Assembly: GCA_001799395.1 (NCBI GenBank)
Contig: MGTJ01000096.1
Coordinates: 67,246-131,245, forward strand
Reading direction: 5' to 3'
Length of the DNA stretch: 64,000 nt
Source of the DNA: Desulfobacterales bacterium RIFOXYA12_FULL_46_15
Lineage (GTDB): Bacteria > Desulfobacterota > Desulfobacteria > Desulfobacterales > Desulfobacteraceae
This document shows positions 1 through 64,000 of the stretch, piece after piece. The notes beneath the pieces are model-generated. The model saw only the letters and a list, made by a program, of their open reading frames with translations. It searched no databases and was not told the origin of the DNA. How positions within the stretch are numbered: position 1 is the first letter of the stretch; the number at the start of each line of letters is the position of its first letter. Made by a program: the position numbers and the translations under genes.

Positions 1-2
1 GG

Positions 3-260
3 ATACTGTGCTTTGCCTATGAATCCGCAGGACCGACCGGTGAAATCCGGCTTCACCTTTCTTCTGGGAATGACAAAGGAGTCTTTCTTAGTTTATTCAG
101 TACTGCTCAAATGCCTGCTGAAAAATTCCCGGATGAAAAAATGCAGAAAACAGCCGATGTGCTGGGGATAGAATTCAAAAAAAATCACTCCTTTTATGAA
201 CTTAATATGTTAATTCCCTATGTTTGTGATAAAATAAATGAAATAGAAAAAAATGCATAA
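3..260 (+). CDS. C-terminal fragment (truncated by window edge), possibly a histidine-kinase-like ATPase domain protein
   Basis: Open frame from window start to TAA at 258-260 (…AYESAGPTGEIRLHLSSGND…LMLIPYVCDKINEIEKNA); lies just upstream of a response regulator. Confidence 0.45.
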   Translation: MLCFAYESAGPTGEIRLHLSSGNDKGVFLSLFSTAQMPAEKFPDEKMQKTADVLGIEFKKNHSFYELNMLIPYVCDKINEIEKNA

Positions 261-337
261 TTTTCAGTATCTTTAGTAGAAAAGCATGCCCATATAAAAG
301 GCCCTAATAAAAAAAGCCTGTAAAAAAGGAGACCATC

Positions 338-832
338 ATGGACAAAAATCAAAAAATCCATCTGCTAATGGTTGATGATGAGGTAAAATTCTTACATACC
401 ATTACCGAACGGCTGAAATTAAAATTCTTTGAGATCACTTCGGCAACAAATGGTGAAGAAGCCATTGCAGCAGCCAAAAAAGGCCGGTTTGATGTTGCCG
501 TAATTGATCTTCAAATGCCCGGTATTGACGGGGTGCAAGTCCTTGAAATACTTAAGAAGAACCACAAATACCTGGAGGTCCTGATCCTGTCCGGACATGC
601 CACCATCGAAACCGCAGTTACCTGTACAAAGCTGGGCGCTTTTAAAGTTCTGGAAAAGCCCTGCGATTTCGACAAACTGGTTGAAGCCATAAAAGAAGCT
701 TATGAAATACGCCTGAAAAAGAAATTCGAACATGATGAAATCAGGATGAAACAAATTCAGGCCTTAGCTTTGGGCCAATCCCCATTAGGGATATTGAAGG
801 AACTGGCCAAAATGGATGAAGCCGAAAAATAA
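338..832 (+). CDS. Single-domain response regulator
   Basis: REC motifs: MVDDE, VIDLQMPGIDG, LSGHATIETA, KP. Confidence 0.9.
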   Translation: MDKNQKIHLLMVDDEVKFLHTITERLKLKFFEITSATNGEEAIAAAKKGRFDVAVIDLQMPGIDGVQVLEILKKNHKYLEVLILSGHATIETAVTCTKLGAFKVLEKPCDFDKLVEAIKEAYEIRLKKKFEHDEIRMKQIQALALGQSPLGILKELAKMDEAEK

Positions 833-855
833 ATCTCTTAATGAAAAAGCTGACA

Positions 856-1959
856 TTATTCCGGAATACCTGTCAATTCACTTGCACGGACAATTTCCAC
901 CTTGTTTTTCAGCTTTGGCAATTCCTTTGAAAGAGCCAGGAAGGTTGCTTTATAAGGATGGCCGATACCAATGGCCGAGCCATGCTTTTTTGTCAGATTG
1001 ACAAGTTCTCTTAATTGTCCGGCAATGTATTCGGTATCCTGTTGATTATCAAGAAAAACATCCCTGTGGGCGAATTTGAGTTTTAATAGCCTTGCCGATG
1101 CCTGCCCCTGGGATTTCAAAGAAGTCCGGGAATCAATAAAAAACAGGTTTTCTTTTTTAAGGATGGTAAATATCTGGTTCATCTGATCCGAACGGGTTGT
1201 CAGCTCAGACCCCATATGGTTATTTACCCCGATAATATAAGGCACATCCTTGATATTTTTTTTAAGCAGGTCCAGTAGATTATCCGGCGGCATAGAGACA
1301 AGGAGAGCACCGGGTCCTGGATCAACATTGGGATAATCCGCCGGTTCCATGGGAAGGTGCAGCATGATCTCAGCCCCTTTCGAATGCAGTTCCTCACTGA
1401 TATTCCTGCCAAAGGGAGAAAAAGGCAAAACTGAAAACGTAATATTTGAATGTAGCTCCCTCAATTCCATGGCAATTTTTTTATCATATCCGATATCATC
1501 GATAATAATTGCTATTCTGGGAATTTTATCTTTCAGCTTTGGTAGTGGTTTTTCAACGACACTTTGATCGACGTCTTCAAATACTTCATACTTTATGGGC
1601 TTATCATCTGCAGATTTTTCCCCGGTCGGTTTTTCCACAATGGATTTATCCATTGCAGGTTTTTCCTTCAGACCTTCAACCTGTTTTTTATCCTTTGGTT
1701 CAGTTCTATCCTCTTCAACGGGTTTGACTTCAGGAGAGACAACTGTCTTTTTGGCGATTTGATTTTTCCCAGGACGACCCGGGTGAAGAATCAGATCCGC
1801 AATCATTGCTGCTGTGAGACACACGGAAACAAGAATGGCAATCCCCATCAGAATTTTTTTCAATTCATTGATGACGGCAGGTTTCTGTTGTTTAGGGATA
1901 CTGGTCTGCTTTCCTGATGCTGCTTTTTTCCTTGGTATATTCCTTTTTTTAGCCACCAT
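856..1959 (-). CDS. Divergent polysaccharide deacetylase family protein (DUF610/YibQ-like)
   Basis: IAIIIDDIGYDKK, FSVLPFSPFG, MLHLPMEP, NNHMGSELT; N-terminal TM plus K/P/E-rich linker. Confidence 0.85.
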   Translation of the reverse strand: MVAKKRNIPRKKAASGKQTSIPKQQKPAVINELKKILMGIAILVSVCLTAAMIADLILHPGRPGKNQIAKKTVVSPEVKPVEEDRTEPKDKKQVEGLKEKPAMDKSIVEKPTGEKSADDKPIKYEVFEDVDQSVVEKPLPKLKDKIPRIAIIIDDIGYDKKIAMELRELHSNITFSVLPFSPFGRNISEELHSKGAEIMLHLPMEPADYPNVDPGPGALLVSMPPDNLLDLLKKNIKDVPYIIGVNNHMGSELTTRSDQMNQIFTILKKENLFFIDSRTSLKSQGQASARLLKLKFAHRDVFLDNQQDTEYIAGQLRELVNLTKKHGSAIGIGHPYKATFLALSKELPKLKNKVEIVRASELTGIPE

Positions 1960-3289
1960 TTAAATTGCTGAAGACTCCATAGCTTATCAGAATATCAAGG
2001 GCTCGTTTAACCTGTGCATCATGCAGAAGCTGATCCGTATCAAGAAGTCTCTGATTTTTTTTCGATTGAGTTTTTGCCTGTTCCGGTGGTTTTGCCTGTT
2101 CCGGTTTCAGGCTGTTTTTTAGATCTTTTTCCTTTACCATCCTGTCAAATACCGACATCTTTTTTTCTTTTTCTTCAAGGATTTCATATTCCACTTCAAT
2201 ATCAGGCTCTATCCCCTTGGCCTGGATGGATCTTCCATTGGGTGTATAATACCGTGCAATGGTATATTTAATCCCATATCCGTCTTTTAAAGGCCGAACT
2301 GTCTGTACAGAACCTTTTCCAAAGGATGTCATTCCGAGGATTAATGCCCTTGAGTGGTCCTGTAATGCACCGGCTACAATTTCAGAAGCCGAAGCCGACC
2401 CGCCGTTGATCAGGATGACAACAGGGTATTTCCGGTCATGATCCGCTTCGGATGCTTTAAACACTTGTGAGTTCCTCTCCTGTTTACCTTTTATGGAAAC
2501 AATGTCACCTTTGGATAAAAAAAGATCTGATATTTTTACCGCTTGATCCAGAAGGCCTCCCGGGTTGTCTCTTAAATCCATCACAAGGCCTTTCAATCCG
2601 TTGTTTTCAGCTTCGAGCCGTCCCAGGTGAATCTTGATATCATCAAGGGTATTCATCCTGAAATTGGTAATCCTAAGATAACCGAATCCGGGTTTCAGGG
2701 TTGAGCTTCTTACACTTTCCAAGGGAATCAAGTCCCGGTTGATGGAAAATTCAATAGCCGCGGGTTCCCCTTCCCTGATAATGGTAATATGAACGGGTTT
2801 ATTCTGGGGGCCCCGCATCATATTCACGGCTTCCCATAGTTCCATATCTTTGGTGGATTTTTCATCAATCCTGATAATCATATCCCCTGTCTGGATACCG
2901 GCCTTATAAGCAGGGGTTCCTTCAATGGGTGACACAACGGTCAATATACCTTCCTTCATGGTGATGACAATACCGATACCTGAAAATTCACCTTTTGTAT
3001 CATCCTGAAGTTCATCAAACGCTTCCGGCGGCATAAAGCTTGAGTGGGGATCAAGATTTCCCACCATGCCTTTGATGGCATTATGAATCAATGCTTCGGA
3101 ATTGACATCATCCACATAATTTTTTTCAAGCTCTTCAAGGACATCTGTAAACATTTTTAAAGAATTGTATGTCTTATCATCTGCCATCAGCGGATTGATT
3201 AATCCCACCGCCGGCATAAGGATAGCGATGACAACTGCTGCACACCATCCGGCTCTGATGATCTTAAACTTACTTAATATTAATTTCAT
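1949..3289 (-). CDS. S41 family C-terminal processing peptidase (CtpA-like)
   Basis: PDZ domain plus NGGSASASEIVAGALQD…GKGSVQT catalytic region. Confidence 0.93.
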   Translation of the reverse strand: MKLILSKFKIIRAGWCAAVVIAILMPAVGLINPLMADDKTYNSLKMFTDVLEELEKNYVDDVNSEALIHNAIKGMVGNLDPHSSFMPPEAFDELQDDTKGEFSGIGIVITMKEGILTVVSPIEGTPAYKAGIQTGDMIIRIDEKSTKDMELWEAVNMMRGPQNKPVHITIIREGEPAAIEFSINRDLIPLESVRSSTLKPGFGYLRITNFRMNTLDDIKIHLGRLEAENNGLKGLVMDLRDNPGGLLDQAVKISDLFLSKGDIVSIKGKQERNSQVFKASEADHDRKYPVVILINGGSASASEIVAGALQDHSRALILGMTSFGKGSVQTVRPLKDGYGIKYTIARYYTPNGRSIQAKGIEPDIEVEYEILEEKEKKMSVFDRMVKEKDLKNSLKPEQAKPPEQAKTQSKKNQRLLDTDQLLHDAQVKRALDILISYGVFSNLNGG

Positions 3290-3291
3290 CT

Positions 3292-4734
3292 TTACGCTCC
3301 TTTACGCAACCATTTCATGGGATCTATGGGTTTTCCGTGATGCCTGACTTCAAAATGCAGACATGTCCCCTTGATTGACCCTGTGTCCCCTGCCGTTGCA
3401 ATAACATCCCCTGTTTCAACATTTTCACCTTCTTTTTTAAACATCTCGTCAACATGGGCGTAGATCGTATAATAGTTGTCTCCATGATTGATGATCAGTA
3501 AATTTCCGTAACCTTTCAGCCATTGGGCAAACATGACCTCTCCTTTGAAAACGGATTTCACAGGTTCACCCCTATCGGCTTTTATATCAATTCCTTTTTG
3601 AAAAGTGAAGACCTTGTAATTGCCGGTGGTTGACCTGCCGAATTCAGAAATGATTTCACCTTCCACCGGAATCATGAGCCTTCCCTGTTGGTTCAAAAAA
3701 GAATTGTCCCCCGGCTTTTTTAAATCATTGGACTGAATCTTCTCCATCCTGTTGTCCAAGTGATGGGCGGCTATCTTTAAAGACTCAACCGCAGCAAGGG
3801 ATAACTGCTTTTTTTGACGGATTTCTTTTAATATCAATTCCTTTTTCAGCGTATCATTATGATTGATCCTGATCTGATCATTCAGCTCTGTTTCAAGAAG
3901 AGTTCTTGCCTGAATCTCTTTTTTCATTTCCTCTTCAAAATTATCAAAGTTTTCAAGATCTCCGCTTTGGCGTTCAATGACTTTAAAATCAGATTCGACA
4001 ATCGTCTTCATTGAGTTCTGCTGCAAAAAAAAATCAAAGACCGAGGAAGGCATACCTGCCACTTCCAGCCTGCCGATCATATGCATTTTATAAAGCGCCC
4101 GAAGCCTATTTTCTGCGTACTCCCTGTTCCGGGCTATGTCTTCGTATAATCGCTCCCTGCCTTTTTTCAGTTGAGTGATTTTTTCTTCCATCTGCCTGAT
4201 TTCCCCGGATAACGACTGGGCTTTGAGGCGGGCCTTATTTAATGCATGATCGATTTCATTCAGACCTTCGACAATTTCAATTTCCTTCTGGGAAAAGCTT
4301 TCAACCAGTTTTTCCTGGGTCTCGATATCAGCTTTGATGGCGTCATTTTTTTCCGGCCTTATTTCTTCGATTGCATTTTGTTGTTTTTTTTCAGCCTTCT
4401 TCTGCACCGGCTTTTCTTCTTTTCTATCAATGATATCTGTGAGTTTAATGTATTTGAGGCGATTCCGGATATAGCCTTTCACACCTTTATAGTCTACCAA
4501 AAGCCATCCCCCGATGTCTCCTTGTTTTTCCAGTACGTCCACGGCTTCGCCCTTATCCGCAACACCGACAACCTCGGAAAGAAGATTGGGGGACTTCCTG
4601 ATATTCATCCTGGGTGAATTGATAACCCCCTGGAAAAGGACCTGTCTCTCAGTCATCCCTTCTCCTGAAAGGAGAAAAAAAATAAGACCTGAAAAAAAAA
4701 TTATTTTAAAATTTGTTTTAATGACAGATAACAT
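3292..4734 (-). CDS. EnvC-like murein hydrolase activator: SH3b, coiled coil, LytM/M23 domain
   Basis: Signal peptide, SH3 region, long coiled coil, C-terminal M23-like GNLLIINHGDNYYTIYAHVDEMF…LHFEVRHHGKPIDPMKWL; adjacent to ftsEX. Confidence 0.88.
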   Translation of the reverse strand: MLSVIKTNFKIIFFSGLIFFLLSGEGMTERQVLFQGVINSPRMNIRKSPNLLSEVVGVADKGEAVDVLEKQGDIGGWLLVDYKGVKGYIRNRLKYIKLTDIIDRKEEKPVQKKAEKKQQNAIEEIRPEKNDAIKADIETQEKLVESFSQKEIEIVEGLNEIDHALNKARLKAQSLSGEIRQMEEKITQLKKGRERLYEDIARNREYAENRLRALYKMHMIGRLEVAGMPSSVFDFFLQQNSMKTIVESDFKVIERQSGDLENFDNFEEEMKKEIQARTLLETELNDQIRINHNDTLKKELILKEIRQKKQLSLAAVESLKIAAHHLDNRMEKIQSNDLKKPGDNSFLNQQGRLMIPVEGEIISEFGRSTTGNYKVFTFQKGIDIKADRGEPVKSVFKGEVMFAQWLKGYGNLLIINHGDNYYTIYAHVDEMFKKEGENVETGDVIATAGDTGSIKGTCLHFEVRHHGKPIDPMKWLRKGA

Positions 4735-5576
4735 CCAAACCAGCCTAGAAAAGTACTGATAAAAATGATCAGAATAATGGTGTTAATTGAAAGAAACCTG
4801 ATATCAAAATAAATATAGGAGGATAAATTCTGCGTAAGCCCCGATGAAATCATGAGATAAGTGATCAAAAGAATCACAAGACCCAGAACACCTCCGAAAA
4901 ATCCCTGGAGAATACCTTCCACATAAAAAGGAGCTTTAATAAAAGTTTCCGTTGCTCCCACAAGCCGCATAACCTCCACTTCAATTTTCCGGGAATAAAA
5001 TGCAAGCCTTACCGTATTTGAAGTGATAAACAAGGCAACCAGAAAAAACAGGCTGCACATGGCATAACCGGTAATCTTGAACAAGGTGAAAATTTTTAGA
5101 AATTTTCCAAGCCAGCCCTGCCCGTATTCGACATCTTCAACAATTTCAATCTCTTTTATTTTTTGGGCAAATGCCTCCACTTCCTCAAGGCTGCTATAGG
5201 ATTTCATCTTGATCTCAAATGCATCCGGTAACGGATTCTCCTGTAATGTCCTTAAAAAATCACTATTGAATAATATCTCTTTTTTAAGTCGGTCAAGGGC
5301 CTCATCTTTTGAAATAAATATTATTTCCCGGATATTGCCCAAGCCATTGATCCTGTCTTTTAACTCCGGCATCATATCCATAGTGAAATTATCCTTCAAA
5401 TAAATCATGACCCGCCCTCCCTGGTTCCATGCTTCAATCACCCTGCCGGCATTTTCAAAAAAGAGTAGAAAAACACTGGCCACAAGAATTGAAAGTGAAA
5501 TAGTGAAAATCGTAACCAGATTCAAAAACCGGTTCAAACGAATATCAGTCAGGGCTTTTTTTATAAAATGGGACAT
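4701..5576 (-). CDS. ftsX: Cell division protein FtsX (permease-like)
   Basis: 4 TM topology, paired with FtsE; VEVMRLVGATETFIKAPFYVEGILQGFFGG. Confidence 0.92.
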   Translation of the reverse strand: MSHFIKKALTDIRLNRFLNLVTIFTISLSILVASVFLLFFENAGRVIEAWNQGGRVMIYLKDNFTMDMMPELKDRINGLGNIREIIFISKDEALDRLKKEILFNSDFLRTLQENPLPDAFEIKMKSYSSLEEVEAFAQKIKEIEIVEDVEYGQGWLGKFLKIFTLFKITGYAMCSLFFLVALFITSNTVRLAFYSRKIEVEVMRLVGATETFIKAPFYVEGILQGFFGGVLGLVILLITYLMISSGLTQNLSSYIYFDIRFLSINTIILIIFISTFLGWFGCYLSLKQILK

Positions 5577-5593
5577 GAATCATCTCTCTTGGC

Positions 5594-6295
5594 CTAAAGC
5601 ATGGTCGCCGTTCGTTTTATCATGCCTTCGGTAATTTCAATATTTATCCCTCTCACTGCGTTTTCCAGAAGATGCAGGTTGTGAGTGGCGATCAATACCG
5701 TTGCTCCTTTTTTATGGTATTCCATGATGGAATCAATCACAGCCCGGGCTGATTTTTCATCAAGACTTCCAGTCGGCTCATCGGCAAGAATGATGGAGGG
5801 TTCCCCCACCAGTGCCCTTGCCACGGCAACCCGCTGCTGTTCACCGCCTGAAAGCGTCTGCGGAAGGGCCTTTGCTTTCTTATCCATATCGGTTGTTCTT
5901 AAGACCTGCATGACCTTTTTCCGGATATAATCCGGTTTTTCTCCGGCAGCTTCCAGAACGATAGCGACATTTTCATAAACCGTTCTGTTAGGAATTAATT
6001 TAAAATCCTGGAATACCATTCCAAATCTCCTCCTCAAAAGAGGCAGGCGTGATGAAGAGATCCGCGCAAGATTCATACCATCAATCAGGATATGCCCTTC
6101 GGAAACTCTTTCAGCAAGATATAATACCTTGAGCAGGGTGGATTTACCTGCTCCTGAAGGACCTGAAATAAGAATAAATTCCCCTTGCTCTATATCAAGG
6201 TTAATATCTTTTAATGCAAATTTTCCATTATATCTTTTACTGACATTGAACAGCCGGATAATAGAATTTTTTTTGATCTCTTGGTTCATGTCCAA
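5594..6295 (-). CDS. ftsE: Cell division ATP-binding protein FtsE
   Basis: Walker A GPSGAGKST, signature LSGGEQQRVAVARAL, Walker B ILADEPTG; adjacent to ftsX. Confidence 0.95.
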   Translation of the reverse strand: MDMNQEIKKNSIIRLFNVSKRYNGKFALKDINLDIEQGEFILISGPSGAGKSTLLKVLYLAERVSEGHILIDGMNLARISSSRLPLLRRRFGMVFQDFKLIPNRTVYENVAIVLEAAGEKPDYIRKKVMQVLRTTDMDKKAKALPQTLSGGEQQRVAVARALVGEPSIILADEPTGSLDEKSARAVIDSIMEYHKKGATVLIATHNLHLLENAVRGINIEITEGMIKRTATML

Positions 6296-6395
6296 ATTTA
6301 GTTATATTACCTTAACCATCCTTAATTGACTGAAACTGAATTTACTGTTATAAATTGCAAGTGTCAAGGAGTGCTGCAAAACAGTTTTCCTTACA

Positions 6396-6448
6396 TTGAG
6401 CCTTCACTGTTACCGTAAAACGGCTTCTTCCACTCAGTGAAGGCTCAA
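6396..6448. repeat. 14-bp perfect inverted repeat (TTGAGCCTTCACTG … CAGTGAAGGCTCAA) with nested CCGTaaaACGG
   Basis: Arms 6396-6409 and 6435-6448 are exact reverse complements; in the divergent ftsE/tatD intergenic region. Confidence 0.9.
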
Positions 6449-6500
6449 ATATTACTGAATTGAAGGTGAACCGTGTTGCTGAACCATAAAAAACCCCCAC

Positions 6501-7286
6501 ATGATATTATTTGACTCCCATTCCCATATTGATGATGAAGCTTATGACAAAGATCTTGAAGCCGTTATCGAACGTGCTCAAAAAGAAAATGTCTGTGCCA
6601 TAATGATTGTCGGAATTGATATTCCTACATCCCTGAAAGCCATAAAAATAGCCCAGATCCATCATCGCATCATCACATCCGTGGGGATTCATCCCCATGA
6701 TGCGAGTCAATGTTCAAGATCTATGCTTGACACCCTCATCCATCTTGCAAAAGAGAACCCCTGTGTTAAAGCCTGGGGAGAAACCGGCCTGGACTATAAC
6801 CGTATGTTTTCGCCCGTTAAAGATCAGGAATCCTGCTTTTCTGCCCAGCTTGAAATTGCCGGCAGCCTTGACCTGCCCTTGATTTTTCATGAGAGGGATT
6901 CAGAAGGCCGCTTCTATGAAATTTTAAAATCCAATGGTCCGAAATGCCGTAAAGGCGTGATCCATTGTTTTTCAGGCACCAGGGAAGAATTGTTCAAATA
7001 CCTGGATCTTGGATATTATATCGGGATCACCGGTATCCTGACCATTGATAAAAGAGGAAAATATTTAAGAAGTCTTGTCCCCCATATTCCGGAAGAAAGA
7101 ATAATCATTGAAACAGATGCACCCTATCTCACACCTGCTCCTCAGAAAAATAAATTCAGGCGCAATGAGCCCTCCTTTGTGAAATCAGTTTTACTGAAGC
7201 TGGCTGAAATTAAAAATGCAGATCCTGAAATTCTGTCACAGGCCATCTTTGACAACACAAAAAAACTGTATCAGGTTGACTTCTGA
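6501..7286 (+). CDS. TatD family hydrolase
   Basis: DSHSHIDDEAYDKD, VGIHPHDA, GETGLDY, HCFSGT, ETDAPYLTP. Confidence 0.95.
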   Translation: MILFDSHSHIDDEAYDKDLEAVIERAQKENVCAIMIVGIDIPTSLKAIKIAQIHHRIITSVGIHPHDASQCSRSMLDTLIHLAKENPCVKAWGETGLDYNRMFSPVKDQESCFSAQLEIAGSLDLPLIFHERDSEGRFYEILKSNGPKCRKGVIHCFSGTREELFKYLDLGYYIGITGILTIDKRGKYLRSLVPHIPEERIIIETDAPYLTPAPQKNKFRRNEPSFVKSVLLKLAEIKNADPEILSQAIFDNTKKLYQVDF

Positions 7287-7300
7287 TGAAGCAATAATGT

Positions 7301-8191
7301 TTATTCCAGATCAAAGCGTTGTTTGAGTTCCTGCCATCGTCTTTCTATTTCTCTTGCCCGGGCTGTCTGATCAAGTTTTAGTATTCTTTCATCAGCCAAT
7401 AACCTCTTTTTAAGTTCCTGCCATCTTTTTTCCAATTCCTGCATGCGTCTTGTTTCATCTGCAAATTTCTGTTCTGCTAATAACATGAGAAACTCTTCAT
7501 GGTCATTTCTTTCCTGTTCCTGTTGCCTTTTTAATTCTTCTGCTTCCCGATTCTGCTGGGCTTCTAATATTTTGCTCGTTTGAAGCTGTTTTTTTTCTTC
7601 TTCTCTTGCCTGGTCATGTTTTTCCAACATCTTTCTTTGTGCATCTTTTTCTTGTTCTGCTTTTTGATCAGCATTGACTTTTAAAGCAGCATCAGCTTTG
7701 GTTGCCGGTATAGAAGATTTTAGGTTGCCATATTTATTTATGGCCGCTCTTTTTCTGAGTTTTTCCAAGTCATCGAAACTCAGACCATTCTTTGTTTTTT
7801 CTTCTCCCTGTCTGTACAGGGTTAGATTGAACGGATGGATTTTTTTCTCATCGATTTCAAATGCATCTGATTTTAAGAAAAGATTATCCTGATCATCAGA
7901 TACCTTGACGATAAATGCGTTTCCTTTTGCAATATATTGCCTCAGCCATTTACGATAATAAGAATTATTTCCTATAAGAATAAGAAGTTTGGGACCAACT
8001 TCGGAATGGACCTGGAGGGTATGATAAACAACAGGAGAATAGGAAACCGGACCCTGGGTTTCCCTGTAATTTTCTTCAACCAATTCAACTACAAAATCTC
8101 CGGCAACACAGGTGATCTGAATAAAGAAAAATATAATGCAGGATATGAGTCCTTTTTTCATTTTCCAGCCTTGGCTTACAAGGGTTTCCAA
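7301..8191 (-). CDS. Hypothetical secreted coiled-coil protein
   Basis: N-terminal signal-like segment, E/K/Q/R-rich C-terminal half with repeated RWQELKKR/RWQELKQR units. Confidence 0.7.
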   Translation of the reverse strand: METLVSQGWKMKKGLISCIIFFFIQITCVAGDFVVELVEENYRETQGPVSYSPVVYHTLQVHSEVGPKLLILIGNNSYYRKWLRQYIAKGNAFIVKVSDDQDNLFLKSDAFEIDEKKIHPFNLTLYRQGEEKTKNGLSFDDLEKLRKRAAINKYGNLKSSIPATKADAALKVNADQKAEQEKDAQRKMLEKHDQAREEEKKQLQTSKILEAQQNREAEELKRQQEQERNDHEEFLMLLAEQKFADETRRMQELEKRWQELKKRLLADERILKLDQTARAREIERRWQELKQRFDLE

Positions 8192-8250
8192 TATAAAAAA
8201 CTATCGGCACCCTTGTAAGAAACCTTGATGTTTAAAACCGGATTAACCCT

Positions 8251-9444
8251 TCAACTCTTGAGCATAAGCCGTGTCACAGCCTTTTCAAGCCCATCCAGAG
8301 ATAATTCAAACATGGAAAATATTTTTGAGATTGTCATAATCGTGTGGGTATATCCCCACATGGTTTCCGGTACCGGGTTTAGCCAGACACAATGGGAAAA
8401 CGTTTTGGCCAGGAAATGGAGCTGATCGATACTGGGCCTGCCGCTTCTTTCAGAAATATGAATGGAGCCGTCATGGGCCATGAGTTCATAGGGAGCCATG
8501 CTTGCGTCTCCTACGATCACGAGGCGGGTTTCCGGATCAAGCTTTGAAAATTCAATGATCTTCTTTGGCTTTTTATACCGGGCCGTATCCTCCCAGAGGT
8601 AATCATAGATCGTATTATGGAAAAAATAGGTTTTGACTTCTTTAAACTGGGATTTTGCATAGTCAAAAAGGGTTTGAACCACATGGATATAGGGGTCCAT
8701 GGACCACCCGCCGTTGTCGATGGCCAGGATTACCTTGAGCCTATCCTTTAAGGCCCTGTCAAACACAAGATCAATCTCACCTGCATTCCGCAGGGTCTCC
8801 CGAATGGTTTCATCAATATTGATCTTATCCTTGGGCCCGGCCGGAATCATATGCCGCATCCGTTTTAAAGCCTCACCGATTTTGGCCTGGGTCAGTGGCC
8901 CGGCTGTTGAATAATCTTTATAGCGACGCTCATTAGCAACCTTTACCGCAGATTTATTTCCGGATTCTCCCCCGACCCGCATACCGCCCGGATGATAGCC
9001 GGAATGCCCGACAGGTGAATATCCGCCTGTGCCGATCCATTTATAGCCGCCATGATGTTCCCCTTTCTGATCCTTGAGCCGTTCCTTGAAATACTCGATC
9101 AATTCTTGAGGTGACATATTTTTTAGTTCATCTTCGTTCACCCCTAGCGCATCCGCAACTCTTTTCGGGTTTTTCAACCATTCCTCCAGCATCCCGCGGG
9201 CAATCTCGTCGACTTCAAACCCATCATTCTCCGGTAAGGGGACACCTTCAAAATGGTGTGCAAACACCTGGTCATAGAGATCAAAATATCGTTCACTTTT
9301 TACAAGGATGGCTCTGGCACAGGTGTAAAAATCATCCAGGGTGTTGATACTGCCCTGATGCAAGGCCTTCTGGAGGGTCAGAAAGGATGTGGGGGAGACG
9401 GGAACGCCGATCTCTTTCAGTGTATAGAAAAATTTTAAAAACAT
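8251..9444 (-). CDS. VWA (CoxE-like) domain protein
   Basis: VILAIDNGGWSMDPYIHVVQTLFDYA; adjacent to MoxR-type ATPase. Confidence 0.82.
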   Translation of the reverse strand: MFLKFFYTLKEIGVPVSPTSFLTLQKALHQGSINTLDDFYTCARAILVKSERYFDLYDQVFAHHFEGVPLPENDGFEVDEIARGMLEEWLKNPKRVADALGVNEDELKNMSPQELIEYFKERLKDQKGEHHGGYKWIGTGGYSPVGHSGYHPGGMRVGGESGNKSAVKVANERRYKDYSTAGPLTQAKIGEALKRMRHMIPAGPKDKINIDETIRETLRNAGEIDLVFDRALKDRLKVILAIDNGGWSMDPYIHVVQTLFDYAKSQFKEVKTYFFHNTIYDYLWEDTARYKKPKKIIEFSKLDPETRLVIVGDASMAPYELMAHDGSIHISERSGRPSIDQLHFLAKTFSHCVWLNPVPETMWGYTHTIMTISKIFSMFELSLDGLEKAVTRLMLKS

Positions 9445-9458
9445 AGAGTTTCCCAGCC

Positions 9459-10310
9459 TTAATACATTTTTCTTCTGGCAGCGAGGTTTTTAACCCGTTC
9501 ATAATCAGGGCTTTTCTTGAACAAAACCCCGAGGTAAGGAAGCTGGGTTGTGATCAGATCCTTTGCTCTGAAGTCAGGGTCAGCGTTCAATGCCCTAATC
9601 CAGTTGATCAATTCCCGCGTGGCCGGTTTTTTCTCAATGGAGTCGATTTCCCGCATGACATAAAAGGCGTCAATTGCATTTTCAGCCAGTTTGGTATCGA
9701 TTCCTTCAAAATGAACATTAATAATCTTTCTCATCATTTTCGGGTCAGGAAAGGCTATGTGATGGAAATTGCACCGGCCCAGGAAGGGATCGGAAAGATC
9801 TTTTTTCGCATTGGATGTGATGATGATCACTGGTCTGTGTCTGGCTTTGATGGTCCTGTCTGTTTCAATGATATCAAACTGCATCTGATCCAGCACATCC
9901 AGCATATCATCCTGGAAATCCGTGTCAGCTTTATCGATTTCATCAATGAGCAGCACCGTTCTTCTATCTGCACAGAAGGCCTGGCCGATCTTACCCATTT
10001 TGATGTATTCATCAATATTGCTGACATCCCTTTTGGAATCCCCGAACCTTGAGTCATTCAGGCGGGTAAGGGTATCATACTGATACAAGGCTTCTATCAG
10101 CTTCATACTGGATTTTACATTTAAAATAATCAGCGGCATTGCAAGGCTTTCTGCAATGGCATGGGCCAGCATGGTTTTCCCGGTTCCGGGTTCCCCTTTA
10201 AGGAGCAGGGGCATTTCCAGCTTGATGGATATATTTACAATTGATGCCAGTTCCTGATCCAGAACATATTTTCCGGCGCCATGAAATTCATTTTTCGATT
10301 CCTGCTGCAT
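9459..10310 (-). CDS. MoxR-family AAA+ ATPase
   Basis: LKGEPGTGKTMLAHAIAE (Walker A), VLLIDEIDKAD (Walker B), sensor region. Confidence 0.93.
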   Translation of the reverse strand: MQQESKNEFHGAGKYVLDQELASIVNISIKLEMPLLLKGEPGTGKTMLAHAIAESLAMPLIILNVKSSMKLIEALYQYDTLTRLNDSRFGDSKRDVSNIDEYIKMGKIGQAFCADRRTVLLIDEIDKADTDFQDDMLDVLDQMQFDIIETDRTIKARHRPVIIITSNAKKDLSDPFLGRCNFHHIAFPDPKMMRKIINVHFEGIDTKLAENAIDAFYVMREIDSIEKKPATRELINWIRALNADPDFRAKDLITTQLPYLGVLFKKSPDYERVKNLAARRKMY

Positions 10311-10538
10311 ATACGTATGTCTCCACTGTGGTTATGATTTGATTTTCAGATGTACATAATAATCACAAAATAGCTTTTGACAAGTTTTTTATTGCCCTGC
10401 AAACATTAAAGCCCTTAAGGTTACAAAAATGTAACTCAACTGTTTTTTAAAGGATTTCTAAAAGATTGACACTTTAAAGACTTAGTGTTAATAGTTCTTA
10501 CCAGTCAACAATAAAATGATTCAAAGAGGAGTCGTGCT

Positions 10539-10730
10539 ATGATTGGTGGAGTCGGAATGCCGGAATTAATCATTATTCTTGTCATTATCCTTATTATATT
10601 CGGTGCCGGAAAACTTCCTGAAATAGGTGCCGGTTTGGGTAAAGGTATTAAAAATTTCAAAAAGGCAACCAAAGAAGCAACCATAGAAGACAAAGACGAA
10701 GAAGAGCCTGAAAAAATAGAAAAAAAATAA
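10539..10730 (+). CDS. tatA: Twin-arginine translocase subunit TatA/TatE
   Basis: [36 protein letters not shown]; upstream AGAGGAG RBS. Confidence 0.92.
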
Positions 10731-10758
10731 CCTCCAGCCATTTTCACTGTTCTACAAC

Positions 10759-10789
10759 GCAGTCACTCTCTAAACAAAAGAGCGACTGC
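10759..10789 (+). terminator. Putative hairpin terminator downstream of tatA
   Basis: GCAGTCaCTCT-loop-AGAGcGACTGC, 11-bp stem with one mismatch, AT-rich downstream. Confidence 0.5.
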
Positions 10790-10975
10790 ATAGTTTCCCG
10801 TTTATTTTTAAATTTTTCCGCACAAAAACATCAATTCTTCGCATAAAGAACAAAAATACAAATTTGAAGTTTTAATTTGAGCTTTTAATACTTTTTTGTT
10901 ATTTTATTGGTTATGATATTAATTTTAGACCATGACTTTAGATGGAAACTTGATGTATTTACAGCATTGTCCGAT

Positions 10976-10992
10976 TTGGCACATCAATTGCT
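10976..10992 (+). promoter_or_regulatory. Sigma-54 (RpoN) promoter upstream of glnD-glnB-glnA
   Basis: TTGGCACATCAATTGCT: GG (10978-79) N10 GC (10990-91), close to TGGCAC-N5-TTGC consensus; 33 bp before glnD start. Confidence 0.75.
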
Positions 10993-11024
10993 TGTATAAA
11001 TTCAAAATAGAAATGTGACCAATT

Positions 11025-13983
<2,959 letters not shown>

Positions 13984-14014
13984 TATATAACCAATAAATT
14001 AATTTAAGAAAGGA

Positions 14015-15433
14015 ATGAGAATGACACCTAAAGATGTAATTGCAATGGCAAAAGAAAATGATGTAAAAATTGTGGATATCCGGTTTATGGATTTTATCGG
14101 CACCTGGCAACATTTTTCAGTTCCCATCAGCGAACTTACAGAATCAGCATTTGAGGAAGGCTTTGGTCTGGACGGATCAAGCATGAGGGCATGGCAGGTC
14201 ATCAACAACTCCGACATGATTGTTATCCCTGAACCCGGAACAGCCAAAATTGATCCATTTTTCAAGGTTCCGACCCTTGCTGTAATCGGTAACATCTATG
14301 ACCCCATCACCCAGGAAGCTTACAGCCGAGACCCAAGAGGCATTGCAAAAAAAGTTGAACAATATATCAAAAGCACAGGAATAGCAGATACCATTTATGT
14401 CGGCCCGGAGCCTGAATTTTTTATCTTCAGCAGCATCCGGTATTCATCAGAACCCCATGCCTCTTTTTTCGAAATTGATTCCTGTGAAGCCCATTGGAAC
14501 AGCGGATCGGATGAAATGCCCAACCTTGGTTATAAAATCCGTCCCAAACAGGGATATTATCCGCTTCCGCCCAATGATCAATACCAGGATATCCGGACGG
14601 AAATGATGCTGACCCTGGAAAATCTAGGCATTGCCATGGAATGCCAGCACCATGAAGTTGCGGCTGCCGGTCAGTGTGAAATCGATCTCAAATTTGATTC
14701 TCTCTTAAATATGAGTGATAAACTGGCATGGTTCAAATATGTCCTGAAAAACGTTGCCGTTAAGAACGGTCACACCGTTACCTTCATGCCCAAACCCCTG
14801 TTTGGGGACAATGGTACCGGCATGCACACCCATATGAGTTTCTGGAAAGGCGGGAACCCCTTATTTGCCGGCAACAAATATGCCGGACTGTCTGATGAAG
14901 CCCTTTATGCCATCGGCGGGATCATGAAGCATTGCAAAGCACTCTGCGCCATCACAAACCCAACCACCAACTCTTATAAGAGACTAGTCCCGGGTTTTGA
15001 AGCTCCCATCAACCTTGCCTATTCCAGCAGAAACAGAAGCGCTGCCATCCGTATCCCCATGTATTCAGGATCACCCAAGGCCAAACGAATCGAATTCAGG
15101 ACCCCCGATCCCTCATGCAACGGATACATGGCTTTTGCAGCCATCGCCATGGCCATGATAGACGGAATTCAGAATAAAATTGATCCGGGTGACCCCATGG
15201 ATAAAAACATTTATGATCTTCCGCCGGAAGAACTTGCAGAAATGAAATCCGCACCAGGCACCCTGGAAGAGGCTTTGAACGCCCTTAAAGAAGACCATGA
15301 ATTCCTGCTGAAAGGCGATGTTTTCACAAAAGATGTCATTGAATACTGGATTGACTACAAGATGACAAACGAAGTAAAACAAATCATCAGTCGTCCTCAC
15401 CCCCATGAATTTTATCTTTACTTTGATATTTAA
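14015..15433 (+). CDS. glnA: Type I glutamine synthetase
   Basis: GFGLDGSSMRAW, GPEPEFFIF, NGTGMHTHMSFWK, NRSAAIRIP, adenylylation-site-like NIYDLPPEE. Confidence 0.97.
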   Translation: MRMTPKDVIAMAKENDVKIVDIRFMDFIGTWQHFSVPISELTESAFEEGFGLDGSSMRAWQVINNSDMIVIPEPGTAKIDPFFKVPTLAVIGNIYDPITQEAYSRDPRGIAKKVEQYIKSTGIADTIYVGPEPEFFIFSSIRYSSEPHASFFEIDSCEAHWNSGSDEMPNLGYKIRPKQGYYPLPPNDQYQDIRTEMMLTLENLGIAMECQHHEVAAAGQCEIDLKFDSLLNMSDKLAWFKYVLKNVAVKNGHTVTFMPKPLFGDNGTGMHTHMSFWKGGNPLFAGNKYAGLSDEALYAIGGIMKHCKALCAITNPTTNSYKRLVPGFEAPINLAYSSRNRSAAIRIPMYSGSPKAKRIEFRTPDPSCNGYMAFAAIAMAMIDGIQNKIDPGDPMDKNIYDLPPEELAEMKSAPGTLEEALNALKEDHEFLLKGDVFTKDVIEYWIDYKMTNEVKQIISRPHPHEFYLYFDI

Positions 15434-15466
15434 CCTGAACTGAAATTTATTTCTTCATAAAAACCC

Positions 15467-15497
15467 AGCCACCCGGCCCTGATACGATCGGGTGGCT
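15467..15497. terminator. Hairpin terminator after glnA
   Basis: AGCCACCCG-loop-CGGGTGGCT, 9-bp perfect stem. Confidence 0.7.
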
Positions 15498-15600
15498 TCA
15501 TTTCAAGGAAAACGCTTCTGCCTCTCCTTTTTTTAATGCATTCCAAAAAAAAATAAGATATAAGAAAAAAACATTACTAATAAGGGAGCAGGCATTAACA

Positions 15601-16488
15601 ATGAAAATAAACATTCCGCCCATCCGATCAATGCTGATTCTTTCCCTGCTCATCTTTCTTAACTGCTTCACTCTCCCTGCCTCCTTGTTCTGTGAGGAAA
15701 CCATCAAAGGCAATGAATTTGAAAAATTGATTCAAAAGCTGGTTGATGATGGCTTTGACAAAGGAAAAATCGAGAAGATCTTCTCCAACAAAGAGGTTGC
15801 TTTTACACCTGAAGCGGTTTCCCTTTTTTTTATCCACAGCGAATCAAGCCTTGACTATGACCAGTTTACCACACCCAAAACCATTGAAAGCGCATTGAAA
15901 TACCTGAACGACAATAAAGAAATTCTCGAAAAGGCCGAAGGAACCTTTGGTGTTGATAAAACCGTTATCACGGCCATCCTGCTGGTTGAAACCCGTCTGG
16001 GATCCTATCTTGGGACAAAAACCGTTATCAATACACTTTCCACCATGGCGGCATTGTCTGATGAAACATTGCGGGAAAGAATCTGGAATGCCATTCCTGA
16101 TGATAAAAAGCCGGCAAAGGAAGCGTTTATCAAGAAAGCCGGGGACAAAACCAACTGGGGGTACAACGAACTGAAAGCCCTCCTCCAATATACTGAAAAA
16201 GAAGGGGTTGCTCCGGAGAGCATTAAAGGGTCCTATGCCGGAGCCCTGGGTGTGTCCCAGTTCATGCCCTCCAATGCCCTCAAGCTTGCAAAAGACGGCA
16301 ATAATGATGGCAGAATTGATCTTTACAACCATTCGGATGCTATTTTCAGTGTTGCCAATTACCTGAAACACCATGGCTGGCAACCAGGGATCACAAGACA
16401 GAGGCAACACGAAATCCTGTTTCTTTACAACCACAGCAATTACTATGTCGACACACTTCTGAAGATCTCGGATAAACTCAAAGGATAG
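15601..16488 (+). CDS. Lytic murein transglycosylase (MltB-like)
   Basis: ILLVETRLGSYLGTKTVINTLSTMA, GSYAGALGVSQFMPSNALKLAKDGNNDGRIDLYNHSDAIFSVANYLKHHGW. Confidence 0.92.
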   Translation: MKINIPPIRSMLILSLLIFLNCFTLPASLFCEETIKGNEFEKLIQKLVDDGFDKGKIEKIFSNKEVAFTPEAVSLFFIHSESSLDYDQFTTPKTIESALKYLNDNKEILEKAEGTFGVDKTVITAILLVETRLGSYLGTKTVINTLSTMAALSDETLRERIWNAIPDDKKPAKEAFIKKAGDKTNWGYNELKALLQYTEKEGVAPESIKGSYAGALGVSQFMPSNALKLAKDGNNDGRIDLYNHSDAIFSVANYLKHHGWQPGITRQRQHEILFLYNHSNYYVDTLLKISDKLKG

Positions 16489-16499
16489 ACTGTTTAATT

Positions 16500-16703
16500 A
16501 TGGATCAGACCGTCTTAATTGTTCTTCTTATTTTTTCCATATCCTTTCTTTTGACAATGCTGGCTTTAAAGGACATCATCCTCAAGGATTTCGGATCCAC
16601 CAGAGCCAAACTCATCTGGCATTTCATTGCCATCGTTCCCTTGATAGGCTGGCTTGTCTACCTTGTCTTCGGATTTAAAAAGGGGCGGCGAAAGCCCATC
16701 TGA
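16500..16703 (+). CDS. Small membrane protein, PLDc_N-like
   Basis: Two hydrophobic segments; WHFIAIVPLIGWLVYLVFGFKKGRR. Confidence 0.65.
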   Translation: MDQTVLIVLLIFSISFLLTMLALKDIILKDFGSTRAKLIWHFIAIVPLIGWLVYLVFGFKKGRRKPI

Positions 16704-16760
16704 TCCGGCAATTTCATTTGACAAGAGCCTGGCTTTAATATAAGTATAGATACCTTTTAA

Positions 16761-16835
16761 GGTCCCATCGTCTAGCGGTCAGGACGCTGGCCTCTCACGC
16801 CGGAAACCCGGGTTCGATTCCCGGTGGGATCACCA
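16761..16835 (+). tRNA. tRNA-Glu (anticodon CTC), encoded CCA
   Basis: Cloverleaf: GGTCCCA/TGGGATC acceptor, CTGGC-CTCTCAC-GCCGG anticodon arm, GGTTCGATTCC T-arm, CCA end. Confidence 0.93.
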
Positions 16836-16838
16836 CAT

Positions 16839-16856
16839 AGCCTTATCAAGGCTTTT
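16839..16856 (+). terminator. Short hairpin terminator after tRNA-Glu
   Basis: AGCCTT-atc-AAGGCT followed by TTTT. Confidence 0.6.
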
Positions 16857-17013
16857 AACATTTCATTGAGAGCCTCTTTTATTGGTAATTTTTCAAGCTC
16901 CCCACACCATTCAGGGCATCATTATTTACAAATATGGGTCATGTAAAAATTAAGCACAGTGGATTTTGGATACTCTTGCCCTGTGGCCTTAAATAACATA
17001 TACATGAATTGCT

Positions 17014-18420
17014 ATGGAAAAAATATTAAAAGATGAACGAAACATTGATAAAAGGCCCATCCTGATTGTTGACGATGAACCTGAAATCCTTGTGGCTGTG
17101 GACACGAGTCTGAGGATGGCAGGTCTCTCGAATATTCTCACCCTCAGTGATGCCAGGGAAGTGATCCGGATGATGGAGCATCAGATTCCAAGACTTGTTC
17201 TTCTGGATCTGAACATGCCTCATATCAACGGCACCCGCCTGCTCCAGATTATCCGTAAAACATGGCCCAGGATTCCCGTGATTATTCTCACCGGCGCCAT
17301 TGACGTGGAGACAGCGGTGCATTGCATGAAAATCGGGGCACTGGACTATGTGGTCAAGCCTGTGGAAGAAGCGCGGCTCCTGGCAGCCGTCAGCCAGGCC
17401 CTGGACGGTGAAATTCTTTTCGGAGACGATAAAAAAGGTATCCCCGGGGAGGGGAGCCCCCGGGTTAAACATCCTGAGGCCTTCAGCCATATCATTACCC
17501 GGGACAGGAAAATGCATTCCCTTTTCCAGTATGTGGAGTCCATTGCCCCTTCGTCCCAGCCGGTCCTGGTTTATGGGGAAACCGGGGTGGGGAAGGAACT
17601 TTTCGGCCGGTCCATCCATACCTTGAGCCGGCGCAAAGGCAATCTGATCGTGGTTAATGTGGCAGGCCTGGATGATAATGTCTTTTCCGATACCCTTTTC
17701 GGTCATGTGCTTGGTGCATTTACCGGAGCTGAAAAAGCAAGGGCCGGGCTCATTGAACAGGCTGCCGCCGGAACCCTGTTCCTGGATGAAATCGGAGACC
17801 TGGCCTTAACCTCCCAGGTAAAGCTTCTCAGGCTGATCCAGGAAGGAGAATACCTGCCCCTGGGATCGGATCGTACCCGTAAATCCGATGCCCGGATACT
17901 GGCCTCCACCAACCTGGATCTGTGGAATCTTGAGAAAAAAGGGGGCTTTCGAAAGGACCTGATCTACCGCCTGTCTACCCATACCCTGACCCTGCCGCCC
18001 CTGCGGGACCGGATATCAGACCTGCCCCTGCTTCTGGACCGGTTTGCCTGCCAGGCCGCTCTTGAATTGGACAAACCCATCCCGGATATTCCCAAATCCC
18101 TGATTGAGCAGATGCAGGCCTATCCCTTCAAAGGGAACATCCGGGAACTGAAATCCATGGTTCATGATGCAGTCTCACGTTATAAAAAAGGACCGTTTAC
18201 CGCAGATCTGTTCAAAGGATTGATTCCGGATGCGGGCTTGACATCCAAAGACCATGGCAGTTCAACAGATCTGCCCACCCTGAAGGATGCATCCAGGGAA
18301 TTGGTGGAAAAAGCGCTTAAAAAAACCATGGGTAATCAGTCGGCTGCGGCCCGGATTCTGGGGATCTCCCAGCAGGCCCTTAGCAAACGGATTCAAAAAT
18401 TGAAAGCAGGAGAAGAATAA
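17014..18420 (+). CDS. Sigma-54-dependent response regulator, NtrC family
   Basis: REC (ILIVDDEPE, LLDLNMP), AAA+ GETGVGKELFGRSIH, GAFTGAEKA, C-terminal Fis-type HTH NQSAAARILGISQQALSKRI. Confidence 0.94.
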   Translation: MEKILKDERNIDKRPILIVDDEPEILVAVDTSLRMAGLSNILTLSDAREVIRMMEHQIPRLVLLDLNMPHINGTRLLQIIRKTWPRIPVIILTGAIDVETAVHCMKIGALDYVVKPVEEARLLAAVSQALDGEILFGDDKKGIPGEGSPRVKHPEAFSHIITRDRKMHSLFQYVESIAPSSQPVLVYGETGVGKELFGRSIHTLSRRKGNLIVVNVAGLDDNVFSDTLFGHVLGAFTGAEKARAGLIEQAAAGTLFLDEIGDLALTSQVKLLRLIQEGEYLPLGSDRTRKSDARILASTNLDLWNLEKKGGFRKDLIYRLSTHTLTLPPLRDRISDLPLLLDRFACQAALELDKPIPDIPKSLIEQMQAYPFKGNIRELKSMVHDAVSRYKKGPFTADLFKGLIPDAGLTSKDHGSSTDLPTLKDASRELVEKALKKTMGNQSAAARILGISQQALSKRIQKLKAGEE

Positions 18421-18433
18421 GCCTTGATACGGA

Positions 18434-19810
18434 TTAATCCACTTTTCCCGTGATCAGATCAATGGTCAGATTGTTGTCATTTGGCGGAAGATCCGTCCAC
18501 CAGCCATTGATCAGATCCTTCTGCATCCAGGCAATGAATGTGAGCCAAAGCCCGAATCCTTCTTTGTTGATGGTCATCTCAGGTTTTTTTTCATCTCCGG
18601 AAAGATGGGCACAATAGGCCTTTGACACCTGGCCGCTGATCAAAGGCTGCTGTTTTTTAGAGACTCTATATCCATCAAGCGCGGCATTGGCCATGGTAAT
18701 GGTTCCGTTAAAGACATAATCGTAGGCATAACCGCTGAATTTATCTTTCATGGAAGGAATGGAATCAATAAAAATGCTTTTAATGACAGCACTACGGCCG
18801 TTTTTGATCTCTACGATCCGGTAGGGACAAGGGGCTGTGACAAGGGAACCGGTTTCAATGTCAAAGATAAAATTCCCTGAATCTTTAAACTCTTTCTTTG
18901 TAATGTCCTGGGCATGGTAATGGCCGGTGAAAACCATGCGAACCCCATAGGCGGCCAGGAGTTCCGCAACGGTTTCATCGTTATCAACAATATATTTGCC
19001 ATAGAATTTTTTATTGGCAGGATAATGCTCCATGATCCCGTGATGCATAAAGACAATGACGGCTTTTTTTTCTTTTTTGGCCAGGATAAGCTGGGATTCA
19101 ATCCATGCAAGAGTGGAGGGAGAAAAAGATCCATCGGTGTGGGGATGGCTCAGGGGTTTGTTTTCCTTCCATTTGCAGGAATCAAGGCCCATGAGCCATA
19201 ACTCTTTTTCAGGCTCCAGGATATAGCTTAAAGACTCCTTATCCGTTGCAATGGCGTCTTTATAGCCGAATTCATGATACAGGACCCTGAAATCCATATC
19301 ATTAATACCAGGGACAGGCTTTGTTTCATCCCCCTCGTAGCGGGCGGCATCCCCGTTGTTGATGTCATGATTTCCCGGAACTGCATAGACTTTCAGCCTT
19401 GAGGATTCAAGTTTTTTCAGGGTCTTCACAACGCCTTCGTGATTGATTCTTTCACCATCCTTGGTCATGTCGCCGGGAATAAGAACAAAGCGTACATTTT
19501 CCCGTGAAATTTTTTCCATGGCCGCTGCAATGATTTCTTCACTCAGGGTCAGGAGTTTTCTGTCATCGTCCAGATATTTTTGAAAGGCGCTGCCGCTGAT
19601 GCCCAGCGTCTTATCATAAAAATGGAGATCTGATACAACGGCAAAGCGGGTATCCGGGTAAGCAGGGCTGGTTTTAAGAAGTGTCTGGATGTCTTTGTCT
19701 GTCTGATACATAAATTTCTGATGGGTGCCGCAGGAGGCAAGGGGTAAAAAAGATAAAAGAAAAAAACAGATAAGACAGGAAATTTTAGATTTTGTCTTAG
19801 ATTTTGTCAT
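18434..19810 (-). CDS. Metallophosphoesterase (calcineurin-like), lipoprotein-like N-terminus
   Basis: FAVVSDLHFYD, LIPGDMTKDGE, VPGNHDINN, FTGHYHAQD; LASCG lipobox-like. Confidence 0.92.
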   Translation of the reverse strand: MTKSKTKSKISCLICFFLLSFLPLASCGTHQKFMYQTDKDIQTLLKTSPAYPDTRFAVVSDLHFYDKTLGISGSAFQKYLDDDRKLLTLSEEIIAAAMEKISRENVRFVLIPGDMTKDGERINHEGVVKTLKKLESSRLKVYAVPGNHDINNGDAARYEGDETKPVPGINDMDFRVLYHEFGYKDAIATDKESLSYILEPEKELWLMGLDSCKWKENKPLSHPHTDGSFSPSTLAWIESQLILAKKEKKAVIVFMHHGIMEHYPANKKFYGKYIVDNDETVAELLAAYGVRMVFTGHYHAQDITKKEFKDSGNFIFDIETGSLVTAPCPYRIVEIKNGRSAVIKSIFIDSIPSMKDKFSGYAYDYVFNGTITMANAALDGYRVSKKQQPLISGQVSKAYCAHLSGDEKKPEMTINKEGFGLWLTFIAWMQKDLINGWWTDLPPNDNNLTIDLITGKVD

Positions 19811-19847
19811 GGGGGGGTATTCTCCGGGAAAATTGAAACCAAAAAGG

Positions 19848-19910
19848 CCCTGTCCCGGCTTTTATCTTTTGGCTGCAATGAATGCTTGAAGAATAAAAAC
19901 CAGGACAGGG
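19848..19910 (-). terminator. Terminator downstream of the zinc-ribbon gene
   Basis: CCCTGTCC…GGACAGGG inverted repeat, followed on the minus strand by CCTTTTT. Confidence 0.55.
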
Positions 19911-19929
19911 TGGTTTGCTGATTGTGTGT

Positions 19930-20115
19930 TTAATTGCCGGCCTCACAAGAGCAGGATGTGAAATCTATTTCCTCGCCGCATTTGCTGCATTTGTGGGTTT
20001 TTTCGAATTCATCTGAAAAGATTTCCTTTTCTGCCTTGCATTTCGGGCATTTGCAGGTAAAGGATTTTAAAGTTTTAAACTGCTGAAAACCTGGGCAATG
20101 TTGCGGTGTTGTCAT
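19930..20115 (-). CDS. Small zinc-ribbon protein
   Basis: CKCPKCKAEKEIF…HKCSKCGEEIDFTSCSC; start placed at ATG 20115 behind GGAGG RBS. Confidence 0.75.
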   Translation of the reverse strand: MTTPQHCPGFQQFKTLKSFTCKCPKCKAEKEIFSDEFEKTHKCSKCGEEIDFTSCSCEAGN

Positions 20116-20227
20116 GATATCCTCCATTTTTTATGGTTGGTGTTGAAAACCAGGGATGACCAAAATTAAAGGTTAATTCATCCCCATTGTCAATGATAAA
20201 ACAAAAACAATATAAAACAAAAAAGGG

Positions 20228-21229
20228 TTAATTCAGATTTACCAGGGTTCTGCCTTTTAATTCCCCTTTCAATATCAGGTCTATTTTTTCATCCAAACCG
20301 TGAAGATCTGTTTCTTCATAAATGCTGTAAAGAAGGTCGAATTTCCACTCCTGTGAAAGTTTTTCCCAGATCATGGCCCGAAGGTCCATGGGACAATGCT
20401 GGGAATCGATCCCCAGGAGAGAAACCCCTCTCAGGATAAACGGATATACATTAAGGGGAAGATCAGGGGATGCCACATTACCGCAAGCGGTCACAATGCC
20501 ATCCTGCTTTAAGGATTTAACGGCGGTTGCAAGGATCTCTCCTCCCACGGTATCGATTACACCGGCAAAGCAGGGCTTTAAAACAAGGGGCGCGGTTTCG
20601 GCCAGAAATTCTTTTCTGGAAATGACGGCTCTGGCTCCCAGCCGGCCCAGAAAGCCGGTGTCAGGTTTCCCGGACAGGGCGACAACAGAATATCCGAGAC
20701 GGGAAAGGATAGCCACGGCCATGCTTCCCACCCCGCCGGTGGCACCGGTGACCAGGATATCCCCATGTCCGGGCCGGATGGTCCGGATCAGTTTAAAAAC
20801 TGACATGCCAGCCGTGAACCCGGCGGTTCCGAAAATCATGCTCTCCTTTTCGTCCAGCCCTTTGGGCATCTTTACCACCCAGCCGGCCGGGACCCGGATA
20901 TATTGACCAAACCCGCCTTTGGTATTCATCCCGAGATCATAGCTTGTCACAATCACCTTTTCTCCCTTTTTAACGGAGCTATCGCGGCTTTCTTCAACAA
21001 TTCCTGATGCATCGATCCCGGGCGTATGGGGATAAACCCTTGTGACTCCCCGATTTCCCGTGGCAGACAGGGCATCCTTGTAGTTCAGGGAAGAATACAG
21101 GACCCGGATGAGGACATCATTGTCCGGCAGATCCTGGACCAATGCTTCCCGGATCTGTCTTTTAAACACATTTTTTTTTGTTTCCTCAACTACCATTGTG
21201 GTATAGAAGGTCTTATCCATTTTTACCAT
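20228..21229 (-). CDS. YhdH/AcuI-family MDR oxidoreductase (acrylyl-CoA reductase-like)
   Basis: YSSLNYKDALSATGNRGVTRVYPHTPGIDASGIV; VTGATGGVGSMAVAIL. Confidence 0.9.
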   Translation of the reverse strand: MVKMDKTFYTTMVVEETKKNVFKRQIREALVQDLPDNDVLIRVLYSSLNYKDALSATGNRGVTRVYPHTPGIDASGIVEESRDSSVKKGEKVIVTSYDLGMNTKGGFGQYIRVPAGWVVKMPKGLDEKESMIFGTAGFTAGMSVFKLIRTIRPGHGDILVTGATGGVGSMAVAILSRLGYSVVALSGKPDTGFLGRLGARAVISRKEFLAETAPLVLKPCFAGVIDTVGGEILATAVKSLKQDGIVTACGNVASPDLPLNVYPFILRGVSLLGIDSQHCPMDLRAMIWEKLSQEWKFDLLYSIYEETDLHGLDEKIDLILKGELKGRTLVNLN

Positions 21230-21339
21230 CCTCTTGATAAGGGTTAACCTTAAGTTTATCCTTATTCTAAGTCTGAATGCACGGGAAAGCTATATAAAAT
21301 CTTTTTACTTTACTGGGCAAATCTGCTACATATGCCAAA

Positions 21340-22485
21340 ATGAAACTCGAACGATTCCAGACCGGCAGGGTGATGCTGGTTGCTTTTTCCCATTTTGTCC
21401 ATGATGTGTACACCAGTTTTCTTTCCCCTCTCCTGCCCCTGATCATTGAAAAGCTTTCCCTGTCCTTGAGCCAGGCCGGACTTATGTCTACAGTGATGCA
21501 GACCCCGGCCCTGCTAAATCCCGTCATCGGACTGTTTGCCGACAACCAGGGGCTGGCCCGGTGGCTGGTCATTCTGGCACCGACCCTGACGGCATTTTCC
21601 ATGAGTCTGATATTAAATGCCGGCTCCTATGCGCTTCTCCTGGTGCTTGTTTTTCTGGCCGGGATCAGTGTGGCCCTGTATCATGTACCCTCCCCTGTCC
21701 TTGTGGCCAAATATTCCGGGGACAAAAAAGGCCGGGGCATGAGTATTTATATGACCGGCGGGGAAGCGGCCAGGACCGTGGGCCCCATGTTTGCCGTGGC
21801 TGCCGTCTCTTTCCTGGGACAGGGCCGGTTTTATCTGGTCATGGGCCTTGCCGTCCTTATCTCTGTCCTGCTGTATTTCAGCCTTGAAAAAGAAGAAGAA
21901 AAAATCAGCATAAAACGAAAAGGTTCCATCAAATCCGCCTATGATGAAATTCAACATGTGCTGCTTCCCATAACCGGGGTCCTGGCAGCACGGTCTTTCA
22001 TGCATGCAACCATGGGCACCTTTCTTACGGTTTTTGTGGAAAAAGAAACAGGGAGTCTCTGGTATGCTGGTGCCGCCCTTGCCCTGTATGAAGCCTTTGG
22101 TGTGGCCGGCATCCTGTGTGCCGGGACCCTGAGCGACCGGGTTGGAAGACGGCGGGTCCTGTTCTGGGTATTGACGGTGGCCCCGGTGGCCATCCTCACC
22201 TTTGTATTTACCATCGGGTGGATAAAAATTGTCATGGTGGCGATTGCCGGTTTTACCGTTCTTTCCACCACACCTGTCATGCTGGCCCTGGTCCAGGAAA
22301 ATGCAAAAAAGAATCCTTCGGCCGCCAACGGCCTTTTCATGATGGCCTCATTTTTTGTCCGGTCCGTGGCCGTATTCCTGGCCGGAATGATCGGCGATAT
22401 TGCAGGGCTCGAAAACATGTTTATCATAAGTGCCCTCATTGGTTTTTTTGCCCTTCCGTTTCTCTTAAAACTGGATCATTCATAA
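21340..22485 (+). CDS. MFS transporter
   Basis: About 12 TM segments; FSHFVHDVYTSFLSPLLPLI, GTLSDRVGRRRVL. Confidence 0.9.
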   Translation: MKLERFQTGRVMLVAFSHFVHDVYTSFLSPLLPLIIEKLSLSLSQAGLMSTVMQTPALLNPVIGLFADNQGLARWLVILAPTLTAFSMSLILNAGSYALLLVLVFLAGISVALYHVPSPVLVAKYSGDKKGRGMSIYMTGGEAARTVGPMFAVAAVSFLGQGRFYLVMGLAVLISVLLYFSLEKEEEKISIKRKGSIKSAYDEIQHVLLPITGVLAARSFMHATMGTFLTVFVEKETGSLWYAGAALALYEAFGVAGILCAGTLSDRVGRRRVLFWVLTVAPVAILTFVFTIGWIKIVMVAIAGFTVLSTTPVMLALVQENAKKNPSAANGLFMMASFFVRSVAVFLAGMIGDIAGLENMFIISALIGFFALPFLLKLDHS

Positions 22486-22497
22486 AGGAACATAAAA

Positions 22498-23388
22498 ATG
22501 CTGAAAACAAATGAAGACAAACTGGTTGAAATTCTGGTGCAATGCAAACCCGGGCCTCCCAGGCTCAGGGCCGGATGGCGGGTAAGCCACGAAGGAATCC
22601 CTTTTATCCTTCCCAGTATCGGGGGAATCACCCTGAACGTCAAGGTTGGGGATTCGGCCTTCGGCCTGGCCGGAGACCATATCGAACCGGGTGTGAGCTG
22701 TTCGGCCAACCCGGAAAAACCTTTTGAATTTCCCAATGATTCCCTCCAGATCCTTTCCTGCATCGGCAATGAAGCCAGGATTGTATCCGGAGATGCAAAG
22801 GGCGAAAAGGGAACTGTTACCGGACACCACGGCGGGTCAGAACATATCATGATCGATTTTTCGAAAAATGTGCTGGAAAAATTGACCTATGACGATAAAA
22901 TCGTGATCCGGGCTAAGGGTCAGGGCATGAAATTAATTGATTATCCGGATATCCGGCTCTTCAATCTCGACCCCGGCCTTTTGAAGAAAATGAAGATCAA
23001 AGAAATAAAAGGCGGGACACTGAAGGTTTCGGTGACCACCCGGGTTCCTGCCCAGTGCATGGGCTCCGGTCTTGGCTCGGCCCATGTGGCGGCCGGGGAT
23101 TACGATGTCATGACCAGTGATCCGGACACGGTCCTGGAATACGGTCTGGATAAGCTTAAATTCGGTGATTTTGTGGCATTGATGGATCATGACAATTCCT
23201 ATGGCCGGGCCTTTGTCAAGGGTGCGGTCAGTATCGGTATCGTTGTGCATTCGGACTGCCTCCTGGCCGGACACGGCCCCGGCATCTCGACCCTGATGAC
23301 CTGCAAGGCCGCCCTCATTGAACCGGTCCTTGATCCCGGCGCCAATATTGCCGATCTTTTAAAAATCGGGACTAAACGGAAGAAATAA
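22498..23388 (+). CDS. DUF4438 domain-containing protein
   Basis: [41 protein letters not shown]. Confidence 0.75.
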
Positions 23389-23398
23389 GGATATACAT

Positions 23399-24604
23399 TT
23401 GAATACAGGCAGGAAAGCCATCCTTGAAAAAGGAACAGGCAGTATAAGAAAACAGGCAAAGCTTACATATCTCTATGAAAAAGAATCCCGGTATTTTGCC
23501 CAGGTATCTGAAAGCGTCAAGGAGCTGGCGGTTAAAGAACTCAGGGAGCTAGGGGCGGGTCAGGTCAAACCGGTTTACCGGGGGATATGGTTTACGGCAT
23601 CCAGAAAGGATTTTTACCGCATCACCTATTTTGCAAGGCTGTTGTCAAGGATCCTGGCCCCCCTTGTTGTATTTGACTGCAAAGACAAGGATGAGCTTTA
23701 CGTCCATGCCGGGAAAATACGGTGGGAAGAGTTTTTGACCCCCAAAAAAACCTTTTCCATTGCCGCCAATGTGTCTGAATCCAAGATCACCCATTCCAAT
23801 TTTGCAGGCCTGAGGGTCAAAGACGCCATTGCCGATTATTTCAGGGACAGGGCCAACAAAAGACCGGATGTAGATGCTAAAAATCCGTATATCACCATCA
23901 ACCTGCATCTTCACAGGGATATGGCCACTCTCTCCATTGATGCATCGGGCGGCACCCTGCACAAACGCGGCTATAGGGAAGAATCCGTTTCCGCACCCAT
24001 GCAGGAAACCATTGCCGCAGCCATTATAAGGATGTCTGAATGGGACGGCAGTGAGCCTTTATACGATCCCATGTGCGGGTCTGGCACCCTTTTGTGCGAA
24101 GCCCTCATGGCCTATTGCCGGATACCGGCCCAGGTGTTTCGAACCAAATTCGGGTTTGAACGGCTGCCGGATTTTGATGCAGCCCTGTGGGAAGAGGTTA
24201 AAAGGGAAGCGGCTGAAAACTTTATTTCCCTTCCCAAAAATCTGATTGGCGGCAGTGATATATCTGAAGAATCGGTAAATGCCGCCAGGGTCAATATCAT
24301 GGGGCTTCATTTCGGCAGCGAAATCGATATCCTGCAAAAGGATTTCAAAGAGATTGAGGCCATCCCAAACAGCGTAATTGTAGCCAATCCGCCCTACGGC
24401 ATCCGCATGGGAAAAGATGAAAACCTGAACCAATTCTATACAGACCTGGGCCTGTTTTTAAAGGACCGGTGTAAAACGTCAAAGGCCTTTATCTATTTTG
24501 GAGAACCCAAATATATTAAGAAAGTGCCGCTGTCGCCCACCTGGAAGAAGCCTTTGCAGATCGGAGGCCTTGAAGGAAAACTGGTCAGATACGATCTCTT
24601 TTAG
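23399..24604 (+). CDS. THUMP-domain class I SAM-dependent RNA methyltransferase (RlmL N-terminal-like)
   Basis: THUMP region, YDPMCGSGTLLCEALM, GSDISEESVNAARVN, VANPPYGIRMG. Confidence 0.92.
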   Translation: MNTGRKAILEKGTGSIRKQAKLTYLYEKESRYFAQVSESVKELAVKELRELGAGQVKPVYRGIWFTASRKDFYRITYFARLLSRILAPLVVFDCKDKDELYVHAGKIRWEEFLTPKKTFSIAANVSESKITHSNFAGLRVKDAIADYFRDRANKRPDVDAKNPYITINLHLHRDMATLSIDASGGTLHKRGYREESVSAPMQETIAAAIIRMSEWDGSEPLYDPMCGSGTLLCEALMAYCRIPAQVFRTKFGFERLPDFDAALWEEVKREAAENFISLPKNLIGGSDISEESVNAARVNIMGLHFGSEIDILQKDFKEIEAIPNSVIVANPPYGIRMGKDENLNQFYTDLGLFLKDRCKTSKAFIYFGEPKYIKKVPLSPTWKKPLQIGGLEGKLVRYDLF

Positions 24605-24630
24605 ACATCAGCGTAGGAATGTGAAGATTT

Positions 24631-24798
24631 ATGCAGAAAAATGATTCCAGCCCCAGATATACCTGTAATGAATACAGGGAAGAGATGATCCTGCTCGGAC
24701 TTCGGAAACGGCTTTCTTCCGGCAACCTCTCTGCCGAGGAAAAAGAAAGCCTTTTAAAAGAAATCCAAAGGGTTGAAGAAGAGATGGGAATCGGTTAG
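24631..24798 (+). CDS. Small hypothetical protein (55 aa), below the ORF-track size cutoff
   Basis: ATG 24631 to TAG 24798: MQKNDSSPRYTCNEYREEMILLGLRKRLSSGNLSAEEKESLLKEIQRVEEEMGIG; fills an otherwise unexplained gap. Confidence 0.6.
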   Translation: MQKNDSSPRYTCNEYREEMILLGLRKRLSSGNLSAEEKESLLKEIQRVEEEMGIG

Positions 24799-25754
24799 CA
24801 GAAACCCTTTTCCCGGATGGAAAAGATTTCCGCCATCATGCACCGGGCGCTGCCGCCTCCGATTTTTTCAATGGTTGACAAATCAAAACTTAAAATTTCA
24901 CCATATTGCCTTAAAAATTCCTTCTGGTCGTTTGTGAAACCGGCTTCTGCGGTTTTTGACATGACAATAAAGGACCGGCTTTTCTGATTTCTGACTTCCA
25001 GGATATTGCCGCAGAAATGATTTTCCATCTGTTCCATGGAGATTTCCATGACGTCAAAAGATTTTTTCAGGGTAGTCAGAACCAGGCCCCGCTGGTTTTC
25101 ATCCGGGATGCAGGCACTGCAGATCACAGCATATTTTTCACCCAGACTCATCATGACATTGGTATGGTAGATGGGTTTTCCAGATGAACTTTTAGTATCA
25201 AACAAAATGCCCCTGGGGTAAAACCTGAGGCGGATAAAATTATCAAACTGATCCGGGTCGCACCGCTCGGAGCGGGCCGCATAAACGACCTCGTCCACAT
25301 GATCGATAATCATGGAACCCGTGCCCTCCAGGAATTTTTCAGGTTCATCCAGCCGTCCCACATTGATGCAGTTCCGGATGGTATACCCGTTCTCATTCAA
25401 CAGCTTTTCCACTTCCAGGAGCCGCCGCTCCGCCTTCCTGTTTTTGGCCATCATGGGGTAGGTCAGGATGGTGCCGTCATGCTCAGTGGAAAACCAGTTG
25501 TTGGGGAAAATGGCATCCGGCGTCGTCACCTCCCGGCTGATGGGCGGCTCCAGGATCAGCACGGTGACCCCTTTCTCCCGAAGGCCTGCCACCATGGCAT
25601 TAAATTCCTCATTGGCTTTTTTGTTGATGAATTCCGGTTCCATGTCCGGTTTGTGCTGAAATTCATTATCAACGCCTGTTTCCTCATTGTACCCGAAATC
25701 CCTGGGTCTCACCATGAGGATAGTATCTGCTGTCCGGGTGATTTTTATGTCCAT
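24795..25754 (-). CDS. Arginine deiminase-related/amidinotransferase-fold protein (CtlX-like)
   Basis: ILMVRPRDFGYNEETGVDNEFQ, DAIFPNNWFSTEHDGTILTYPM, LEGTGSMIIDH, GGGSARCMMAEIF. Confidence 0.87.
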   Translation of the reverse strand: MDIKITRTADTILMVRPRDFGYNEETGVDNEFQHKPDMEPEFINKKANEEFNAMVAGLREKGVTVLILEPPISREVTTPDAIFPNNWFSTEHDGTILTYPMMAKNRKAERRLLEVEKLLNENGYTIRNCINVGRLDEPEKFLEGTGSMIIDHVDEVVYAARSERCDPDQFDNFIRLRFYPRGILFDTKSSSGKPIYHTNVMMSLGEKYAVICSACIPDENQRGLVLTTLKKSFDVMEISMEQMENHFCGNILEVRNQKSRSFIVMSKTAEAGFTNDQKEFLRQYGEILSFDLSTIEKIGGGSARCMMAEIFSIREKGFC

Positions 25755-25866
25755 ACGTTCTATCCCTGATGATAATTAACAAATCAGATAAAGAAAAAAG
25801 GGGAAAAAGTCAATATCCATCTTCAAAAGCAAATAATGGCAAACAAAGAATGCGTTATTTATCGCT

Positions 25867-26874
25867 TCATCCAACGGCCCGGCCCTGAAGGACCCCGGAC
25901 TGGGTAGGGCCTGCAAAGGAAAGGCGCCGGATATCGGTAACCCCGTTTGCCATAAGCATGTCTGAAAGCTGAGCTTCACTGTAGGCCTGGCCCTTTTCCG
26001 TGCCGAGATACATATTGATGGAAAACAAAGCCGGGAATAAAGGTCCGGCCATGTCGTTGTCGAGGATAAATTCATGGATGAAAATATGGCTCCCCGGTTT
26101 TAAGGCAGACACGGCTTTCCGAATGATATCCAGGGCCTCTTCAGGTCCTTCCCCATGGAGGATATGGGAGAGGAAAGCGGCATCATAGGCATTGGGGAAA
26201 TTGAATTCTTCTTCAATATAATTTCCTGAAATAAATTCAACCCTGTCCGGGACCTTGAATTTTTGTATGGTCTTTTCAGCAAAAGGCCGTGTGGTTTCAA
26301 GGTCATAAACAGAAGCGCTGAGTCCCGGGTTGGCAAGACAGAAATGAATGGCAAAGGTTCCGGGGCCTCCCCCGAAATCCAGGAGCTTTTTACAGCCGGA
26401 AAGGTCAAGCTCTTTTGACAGCTTGGGTGCAACCGCCATTCCCATGTTGAACATGCCCATCAAAAAGCTTTCACGCCATTCATCATCGGAAAAAGAAGCT
26501 CTTTCCCGGACGGGTCCGCCTTCCATAACAGCCAGGCCCATGTTCTGCCAGGAATCCATGAGGTGGTGGTGGTGCATGATGATAAACCCGATATACTGGG
26601 AGGAATCCTTGGACAGAAAGGTCAGGGCAGCCGGGGAATTGCTGTATTTCTCTTCTTTTTTGATTAAAAGCCCCATGGCGGAGAGAGCATTTAAGAGCAG
26701 GGGGAGACCGCGTTTATCTGCTTTTATTCTTTTATTGATGTCGTCACAGGATAGGGTATCAGGCCCGATGGCTGTAAAAATATCCAGCTTTACGCCGGTG
26801 TGGAGGGTGCAGGTTCTCCAGTAAGACCCGGATATTTCAAGAAGGGTTCCCGGATTCCAGTTTATTTCGGCCAT
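25867..26874 (-). CDS. O-methyltransferase family (dimerization plus SAM-MT domain)
   Basis: KLLDFGGGPGTFAIHFCLANPGLSASVYDLE; HEFILDNDMAGPLFPALFSINM. Confidence 0.88.
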   Translation of the reverse strand: MAEINWNPGTLLEISGSYWRTCTLHTGVKLDIFTAIGPDTLSCDDINKRIKADKRGLPLLLNALSAMGLLIKKEEKYSNSPAALTFLSKDSSQYIGFIIMHHHHLMDSWQNMGLAVMEGGPVRERASFSDDEWRESFLMGMFNMGMAVAPKLSKELDLSGCKKLLDFGGGPGTFAIHFCLANPGLSASVYDLETTRPFAEKTIQKFKVPDRVEFISGNYIEEEFNFPNAYDAAFLSHILHGEGPEEALDIIRKAVSALKPGSHIFIHEFILDNDMAGPLFPALFSINMYLGTEKGQAYSEAQLSDMLMANGVTDIRRLSFAGPTQSGVLQGRAVG

Positions 26875-26905
26875 AACAGCTCCTTTTAATTAAAGAGGTT
26901 ATTCT

Positions 26906-27952
26906 TTAAAGGTTCAGCATGTTTTCAAGAGCAATTAATGCATCCTTTTTAACGTCTTTATCAATATTCACAATATTGGTTTTGCCGATATTTTCAAGAC
27001 AGGAATGAAGATTTTTCAGATTGATCTTAAACATATTGGGACAGAGGGAATCCTTTAATGCCAGGATTTTTTTATCCGGATACTCCAGGGCAAGGCGTTT
27101 GACCAGGTTGATCTCCGTACCGATAATCACCGTCGATCCTGCAGGCGCATCAGCCGCATATTTTACAATAAAACTGGTGGAGCCTACCGCATCGGATGCC
27201 TTGACCACCTCTGCCGTACATTCCGGGTGAACCACAATTTTTGCGTCAGGATATTTTTTTCTCATGTCGCTGATATTATCCACGCTAAACCTTGTATGAA
27301 CCAGGCAGTAGCCTTTAAAAAGAAAAACCCTGGCCTTCCGGATATCGTCTTTGCTGTTGCCGCCCAGGGGCTTTTCCGGGTCATAGACCAGCATCCGGTC
27401 AGCAGGAATACTAAGGGCGTTTCCAGTATTTCTTCCCAGGTGTTCATCGGGAAAGAAAAAGATTTTTTCTCTTTGCTGAAAAGCCCAGGAAAAGGCTTTG
27501 GCAGCATTTGAAGAGGTGCAGACAGCCCCGTTATATCGTCCGCAATGGGCTTTGATGGCCGCGTCGGAATTCATGTATACCAGGGGGGTGATACGGTTTT
27601 CCCCCACAATTGCAGCAACCTCATTCCAGGCGCGTTCAACCAGATAGGCGTCTGCCATGTCCGACATCCAGCAGCCGGCATTCATGTCCGGGATCTGTAC
27701 GGTCTGATGGGGTTTAGCCAGGATCGCAGCACTTTCGGCCATGAAATGAACCCCGCAGAATACAATGAATCGAGCCTCTTCATCCCTGGCCGCTTTTTGT
27801 GAAAGATCAAAGGAATCTCCCTTGTAATCGCCCAGATCAACGATCTCTTTTCTCTGGTAATGATGGGTCAGGATGATAAGTTTTTTACCAAGCGTTTGTT
27901 TGATCGCTTTTATTTTTTCAATAAGGTCTTTATCCGTTTGATTGTCTTTCAT
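26906..27952 (-). CDS. nadA: Quinolinate synthase NadA
   Basis: LTHHYQRKEIVDLGDYKGDSFDLS, VFCGVHFMAESAAIL, FFPDEHLGRNTG, VHPEC. Confidence 0.95.
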   Translation of the reverse strand: MKDNQTDKDLIEKIKAIKQTLGKKLIILTHHYQRKEIVDLGDYKGDSFDLSQKAARDEEARFIVFCGVHFMAESAAILAKPHQTVQIPDMNAGCWMSDMADAYLVERAWNEVAAIVGENRITPLVYMNSDAAIKAHCGRYNGAVCTSSNAAKAFSWAFQQREKIFFFPDEHLGRNTGNALSIPADRMLVYDPEKPLGGNSKDDIRKARVFLFKGYCLVHTRFSVDNISDMRKKYPDAKIVVHPECTAEVVKASDAVGSTSFIVKYAADAPAGSTVIIGTEINLVKRLALEYPDKKILALKDSLCPNMFKINLKNLHSCLENIGKTNIVNIDKDVKKDALIALENMLNL

Positions 27953-27955
27953 TTT

Positions 27956-28570
27956 TTATTCCTTTCCGATCAGGAAAATGCCATAGGTGGCCAACAGGTT
28001 GGGTAAAACCGTGATGAGTTTACCTTGGCGCTGATTGTTCTTTGTGTTGATGGACACTCTTTTAAGGATTTTATACCCCACTTCTTCCGCGAATTTTTCA
28101 AAATCCGTCAGGCTTAAGACCCGTATATTGGGGGTGTCATGCCATGAATAGGGAAGCTCCTTTGTGACCGGGGCCCGGCCCGTGAAAGCAAGCTGCATCC
28201 GGACCTTATAATGCCCGAAATTGGGAAAGCTCACCACGCCCATTTTTGCCACCCGCATCATGGAATGGATCAGGCTCATGGGTTCAAATACCTGCTGAAG
28301 GGTCTGGGAGCAGATGGCATAGTCAAAGGAATTGTCAGGGTAATCTTCGATTTCTTCATTAATATCCCCCTGCAGCACTGAAATTCCTTTTTCAATACAT
28401 TTTTCCACCTTTGATTCTTCTATTTCAATGCCTCTCTCCTTTACGGCTTTTTCCTTTTTCAGCCAGTACAGAAGATCGCCCTCCCCGCAGCCGAGTTCCA
28501 GGACCCTGGACCCTTCTTCGATCCATGAGGCAATGAGACTTAAGTCATATCTCAGATCACTCAATTTCAT
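27956..28570 (-). CDS. metW: Methionine biosynthesis protein MetW
   Basis: RVLELGCGEGDLLYWL, GIEIEESKVEKCIEKGISVLQGDINEEI; adjacent to metX. Confidence 0.94.
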   Translation of the reverse strand: MKLSDLRYDLSLIASWIEEGSRVLELGCGEGDLLYWLKKEKAVKERGIEIEESKVEKCIEKGISVLQGDINEEIEDYPDNSFDYAICSQTLQQVFEPMSLIHSMMRVAKMGVVSFPNFGHYKVRMQLAFTGRAPVTKELPYSWHDTPNIRVLSLTDFEKFAEEVGYKILKRVSINTKNNQRQGKLITVLPNLLATYGIFLIGKE

Positions 28571-29732
28571 CAGACACCCCTTTTAAGAAACCGGCCATGA
28601 GATGGTCCAGCCGTTCATTGGGCAAGAGGAAGGCATCATGCCCCCATTGGGCGTCAATCTCGCAGAAACTGACATCCAGATCGTTTTTTTTCATGGCCTT
28701 GACCATTTCTTTAGACTGGTAAGTAGGATAAAGCCAGTCCGAGGTATAGGAAACCACCAGGAATTTGGCTTTGCATCTTGAAAAGGCCTTGACCAGGGAC
28801 CCTGATCCGTATTGCCGGGCCAGGTCAAAATAATCGGCTGCCTTGGTAATATACAAAAAGGAATTGGCATCAAACCGTTCAATAAATTTCTTGCCCTGAT
28901 ATTGAAGATAGCTTTCCACCTGAAATTCCGCACCGAATTCAAAGCTCAGGGCAGACCGGTTCTGAAGTTTTCTTCCGAATTTAAGCCGCATGGATTCATC
29001 GGACAGATAAGTGATATGACCGATCATCCGGGCAATGGCAAGACCCATGTCCGGTTTTTTGCCTGAATAATAATGACCTTCATTCCAGTTGGGGTCTGCC
29101 ATGATGGCCTGTCTTGCGACTTCATTAAAGGCAATGGCCAGTGCAGAATGACGGGACGTGGTGGCAAGGGGGACGGCAGACCGGACCCTGTCCGGAAACC
29201 TTGCACACCATTCCAGGACCTGCATACCGCCCACAGACCCGCCGATGACCGATAACAGGGTTTCGATGCCCAGATGGTCCATGAGGGCTTTCTGGGCTTC
29301 CACCATATCCCCGATGGTGATGACGGGAAAATGGGTCCCATATTCTCTGCCAGTTTCAGGACTGACGGACATGGGGCCTGTTGACCCGGAACAGGAGCCG
29401 ATAATATTGGAACAGATTACAAAATATTTATCCGTATCAATTCCTTTTCCAGGCCCCACCATGATATCCCACCATCCGGGTTTGGCATCCTTGGGATCAT
29501 AATATCCGGCCACATGGGAGTCCCCGGACAGGGCATGCAGTACTATGACGGCATTGCTTTTGTCTGAATTCAGGGTCCCGCAGGTTTCATAGGCAAGGAT
29601 GACAGGGCCGATATCGGCCCCGCTTTCCAGTTTCAGCCGGTCCTCTCGACCGGCAAAGGTAAAAAATTTTTTTTCAACAACACCGATTGTCTGACCGGTC
29701 TGGTACGGGCCAATATATTCACTCATGGGCAA
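28557..29732 (-). CDS. metX: Homoserine O-acetyltransferase MetX
   Basis: LHALSGDSHVAGY, SVIGGSVGGMQVLEW, alpha/beta hydrolase fold; adjacent to metW. Confidence 0.94.
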   Translation of the reverse strand: MPMSEYIGPYQTGQTIGVVEKKFFTFAGREDRLKLESGADIGPVILAYETCGTLNSDKSNAVIVLHALSGDSHVAGYYDPKDAKPGWWDIMVGPGKGIDTDKYFVICSNIIGSCSGSTGPMSVSPETGREYGTHFPVITIGDMVEAQKALMDHLGIETLLSVIGGSVGGMQVLEWCARFPDRVRSAVPLATTSRHSALAIAFNEVARQAIMADPNWNEGHYYSGKKPDMGLAIARMIGHITYLSDESMRLKFGRKLQNRSALSFEFGAEFQVESYLQYQGKKFIERFDANSFLYITKAADYFDLARQYGSGSLVKAFSRCKAKFLVVSYTSDWLYPTYQSKEMVKAMKKNDLDVSFCEIDAQWGHDAFLLPNERLDHLMAGFLKGVSDEIE

Positions 29733-29741
29733 CCTTCTTTT

Positions 29742-31007
29742 TTAAACAGCGGTCAGGGCCTGTTCAAGATCATATAAGATATCATCAATATGTTCGATGC
29801 CGAGGGAGAGGCGCAGCAATTTCGGATCAGCCAGTTGATTTTTAAGCGCTTCGGGAAAAGAAATATACTGGGATGAGTATGGGTGAATGATGAGGGTTTT
29901 GCAATCCCCGAGGTTGGCCAGGTTTAAAATCATTTCAAGGCGATCTATGAATTTAAAACAGGTTGTCTGATCTTTGAGGCCAAAGGTGAGCATGGCACCG
30001 AATCCTTTGTTGTTGAACTGTTCCTTTGCTGTTGTATAACTTTTATGATCCGGGAAGCCCGGGAAATTCACCCATTCGACTTTTGGCTGGGCTTTCAGGA
30101 AATCAGCGGCCTTTACGGCATTGGCTATGTGGCGCTCCATCCGGATGCCCAGGGTGTTCAGGCCCATGGCCGTCAGAAAGGAATGAAAGGGTGCGGGTGC
30201 GGTGCCGAAATTCACATGATATTCTTTGAACATCCGGTGCAGAAAGGCCAGATTGCCTTTCTGTTCAACAAAGGGAGCAAAATCCTGGAATTTTTCACCA
30301 GTCCAGTCGAATTTCCCGGCATCCACAACCACGCCGCCAATAGCCGCGCCATGGCCGGAAAGATATTTTGTGGTAGAATGCATGACAATATCCGCCCCAA
30401 GTTCCAGGGGTCTGCAAAGCCAGGGGGAGGCCAGGGTATTGTCCATGATAAGGGGCGCTCCATGGCTGTAGGCAATGTTTGCAATGGCTTTGATATCAGC
30501 CACTTCCATGCCTGGATTGGTGATGGTTTCCATATACACAAACCGGGTTTTTTCATTTATGGCAGCCTCGATGTCATCCAGGCTCATCGGATCGACAAAT
30601 TTTACCGTAATCCCATATTTTCTGAAAATGGTGTTGAAAAGGGTATATGTCGACATGAAAAGGGTTTTGCTGGCCACAAATTCATCCCCGGTGCGCAAAA
30701 GGGTCAAACAGGCATTGTTAATGGCAGCCATGCCTGAACCGGCCACAACGGCACCGGCTCCGGATTCAAGGGAGGCGAGTTTTTTTTCCAAAAACCGGCT
30801 GGTGGGATTGCTCAGCCTCATATAGATGTGCTCTTCAGTTTTTCCGGCAAAGGTATTGCTAAGGCTTTCAGCGGTTTCATGATAATGGGCGGCCGTCTGA
30901 AAAATGGGAGGAAGGGTGGCGCCCTGCCAGGGCGAATCTTTGAGCCCTTCGTGGATGGCTCTTGTTTCAAAATGGTAAGATCTTTTTTGTGTCATTATGA
31001 TAGTCAC
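29742..31007 (-). CDS. O-acetylhomoserine aminocarboxypropyltransferase/cysteine synthase family (PLP)
   Basis: SGMAAINNACLTLLRTGDE, MDNTLASPWLCRPLELGADIVMHSTTKYLSGHG. Confidence 0.93.
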   Translation of the reverse strand: MTIIMTQKRSYHFETRAIHEGLKDSPWQGATLPPIFQTAAHYHETAESLSNTFAGKTEEHIYMRLSNPTSRFLEKKLASLESGAGAVVAGSGMAAINNACLTLLRTGDEFVASKTLFMSTYTLFNTIFRKYGITVKFVDPMSLDDIEAAINEKTRFVYMETITNPGMEVADIKAIANIAYSHGAPLIMDNTLASPWLCRPLELGADIVMHSTTKYLSGHGAAIGGVVVDAGKFDWTGEKFQDFAPFVEQKGNLAFLHRMFKEYHVNFGTAPAPFHSFLTAMGLNTLGIRMERHIANAVKAADFLKAQPKVEWVNFPGFPDHKSYTTAKEQFNNKGFGAMLTFGLKDQTTCFKFIDRLEMILNLANLGDCKTLIIHPYSSQYISFPEALKNQLADPKLLRLSLGIEHIDDILYDLEQALTAV

Positions 31008-31045
31008 CTTGAATTTTTTGTTAAAGGCATAAAATGAATTCTTTG

Positions 31046-31074
31046 AATATCACATTGTGGTAGGGCTTTGTCAA
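31046..31074 (-). promoter_or_regulatory. Candidate sigma-70 promoter for metY-metX-metW
   Basis: Minus-strand TTGACA (31069-31074), 17-bp spacer, GATATT (31046-31051). Confidence 0.4.
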
Positions 31075-31206
31075 TATTTACTTTTATTTTCAATAAATCA
31101 TGTGATTAATGATTTAAAAAGGATTATAATAAAATTGTTCAAGTAACCCCGCCAGGTTATCAAACACTATAGCCGGCCTTATATGAAGGCTGGGAGGGAG
31201 GATGCA

Positions 31207-31629
31207 ATGAATATTAAGAAAATATTGAATCCGGTGGACGGATCAGAGCAATCCATCAAGTCGACCCGGTATGCCATTGAGCTTGCAACGCTCATGAATG
31301 CAAAAATTATCCTGATGCATTGTCATGACAGATTCCCCATTATCCTAGCCGAGCCCTATTACCAGCAGGTCATTGATGATGTCCAGAAAGTGTCTGAAGA
31401 ACTTTTAAAACCCTTTATTGACATGCTTGAAGAGGCAAAAGCCGATTTTGAAATGCGTCTTGTCGAAGGGGCTCCCGGAAATAAGATACCGGAAGTGGCA
31501 AAAATTGAGAAAATTGACCTGATCATTATGGGGTCCCGAGGTGTTACGGCATTTGCAGGACTGTTTCTCGGCAGTGTTGCACACCAGGTGCTGAATAAAT
31601 CCGACTGTCCTGTTTTTATTGCCAAATAG
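31207..31629 (+). CDS. Universal stress protein (UspA family)
   Basis: ILNPVDGSEQSIKSTRYAIELA, IMGSRGVTAFAGLFLGSVAHQVLNKSDCPVFI; start chosen after GGAGG RBS. Confidence 0.92.
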   Translation: MNIKKILNPVDGSEQSIKSTRYAIELATLMNAKIILMHCHDRFPIILAEPYYQQVIDDVQKVSEELLKPFIDMLEEAKADFEMRLVEGAPGNKIPEVAKIEKIDLIIMGSRGVTAFAGLFLGSVAHQVLNKSDCPVFIAK

Positions 31630-31677
31630 CAGGCTGCTAACAAAAACTTATTCACCCCCCTTTACGGGGTTGAACTG

Positions 31678-31984
31678 TCAGAATTTTTCAATTGCTTCAA
31701 CAATTAACCCAAGGGATATTTCCGGGTTGACCGCAGCCCCTGTTTTTTTTTTGCAGCCCATGATGCTTTTTCCGGTGGACCTAATAAAAGCTCATCATGG
31801 GCTTTTGCGGTATTTATTATATCTGCATGATGCAATAATTGGGCAAGATAAGATTGAGATGAGCACTTAAAGGGTCTCCCGTTTCAATGACACCGAAAGA
31901 ACCGTTGAATTCTGGAAAATTTAAAGGTAAGTAGTCTTGATTTCTTGAGAGTTCAAGGATAGTGGAATCCTTGACTTTTGAGAT
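31678..31984 (-). pseudogene. Unidentified coding relic in two frames
   Basis: Minus-strand open segments ISKVKDSTILELSRNQDYLPLNFPEFNGSFGVIETGDPLSAHLNLIL (ends 31817) and …SQSYLAQLLHHADIINTAKAHDELLLGPPEKASWAAKKKTGAAVNPEISLGLIVEAIEKF* (ends 31678), offset by a frameshift. Confidence 0.4.
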
Positions 31985-32122
31985 TCAAAAAAAGCTCCAT
32001 TTTTTGGTTTGAATAATTTTAAATGAATGTTGACTGGCAGGAAAAGTCCGGGGATTATTAAACTGTAGCCAAAACATTTTGCGGTTGGCGAGAATTTTAT
32101 CCATCAAGAGCGCTCAAGACTA

Positions 32123-32577
32123 TTATCCGATACCGGAAAATTTCCAGGGGTATTTGATAATGCATACCATGCTATTCAAAACCAGGTATGTTGATTTGGC
32201 TTTAAGTCTATTCCTTTTTAAAACCATTGCCTCACCCTGGCTGAATAATCCGAATATTCTTTCACGGATTTTTGACAGAGAGTGTTCTTTCTGCTTCTGC
32301 TTCAATATCCATGTTCCTGCTGATTTCATACAGGGCATACAGCAGGGCCCTAAGCGGGGTCCCGGCAATCTCTGCATCGCCCGACATCGAAGCGCCCTTG
32401 AATTCAGCAGACAGTTTCAGGCGGGCCGTGTTGACCATGGTATTCCATGTCCGCCATTTTCAGATAAAACCGTTCAACAGGATTCAGCTTCAGCCTCCGT
32501 CACCATCTCCTTGCCGTCAATGACTGAGTAGGCCGTCAGCACCTGGATAGAGATCTTCGGCTGTCCCAGACCCAGTC
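32123..32577 (-). pseudogene. Degraded C-terminal remnant of a DUF1156-type (COG1743-like) adenine-specific DNA methylase
   Basis: Minus-strand NTARLKLSAEFKGASMSGDAEIAGTPLRALLYALYEISRNMDIEAEAERTLSV, frameshift, then KIRERIFGLF; upstream segment with further stops/frameshifts. Confidence 0.55.
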
Positions 32578-32894
32578 TTCAAAATCCGGGGGCGGGTTTC
32601 TGAAATTTCATTGTCCGCTTTTGAAACGGCATACACATACCTGCCTTCCTGGGTCTGGTATGGAATTGACCGCCGTGGAAAGGCTTGAAAGCAAAACAAG
32701 GGTTCCGACTTGTTTTTCACGGACCTCATGGTTGAAATTAAGGCTGGTTTCCGTTTTTTTTGCTTTTATGTTTCTTTTGGGTCGGTTTGAGAATAGCATA
32801 GTTTTATCAATGAAATAAGACCTATTCTATTGACAAAATCAGAAGGATTGAAGTACCTGTAACCTGCGTTCTTCAACTGATAAAGGGAGTCTCT

Positions 32895-34046
32895 ATGACT
32901 ATGCTCATCGCGTTTTATCTGTTTTTCCCGGCAGTGGTGATCCTGCTCTGTCTTAAATTTCCATTTTTAGATAAAATAGGAGCCGTGTTTGTCTGTTATG
33001 TGGCAGGCGCCCTGGTTGGGAATTCGGGAGGACTGCCTGAAAATGCAGCTGTCATCCAGGATGCCCTGAGCGGTGCTTGTGTAGCCGTTGCCCTTCCTTT
33101 GCTTCTTTTTTCCATGGATGTAAAGGCCTGGTTTAAAACAGCCGGGAAAGCCATGTTGTCCATGGCCGGGGCAACAATATCGATTGTAGCGGTTGCCGGA
33201 TTTGGAAGTGCGATGCTCAAGGGCCATGTGGAAGAGAGCTGGAAGCTTGCAGGTCTTGCCATTGGCGTCTATACTGGCGGGACACCCAATATGGCAGCCA
33301 TCAGAACCGCTCTTGATGTGGACCCGACCACCTATGTCATCCTGCATACCTATGATACCTTTATCAGCCTTGTTTATATTATCTTCTGCATCACCATTGC
33401 CCAGCGGATTTTTAATTGGTTTCTGCCCCGGTACAGGAAGACGGAAATAAAAAACCCGGGGTTGGGGGGGGATGATGTCGAGGATATCAATTCATACCCG
33501 GATATGTTTGAGCCGGAAATCATTAAAAAATTAATGGCAGCCATGCTCCTGTCTTTTCTGATTCTCGGGATTTCCGTCGGGCTGGCCGGCCTTTTCCCCA
33601 AAGCCGTGTCAACAACCGTCACCATTTTATCCATCACAACCCTTGGAATCGGAGCGTCATTCATTACAAGGGTGAGGCACATCAAAAGAACCTATTCCCT
33701 GGGCATGTATTTTATCCTGATATTCTGTCTTGTAGTGGGATCCATGGCCAATATCCGGGATCTTGTCCATATCAACATGGCCCTGCTGGCTTATGTAAGT
33801 TTCTGTATTTTCGGATCGTTTTTGCTCCATGCCCTTTTCTGCCGGATTTTTAAAATTGATGCCGACACCTTTATCATCACTTCCATTTCCGCCATCTGTT
33901 CACCGCCTTTTGTGCCGGTGGTGGCCAATGCACTGAAAAACAAAGAGATTATTTTGTCCGGCCTGACCACCGGGATCATCGGGTATGCCATTGGAAATTA
34001 TCTCGGCATCAGCTTTGCCTATATATTTAAAGCAGTGGCCGGCTAA
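32895..34046 (+). CDS. DUF819 family membrane protein
   Basis: About 10 TM segments; GLAIGVYTGGTPNMAAIRTALDVDPTTYVILHTYDTF. Confidence 0.85.
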   Translation: MTMLIAFYLFFPAVVILLCLKFPFLDKIGAVFVCYVAGALVGNSGGLPENAAVIQDALSGACVAVALPLLLFSMDVKAWFKTAGKAMLSMAGATISIVAVAGFGSAMLKGHVEESWKLAGLAIGVYTGGTPNMAAIRTALDVDPTTYVILHTYDTFISLVYIIFCITIAQRIFNWFLPRYRKTEIKNPGLGGDDVEDINSYPDMFEPEIIKKLMAAMLLSFLILGISVGLAGLFPKAVSTTVTILSITTLGIGASFITRVRHIKRTYSLGMYFILIFCLVVGSMANIRDLVHINMALLAYVSFCIFGSFLLHALFCRIFKIDADTFIITSISAICSPPFVPVVANALKNKEIILSGLTTGIIGYAIGNYLGISFAYIFKAVAG

Positions 34047-34055
34047 GGAGAAGAC

Positions 34056-35489
34056 ATGATTTCAATTCCTTCAAAGGGAAGACCCCATGATGACATCCTG
34101 GAATCCATGCAATTGTTCCGGGAAAATGACGCTGATCATAAGAATGGCCGGACCTGGTCCCTTGTATATCATTTAACCCCTGAGCATGATGCATTTTTAA
34201 AAACCGCCCACCAGCTTTTTTTCAGTGAAAATGCACTCAACCCCATGGCATTTAAAAGCCTTAAACGGTTTGAACATGAAGTGGTCCGGATGACGGCCCG
34301 GCTTTTAAACGGAGATGAAAAGGTGGTGGGGACCATGACCTCCGGGGGAACGGAATCCTGTCTTCTGCCTGTTCTCTGTTACCGGGAGCGCGCCCGTTCC
34401 AGAAAGCTGGGAGGGTCCCTGCCTGAAATGATAGCCCCAAAAACCATTCATGTGGCATGGGAAAAGGCGGCCCGGTATTTTAATGTCAAAATGATCAGAA
34501 TCCCCCTGAAGGATGATTTCACAGTGAATGTAGACATCCTCAAAAAAAAGATCAACCGGCGTACCATCCTGATTGTGGCATCTGCGCCTTCTTACCCACA
34601 CGGGGTTATTGACCCCATCGAAGAAATCGGCCGGATTGCCGTTGAACGAAACATCCCCTTTCATGTGGACGCCTGCCTTGGCGGATTCTTCCTGCCGTTT
34701 ATGGAAAAAATCGGATACCGGATACCCATATTTGATTTCCGTTGCAAGGGTGTCACCTCCATCTCGGCCGATGTCCATAAATACGGGTTTGGGGCCAAGG
34801 GTGCCTCAGTGCTGGTGTACCGGGATATGGAGTATTTAAAACACCAGTTTTTTATCCACCCGGACTGGCCGGGCGGGGTTTTTGCCTCTCCGGCCCTTCT
34901 CGGCACCCGGCCCGGCGGGCCCATTGCAGCAGCCTGGGCAGCCATGAATGCCCTTGGCATGAACGGGTATTGTGAGATGGCAGAAACCATTATGGAGACA
35001 ACCCGGAAACTGACAACAGGCATCAATGCCATAGACGGGCTTAAAATCCTTGGAAAACCCGCCATGGGCGTCTTTGCCTATGGCTCCACCGATTCAGGAA
35101 TCAGTATCTTTGCCGTGGGCGATATCATGGAAGACCGGGGCTGGCATGTGGATCGCCTTCAGCGGCCCGATGGGCTCCATGCCATGGTGACCCCGGCCCA
35201 TAAAAGCGTAGCTGATCAATATCTTCTGGATTTAAGGCAAGCCGTTGAAATGGTAAAGTCCAATCCCGGTCTGTCTTCCAGGGGAAATGCCGCCCTCTAC
35301 GGCATGATCGCCCATGTGCCCTTCAGGGGGCTCATCAAAAAAGAAGTCAAGAAAATGATGGAAAAAATGTATGGGCCTGAAGGTGAGATGCCCATGGGCC
35401 CGAAAGGGAAGGAATCCTTTGCGGTCCGCATGGGGACACGCATCTTCAGCAGGATTTTAAGATGGGCGTCCCGAACCGGCTGCAGATGA
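34056..35489 (+). CDS. PLP-dependent decarboxylase/lyase, sphingosine-1-phosphate lyase-like
   Basis: MTSGGTESCLLPVLCYRERAR, PFHVDACLGGFFLPFME, SISADVHKYGFGAKGASVLVYR. Confidence 0.88.
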   Translation: MISIPSKGRPHDDILESMQLFRENDADHKNGRTWSLVYHLTPEHDAFLKTAHQLFFSENALNPMAFKSLKRFEHEVVRMTARLLNGDEKVVGTMTSGGTESCLLPVLCYRERARSRKLGGSLPEMIAPKTIHVAWEKAARYFNVKMIRIPLKDDFTVNVDILKKKINRRTILIVASAPSYPHGVIDPIEEIGRIAVERNIPFHVDACLGGFFLPFMEKIGYRIPIFDFRCKGVTSISADVHKYGFGAKGASVLVYRDMEYLKHQFFIHPDWPGGVFASPALLGTRPGGPIAAAWAAMNALGMNGYCEMAETIMETTRKLTTGINAIDGLKILGKPAMGVFAYGSTDSGISIFAVGDIMEDRGWHVDRLQRPDGLHAMVTPAHKSVADQYLLDLRQAVEMVKSNPGLSSRGNAALYGMIAHVPFRGLIKKEVKKMMEKMYGPEGEMPMGPKGKESFAVRMGTRIFSRILRWASRTGCR

Positions 35490-35512
35490 TTCCTTCCCTT
35501 TCAGTTGATCTG

Positions 35513-38500
35513 TCAGACCTTCTCCCCGCAGTTCGGGCAGAATTTAAAATCAATATTGAGAAATGGTTCTCCGCATCCAGGGCATTGCCTGGGCAGGGGC
35601 CCGAGTTCCACAAGAAGCTCGCCTGATTTCACGGGCACCATTTTTTTATCAAATTTATAATCCGCAGTTTTCATAACCCTGAGTACAATGCCGTCCACAG
35701 CAGACACCACGGATTTTTCCTGTTTCATGATGGTGATGTTGAACAATTCCTCACCTTTTTTGACTGTATCCCCGGGTTTGACATACATGATCCAGAGGTC
35801 CCCGTTGCTGGGTGATCCGGCATGACAGGGATTGCCCGGGTCGGCCATGGGGACCGCATCGGATTCATGGCCTGTGGCAGCCGCCACTTTGACGGTATGG
35901 GTAAAGACTTCCCCGTTCAGGGTATACCGGACCACGCTCATTCCTTTTTCATCCGGCGGTTCCAGCCCCAGTATCTTCATGGAATGGGGTTTTCCGTCCG
36001 TGTCCCTGAACTGGAGTTCCCGCCCCGGAACAAGGCCTTCAAACCAGACATCCAGGGGCACACGGTTGGGGTTGCCGAATTCGTTTCTGAACCGTATGGT
36101 CTTTAATGCATCCCCGGGATGGTTCAGATACATGATGGTTTCTTCTTTTGTGGGGATACGGCCGATCTGTTTTTCCAGTTCTTTTTTTTCAACATCCATA
36201 TCAACCTGCTCAAGGCCTTCCAGGGGTGAAGCCTCTGTTCTATTGGCAATGGCATATTCATATTCTTTTCCAAAGGCGCCGGCATAAACCCAGTCCGGCG
36301 GGAAACCTAAGGGAAGCCGCCCGAATTTACCCAGGAGAAGGTTTTTAAAGGCATCATTGCTGTTGCTGTAGAGAATGAGCCGGTCGTTTTTGATTTCATC
36401 ATTGAGTTCTTCTTCCGGTGTTGAAATCACGGTATCGAGAATCCATAAAAGATGCCGGACTTCTTCTTCCCCGCCCCTCTTGAATGCACTGGTCACTGCA
36501 AGAAAAGCCGTGTTCCAGGTGATCTGGGAGCCAGGGGTTACATCATGATACCGGATGATCTGCCTTGTGCCGGCCAGAAATTTGAGCATATAGGGCAAAA
36601 GGCGGATATAGCCCTGTTTCATGGCCCCTTCCTGAGAAGAAGAGGTGGCACCGCCGGGCATGCCGTGGAAAACCACATCATGATCAATGCCCTGGAAATA
36701 AGGGGCTGTATACCGGTCATAATAGGGCATGATCTGTTTCAGCACAAAATTACAGGTCCGGATCATATCTTTGTCAAGGCAGGTCTTAAGCCCCAGTTCC
36801 TCTTCGATATAGGCTGCGGTGGACAAGACCTCGCCCTGGCCGTACCATCGTACGGCAGCCCCAAGACCTGTATCCACGATATGGGCCCCGGCTTTGGCTG
36901 CAGCTCCCACGGCCGGGACAAAAAGGCCGTCCGTGCAGTGGCGGTGGTAATGGATCACAAGATCAGGGTATTTTTTCCGGATGTCCCGGACAAGGCCTGA
37001 GATAAACCTTGGAGGGCAGACCCCGGCCATGTCTTTTAGGCCCAGGATGATGAGGGCGGTTGCCTTTTTGGCGGAAACACCGGCCACATCGGCCGTCATA
37101 CCGATGATTTCATCCACAACCCCGAGGTAATGGGGGATATCGAATCCTTTGGCCCAGGAAAGGGAGACTGCCGGCTGAAACACATTCTTCTGCGAATTTA
37201 AGACCACTTCGGCCAGGGGCCGCATGTTTTCGATATGGTTGAGAAAATCAAAGCACCGGACAATGTCGTGGTGTTCGCATATGGATTCGCTGGTCATCTG
37301 CATGAGGTTTTTAGGCTGGGGTTTGTATCCCAGGAGGTTTGTGGATCTGACCAGAACCTGTTTCAAAGTCAGGGGGGCAAAATGGTTCCACAGTCTTGCC
37401 TCGTTAAAGGGATAGGTCATATTGGCCATCATGGCCACATGGAAATGGGCACCTCCTCCGTTTTCAATGGAGAAAAATCCGCACCGGTCGAGATAAGGCC
37501 CGATGAGCCGGTCTTCTGCCAGGCGGAAACGGTTCCCGCTGTTGGACTGGGTGATGTCCCGGGGTGTGGTGTCGGAAAAATGAATGACTTTGGAATCCCT
37601 TACCATATCCAGCAGCGCCTTTCGATCTCCCCTGGGGTATCTGCCTTTGGCAGGGGCGGGTCCCGGGTCCGGCAGAACCGGTTCAAAGGCCCCGATCCGT
37701 TTGTCGCCGGTTCCGCGGTAGTCGGACAACTCAATATGGGGATTGTATCCCATGGCTGAAATCTCCGCCATAAGCCTTGACAAGCGAAGGGCTTCGGATT
37801 CGTTGTCCCGGTAGCGCATAAGACCCGGCCGGGTTTCCACAAACCGGGTATCGTACAGGCCGGACCGGAATACCGGGTCTGAAACGATTTTCTGGTGAAA
37901 GGGAATAGTGGTTCGAAGACCCCCGATGATATATTCCTTCAAGGCCCGGTTCATGACGGCAAGGCTTTTTTCCCAGGTCTGCCCGTGGGCAATGAGCAGG
38001 GATGCGGCAGAATCGTAATTGGACGGGAATTCATAGCCTCCTGCAATACATGAGTCCAGCCTGACACCGGGTCCGCCAGGTGAGATATACCGGGTGATGT
38101 GCCCGGAATTGGGAGCAAAATTGTGTCTCGGGTCTTCGCAATTGATCCTGACCTGGAGGGCATGGGCCACGGGCTTTGTTTTTTTGCTGTTGAACCTGAG
38201 TTTTGACCCGAACGCAACGGCTATCTGCTCTTCTACAAGATCAATGCCGTAGCGGCATTCGGTAATGCCGTGTTCCACCTGGAGCCTTGTGTTCACTTCA
38301 ATGAGATACGGGTTCTGGTCCGCATCCACAAGAAATTCCACAGTGGCAAGGGAATAATAGCCGACTTCGCTGACCAGGGCTTTTGCATATTCTTTAAGCT
38401 GTCCGCGCAGGGCTTCCGTCATCCTGGGCCAGGGAGAAGGCGTGATTTCAACCAGCTTCTGGTGGTTTCGCTGGACTGTGCAGTCGCGTTCATCAAAGGC

Positions 38501-39193
38501 AAAAACATTGCCGTACTGGTCTGCAATAACCTGGATCTCAATATGGCGGACCGAGGTCAAGAGTTTTTCCACATAAATCCTCGGGTTTCCAAAGGATGCC
38601 TGGGCCAGGACAGAGGCTTTGGAAAAAGCGGTTTCAAGCTGGTCCATATCAAAAATTTCATAAATCCCCCGTCCCCCGCCGCCGCCTTCGGCCTTGAGCA
38701 TGACCGGGAGCCCGAGGTCAAGGGCCATTTTCCTGGCCTCATCCATTTCCACGGCATCCAGGGAGCCTGGAACTACGGGGATTTTTAATCGCCGGGCCAG
38801 CTCACGCACTTTTACCTTGTTCCCGAGGAGTTTCATGGGTTCTGTGGGTGGTCCGATAAAGAGGATGTCCATATCTTTGCATTTTTTCGGGAAGCTTGCA
38901 TCTTCTGATGCAAATCCCCAGCCCGGGTGGACGGCAACCACCTTTTGTTCCTTGGCAAGTTTTAATATCCGGTCGATTTCCAGGTAGGCCCTGGGATTTT
39001 CCCCCAAAAGGATCAGTTCCTGGGCACCGGCTGTGAACGGGGCGATTTTATCGACATCGGTCACTGTGAGGACAGGGACGGCCATGAGGACCTCCCGGAT
39101 GGAACGGATGATACGCCTGGCCGTGATACCACGGTTGGCCACCAGAATTTTTTTGCCTTTTATTTCCTTTACAACCTGGTCAAATGTCTTCAT
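35513..39193 (-). CDS. Single-chain pyruvate carboxylase-like biotin enzyme with C-terminal zinc ribbon
   Basis: Biotin carboxylase, carboxyltransferase (DTTPRD, GLKDMAG) and BCCP (ITIMKQEKSVVSAVDG) domains, then CPGCGEPFLNIDFKFCPNCGEKV. Confidence 0.9.
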   Translation of the reverse strand: MKTFDQVVKEIKGKKILVANRGITARRIIRSIREVLMAVPVLTVTDVDKIAPFTAGAQELILLGENPRAYLEIDRILKLAKEQKVVAVHPGWGFASEDASFPKKCKDMDILFIGPPTEPMKLLGNKVKVRELARRLKIPVVPGSLDAVEMDEARKMALDLGLPVMLKAEGGGGGRGIYEIFDMDQLETAFSKASVLAQASFGNPRIYVEKLLTSVRHIEIQVIADQYGNVFAFDERDCTVQRNHQKLVEITPSPWPRMTEALRGQLKEYAKALVSEVGYYSLATVEFLVDADQNPYLIEVNTRLQVEHGITECRYGIDLVEEQIAVAFGSKLRFNSKKTKPVAHALQVRINCEDPRHNFAPNSGHITRYISPGGPGVRLDSCIAGGYEFPSNYDSAASLLIAHGQTWEKSLAVMNRALKEYIIGGLRTTIPFHQKIVSDPVFRSGLYDTRFVETRPGLMRYRDNESEALRLSRLMAEISAMGYNPHIELSDYRGTGDKRIGAFEPVLPDPGPAPAKGRYPRGDRKALLDMVRDSKVIHFSDTTPRDITQSNSGNRFRLAEDRLIGPYLDRCGFFSIENGGGAHFHVAMMANMTYPFNEARLWNHFAPLTLKQVLVRSTNLLGYKPQPKNLMQMTSESICEHHDIVRCFDFLNHIENMRPLAEVVLNSQKNVFQPAVSLSWAKGFDIPHYLGVVDEIIGMTADVAGVSAKKATALIILGLKDMAGVCPPRFISGLVRDIRKKYPDLVIHYHRHCTDGLFVPAVGAAAKAGAHIVDTGLGAAVRWYGQGEVLSTAAYIEEELGLKTCLDKDMIRTCNFVLKQIMPYYDRYTAPYFQGIDHDVVFHGMPGGATSSSQEGAMKQGYIRLLPYMLKFLAGTRQIIRYHDVTPGSQITWNTAFLAVTSAFKRGGEEEVRHLLWILDTVISTPEEELNDEIKNDRLILYSNSNDAFKNLLLGKFGRLPLGFPPDWVYAGAFGKEYEYAIANRTEASPLEGLEQVDMDVEKKELEKQIGRIPTKEETIMYLNHPGDALKTIRFRNEFGNPNRVPLDVWFEGLVPGRELQFRDTDGKPHSMKILGLEPPDEKGMSVVRYTLNGEVFTHTVKVAAATGHESDAVPMADPGNPCHAGSPSNGDLWIMYVKPGDTVKKGEELFNITIMKQEKSVVSAVDGIVLRVMKTADYKFDKKMVPVKSGELLVELGPLPRQCPGCGEPFLNIDFKFCPNCGEKV

Positions 39194-39227
39194 TTTCTTT
39201 TTTTACTCCTTGACGGTTTTTTAAAAA

Positions 39228-39989
39228 TTATTCAATCCTGGGATAAATCCTTCCCCGATTGATGGTTTTTATCCCTTTTATTGTCTCAATAATAAGACTG
39301 CCTTGCGGATCTATCCCCAGAATCCGGGCCGGACCGCTGAAAGCGCCGGCATCTTCCAGGACCACGGTTTCTCCCGCTAAGGCAAGCCGCCTTTGGACAT
39401 TTTCAGCAACTGTCGATGGTGCGGCAACCATACCGGGAAGACGGCACCTGATCTGTTCAAGAATCTGTGTCCATACCTGGCAAGGGTTCAGATTTACACC
39501 GGATTCTTTTAAACAGCCGGCCTTGATTTGAAAAAATTTTTCACCAGGGCTGCTTTCCGGTGCAGAGCCTATATTAAGGCCTATCCCTGCCATAACGACA
39601 GGCCCTTTTTTTTCAATCAGAATCCCTCCCACCTTGGAATAACCCGTCATTATATCATTGGGCCATTTTATCTGTGCAGGTATCGTCAGGGTTTCAAGAG
39701 CCATGACAACACAGAGGGCCATTGCCATGGGCAAAAGATTGTCAAGCACCCGGGCTGAATCCGGAATTCTTATTGTTGCAAACAGGTTGCCGGAATCCGA
39801 GACCCATTCCCGGCCGAATTGACCCCGGCCCCGGGTCTGGTTTTTTGCAAGGACAAAGGTATAGTCGGAAAAAAGACCCTGGCCAAAAAGGCTCCAGGCA
39901 ATATCCATGGTTGAAGTGCAGGTGTCAGTAAGATAACCGTTTTGCCCTTCCGATGCTTCAGGGATCAGGCCAAAAACAGAAAGGTTCAT
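39228..39989 (-). CDS. birA: Biotin--[acetyl-CoA-carboxylase] ligase (BirA-like, no HTH)
   Basis: TSTMDIAWSLF, KNQTRGRGQFGREWVSDSGNLFATI, KWPNDIM, KVGGILIE. Confidence 0.93.
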   Translation of the reverse strand: MNLSVFGLIPEASEGQNGYLTDTCTSTMDIAWSLFGQGLFSDYTFVLAKNQTRGRGQFGREWVSDSGNLFATIRIPDSARVLDNLLPMAMALCVVMALETLTIPAQIKWPNDIMTGYSKVGGILIEKKGPVVMAGIGLNIGSAPESSPGEKFFQIKAGCLKESGVNLNPCQVWTQILEQIRCRLPGMVAAPSTVAENVQRRLALAGETVVLEDAGAFSGPARILGIDPQGSLIIETIKGIKTINRGRIYPRIE

Positions 39990-40870
39990 TCTATATTCCA
40001 GGCATCCGTCAGGCAGTTGGCCACGGTTCCGATTAAACGGTCATCAGCCCTTTGCCTTGAATATACAAAGTACAGCAAGGTTTCAAATTTTTCACTTCCC
40101 TGCCGGCAAAAAATTTTTTGTCTTTGTGCGAACCCTTTTGCCACGCTTTTTTCAAGAACGCTGACCGCTAAGCCCTGCTCGATAAAAGTAGTTTTGGTGA
40201 TATCATCATTGGCAAAGATTTTATTTTTTAATTCAATACCCTTTTCAAACAGAAATGCTTTTACCGTGTCCAGGAACGGGCACTGGTTAGTCGGAAAAAT
40301 CCAGGGCAGGGCAGCAAGCGCATTAAGATCCAAAGGGTTTAAGCTTTCTTTGAAACTTAAGGGGATTGCAATTTCAAGATCCACATGTGAGAGAAAAATT
40401 GATTCCACCCGGCTGTTTGAGTGGCTCCCAAAAGCAAACCCGCAGTCAAGCGTTCCCTTTTCAACCTGTTTTAATATCTCTCCTGTGGAAGAGGTGATGA
40501 TTTCAAGGTTGATGCCGGGATATTTTTCAAACAGGGTCTTTATGATGTCCGGGATTTTCAGATATCCCGGCTCTGCATTGATCCCTAAGGTGACATGCCC
40601 CCTGATATCCTGTTGAAGGGCTTTGGCAAAATGATGCATTTCATCTGAGGCAGAGAGGATATCCACTGCCTTTTTTTCCATCCTTTCCCCTTCCGATGTC
40701 AGGCGCATTCCTTTGGATGTCCGGGTAAACAGGATAAGCCCCAGTTCTTCCTCCAGATGCCGGATATGGGCGGAAACTGCGGGCGGGGTGGTATTCAGCT
40801 CGGCCGCAGCCCGTGTCACATTGCCGATGCGGGCAACAGTGACAAAAGATATTAATTGATAAAATTCCAT
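39986..40870 (-). CDS. LysR family transcriptional regulator
   Basis: N-terminal wHTH FVTVARIGNVTRAAAELNTTPPAVSAHIRHLEEELGLILFTR. Confidence 0.93.
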   Translation of the reverse strand: MEFYQLISFVTVARIGNVTRAAAELNTTPPAVSAHIRHLEEELGLILFTRTSKGMRLTSEGERMEKKAVDILSASDEMHHFAKALQQDIRGHVTLGINAEPGYLKIPDIIKTLFEKYPGINLEIITSSTGEILKQVEKGTLDCGFAFGSHSNSRVESIFLSHVDLEIAIPLSFKESLNPLDLNALAALPWIFPTNQCPFLDTVKAFLFEKGIELKNKIFANDDITKTTFIEQGLAVSVLEKSVAKGFAQRQKIFCRQGSEKFETLLYFVYSRQRADDRLIGTVANCLTDAWNIE

Positions 40871-40968
40871 TCAGAAATTTTTAACACATCATTTAAAAAA
40901 CACAAATGGATATTTTTATGACCCTTCATTATAGTTTTTTTATTTAACCTTAAAGCAAAGGAAAAAGG

Positions 40969-41334
40969 ATGGACGTCAATATCATCAATCTAAAGGAAAA
41001 AGCAGCCCTGATCCGGGAACTTCACGCGTATAAGCGCATTGCCGGGATGAATGGTTATGATTTTAAACTGGTTAAGGCTCAAAGGGAATTTGTATGGCAC
41101 CGGCACCCGGATACGGATGAGGTTTTTTATGCTGTGGAAGGAGGTTTTGAGATTCATTTAAGGGAAAAGGTTTTGACCTTGAAAGAAGGGGATATGGTCG
41201 TGATTCCGAAAAATGCGGAACATAAGCCGGTCTGCAAATCGCTTTGCACCATCCTGTTGATTGAGCCCAAAGGAACCCTGAATACCGGTGATGCAGGCGG
41301 TGCCCTGACCGATACTCTTCTTGAAGATATCTGA
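40969..41334 (+). CDS. Cupin domain protein
   Basis: FVWHRHPDTDEVFYAVEGGFEIHLREKVLTLKEGDMVVIPKNAEHKPV. Confidence 0.9.
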   Translation: MDVNIINLKEKAALIRELHAYKRIAGMNGYDFKLVKAQREFVWHRHPDTDEVFYAVEGGFEIHLREKVLTLKEGDMVVIPKNAEHKPVCKSLCTILLIEPKGTLNTGDAGGALTDTLLEDI

Positions 41335-41427
41335 TTGCCGCCAGGGTGTCGTTCTGATTAATCATTGGCTTTAAAGCCGGTTTCTGATATTAAAGAGCCT
41401 TACAAATTCATAGAAAAAAAGGCTGGG

Positions 41428-42450
41428 ATGAAGATATTGGAATTGACCCTGGACGGGTTGACAGGTTTATTAAAAAAGGGCTTCGGCAAAGGCCTGTTTC
41501 ATGCTTCTGCCCTTTACCGGGAAGTATATCAGCGGGGAAATCGGGATATTGCCGGTATTCCGGAATTTAAAGCATCACAGACCTTTGCAAAAACCCTTGA
41601 AAAACAATTGATCATAGAGCCCGGACAGGTTGTTGACGCCTTCAGGGAAAATGATCTTATCAAATTTATCACACAACTTTCCGACGGCCTGAAAATAGAA
41701 TCCGTCCTGATTCCCATGACAGGCCGCAATACCCTTTGCCTTTCCAGCCAGGTCGGGTGCAGAATGGGGTGCAGGTTCTGTGAAACCGGCAGAATGGGTC
41801 TGAAAAGAAACCTTTTTGTGTCTGAAATCATCGGTCAAATATTCAATGCAAGATTTGTCCTCAAGGAAAAAATCAAAAACATCGTATTTATGGGAATGGG
41901 CGAACCATTTGATAATTTTGATACTGTCATGGAGTCCATCCGGATCATGAACGAGCAGAAAGGGTTTGATATTGCTCTTCGCCATATCACGGTGTCCACA
42001 ACCGGGCTGACCGGCGGCATTGAAGCCCTCGGCCGTCTGAAGATGAAAGGATTGAGACTGGCTGTGTCCGTCAATGCCCCGGATGATAAAACCCGGTCCT
42101 TTCTTATGCCCGTCAATCATGCTCATTCCCTCCAGGCCCTGAAAGCGGCATTAGAAGCCTTCCCTTTGACCCGGCGCGAATGTTTTCTGTTTGAATACAT
42201 TCTGATCAAGGGGCTGAATGATTCCGGGAGCGACGCCATCAAACTGGCGGAATATATTTACCCGTTGCCGGTGCGGCTGAACCTGATTCCTTTAAACCCG
42301 GTTAAAGGATTCAATTATGAATCCCCTTCTGATGATGATATGCTAAGATTTTCCGAAATCCTTACAAGCCAGGGAGTTTTTGTGGTCAAACGGTGGAGCC
42401 GGGGCCGGTCCGTTGCAGCCGGTTGCGGGCAATTGGGCTTAACATGTTAG
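41428..42450 (+). CDS. RlmN/Cfr-family radical SAM RNA methyltransferase
   Basis: SSQVGCRMGCRFCETGRMGLKRNLFVSEIIGQI, VFMGMGEPFDNFDTVM, terminal AAGCGQL. Confidence 0.88.
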   Translation: MKILELTLDGLTGLLKKGFGKGLFHASALYREVYQRGNRDIAGIPEFKASQTFAKTLEKQLIIEPGQVVDAFRENDLIKFITQLSDGLKIESVLIPMTGRNTLCLSSQVGCRMGCRFCETGRMGLKRNLFVSEIIGQIFNARFVLKEKIKNIVFMGMGEPFDNFDTVMESIRIMNEQKGFDIALRHITVSTTGLTGGIEALGRLKMKGLRLAVSVNAPDDKTRSFLMPVNHAHSLQALKAALEAFPLTRRECFLFEYILIKGLNDSGSDAIKLAEYIYPLPVRLNLIPLNPVKGFNYESPSDDDMLRFSEILTSQGVFVVKRWSRGRSVAAGCGQLGLTC

Positions 42451-42540
42451 TTCCCGGCCAGATGCATTTGCCGCCTTGACACAACAGGCTAACTGTGAAA
42501 AGAAACAATCGGATAATCAATGATTTAATGTGAGGTGGTA

Positions 42541-43569
42541 ATGGCATATCTAGAAGAAAGAAACAAGGCAGGAGAGTATCTGAGGCTTGCCTTGACCTAT
42601 ATTGCAAAATACAATCTGCCTGCCAACCCGGTGAATTATACGGTCTGGTATGAATATGTAGCTGGTAAGAACATGAAGCTTAAAAAAGCCATTGATGCTT
42701 CCCTTGATGCTGCCGGACCCATCAGCGCCGATAACGTGGAAAGCCTGTACCAGAAATATGTGGCAGACGGAGACAGGATAGTGATCAGCAAGCTTTTAAC
42801 CAAGATTGCCCTGATGTTGAAAGATATCACCGGCCATGTTCTTGAAACCGAAGGAGACCTGGCCGGCCACGGCCAAAATCTTGGCGAGCTTGCCAACCAG
42901 ATCAGTGAAGCCCATAATTACAACCAGATTAAGGGTATTGTCGACCAGATGATCGTTGAAACAAAAGAGCTGGTGGATTCAGGGAAACGGCTTCAAACAA
43001 GGATGAAAATATCTTCTGAAGACCTGAAACAATTGCAGCAGGAACTTGAAAAATCCCAGCAGGAAGCACAAACCGATGCCCTGACGTCTCTTCTCAACAA
43101 AAGAGGGTTTGAAAAACGGTTCGAGCTGGAAAGGATCAGGGCCAAACAGAATGAAACCCCTTTTTCCATTATTATGGTGGATATCGACCATTTTAAAAAG
43201 GTCAATGATACCTTTGGCCACCTGGTAGGTGACAGCCTTTTGAAAAGCGTTGCCAATATCCTGAAAAGCCAGTTGAGGAAAAATGATATTGCCTCAAGAT
43301 ATGGCGGGGAAGAATTTTTAATCCTTTTACCGGAGACCGGTATCAAAGGCGCAAAGGCTGCGGCCCAGAAAATAAGGGATACCCTGGCCGTAAAAGAGTG
43401 GAAATTAAAGGAAACAGGCGAGACCATGGGAAAGATAACCGTTTCCATGGGGATCGCCTTATATAAGCTGAATGAACCTGAAGAAGCACTTATCAAACGG
43501 GCGGATGATGCCCTTTACCTTGCCAAAAACCGGGGCCGGGATCAGAGCATTACCGAGGAAGAGCTTTGA
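42541..43569 (+). CDS. Diguanylate cyclase (GGDEF domain)
   Basis: ALTSLLNKRGFEKRF, VDIDHFKKVNDTFGHLVGD, SRYGGEEFLILLP. Confidence 0.93.
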   Translation: MAYLEERNKAGEYLRLALTYIAKYNLPANPVNYTVWYEYVAGKNMKLKKAIDASLDAAGPISADNVESLYQKYVADGDRIVISKLLTKIALMLKDITGHVLETEGDLAGHGQNLGELANQISEAHNYNQIKGIVDQMIVETKELVDSGKRLQTRMKISSEDLKQLQQELEKSQQEAQTDALTSLLNKRGFEKRFELERIRAKQNETPFSIIMVDIDHFKKVNDTFGHLVGDSLLKSVANILKSQLRKNDIASRYGGEEFLILLPETGIKGAKAAAQKIRDTLAVKEWKLKETGETMGKITVSMGIALYKLNEPEEALIKRADDALYLAKNRGRDQSITEEEL

Positions 43570-43595
43570 ACCAATAACCGGGTCAGAAATTTGCC

Positions 43596-46145
43596 TCATG
43601 GATGGATGGCATTTCCATCCTTTTGGGAAAGGATAGAACCCAGTTTCAAGGCAAGCTCCTTGATGGAAAAAGGTTTCTGTATGAAATTCACCCCCTCCTT
43701 TAAGACACCCCTTTCCGCAATAACGTTTTCCGTATAACCCGACATAAACAATACCTTCATTTCAGGTCTGGCATGTGTAATGGTTTCAAAGAGCATCTTC
43801 CCGTTCATCCCCGGCATCACGACATCGGTTAGCATCAGATGGATCACCCCTTTGTGGCTTTTTTCGACTGCCTGGGCTTCCAGCGGAGTCCCTGAAGACA
43901 ATACGGCATAGCCCAGTCTTGCTAATGCAGAACATATGAGCTGCCGTATTGTTTCTTCATCTTCCACCACCAGGATTGTTTCCCCATGGGGAGGCCAGGG
44001 GGTTGCTTCGGGTTTCTTTTTCCCTGCAGTCTCCTTTGTTCCGGATACCGGAAAATAGATTTTAAAAACAGTGCCCTGCAAAGGCTCACTATAGACCCAT
44101 ATGCTCCCCCCATGTTGCCTGACGATGCCGTAAACAGTGGACAAACCCAACCCCGTGCCCTTACCGGGCCCCTTTGTCGTGAAAAAGGGTTCGAAGATCA
44201 TCTGCCTTGTTTTTTCATCCATGCCGCAGCCTGTGTCGGCCATTGCCAGCATCAGGTATTCTCCTGGCCTGACATCCAGCTTTTCCGCAGTATGTTCCAG
44301 GTCAAGGGTTACCTTCCCTGTTTCTATGGTCAGGGTTCCTCCATCCGGCATGGCATCCCGGGCGTTAACGGCAAGATTGAGAAGGATCTGTTCCATCATC
44401 CCGGGATCTGCATTTATGTGGGGAAGGCTCTCCCCCAACACCATTTTGATGGAGATATCTTCTCCGATCAGCCGTTTTATCATCTTGGCAAAACCGGTAA
44501 TGACGGTATTGATGGAAAGATTGCTCATCTCAAGAATCTGTTTGCGGGCAAAGGCAAGAAGCTGGCGGGTCAAACCCTTGGCCCGTTCTGCAGCTTGCAG
44601 GATTTCTTCCAGATCTTTGTGCAAAACACTGCCTGACGGGGTGTCGTCAAGGCCAAAATTTGAGTACCCTATGATTACAGCCAGCATATTGTTTAAATCA
44701 TGGGCGACGCCGCCTGCAAGGCGGCCCACGGATTCCAGTTTCTGGGATTGCCGGAGTTGTGCCTCCAAAGACCTCTTTTCTTTTTCAATCTTTTGTTTTT
44801 CCGCCGTGATGTCCCTGGCAATACTGGAAGCACCGACGATCCGTTTATTGTCATCGCGAATCGGTGAGACCTGCAGGGAAACATTTAATAATTTACCTTC
44901 CTTGGTTATCCAGACTGTTTCGACCTGATCCACAGACCGCCCTGCTTTTATCTTATCCAGCATACGGGGCATTTCATCAGGCTGATCCTGTGGTGAAAGA
45001 AAGGAGATATGCTTTCCCAGGACCTCGCTCTCATCGTAGCCGTAGATACGTCCGGCACCCTGGTTCCAGCTTACAATTATCCCTTCCAGGCTCTTGCCGA
45101 TAATGGCATCATCCGATGATGCGACGATACGGGCCATTCTTTGCAAAGCCATTTCAGACTTCTGCCGCGCTTCCCGGATACGGGCATTGAAAATCGCCAT
45201 GGAGCAAACCTCGGTCAAAGGCAGTGCCAGTATCAGGTAACGCTCTTTATAATCCGGAAAAGCCAGGTTATCTATTTCCAGAATGCCCAGGCTGGTTTCT
45301 TTGTATCCCAGGGGGATGACAAATCCGCAACCTGACGCTGTCCAGGCAAATTTATCTTTGGTCCTGAGCACCGGGCATTCCTTATTATTGCCGGCCGGGA
45401 AATAATTCAGGCGGCCCGGGGCGAAAAGCAGGTTGAACAGTTCTTTAATATGGTCAATGGCTTCTTTTTCACTGTTGGAAGCAATGAGAACATTTATCAA
45501 ATCGATGGCCATCAATTGATCGGTAAAAAACTGATCCGGGGGGGGCAGGGATTTCTGGTTCTGCTGCAGTTTCATCACCAGATGTTCCAGGGAAAGCCTG
45601 AGCATATCCAGGCCCACGGGAATGGATCGGACCGGCAGATCAAGATACTCACCCATTGCCGATAACGCGTCAAGGCAATTGTTGTCGACCCCGGTATCGA
45701 ACAGAATCAGTTCTCTTGTGGTTTCCCGGAAAAATTGTCCGGCCGTTTCCTGATCAAATCCCCAGTCCTTTATGTGCTGCCGCCAATTCGACAGCCAGCC
45801 GGGAGTCATCAGATAAGCGCCCCCGGCTATCAGGCCGTCGACCAGGGTTGCCGGTGCCACGAGGTGAAAACAGATCCGGGTTGCCGGTATAATGATATTT
45901 GAATGGTTTTCACTTGTTGAAGGCAGGGCATCGAAACACCCGCCGCTGATGATCAGACCGGGGCCTTCAGTCTGATTTGGAAAAAGGTGAGCCCGGGTTG
46001 CCCGGTCTTTCTGAAAATTTTGACGGCAGGAAAACGCATGGGTTTCAACCCGGAGCCCGGACAGCTCCCGGGAACCAGCCACCACTGCCTCTATCTCCTG
46101 CAGGAAATAAGAACAACACCAGAGTTTCATGTCACATTTCATCAA
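43596..46145 (-). CDS. Hybrid sensor kinase: DUF1638-like, GAF-like, PAS, HisKA/HATPase, REC
   Basis: N-term CSYFLQEIEAVV…GGAYLMTPGWLSNWRQHIKDWGFDQETAGQFFRETTRELILFDTGVD; PAS IVASSDDAIIGKSLEGIIVSWNQGA; HisKA LAGGVAHDLNNML; ATPase GTGLGLSTVYGIV; REC VVEDEETIR, LTDVVMPGMNG. Confidence 0.88.
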   Translation of the reverse strand: MMKCDMKLWCCSYFLQEIEAVVAGSRELSGLRVETHAFSCRQNFQKDRATRAHLFPNQTEGPGLIISGGCFDALPSTSENHSNIIIPATRICFHLVAPATLVDGLIAGGAYLMTPGWLSNWRQHIKDWGFDQETAGQFFRETTRELILFDTGVDNNCLDALSAMGEYLDLPVRSIPVGLDMLRLSLEHLVMKLQQNQKSLPPPDQFFTDQLMAIDLINVLIASNSEKEAIDHIKELFNLLFAPGRLNYFPAGNNKECPVLRTKDKFAWTASGCGFVIPLGYKETSLGILEIDNLAFPDYKERYLILALPLTEVCSMAIFNARIREARQKSEMALQRMARIVASSDDAIIGKSLEGIIVSWNQGAGRIYGYDESEVLGKHISFLSPQDQPDEMPRMLDKIKAGRSVDQVETVWITKEGKLLNVSLQVSPIRDDNKRIVGASSIARDITAEKQKIEKEKRSLEAQLRQSQKLESVGRLAGGVAHDLNNMLAVIIGYSNFGLDDTPSGSVLHKDLEEILQAAERAKGLTRQLLAFARKQILEMSNLSINTVITGFAKMIKRLIGEDISIKMVLGESLPHINADPGMMEQILLNLAVNARDAMPDGGTLTIETGKVTLDLEHTAEKLDVRPGEYLMLAMADTGCGMDEKTRQMIFEPFFTTKGPGKGTGLGLSTVYGIVRQHGGSIWVYSEPLQGTVFKIYFPVSGTKETAGKKKPEATPWPPHGETILVVEDEETIRQLICSALARLGYAVLSSGTPLEAQAVEKSHKGVIHLMLTDVVMPGMNGKMLFETITHARPEMKVLFMSGYTENVIAERGVLKEGVNFIQKPFSIKELALKLGSILSQKDGNAIHP

Positions 46146-47184
46146 AACCTATCCAGTCCAGAGGGTATTGCCCCCATCGGCGCACGGTTTCGGCAATTGT
46201 TAAAAGGATGTCCTCATCCACCGGGAAGGGGATCTCACCATGATTGTCCGACAAGACAAATCCTCCTCCCGGACCAGCCTGGGCAATGGCTTTCTTGATT
46301 TTGGATTCGATTTCCCCGGCAGTCCAATACCGCATATCGAGTGCGTTCAGGTTTCCGACCAAAGCCAGTCTGCCTCGGCAGGCGTCCTTTAACGCCCCCA
46401 GATCTTCCTCGGCACTGGCACTCATTGCGACAAAGCCTGCCCTGGAAATTTCGTCCACAACCGGCAAGCCCTTTCCTGAAGCCATATGAATCATTACAGA
46501 TCCTTTTATACGGGAAATAACGTTCACAGCCGTCGGCACCCCATACTGCAAAATAAGATCCCGGGACATGATTGCCGGAGAAAAAGCAGGGTCGGAATAC
46601 ATGACGGCTGCGGCCCCGGCCTCAAGTTGGGCATTGGCCCAGGCAGTACAGTATTCGGTGTTGATCCCGAGAAGACGTTCAAGCAGATCCGGACGTTCAT
46701 ATATCAAATCCAGATACGCCTCGAATCCCATCTGCATAATGGGAAGGGAGAAGGGTGAGACAATGACCCCGGCGATGGGGGTATCGCCTCCGACAATCGC
46801 CTTAAGCCCGGCTATTGCTTCCAGAACCCCCTGGAGGGCCGGATTTTTTTTAACTTCAGGCGGTTCAAGAAAAAAGATATCTTCAGGTTTTTTGATGATG
46901 GGCGGACCGGCATTGGGCGGTCCCTGATCGAAATAAATTGCTTCTCCGCCCCAGGCCAGGATCTCCAGGGCTGCAAAGGGATAGCAGCAGAGCATATCGT
47001 TGCCGAATTTTTTATGAAGCCAGACCTGTCCATCTACCACGTTCTGAGGCCTGGAAAAATACGCTTTAATCGTGAGTCCCATTTCCCTTGCCGGATGCAT
47101 GGCAGCAGAAATCACATAGGGAACCCTGTCCGGTTCCCTGTGGGAAAGGGTTTCCTGTAATCTTTGACTGGAAGTCATTCCCAT
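46132..47184 (-). CDS. Uroporphyrinogen decarboxylase-superfamily methyltransferase (MtaA/CmuA-like)
   Basis: RLQETLSHREPDRVPYVISAAMHPA…; overlaps the corrinoid protein gene. Confidence 0.82.
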   Translation of the reverse strand: MGMTSSQRLQETLSHREPDRVPYVISAAMHPAREMGLTIKAYFSRPQNVVDGQVWLHKKFGNDMLCCYPFAALEILAWGGEAIYFDQGPPNAGPPIIKKPEDIFFLEPPEVKKNPALQGVLEAIAGLKAIVGGDTPIAGVIVSPFSLPIMQMGFEAYLDLIYERPDLLERLLGINTEYCTAWANAQLEAGAAAVMYSDPAFSPAIMSRDLILQYGVPTAVNVISRIKGSVMIHMASGKGLPVVDEISRAGFVAMSASAEEDLGALKDACRGRLALVGNLNALDMRYWTAGEIESKIKKAIAQAGPGGGFVLSDNHGEIPFPVDEDILLTIAETVRRWGQYPLDWIGFDEM

Positions 47185-47816
47185 ATCCGATTCTCCATTA
47201 AGGTGTGAATAATTCTTGCCGCTTCACCGGAATTGCGGCCCATGTAATGAGCCCCGGCTTCTTTTTGGAGCAGGGGGGCAAGACGAAAAGGAGCCCCGCC
47301 GACCACCACGACAGTCCTGCTGCCTGCCTTCTCAAGCCCTTCCACCACGTCCTTTACATGCAGTGCAGACGTCAGCATGAGACAGGAAAGAAGAAGAATA
47401 TCCACTTTGTCCTGAAGCGTTTTCTCAACCAGATCATCAGCCTTAAGGCCGTGCCCGTAATCCAGCAGATTGTATCCGGAAGAGCGAAGCGTCGATAAGA
47501 CCATGCGCTTGCCCAGGGCGTGGTAGTCCCCTATCACACCGATGGCCAGTCTTGGACGGTCATATAGAGAGGGGCCGTCAACATTAAGCAACTCTCCTAT
47601 GATTTTTTCGCAGATCCGTCCGGCCATGTAGACCTGGGAAAGCGATATACGGCCTTTCTCCCAGGCAAGACCAATAGATTCCAGGGCTGGAATCACCACA
47701 TTCTCAGCCGGGATCAGGCCGTCTCCCTGTGATGACTGGGGTTTGAGCAAGATCCTGCACCTATGTTCATCCATATGTAGAAGGGCATCTGCGAATTGTT
47801 TGGATATCTTATCCAT
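47175..47816 (-). CDS. Corrinoid (B12-binding) protein, MtaC/MttC-like
   Basis: Helical cap then GVIGDYHALGKRMV (DxHxxG), LLSCLMLTSALHVKDVVEGLEKAG, VVVGGAPF. Confidence 0.88.
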   Translation of the reverse strand: MDKISKQFADALLHMDEHRCRILLKPQSSQGDGLIPAENVVIPALESIGLAWEKGRISLSQVYMAGRICEKIIGELLNVDGPSLYDRPRLAIGVIGDYHALGKRMVLSTLRSSGYNLLDYGHGLKADDLVEKTLQDKVDILLLSCLMLTSALHVKDVVEGLEKAGSRTVVVVGGAPFRLAPLLQKEAGAHYMGRNSGEAARIIHTLMENRIWE

Positions 47817-47926
47817 GCGAGTTACTATTTTCCCCCGAAGAAACGACTAAAGACATGCTTAGTGCGTTGATACTAACTATTGAATTGTGTATTTTTTGTC
47901 AAGCTTATTTTAAAGTTGTCAGGCTA

Positions 47927-49795
47927 TCAGCACGCGACTTGTGTCAGATCAATGGTCAAGGCATAGACGCCCTGCTCCATTTTTGCCTGGACCGGGAAAG
48001 GACCGTTTTCAAAAACTTTAAGCATGGCCCGGTTTGAGGCCAGGACATCAGCGGTTAACCCAACGGCACCTCTTTCTTTTGCAAGTTTTGCCAGCATCTG
48101 GTAGAGGTAGGTGGCAATGCCGCATCCCTGGTAGGCTTCATCCACGACAAAGGCAATGTCCACAAAGGGTTTATTCCTGTGCCGGGCGAATCTGGCTTCG
48201 GCAATCAGGGTCTGCTGGCCGGGTTCGCCGGTGAAGGCCACGATGGAGAGGACGTCCCGGTAATCCACATTCACGTATTCCTGCATTTTTTCATGGGGCA
48301 TGGTTTTAATGGGGCTGAAATACCGGTAATAGATGGCTTTGTCGGAAAAACGGTAGAAAAGCCGTCTCATCTGGTCCTCATCAGAGGGTTTGATGGCTCT
48401 GAACCGGACATTGAGATTGTTTTTAAAGGTGTGCCGGGTTTCAATTTCAGAAGGATAGAAATGGGCGCTGTCAGCCAGGAAAATCTGGTCTTTGTATAGA
48501 ATATTGATTTTTTTAGCACCTTCCAACAGAAGGGGCCGGTCTTCGGGGTAGGCGATTTCGATGAGGGCCTGGGCCCTTTCCCTCAAAGTCCTGCCCCTCA
48601 AATGGGCAATACCCTGTTCCGTGACCACAAGATCAATGGATTCGGGAATGCTTAAGAGATCGGGCTGATCTTCCACTGATACCCGGATATTGGGTTTTCC
48701 ATCCCGGTTGCGGCTGGGAAGGGCAACCATAGTATACCCGCCCTGGGAAATCTCGGCACCATTGAAAAAATCGGCCATCTGACCCGGTCCTGCCGTGACA
48801 TTGGCAGTGCTGTTGTGCAGCACCACACGGCTGGACAGGTCCACCCTCCGGACCGGAAGAATGAATACAAACCTGTGATTCCGCCCGATTTCCATGGGGG
48901 TGAAGACCTTGTCAATGCTCTGGAATTCAACCATGGGGTTTTTGTCCAGAAACTGCATCAGTTCTTTGGTGCCACAGGCATAAGCTGCCAGGGATCTTCC
49001 CCGGAAAAGCCCTTTTCGCCTGTTGGTGACGGCCCCGCTTTTTACGAGGTCCATGACAGCATCGGTAAAAAAAGGACTGTGAATACCCAGATCTTTTTTG
49101 TGGAAGAGGTATCTGGGAAGGGCCTCAAAAATCGGGCCAAAGGTAAATGCAAGACAGGACCCATCCTCTATGACCGATGCGATATTGGCGGCCAGTTTGT
49201 CAAAGACCGGGTCTACGGGAAATCTGGGGAAATAAAAAGGCGGGTTTGCGGATTCAATGACCATGTCAAAATCATCAAAGGGAACAAAGGTATCCCCAAT
49301 GGTAAACGGGGTATCAGGGTTGATTTCTCCCACCACAAGGCTTGCCTGTTCCATGGCCCTTCTGGCCACATCAACACCTACGCCCAGGCTGCAATACCCG
49401 GCCTGGTTGGGTGGGGTAATCTGGATAAAGGCGATATCAATGGGGATATGACCGTCTTTCATGAGCTGGGGGATGGCTGAAAACCGGGACGGTACCAGAT
49501 CCACCTGCCCTGCGGCAATGGCTTCAGCAGACACCCATCCTGAAAAAAAGGTCTTCAGGCGGTACCGTTTGGATTGAAGGGCTTTATAGGAGATGGCATC
49601 CCCGAAGCTGACAAGCTGGATCAGGGTCAGGTCCTGGAGGCCGGGGCCTTTCTCATTCATGAGGCAGTTGACCAGGGTCCTGGGTTCGGCCGCGCCCGTA
49701 CCGATAAAGATATTCATGCCAGGCTCGATTTTGGCTAAAACATCTGCCGGGGAAACCAGCTTTTTTTTCCATGGGGGTATTTTTTTTAGAAACAT
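47927..49795 (-). CDS. Acetyl-CoA hydrolase/transferase fused to GNAT acetyltransferase
   Basis: CoA-transferase region (VTEQGIAHLRGRTLRERAQALIEIAYPEDR) plus C-terminal GNAT (VDEAYQGCGIATYLYQMLAKLAKERGAVGLTADVLASNRAMLKVF). Confidence 0.9.
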   Translation of the reverse strand: MFLKKIPPWKKKLVSPADVLAKIEPGMNIFIGTGAAEPRTLVNCLMNEKGPGLQDLTLIQLVSFGDAISYKALQSKRYRLKTFFSGWVSAEAIAAGQVDLVPSRFSAIPQLMKDGHIPIDIAFIQITPPNQAGYCSLGVGVDVARRAMEQASLVVGEINPDTPFTIGDTFVPFDDFDMVIESANPPFYFPRFPVDPVFDKLAANIASVIEDGSCLAFTFGPIFEALPRYLFHKKDLGIHSPFFTDAVMDLVKSGAVTNRRKGLFRGRSLAAYACGTKELMQFLDKNPMVEFQSIDKVFTPMEIGRNHRFVFILPVRRVDLSSRVVLHNSTANVTAGPGQMADFFNGAEISQGGYTMVALPSRNRDGKPNIRVSVEDQPDLLSIPESIDLVVTEQGIAHLRGRTLRERAQALIEIAYPEDRPLLLEGAKKINILYKDQIFLADSAHFYPSEIETRHTFKNNLNVRFRAIKPSDEDQMRRLFYRFSDKAIYYRYFSPIKTMPHEKMQEYVNVDYRDVLSIVAFTGEPGQQTLIAEARFARHRNKPFVDIAFVVDEAYQGCGIATYLYQMLAKLAKERGAVGLTADVLASNRAMLKVFENGPFPVQAKMEQGVYALTIDLTQVAC

Positions 49796-49800
49796 GGGGT

Positions 49801-51531
49801 TTAGGGGCTCTTCAGTGTTTCAATATTATTCCTGGCAAATTCAATGTCAGGGTCAATTTCAAGGGCCATTTCATAATACTGGACAGCCAGCTTTTTGTCC
49901 CCCAGTTCCCTGTAGCAGGACCCGATATTGGCATAATCAAGGGCAAGGGAAGGGTCGATTTCCAGGGCGTTTTCAAAACAGGCCATGGCAGCTTGATAGT
50001 CTTTCTGCATAAAATGGGAAAAGCCCATGGTATTAAACATATCCGGCCGCTGGGGGTCGATTTCAAGACCATGCTTGCAGGTTTCAACAGCTTTTTCATA
50101 TTGCCGGAGGTCTTTCTGGCAGGCCCCCATATGGGAATAGATATCTGGCAGGTTCATCCGGACAGGATCTCTTTTCAGAGCGGTTTCAAATTCTTTTAAG
50201 GCATTTTCCAGGTTTTCCATAGCAACGTGCATGAGCCCCCTGTAAAAGCTGGTGTAGTATTGTCCGGGCAGGGCTTTTTCCAGGGCGGAAAGTTTTCGCA
50301 GAGCCGGTGCCGGATCATAATTTTCCGTGATGAGTCTTGCCGCAAACATGCCCACGCCGGCAGAGGCTGCTCTTTCCCTGAAATGGGCACCGGGGATGAC
50401 TGCATAAAAGGCCGGGATGCCAAGATCGGCATGTTTCGTGTTGATGGCCAGAATCTCGTATCCCCTTTTTTCAAGAACCTCTATCAGGTTTTCAACCTCG
50501 GTTTTGATATTCCTGCTGGAAAGGTCCGGCAGATCTTTTATGGAGACCATTTTTTCAGGATGGGTGATGAATCTTGCATCCTCTATGTGCGTGAATTTGG
50601 GCAGGCCGCTGGCTACATAATTGGAGCCGGTATTAAAATCTCCTGCAAGCTGGGCTGTTTCGGTCAATGCCCGGCTCATGGCCTTTTCCGGGTCAGGGGA
50701 GGTTCCGGCAGTCCAGACGATTTCACTCATGGAAGGAAAAGTGGACGGGTCATAAGCCAGAACCCCGACCGTGGGGACGCCCGTGTCAAGGGAAAAATCC
50801 GAAGCATAGACTTCTATACCGTTTTTTTTATATTTTCCCAGCATTTCAATGACCAGGGGATCGGTAAAAGAATCAAGACGGATGCCCGGAACCTTTATCC
50901 GGCCATGGCTGACAAGGGAGGAGGTATGACGCTCCACCAGCTCACAGATACCCTGGCTCAACGCTTCTTCCGTACAGTTCCCGGCACTGGGGCCGTTGAA
51001 TTCATTGATCATGTAAAACCAGTTGAACGGGATCAAAACTTCTTTTTTCCGGGTGAGATTATACCCCATGGTCCACTTTAAAGGGAGGTCATCAAACACG
51101 GGTTTGACCTTAAAAGCATCGGTTTCATTGTCATGCACGGATTTAATGATCTGATCAAAGGGCAGTGCCTTGTCTCCGAGCTGTCTTGGTGTTGAATAAA
51201 AAAAGTTTTTTTCATTTTTGACAAAGGAAAAAAAACTGAACCGCTCGGCCAGCTCCATGACGGCGCTGGCTTCGGACTGGGCCGGGGTTCCGCCTTTACC
51301 CATCTGTTTTTTTGTGCCGATCACATCAATGGCATCCATGCCGCATTCACTGAAAAACACGGGGATATCCAGCCTTCCCTTATCAATCCGCCTTGTCCGG
51401 CTCAGGATATCAAGATTCAGCCGGGCGGTTTTTTCTTTGAATGCAGCCACGGTGTCTTCCGGGGATATAATCTTGTCCTGGTCATAGGTATAGCCTTTAA
51501 AGGCATCCTTTAATTCAACGGTATAGGTCAT
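49801..51531 (-). CDS. YcaO-like protein with C-terminal TPR repeats
   Basis: SEASAVMELAERFSFF, FNGPSAGNCTEEALSQGICELVERHT, ALTETAQLAGDF; about four TPRs at the C-terminus. Confidence 0.9.
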   Translation of the reverse strand: MTYTVELKDAFKGYTYDQDKIISPEDTVAAFKEKTARLNLDILSRTRRIDKGRLDIPVFFSECGMDAIDVIGTKKQMGKGGTPAQSEASAVMELAERFSFFSFVKNEKNFFYSTPRQLGDKALPFDQIIKSVHDNETDAFKVKPVFDDLPLKWTMGYNLTRKKEVLIPFNWFYMINEFNGPSAGNCTEEALSQGICELVERHTSSLVSHGRIKVPGIRLDSFTDPLVIEMLGKYKKNGIEVYASDFSLDTGVPTVGVLAYDPSTFPSMSEIVWTAGTSPDPEKAMSRALTETAQLAGDFNTGSNYVASGLPKFTHIEDARFITHPEKMVSIKDLPDLSSRNIKTEVENLIEVLEKRGYEILAINTKHADLGIPAFYAVIPGAHFRERAASAGVGMFAARLITENYDPAPALRKLSALEKALPGQYYTSFYRGLMHVAMENLENALKEFETALKRDPVRMNLPDIYSHMGACQKDLRQYEKAVETCKHGLEIDPQRPDMFNTMGFSHFMQKDYQAAMACFENALEIDPSLALDYANIGSCYRELGDKKLAVQYYEMALEIDPDIEFARNNIETLKSP

Positions 51532-51582
51532 TCATCTTCCTTGAGATTATGTTCGTTCCGTGTTTAAGACAACCCTTTTTTC

Positions 51583-52017
51583 CTAAAGGCCGACTGGTTC
51601 AATGGGATCACCGACCCGGATGGTTCCGCCTTTCAGAATTCTAGCAAATACACCTTCCTTTGGCATAATGCAATCCCCTGTCCGGTAAAATATGGCACAT
51701 TTCTGATGGCATTCCTTTCCGATCTGGGTGATTTCCACCAGGGCGTCCCGGCCGAGCCTGAAAACCTTGCCGATGGGTTCGTTTTTCCAGTCAACCCCGG
51801 TTGTTGCAACATTCTCGGCAAAATCCCCGAAATTCAATTTAAATTCTTCAGAGCTTGCTTTTTCAATACTTTCCGAAGCCAGGAAGCTTAACTGGCGGTG
51901 CCAGTCCCCGGCATGGGCATCATCTTTAATACCATGGTTTTCAATGAGTTCCGCCGTTTCAACACAGTGCTTGGTGGTCCCTTTTTTTTTGCTCACGGCA
52001 ATGGATACTATTTTCAT
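51583..52017 (-). CDS. MOSC domain protein
   Basis: IENHGIKDDAHAGDWHRQLSFLASESIEK, FAENVATTGVDW, IGKECHQKCAIFYRTGDCIMPKEGVFARIL. Confidence 0.9.
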   Translation of the reverse strand: MKIVSIAVSKKKGTTKHCVETAELIENHGIKDDAHAGDWHRQLSFLASESIEKASSEEFKLNFGDFAENVATTGVDWKNEPIGKVFRLGRDALVEITQIGKECHQKCAIFYRTGDCIMPKEGVFARILKGGTIRVGDPIEPVGL

Positions 52018-52145
52018 AAATTTTATTCTCCTATGCTACATTGTGATATTCCTTATACCACAAAAGAGTAGCCTTCTGTCAATACCAAACCGGATGGAGT
52101 TGCCAAGAGGACCTGTAATTATGCGTGTCAGGGAGATGAAATTGG

Positions 52146-52454
52146 CTATTGCAAAATCAACAGGGTCATTATCACGGCAATAAAAGCGATCCACGCAGAA
52201 AATGCTGCGATTTCCGCCTTTTTCAGCCGGAACGGTTTCTTTGCCTGATCAATTGCCAAATCAATCCGGCTGAAAAGCTCTTTGGAAATTTCCTGCCGGA
52301 TAAAACCGGATCGGATGTTTTTTTCAAGGCAGGTATCTGCCAAATATAAGTTTTTACAGGCATCACAGGTTTTGAGGTGAAAGAGAGTATCAGGGGTTTC
52401 ATTAAAAAAAATATCCCTTGTAACGAGCCAGTACTGAAATTCATTACAATTCAT
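52146..52454 (-). CDS. Putative zinc-finger anti-sigma factor (short, one TM)
   Basis: HLKTCDACKNLY (HxxxCxxC) and C-terminal TM; directly downstream of the ECF sigma gene. Confidence 0.65.
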   Translation of the reverse strand: MNCNEFQYWLVTRDIFFNETPDTLFHLKTCDACKNLYLADTCLEKNIRSGFIRQEISKELFSRIDLAIDQAKKPFRLKKAEIAAFSAWIAFIAVIMTLLILQ

Positions 52455-52458
52455 TTAT

Positions 52459-53031
52459 TTATGCTGGTATCAGTGGTTTTTTAAAGTTCAGGGTCATTTT
52501 TGGATTCATCTGTTTTAATAAACTAATCTTGAGGCCTTCCCTGGCCCGTGTAAGCCGGGACATGACCGTTCCTATGGGAATATCAAGAGAATCTGCAATG
52601 TCTTTGTACAGCATCTCGTCAATATAATATAAGGTCAGAATTTCTTTATATTTTACAGGCAGTTTGTCCATGGCATGCTGAACCGCCTGTTTGCCGTCTG
52701 CCGAAAAAAGCCGGGTGTCGGCATTATCATCGGATATACTGCTCTCCAGGAATTCGATATAATCCGTTTCATTCAGTTTCTGCATGCTTTTTCGCTTATG
52801 ATAAGTTTTTAAAAAATTGTTTCTTAATATCTTCAGCAGCCAGGGTTTGCATTTTGATTTCTCCCTTAATTGATGGAAATTCTTAAAGGCCATCAAATAT
52901 GTTTCCTGGACGATATCTTCAGCATCGAATACATTGCCGCAGTACCTCAAGGCCACATTATACATCAATTTCATATGGGGATAAGCAAGCTGTTTAAACT
53001 CATCCTTTGAAGTATTTTTTTTGAATATCAT
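52459..53031 (-). CDS. ECF-type RNA polymerase sigma factor
   Basis: DAEDIVQETYLMAFKNFHQ, ILTLYYIDEMLYKDIADSLDIPIGTVMSRLTRAREGL. Confidence 0.93.
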   Translation of the reverse strand: MIFKKNTSKDEFKQLAYPHMKLMYNVALRYCGNVFDAEDIVQETYLMAFKNFHQLREKSKCKPWLLKILRNNFLKTYHKRKSMQKLNETDYIEFLESSISDDNADTRLFSADGKQAVQHAMDKLPVKYKEILTLYYIDEMLYKDIADSLDIPIGTVMSRLTRAREGLKISLLKQMNPKMTLNFKKPLIPA

Positions 53032-53221
53032 GTAACCATTTCCTGACCCTGCCTCCTTCGCATATATTAATCAGGTTATGGATCAATTCAATTGCCTCTC
53101 TGTATTTATACTTTTAAAATCTTTGAATTGATGACGGGAATTCGTTCTCTTTTATTCCAAATCAATTGTTTTGGAATTCTTTTGATATCTGTCTGGCAGA
53201 TGGCTTATTTCCAGAATAAAA

Positions 53222-53263
53222 ACCGCCCCTTATCCTGAATGGAAATTAACGGACAGGGGCGGT
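53222..53263 (-). terminator. Rho-independent terminator of the SYLF gene
   Basis: ACCGCCCCT…AGGGGCGGT perfect 9-bp stem followed on the minus strand by TTTTATT. Confidence 0.75.
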
Positions 53264-53276
53264 GAAATTGGATAGA

Positions 53277-53855
53277 TCAGTTTATCGGAGAAAATGAGAA
53301 TCTTTGCCCGCCGATAGACACTTCATACATCAGGCCGCCAATAGTGTGGACAAAAACAGCCATTCCTTTTGTATAATTTGTCTCTGCCTGGGCTCCGGTG
53401 GCAGGCCCGAGACCCGCGCCTGCCGTATTGCCCTGGGTTCCTGCCTGGGCCTGGGCGCTAAGCGTAACGACAACCGCAGAAAGCGAGCCGTCAAACTCAA
53501 ACCCTTCGCTTGTAAACTCGTCATAGGCACGCTTGTCCTGAAAAAAAATGATTTCACGGAATGCTTGCCCCCCCAGTTGAAACCCGATATTGACTTTAAA
53601 CAGGGTGGCAGTGCCTGTAATATCTCCCTGCCTGTAAACCCGGCCTGCGCCATAGGCGCCGCCAAGGATGATGCCTCCTTTTCCAACAGTGGGAAAGACG
53701 GCATAGCCATAGGCCTCATTGAAAAACGGCTTTACTGCATCGGATTTGATGAAAATATCGATGGTATCCGTATAATTATCTGCCCTTGCAGGGGATAATG
53801 AAAATACTGAAAGAATTACCAAAACCAGGATCAGATTTGTTTTAAAAAACCTCAT
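53277..53855 (-). CDS. SYLF-domain lipid-binding protein
   Basis: AYGYAVFPTVGKGGIILGGAYGAGRVYRQGDITGTATLFKVNIGFQLGGQAFREIIFF; start at ATG 53855 after AAAGGAGG. Confidence 0.9.
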   Translation of the reverse strand: MRFFKTNLILVLVILSVFSLSPARADNYTDTIDIFIKSDAVKPFFNEAYGYAVFPTVGKGGIILGGAYGAGRVYRQGDITGTATLFKVNIGFQLGGQAFREIIFFQDKRAYDEFTSEGFEFDGSLSAVVVTLSAQAQAGTQGNTAGAGLGPATGAQAETNYTKGMAVFVHTIGGLMYEVSIGGQRFSFSPIN

Positions 53856-54015
53856 AACCGGCCTCCTTTGAGGGTTAATATCATGTAGCGGTTTCATATT
53901 TATCAGCCTTTGCTTTTTTATTCCAGAGGTTTCGATGCTTTTAATTTAAAAATTTGATTTGAAAAATAGATTCCGGTATCATGGGAAAAAAGGATAAGCT
54001 TTAAGTCCACCCACT

Positions 54016-55146
54016 ATGAAACCAAAAACAAAATACATCCTGTTTTTTCTGCTCCTGGCATCAACGGCAGCCATAGGCCTTTTCCATGCCCTGACACCCG
54101 GGCATATGATTTTTTACCATGATACGTATCGGCGGCTCAGCTATTTTCCCATTGCCGTCGGCGCAGTTTTTTTCGGGCTGTGGGGAGGAATAAGCCTTGC
54201 CGTTGTTTCCTGCCTTGCCTTTGTCCCTCATCTTTTTTTATTCTGGGCAAGGGGACCGGAAGCCTATTACAGCGAATTGTCGGAAATTATGTTTTATCTT
54301 GCCGCCGGGATTGTCATAGGACTGATTTCAAGCCGGGAAAACCGGTTAAGGGAAAAATACAAGACTCTTTCTGAAAAACTGGCCATCTCCTACGAACGCC
54401 TGCACGATCAGGCATCAAGGCTTCTTGAGGCTGAAAAACAGCTTGGTGAGAGTCAAAAGCTTTCCATGCTGGGCCACGTGTCTGCTTCCCTGGCCCATGA
54501 ATTGAAAAATCCCCTGGCTTCCATCAAGGGAGCAGCGGAAATCCTGGCCGATGAATTGCCGCAAGGCCATCCAAAACATGAATTCATTGACATCATGCGC
54601 TCGGAGATTTCAAGACTGAACCATTCGGTGGAAGATGTCCTGAGCTATTGCCGGGGCAGGCAGCAGGCCAACCAAAGCAAACAGGAATCAATTGCAAAGA
54701 TTATCCACCACGTAATCTCTCTGCTGGAAACCCGGTTTGAAGAAAAATCCATAGCCCTTACGGTTCAGGCCGACCCTGAAGATGATTTTTCAACAGATGA
54801 GGCAGCCATGATCCAGGTTTTGATAAACATCCTCCTCAATGCTGTGGATGCAGTCGGAACAAAAGGCAGGATCATGGTCGAGGTTGAACACAATGAGACC
54901 ACCCGGGTCATAAAAATTTCAGATGACGGCCCTGGAATAGATGCCGGTAAAGCCGAAGACGTGTTCCAGTCTTTTGTCACCTTTAAGGAAGGGGGAACCG
55001 GCCTCGGTCTTTCCATTTCAAAACGGATCATTGAAAGCCTGGGCGGAAAAATAGAGATCAGGACATCCCCCCTGGGCGGAGCGCTTTTTTTAATCGCCCT
55101 TCCGGAACAAACCGGTTCCGGAAGTCAGGGAATCACATCTGTGTAA
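54016..55146 (+). CDS. Sensor histidine kinase (multi-TM N-terminus)
   Basis: HisKA SASLAHELKNPLASIKGAAEIL, HATPase ISDDGPGID…GGTGLGLSISKRIIE. Confidence 0.93.
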   Translation: MKPKTKYILFFLLLASTAAIGLFHALTPGHMIFYHDTYRRLSYFPIAVGAVFFGLWGGISLAVVSCLAFVPHLFLFWARGPEAYYSELSEIMFYLAAGIVIGLISSRENRLREKYKTLSEKLAISYERLHDQASRLLEAEKQLGESQKLSMLGHVSASLAHELKNPLASIKGAAEILADELPQGHPKHEFIDIMRSEISRLNHSVEDVLSYCRGRQQANQSKQESIAKIIHHVISLLETRFEEKSIALTVQADPEDDFSTDEAAMIQVLINILLNAVDAVGTKGRIMVEVEHNETTRVIKISDDGPGIDAGKAEDVFQSFVTFKEGGTGLGLSISKRIIESLGGKIEIRTSPLGGALFLIALPEQTGSGSQGITSV

Positions 55147-55200
55147 GGTTATTTTTCACGGTCCGGCAGGCAAAGACCCGGTTGCTGAAACCAAAGGCAG

Positions 55201-56138
55201 CTAATGGGACAGCGAATACTCAAAATATTGATTCTCACAAGGAAGTCCAAAAGCAATATGGATTTTCAGTTCCCCGGGTATCATAATAAATGATGCCCTG
55301 GACATGGAAGCCATTTCCGGCGTTTTTGTATTATCTATGTGATGACAGATGGAATTCGGATGATTCTGGTGATCTGACAGAAAGCTCATCATCTGTTTAG
55401 GGGTAATATTACCGAAAGAATTTGAAATCAGCTCCCTGAGACGGTCTGCACGTCCAAAGGAATATGCATTGTTATGGGGCCCATGGGAGAAATGGTCAGA
55501 TTGGAACAGTTACCGATCCCGGCAGAATTGAGATAATATGTGCAATTGCCTAAAAAACATATAGCCAGTTGTTCCAGCCCATCCCTATGTTTTATATGGA
55601 GAAGGTCGATAGGCGCATCCGGATGCCAGTCAATATTCTGTCCTATCATTGTTATTCCATTTTTTGTTGCCGGTCCTGTGAGTGCAAAAGAAGTGCACAT
55701 CCCTGACAGTTGAGGATAGTTCATGGCAATTTCAAGATAACTCTTAAGCGCAAAAGATTCTTTATCGGTATATGTCTTGAATTGATGAAGCCTTTTCAGT
55801 TTTTCAACTGTTTTCTGAAATCTGACAAGCCGGATAAATTGTTTTGGCGAAACCCCCAATATTTCAAAATATTTTCTTTCAAGTGTCCTGGTGATCACTC
55901 CTAAAAGATTTGCAAGTTCATTTACTTTGATCTGACCGTCGCAGGACTCTATGATCGCTGTTGACCGGCTATATAGTTTATTCTTCATCATCTGTTGAGG
56001 CTCAAGATTACACAGCAGTTTCTCAATGATCCTCTGTCTTGCAAAAAGCCTCTTTTCAGACCAGAGCATTTCACAAAGATCATCCGGCTGCATGCCGGAA
56101 ACCTTAGGAAGCGGAAGAATTTCAATCTCAGTGTTCAT
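55201..56138 (-). pseudogene. Disrupted chimera: AraC-type HTH joined to a C45 acyltransferase-like sequence with internal deletion/frameshift
   Basis: 55428-56138: LANLLGVITRTLERKYFEILGVSPKQFIRLVRFQ then CTSFALTGPATKNGITMIGQNIDW; another frame gives RADRLRELISNSFGNITPKQMMSFLSDHQNHPNSICHH…GLPCENQYFEYSLSH to 55201. Confidence 0.6.
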
Positions 56139-56150
56139 TGGCTGTGAACT

Positions 56151-59147
56151 TTAAATTTCCTGCTGCAGCGGAAGCCTGATGATAAAATTTGTTCCCTTGC
56201 CCGGAACGGATTCAACCGTTATGCTCCCTTTATGGTTTTCAACAATGATAAAATAAGAGATATACAAACCCAGACCTGTTCCGGCCCCAACGGATTTGGT
56301 GGTGTAAAACGGCTCGAATATCCTTGCCTTCACGGTTTCATCCATACCGGGACCATTATCTTCAATCTCAATCACAACTGAGTTGCCCTCTCTCAAGGTG
56401 GCGATTCTGAATTCCGGCTCCCTGTTCTTCAGATTTTCCATCATGGCCTGGGCACCATTTTTCAGGATATTGAAAAAGACCTGCTGAAGTTTACCCCGGT
56501 CGCAGGGGGTTTCGGGTAAATCAGCATCATAATGGCGCTGGATTTTGATTTTTTTAAAATCCATATGTTTTTTCAGGTCAAAATCCTTGATCACAATACC
56601 CAGGGTCTGATCCAGCACTTTATCAATCCGTTGAAGTGAAAATACACTATCGCTTTTGCGGCTGAAGGTCAGCATATTGGCAACAATATCTGCCGCACGC
56701 CGGCCTGCATCCAGTATGGATCGGGTCATGACATAAATTTTACGCTGCTGAAAATATAAGTGAAGTTTTTCAAGATCAATGCCGATTTCCCGGGCGACCT
56801 TGATATTCTGTTCCATGTCTGGTTTCGTGCGATTTTCAATGATCTGGGCACTCTGAATAATCCCGGCAAGAGGGCTGTTGATTTCATGGGCCATTCCTGC
56901 AGCAAGACCGCCGATGGATTGCATTTTTTCCGTCTGGATCATCATTTCTTCCATATTCACCCGCGTGGTGATATTGTCTATTCTGATCACCGCACCATCT
57001 GTTTTGCTGCTGATCAGCGGATATGCAATCACATCATAAATAAACCGCTCATCATGAATCACTGTTTCCAGCCGTTCTTCCTTTTTTATCTGCCCCAGCT
57101 CAATGGCAGAGAAAACAATGGATTCTTCTTTTTTCAGCAAGGGAAAGACCTGAAACAGATCTTTCCCTTCAACATCCCTGAACCTTTTGCCGGTTAGTTT
57201 TCCGGCTTCGCTGTTCCACAATATCACATGGGCAAACGGATCCACGCCAATGATGACGGAGGGCATGGAATCAATAATATTGGACAGCATGGCTTTTAAG
57301 GACACATTTGAATCTTCAACCGATGATTTGGATTGTTCAAGCTCAAGAATGGATGTTTGGATCGTGTCTGCCATTGAATTAAAGGAACAGCCCAGGGCAC
57401 CCATTTCATCCTGGGATTGGACAGGAAGACGATAATCCATATCTCCTCTCTGAAATTTTGAAATCCCCTTGATCATAGTGGTAATTCTTCTGGTCAGGGC
57501 CGAGGCCATCATTACGGCAACGGCAATCACCAGGACGACCATGATGGCGGTATAACCGGCCAGCCGTACAGCCGTTTCCCGTAGGGAGGTTTCAATCACC
57601 TTCTTATTTTCCATGTTCTGCTTTTCAATGGTTTCAATAAACCGGCCCTCTGTTTCTTTGATCGCCGCTGCCGTTTCATCAGCCGGTCTGTGGAATTCAC
57701 CCACATTGGCGCCAATGGTGACGTATCCGAATCCCCTGGGGCTGTTTTTGTACTGCCCTGTAAAATAGGGGATGGCTGCTGCCGTGGTCAATTTTTTAAG
57801 CCCGCTCCATTCAATCACAAAAGACCCTGACCCGCCGTATTGGGTCAGTTTATGCCATCCGTCACACTGTGGCGCAAAATTCAGATACCGGCAGTCCAGC
57901 CCGACCAGCCCTTTTTGAAGCATTTCTTTTGAAGGTATTTTTGAAAGTGACTGGTGATCGTATTCCGGCAGGGTTTTTAAAAACCCGCCGATATCAAGCC
58001 CGCTGTTTTTAAAATTTTCATAAATCCCTTCCTCAAGCCAGGGAATCGCCGGTTCACCCGTTGCCGGGTCATATCCTGCAATGGAATAATCCCTGGGATG
58101 GGAAATATTACGGCCCATATGGTCCCACATAAAGGCATAATTACCGGAACCTGCGTCCGAGATATCGGAATATCGCTCGCTGGTCGGTACAATATGATCG
58201 GTAAACTCCATGATATGGGTATGATCCAGGGCCAGGGTGATATATCCGGTAATGGTTCCGTTTTGAGTAAGGGGAATAGCCCACCGGACAAGGCCCTGAA
58301 ATCTCCTTCCCACCGGGTTTTCCTTGCCGGCATACCCGGAAGCCTCGGGAAGGAATTCCAACCCCTTCTGCCCTGCCTGTTTTTTTGTATAAGGGCCGAT
58401 CAGGTGTGTCTTTACATAGGCGCCGATCACATCGGAAACATATATCTCCCCCGGCTTGAGACGCTTCAGGTGTTCAAAATAGGTTTCCGCCTTGCAGAAT
58501 GTCCGGTCCCTTTTGGAAATATCCCTTAATTCGCCGGGCAGGATATCAGAGCTTGTGACTTTCATCATTTCCTTTCCCGAAATATCCACATAGGTCATTT
58601 CCAGGTACAGGGGAATGGATTGAACCATTCCTGTTTTCTCCGGGGCCCTGTAATGAAAATCAAGTTCATTATCCTTATTTTCCGCCGTGACGGTCCGGTC
58701 GTCATCCGGATCTCCCACCGATGGTTCCCATATATTTTTTTCTTCATTGAGCACCCAGGGTCTGTGACGGGTAATATTGCGCCTGTGGGCGTCTAAAAAT
58801 GCCTGAAACAGTTTTTTATCAGGCTTGAGCAAAGATGCGGTCCGGATATCAATATCCCGGTCAGATAAAAATGCAGCTACCTTCCTTGCCGTATCCGTTG
58901 CCAAATGCTCAATGGCTTCCCGTGATCTTAAATCCAGTGCCCTGATGGAACTTGACGTGGCAAGGCCTGCTACCTCTTTTGTCGTGCCTGCACTGGTCTG
59001 TGCCATCTCATTGACATGAGTCTCAAGTGTAACCGATAAAGAAGAGATCTCATTCCAGGCAAACCATGCCAGTACGATGAGCGGAATAACCTTTATTAAT
59101 ACGAAAATACCGATCAGTTTATCTCTAATGCTTGCTTTATATCCCAT
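56151..59147 (-). CDS. Large Cache-type sensor histidine kinase (Cache-like, HAMP, PAS, HK)
   Basis: Two TMs bracketing a ~500-aa extracytoplasmic region, HAMP, PAS, GGLAAGMAHEINSPLAGIIQSAQ, GTGLGLYISYFII. Confidence 0.92.
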   Translation of the reverse strand: MGYKASIRDKLIGIFVLIKVIPLIVLAWFAWNEISSLSVTLETHVNEMAQTSAGTTKEVAGLATSSSIRALDLRSREAIEHLATDTARKVAAFLSDRDIDIRTASLLKPDKKLFQAFLDAHRRNITRHRPWVLNEEKNIWEPSVGDPDDDRTVTAENKDNELDFHYRAPEKTGMVQSIPLYLEMTYVDISGKEMMKVTSSDILPGELRDISKRDRTFCKAETYFEHLKRLKPGEIYVSDVIGAYVKTHLIGPYTKKQAGQKGLEFLPEASGYAGKENPVGRRFQGLVRWAIPLTQNGTITGYITLALDHTHIMEFTDHIVPTSERYSDISDAGSGNYAFMWDHMGRNISHPRDYSIAGYDPATGEPAIPWLEEGIYENFKNSGLDIGGFLKTLPEYDHQSLSKIPSKEMLQKGLVGLDCRYLNFAPQCDGWHKLTQYGGSGSFVIEWSGLKKLTTAAAIPYFTGQYKNSPRGFGYVTIGANVGEFHRPADETAAAIKETEGRFIETIEKQNMENKKVIETSLRETAVRLAGYTAIMVVLVIAVAVMMASALTRRITTMIKGISKFQRGDMDYRLPVQSQDEMGALGCSFNSMADTIQTSILELEQSKSSVEDSNVSLKAMLSNIIDSMPSVIIGVDPFAHVILWNSEAGKLTGKRFRDVEGKDLFQVFPLLKKEESIVFSAIELGQIKKEERLETVIHDERFIYDVIAYPLISSKTDGAVIRIDNITTRVNMEEMMIQTEKMQSIGGLAAGMAHEINSPLAGIIQSAQIIENRTKPDMEQNIKVAREIGIDLEKLHLYFQQRKIYVMTRSILDAGRRAADIVANMLTFSRKSDSVFSLQRIDKVLDQTLGIVIKDFDLKKHMDFKKIKIQRHYDADLPETPCDRGKLQQVFFNILKNGAQAMMENLKNREPEFRIATLREGNSVVIEIEDNGPGMDETVKARIFEPFYTTKSVGAGTGLGLYISYFIIVENHKGSITVESVPGKGTNFIIRLPLQQEI

Positions 59148-59271
59148 CCGATCCCCACCTAATCCTTTTAAAATATCTGCATCATATTTTAAAAAAGGAT
59201 ATCAGATAACCATTTGCCTCACAATTTAAAACTATAAAGCCGTTTTTTATCAGGATTCAGAATTCAGGACA

Positions 59272-60369
59272 TCAAGATATCATCCTGACCCTGTCTTTTA
59301 TACATCCGCCATCCACGGCTTCCATAAATGCATCGGCCAGGATACGGCCCATTTCTGCCGCTTTCTGCCAGGCTTGAATCCTTTCACCGTCTTTTTTCTT
59401 AAATCTTATAAAATCCTGCCGGTCCGGGATTCTGCCAAAGGGTAGCCGTGCGACAAATTCAGGTGACGGCGCAACCAGGATCACCCGATCCACCAGACTG
59501 CCATGGGCACGGCGGCCTGTAAGTTTTTTGTCAAACCATCCCGGTACAAGGTAAGGGTAAAAATGCGGATACAGGATAAATTTTTCAGACCCCGGCTTCA
59601 TGGGAAAAACCGGATGATAATCCAGAAGCCCGCCATCCCGGAAGACCCCTTCCGGACTCCCCGGAATCCCGGTAACTCCTTCCATCAGAAGCGGGATTGA
59701 TCCCGAAGCAAGCAAGGCTTTTGAAAAATTTAATGGAGTAAGCGCTATGAATCCGGTCCTGAAATCAGTCATATCCATTACCGCGGTGTCATACCGGGGG
59801 TCATGGAACATGGTCCTTTCAAAATAAAGACCCTGAAGTTTTCTGGACAAGAGATTCAGCTCAAAGGCCGACCATATGCCGGCACCTTGAACAACATGCC
59901 GGTGAGACGCCAGAACATTTTTGCATTTGACTGCTGAAAACCCGATACGGATAAACGGGTGGGAAAGGACCTCATCAATGCCTGCACCGGAAAGGAAAAG
60001 CCTCATGACCCGTCTTGATTCCCCTGATACCTTGGCTGGTGTGAAAAGCCCTCGATACGATTGATGAATATAGGCATCTTTTAATCGATCAAGGGCCCGG
60101 CGAGGATCTTTTTGTGCGACTGCCGCAAATTTCCAGGCCCCGACAGAAGTCCCGAAAAGATACAGCGGCTCTTTTCGGTCTTTGAACCACTGAGAAAAAA
60201 GAACTGAATCCAAGGCCTGGATGGTCAGCCATTTAGCGGCACCGGAAGCTCCCAGGACGATCCGGATATCGGATTCGGATAACCCGTTTTCCCGGATATG
60301 ATAATAGGCTGATTTCCCTGCAAGTATGACCAGGTCTTTTTCCATTGATTTATTTTTAGCTTTGTTCAT
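59272..60369 (-). CDS. Patatin-like phospholipase
   Basis: FGTSVGAWKF (GxSxG), VFRDGGLLDYH (DGG). Confidence 0.85.
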   Translation of the reverse strand: MNKAKNKSMEKDLVILAGKSAYYHIRENGLSESDIRIVLGASGAAKWLTIQALDSVLFSQWFKDRKEPLYLFGTSVGAWKFAAVAQKDPRRALDRLKDAYIHQSYRGLFTPAKVSGESRRVMRLFLSGAGIDEVLSHPFIRIGFSAVKCKNVLASHRHVVQGAGIWSAFELNLLSRKLQGLYFERTMFHDPRYDTAVMDMTDFRTGFIALTPLNFSKALLASGSIPLLMEGVTGIPGSPEGVFRDGGLLDYHPVFPMKPGSEKFILYPHFYPYLVPGWFDKKLTGRRAHGSLVDRVILVAPSPEFVARLPFGRIPDRQDFIRFKKKDGERIQAWQKAAEMGRILADAFMEAVDGGCIKDRVRMIS

Positions 60370-60414
60370 TATTTTTGTTATATATTTTGTTGAGTTTCAC
60401 GCACCCATTTTCAT

Positions 60415-60924
60415 TTAACTCAACCCGGCCGGTTTGGACAGGATTTCAGACCAGACAAAGGCCTGTTTTAATTGTTGCCTGGGAATCCGTCCATATCTTT
60501 GGGACCTGTGATTTAACCCGCATTTTCCGGCCATGGCGGTTTCTTTTGTCCCAAAAAGGTTTGGCGGAACCGGTGAAACAGTCCTCTGGGGATCGGACTC
60601 CTTGACTTCAATAACCGTCCTTTTTTCATCAACCAGCGTCTTCAGCCTGTCAAGGCTCCCTGAAGTCCTATCGGTTTTTTCATCTTCACCCAGGATTTCC
60701 CATATATTGTCCTGGTTTTTTCCTTTGTTTTTTTCCTGTATGGCCTGCTGCTCTATTTCGCTGACAAATTGACGAACCTGCTCGCCCATCCGCTCAAATA
60801 AAGAAGTCTTTTTCTTTTTTAGCACAGACTGGGTAGTAGATTTTTTTTTCATTCCTTTTAAAACAGCCGGGAGAATAAAAAAAATAAAAACTAAAAAAAT
60901 TGATATGATTGAATCAAAATCCAT
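60415..60924 (-). CDS. Hypothetical protein with N-terminal TM
   Basis: MDFDSIISIFLVFIFFILPAVLKGMKKK then charged tail; lies downstream of floA. Confidence 0.65.
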   Translation of the reverse strand: MDFDSIISIFLVFIFFILPAVLKGMKKKSTTQSVLKKKKTSLFERMGEQVRQFVSEIEQQAIQEKNKGKNQDNIWEILGEDEKTDRTSGSLDRLKTLVDEKRTVIEVKESDPQRTVSPVPPNLFGTKETAMAGKCGLNHRSQRYGRIPRQQLKQAFVWSEILSKPAGLS

Positions 60925-60944
60925 GGGCCTATCCTTGATTGAGA

Positions 60945-60981
60945 GCCGGCCTTAAATCAGAAGAAACAAATTAAGGCCGGC
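60945..60981. repeat. Inverted repeat downstream of floA
   Basis: GCCGGCCTTAA … TTAAGGCCGGC, 11-bp perfect arms; no clear U-tract. Confidence 0.75.
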
Positions 60982-60990
60982 CATGTTGAT

Positions 60991-61965
60991 TTATTTTTCA
61001 GGTTCCGGTCCCGGGCTTGCAATCTGGTCTCTCATTCTCGTATCTGCGGAAATATTCTGCATTTTATAATAGTCCATAATACCTAAATTCCCATTCCTGA
61101 AGGCTTCCGCCATGGCCAGGGGCACCTGGGCCTCAGCTTCCACAACCTTGGCCCGCATTTCCTGGACCCTTGCCTTCATTTCCTGTTCCTGGGCAAAAGC
61201 CATGGCCCGCTTTTCTTCAGCCTTGGCCTGGGCAATTTTCTTGTCGGCCTCGGCCCGGTCGGTTTCCAGCTCGGCACCGATATTTTTGCCCACATCCACA
61301 TCGGCAATATCAATGGAAAGGATTTCATAGGCGGTCCCTGCATCCAACCCTTTTTTCAGAACGGTTTTGGATATCATATCCGGGTTCTCAAGCACGGCTT
61401 TATGGGTTAAGGCAGAACCGATGGTGGTGACAATGCCTTCCCCCACCCTTGCCAGAATGGTTTCTTCCCCTGCTCCGCCTACCAGCCGGTCAATATTAGC
61501 CCGCACAGTAACCCTTGAGATGGCCTTCAACTGAATCCCGTCCTTAGCCATGGCAGCCACCAGCGGAGTTTCAATGACCTTTGGATTGACGGACATCCTC
61601 ACTGCCTCAAGAACATCCCTGCCTGCCAGATCAATGGCTACGGCCCTGTTAAAACCCAGGTCGATATTGGCTTTGTCGGCTGCAATAAGAGCCTGGACCA
61701 CCCGGCTGACATTACCGCCGGCCAGGAAATGGGACTCAAGGCTGTCTGTGGGGATTTCAATACCGGCTTTCACAGCCATGATTTTTGATTCTACAATCAG
61801 CTTTGCCGGAACTTTTCGTAGCCGCATGAAAATAATATTGATCAGCCCGACCTTTGCCCCGGATACCAGGGCCTGCAACCAAAGCGCAAGATGAGAAAAG
61901 ATGAAATAAAACAGTATGAGTCCGATAAAACCTGCAACGATTATCAAAATAGCCATTAAATTCAT
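60991..61965 (-). CDS. floA: Flotillin-like protein FloA
   Basis: [84 protein letters not shown]. Confidence 0.95.
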
Positions 61966-61980
61966 TGAACCTGTCTCCTG

Positions 61981-62457
61981 TTATTTTATTTTTTCAACAA
62001 TAATCCGGTTGCCTGTAACGCCTGTAACCACAATCGGTGTTTCTGCATCAATATATTCTCCATCCGTGACCACATCTACCCGCTGCGAGTTTATCTCTGC
62101 CATGCCGGACGGGCGAAGATCCGTAACTGCCGTTCCCTTCATATGCATATAGGCTTCATATTCCATTCTTTGTGAAACCACGCCATCCTGTTTTGACAAT
62201 TCCCGTTTCAATGAAAGAGAGGATTTAGCCAGGATTTTCATCCCAAAAACAATTAAAACAGGAACTATGATCAGATCCAGGCCAGTGAAAACCATCCCGG
62301 CCGTTGCAGAAATGGTTGTAAAGACAAGGTATAGGGAATAGGAAAAAAGTGCAAGCGCAACGGCTGCCAAAAGTCCGAAAGAAGGGATGAAAATCTCGGC
62401 AATGACAACCAGAATGCCGATGATTTGGACAAGAACAGGTAAAATATAGGGTTTCAT
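61981..62457 (-). CDS. Short NfeD-family protein
   Basis: TMs then OB-fold-like KGTAVTDLRPSGMAEINSQRVDVVTDGEYIDAETPIVVTGVTGNRIIVEKI. Confidence 0.88.
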   Translation of the reverse strand: MKPYILPVLVQIIGILVVIAEIFIPSFGLLAAVALALFSYSLYLVFTTISATAGMVFTGLDLIIVPVLIVFGMKILAKSSLSLKRELSKQDGVVSQRMEYEAYMHMKGTAVTDLRPSGMAEINSQRVDVVTDGEYIDAETPIVVTGVTGNRIIVEKIK

Positions 62458-63935
62458 TCCAATGCCTTTATATTTTTCGTCTTTATGGGTTTAACAATCA
62501 CACGGTTCGGTTCTATTCTGTCAATGATGACCTCGACACCCTGTTCAAGAAACTCGCCCTGGGTGACGGCATCAATTTTTTTATTATTGATCACTACCTT
62601 TCCCGAAGGGCGGAGAAATGAATGGGCAATTCCTCTATCCCCCGGCTTTATCCCCAGAGCGGTTGTGACATCCACATGGGATTGGGTCAGGGTTGCATCA
62701 AGACAGGGACCTTTTATGATTTTTGAAAACTGTGGCAAAACATACCGGATCATGAACAGAGAGATGAAAAAAGCAAACAGGAAAGACCCCAGTACATATG
62801 CCAGATTGTCCATCAATAAATCGGCTTCCCAGGGCAGTTCCGGGTCCGGAATGACAAATCCCTGGAAAGAAAGGACAAGACCTGCTGCAATACATATCAG
62901 GCCTGTAATCCCTGCAACCCCGAATCCCGGAAGGACAAACACTTCCACTCCAAGGAGCAGAATCCCAATGAGCAGGATTAGTAATTCCGTATAATCTGCA
63001 AGACCCACAAAATATTGATTAAAAATTACAAGCCCGATACAGATGATCCCTATAACCCCGGGCAGACCAAACCCAGGGGCTTTTATTTCCATATAGACGG
63101 CGCCGATTCCGATCAGCATGAGCATGGGAAGAAAGGGCTGCAGGAACCTGACCAGGCTTTCAGACCAGGATTCTTCAATGGTGATGATGTCCATTGAGCC
63201 ATACCCCAGAAACAAAAGGGCTTCATTCATATCTTTGACGCTTTTTTGGGAAAATCCAAGATCAAAGGCTTCGTCATCATCCATGGTCAGAAGCTCCCCC
63301 TTGGCAACAATTGTTTTTTTTGTACCCATGGCTTTTTTTTCATCTTCCGTCAGGTCATCATAGGCTTTTTTATCCATGAATGTTTTCTTTTCCCCGGCCA
63401 TTACCTGGTAGACTTCCATATCAATGGTAACCATGGATTCAGCCAGAACCACAGGGTAATTGTTCTTTTTTGCCAGTGCCCTGAACCTGGCCCTCAGAAC
63501 CGTTTGGACTTTTTCTCCAGCCATTTCCATACCTTTTTCCGTTTGAATAATGGGTGCACAATCACCGATAATGGTATTTTCTTTCATGACCAAAAGATTG
63601 GAAGCCAGGGCAATGAGGGCGCCCGCGGAAATAGCCCTCTTCTCGACATAGGCAATGGTCTTCCCCCGGGTGATACCGGATATCTCTTCTACAATATCAA
63701 GAGCTGAATCCACGCGGCCGCCAAAAGTGTCCAGCTTAAATATAAAAACCGCATCCGTCTCATCTTTCAGATTTTTCAAAGATCGTTTGACATATGCGGC
63801 CATGCCAGGTTCCACTGCCCCTTCAATGGGAATGACATAAATTTTGGGCTTCCCCTCAACCGCTCTGAGCCAGGAACAGGAAAAAACCAGGCAGAAAACG
63901 GTAATGATGAAAATCAGATATTTATTTGGCTGCAT
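62454..63935 (-). CDS. NfeD-family ClpP-class membrane serine protease (long form)
   Basis: VIPIEGAVEPGMAAYVKRSLK…KRAISAGALIALASNLLVMKENTIIGDCAPI; TM domain; C-terminal NfeD domain. Confidence 0.93.
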   Translation of the reverse strand: MQPNKYLIFIITVFCLVFSCSWLRAVEGKPKIYVIPIEGAVEPGMAAYVKRSLKNLKDETDAVFIFKLDTFGGRVDSALDIVEEISGITRGKTIAYVEKRAISAGALIALASNLLVMKENTIIGDCAPIIQTEKGMEMAGEKVQTVLRARFRALAKKNNYPVVLAESMVTIDMEVYQVMAGEKKTFMDKKAYDDLTEDEKKAMGTKKTIVAKGELLTMDDDEAFDLGFSQKSVKDMNEALLFLGYGSMDIITIEESWSESLVRFLQPFLPMLMLIGIGAVYMEIKAPGFGLPGVIGIICIGLVIFNQYFVGLADYTELLILLIGILLLGVEVFVLPGFGVAGITGLICIAAGLVLSFQGFVIPDPELPWEADLLMDNLAYVLGSFLFAFFISLFMIRYVLPQFSKIIKGPCLDATLTQSHVDVTTALGIKPGDRGIAHSFLRPSGKVVINNKKIDAVTQGEFLEQGVEVIIDRIEPNRVIVKPIKTKNIKALE

Positions 63936-64000
63936 TTAACATCTCGCTTTGAAGAATATTTAGATTTTATGTTACAGTCATATTGAATTTCAACTTATAG

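What the first reader, a model, noticed from the sequence alone, without database searches (positions are those of the whole stretch)
43596..47816. Coupled operon: corrinoid protein, URO-D-fold methyltransferase and a DUF1638-like hybrid sensor kinase
Seen: three minus-strand genes with overlapping stop/start (47175-47184 and 46132-46145). Gene 1 has the DxHxxG B12 motif, gene 2 is a URO-D-superfamily protein, gene 3 is an 849-aa hybrid kinase. The first ~210 aa of the kinase (CSYFLQEIEAVV…AYLMTPGWLSNWRQHIKDWGFDQETAG…LILFDTGVD) resemble stand-alone DUF1638 proteins, which I recall as frequent neighbours of corrinoid methyltransferase genes. Inference: the operon couples C1/methyl-corrinoid state to phosphorelay signalling, with DUF1638 as the possible input domain. 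I know of no described signalling system of this architecture.
Basis: partly seen in the sequence, partly recalled or inferred. Interest (0 to 1): 0.82.

Follow-up and report, generated by a model that had tools for sequence, protein, structure and literature searches.

The report
Corrinoid-methyltransferase cassette wired to interchangeable signalling outputs
Three overlapping genes make a vitamin-B12-type protein, a methyltransferase-like partner and a signalling kinase, and the same trio, with different signalling ends swapped onto the same sensing end, recurs in many unrelated bacteria and in two archaeal MAGs, so it looks like an undescribed B12-based sensing system.

Summary
Window 43596-47816 (-) is a tightly overlapping corrinoid-protein / URO-D / hybrid-kinase operon, and the kinase N-terminus passes Pfam's DUF1638 cut-off (30.6 vs 27 bits). 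The adjacency is not accidental. A search with only the kinase N-terminus gave 18 neighbourhoods in the order, of which 15 carry both partner genes directly upstream. A search with only the URO-D protein gave 80 loci in about 15 phyla: 77 have the corrinoid gene next door or fused, and 77 have a DUF1638 and/or GAF-like sensor gene directly downstream. The decisive point is that the DUF1638-GAF N-terminus stays constant while the output changes: HisKA-HATPase(-REC, -Hpt), GGDEF, PAS-GGDEF or HD-GYP. The DUF1638-GAF part is therefore an input module, with the corrinoid/URO-D pair as its dedicated partners. Best reading: the pair sets the state (methylation or Co redox) of a dedicated corrinoid, and the DUF1638-GAF domain reads it. 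That last step is inferred. Cautions: DUF1638 is missing in 14 of 80 loci while the GAF-like domain persists; the URO-D lacks the HxC...C zinc site of MtaA-type enzymes; 20 of 47 cassette genomes show no RamA-type reactivase. No description was found in open-access literature.

The parts
47175..47816 (-). Corrinoid protein (213 aa): B12-binding_2 cap plus B12-binding domain; nearest solved relatives MttC (7xcn) and MtmC (3ezx)
   Evidence: D/H/G of DxHxxG invariant in all 72 relatives of sufficient length
47511..47528 (-). DYHALG = DxHxxG, cobalt lower-ligand motif (residues 97-102)
46132..47184 (-). URO-D superfamily protein (350 aa), nearest solved methyltransferase MtaA (4ay7); 10-nt overlap with the corrinoid gene
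46486..46488 (-). His233 in HMA: keeps the His of the MtaA zinc motif HxC, but the Cys is Ala; the second Cys is replaced by the DNHGEIP stretch
   Evidence: H, A and DNHGEIP at least 95% conserved in 81 URO-D sequences
43596..46142 (-). Hybrid sensor histidine kinase DUF1638-GAF-PAS-HisKA-HATPase-REC (848 aa from ATG 46142; 11-nt overlap with URO-D)
45543..46142 (-). DUF1638 domain (aa 1-200) with near-invariant C10, E16, C39, C69, C91
   Evidence: Pfam 30.6 bits; conservation; AlphaFold pTM 0.85
45138..45542 (-). GAF-like domain (aa 201-335), not called by Pfam; present in every sensor long enough to judge except one DUF1638-only ORF (L136)
   Evidence: AlphaFold model matches GAF domains in PDB
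44802..45110 (-). PAS domain
   Evidence: PAS_9 65 bits
44538..44726 (-). HisKA dimerisation/phosphoacceptor domain, His481 in GGVAHDLNN
44046..44408 (-). HATPase_c domain with N and G boxes (NLAVNARDAM, DTGCGM, GTGLGL)
43650..43976 (-). Receiver (REC) domain, Asp773 in LTDVVMPG

Best explanation
The three genes are one sensory cassette. The URO-D-fold protein binds a small molecule (most likely a methylated compound) and changes the state of a dedicated corrinoid protein, by methylating or demethylating its cobalt or by changing its redox or ligation state. The corrinoid protein then docks on the DUF1638-GAF N-terminus of the third protein, where the conserved Cys set (C10/C39/C69/C91) may hold a metal or Fe-S centre. 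This switches the attached output: here PAS-HisKA-HATPase-REC, so His481 to Asp773 to an Hpt or response-regulator partner encoded elsewhere. Shown: gene structure, domain content, conserved cassette, constant input with interchangeable outputs, intact corrinoid-binding motif. Inferred: physical docking, the corrinoid state as the signal, the nature of the ligand and of any metal centre.
For: Reciprocal conservation. Searching with the kinase N-terminus alone gave 18 fetched neighbourhoods in the order: corr and URO-D directly upstream of the sensor in 15, corr and URO-D present in L075 but no sensor ORF called, URO-D only in L074, neither in L076. Searching with URO-D alone gave 80 loci: corr adjacent 76 plus 1 fused, sensor directly downstream 77. 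Output swapping: HK, HK-REC, HK-REC-Hpt, GGDEF, PAS-GGDEF and PAS-GAF-HD-GYP on the same N-terminus; on the URO-D tree the 8 GGDEF/HD-GYP loci need 8 changes (backbone weakly resolved). Co-divergence: corr-URO-D identity r=0.68, DUF1638-GAF 0.69, corr-DUF1638 0.64, versus 0.36-0.48 with the HK domain; permuted maximum 0.28. DxHxxG invariant in 72 of 72, URO-D pocket residues near-invariant at 61% median identity. Flanking genes are signalling genes (REC 17, HATPase 15 of 103), with no corrinoid methyltransferase among the 25 commonest families. DUF1638 has genetic ties to corrinoid chemistry: PGA1_c13340 is cofit with the split B12 methionine synthase and RamA (PMC5764234); SPO2162 is more abundant on N-osmolytes (PMC12478193); a DUF1638-hydantoinase(ASKHA) fusion lies next to MttB genes.
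Against: No biochemical data. DUF1638 is undetectable in 14 of 80 loci although the GAF-like domain stays, so DUF1638 cannot be the sole reader. The MtaA zinc ligands HxC...C are absent, so thiol-dependent methyl transfer is unlikely. 20 of 47 cassette genomes show no RACo/RamA C-terminal domain, so a turnover cycle with standard reductive reactivation is not universal (some of these MAGs are incomplete). No known methyl donor or cognate response regulator is linked to the window operon.
Confidence: 0.6

Rival explanations
1. Redox or corrinoid-supply sensor: the dedicated corrinoid reports low redox potential, oxygen or cobamide availability directly (Co(I)/Co(II) or upper-ligand change); the URO-D protein is a binding or loading partner without methyl transfer.
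For: Zinc-thiol catalytic site missing; RamA-type reactivase not detected in 20 of 47 hosts; hosts include methanotroph, Beggiatoa-type and magnetotactic MAGs typical of redox gradients; GAF plus conserved Cys set.
Against: The URO-D pocket is among the most conserved parts, which suggests a specific small-molecule ligand; corrinoid proteins of this type normally serve methyltransferases.
Confidence: 0.25
2. Catabolic corrinoid methyltransferase operon with a co-transcribed kinase that merely regulates it (the first two genes are the metabolic enzymes).
For: The gene families are those of demethylation pathways; the host genome has other corrinoid/URO-D/RACo genes.
Against: The cassette stands alone, flanked by signalling rather than C1 genes; outputs include GGDEF and HD-GYP; the order is corr, URO-D, sensor across many phyla.
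Confidence: 0.1
3. Chance adjacency of unrelated genes, or a spurious DUF1638 match.
For: The Pfam score is only a little above cut-off in the window copy (30.6 vs 27).
Against: relatives score up to 48 bits in the sensor class; shared Cys/Glu/Trp/Gly positions with stand-alone DUF1638.
Confidence: 0.01

Closest known systems
MsmS and RdmS, sensor kinases of Methanosarcina acetivorans (RdmS described as methyltransferase-associated)
   Same: PAS/GAF kinases linked to methyl-sulfide methyltransferase genes; redox sensing (PMC6944256)
   Different: They use heme or thiols, lack a phosphorylatable His and REC-type partners (PMC6944256, PMC11784639); as described there, not a corrinoid + URO-D cassette with DUF1638. 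The window kinase has H-box and REC.
B12-based photoreceptors/regulators CarH, AerR, and the cobalamin-binding GGDEF protein of PDB 8j2y
   Same: A B12-binding fold of the same superfamily drives a regulatory output
   Different: In those, from general knowledge, the B12 domain is part of the regulator itself; here the corrinoid protein is a separate methyltransferase-type protein with a URO-D partner, and the sensor carries DUF1638-GAF.
DUF1638 proteins next to split MetH/RamA (P. inhibens PGA1_c13340)
   Same: Same domain family, tied to corrinoid activation (PMC5764234); Cys10, Glu16, Cys69, Cys91 shared with stand-alone DUF1638
   Different: Not fused to signalling domains; stand-alone members sampled have Leu-His where the sensor class has Cys39.
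Methylcobamide:CoM methyltransferase MtaA/MtbA and MtaA/CmuA family
   Same: URO-D fold, nearest solved structure 4ay7
   Different: Below NCBIfam family cut-offs (89.6 vs 235.4 bits); zinc motif HxC...C replaced

Membership tests
DUF1638 (PF07796) | Pfam profile score above the curated cut-off | tested here: met
   30.6 bits vs 27; 33.8 bits by genome search
DUF1638 (PF07796) | Family-conserved residues Cys10, Glu16, Cys69, Cys91, Trp116 (window numbering) | tested here: met
   against 9 stand-alone and 10 hydantoinase-fused members (Glu16 is Asp in the hydantoinase-fused ones)
Methyltransferase cognate corrinoid protein (MtbC/MttC/MtgC type) | Cap plus B12-binding domains with DxHxxG | tested here: met
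Methyltransferase cognate corrinoid protein (MtbC/MttC/MtgC type) | NCBIfam pyl_corrinoid or MtgC/MtbC cut-offs | tested here: not met
   66.5 vs 215.3; 62.4 vs 370; 60.4 vs 350: a separate subfamily
MtaA/CmuA methyltransferase | Zinc ligands HxC...C | tested here: not met
   HMA...DNH in the cassette; two other URO-D proteins of the same genome keep HIC...C
MtaA/CmuA methyltransferase | Methyl transfer activity | not testable with these tools
   needs enzymology
Hybrid histidine kinase | HisKA His, HATPase motifs, REC Asp | tested here: met
MsmS/RdmS-type kinase | No phosphorylatable His | tested here: not met
   His481 present; definition from PMC11784639/PMC6944256
CarH-type B12 regulator | B12 domain fused to a DNA-binding domain | tested here: not met
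   Corrinoid protein has only cap and B12 domains

The most novel reading that the evidence does not exclude
A widespread class of signal transduction in which a corrinoid protein and a URO-D methyltransferase act as a dedicated sensory front end: cobalt methylation of the corrinoid by an environmental methyl donor is the signal, read by a metal-binding DUF1638-GAF module plugged onto kinase, diguanylate cyclase or c-di-GMP phosphodiesterase outputs.
Probability: 0.4. Interest if true: 0.92.

Novelty: new variant of a known kind. Interest (0 to 1): 0.82.

Why it matters
It turns a hint of one odd operon into a conserved cassette in bacteria of many phyla and two archaeal MAGs, in which a corrinoid/methyltransferase-type pair appears to serve sensing rather than metabolism. 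It gives the uncharacterised DUF1638 family a concrete, testable role (reader of corrinoid state, with a candidate Cys ligand set), and c-di-GMP or phosphorylation readouts make the missing input directly assayable.

Tried and rejected
Chance adjacency was rejected by searches in both directions. The ~940-aa DUF1638 frames common in the order were suspected to be kinases, but the one scanned (L081) is a DUF1638-hydantoinase A (ASKHA) fusion near MttB and FAD oxidoreductase genes, and none of the nine such frames fetched showed HK matches, so PF07796 counts overstate the sensor class. The search for related loci with the DUF1638-GAF alignment failed for lack of a conserved stretch; the URO-D alignment was used instead, which also removes selection on the sensor. 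Dependence on RamA-type reactivase was tested and not general. No Rfam element near the operon; promoter and terminator scans were at shuffle level. DUF1638 alone gives a confident model (pTM 0.85) but no trustworthy PDB fold match (best E-value hit has TM 0.21-0.26).
Full report
Check of the observation. The three minus-strand genes are present as described. Corrinoid gene 47175-47816 (213 aa) overlaps URO-D 46132-47184 (350 aa) by 10 nt; URO-D overlaps the kinase by 11 nt if the kinase starts at ATG 46142. Pfam supports each assignment, and the kinase N-terminus passes the DUF1638 cut-off (30.6 vs 27 bits, aa 68-183). The remainder is PAS-HisKA-HATPase-REC with intact H481 and D773. The region between DUF1638 and PAS is not called by Pfam, but its AlphaFold model (mean pLDDT 86.8) matches GAF domains in the PDB. 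It is the only DUF1638 in this genome.

Is the linkage real? Two searches that do not share a query answer this. (a) The kinase N-terminus (aa 1-337) against 390 genomes of the order matched 47 genomes, 18 distant relatives with substantial DUF1638 coverage among them. In the 18 neighbourhoods fetched, 15 have a ~215-aa corrinoid gene and a ~350-aa URO-D gene directly upstream of the sensor in the same order and strand; in L075 corr and URO-D are present but no sensor ORF was called, L074 has URO-D only, L076 neither. (b) An alignment of the URO-D proteins against 85,462 species genomes found 362 relatives; the best 80 were fetched. With HMMs built here, 76 have the corrinoid gene immediately upstream and one has it fused; 77 have a gene with DUF1638 and/or the GAF-like domain directly downstream. 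The three without a sensor are one with a different gene (L102), one at a contig end (L112) and one odd or truncated locus (L151). The record titles fall into 15 groups at phylum level, e.g. Thermodesulfobacteriota, Pseudomonadota, Chloroflexota, Nitrospirota, Rifleibacteriota, Planctomycetota, Bacteroidota, Spirochaetota, Synergistota and two archaeal MAGs (individual MAG contigs may be misbinned).

What the third gene is. The same N-terminus carries different outputs: HisKA-HATPase-REC, HK alone, HK-REC-Hpt, GGDEF (L068, L071, L074, L099, L117, L119, L124, L133, L165), PAS-GGDEF (L123) and PAS-GAF-HD-GYP (L100). On the URO-D tree the 8 GGDEF/HD-GYP loci of the set require 8 changes, although many backbone branches are poorly supported. 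A constant N-terminus with exchanged outputs is the signature of a sensory input module. Pairwise identities co-vary most between corr and URO-D (r=0.68), DUF1638 and GAF (0.69) and corr and DUF1638 (0.64), and less with HK (0.36-0.48); permuted maximum 0.28. In L093 and L140 DUF1638 is a separate ~190-aa gene followed by GAF-HK. In 14 of 80 loci DUF1638 is undetectable while the GAF-like domain is present; in ten of these the GAF-like protein has no output domain attached in the ORF found (one of them is cut by the contig end). The class scatters widely over the URO-D tree, and the window copy falls in a well-supported group of 8 that includes two Riflebacteria.

What the first two genes may do. 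The corrinoid protein keeps D, H and G of DxHxxG in 72 of 72 sequences and is nearest to MttC and MtmC structures. The URO-D protein is unusually conserved (median pairwise identity 61%), with near-invariant pocket residues including H233 and DNHGEIP (residue numbers there are one lower). The MtaA zinc motif HxC...C is absent, whereas two other URO-D proteins of the same genome have it. Thiol-directed methyl transfer is therefore unlikely; transfer from a methylated substrate to cobalt, or ligand binding without catalysis, remains open. In 20 of 47 cassette genomes the RACo/RamA C-terminal domain was not found, although the window's own genome has several. Flanking genes include many two-component proteins (17 with REC and 15 with HATPase among 103), with no corrinoid methyltransferase among the 25 commonest families.

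DUF1638. Across 60 sensor-type sequences C10, E16, C39, C69 and C91 are at least 90% conserved (51 sequences). In 9 stand-alone and 10 hydantoinase-fused DUF1638 proteins C10, C69 and C91 are invariant, while the C39 position is Leu followed by His. A 3-Cys plus His/Cys set suggests a metal or Fe-S site; this is inference. Transposon fitness data tie a DUF1638 protein of Phaeobacter inhibens to a split B12 methionine synthase and a RamA-like reactivase (PMC5764234), proteomics tie SPO2162 to growth on N-osmolytes (PMC12478193), and in this order a DUF1638-hydantoinase fusion lies beside two MttB genes (L081). No solved structure has a related sequence and no convincing fold match was found.

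Mechanism. Most likely the corr/URO-D pair converts the presence of a small molecule into a state of the bound cobamide, and the DUF1638-GAF module reads that state and controls the output. Shown: cassette, modularity, retained corrinoid motif. Inferred: docking, the signal and the metal site. The main rival is direct redox or cobamide-supply sensing without methyl transfer.

Comparison with what is known. MsmS and RdmS of Methanosarcina acetivorans are the closest functional analogues, but they use heme or thiols and lack a phosphorylatable His. CarH, AerR and the cobalamin-binding GGDEF protein of PDB 8j2y are B12-based regulators in which, from general knowledge, the B12 domain belongs to the regulator itself. 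Full-text searches of open-access papers found three papers naming DUF1638, none as a signalling domain in the passages read, and none describing this cassette; subscription papers and preprints were not searched.

Noticed in passing
L136:1183-6259: A second, divergent cassette directly upstream of a window-type one in a Hyphomicrobiales MAG: corrinoid and URO-D fused in one 663-aa protein, a stand-alone DUF1638 (90.6 bits, with the canonical Leu-His), then PAS-HisKA-HATPase-REC.
   Followed up: partly
L081:4167-6989: DUF1638 fused to hydantoinase A/ASKHA ATPase (940 aa), a frame length common in the order, next to an FAD oxidoreductase and two MttB genes; possibly a corrinoid reactivase.
   Followed up: partly
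L156:8166-13042: Corr/URO-D/GAF cassette without DUF1638, followed by a 1354-aa pentapeptide-repeat class I adenylate cyclase.
   Followed up: no
window 49804-51531 (-): YcaO-TPR protein with sub-threshold similarity to the methanogen McrA-glycine thioamidation YcaO (TIGR03266, 130.8 vs 365 bits), in a bacterial genome.
   Followed up: no
window 47930-49795 (-): Acetyl-CoA hydrolase/transferase fused to a GNAT acetyltransferase related to Pat (71 bits), directly upstream of the cassette; not seen next to the related cassettes examined.
   Followed up: no
G000:C225:8604-26846: Cluster of three URO-D, two corrinoid and one RACo gene in the same genome: a likely methyl-compound catabolic locus and candidate target of the sensor.
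   Followed up: no
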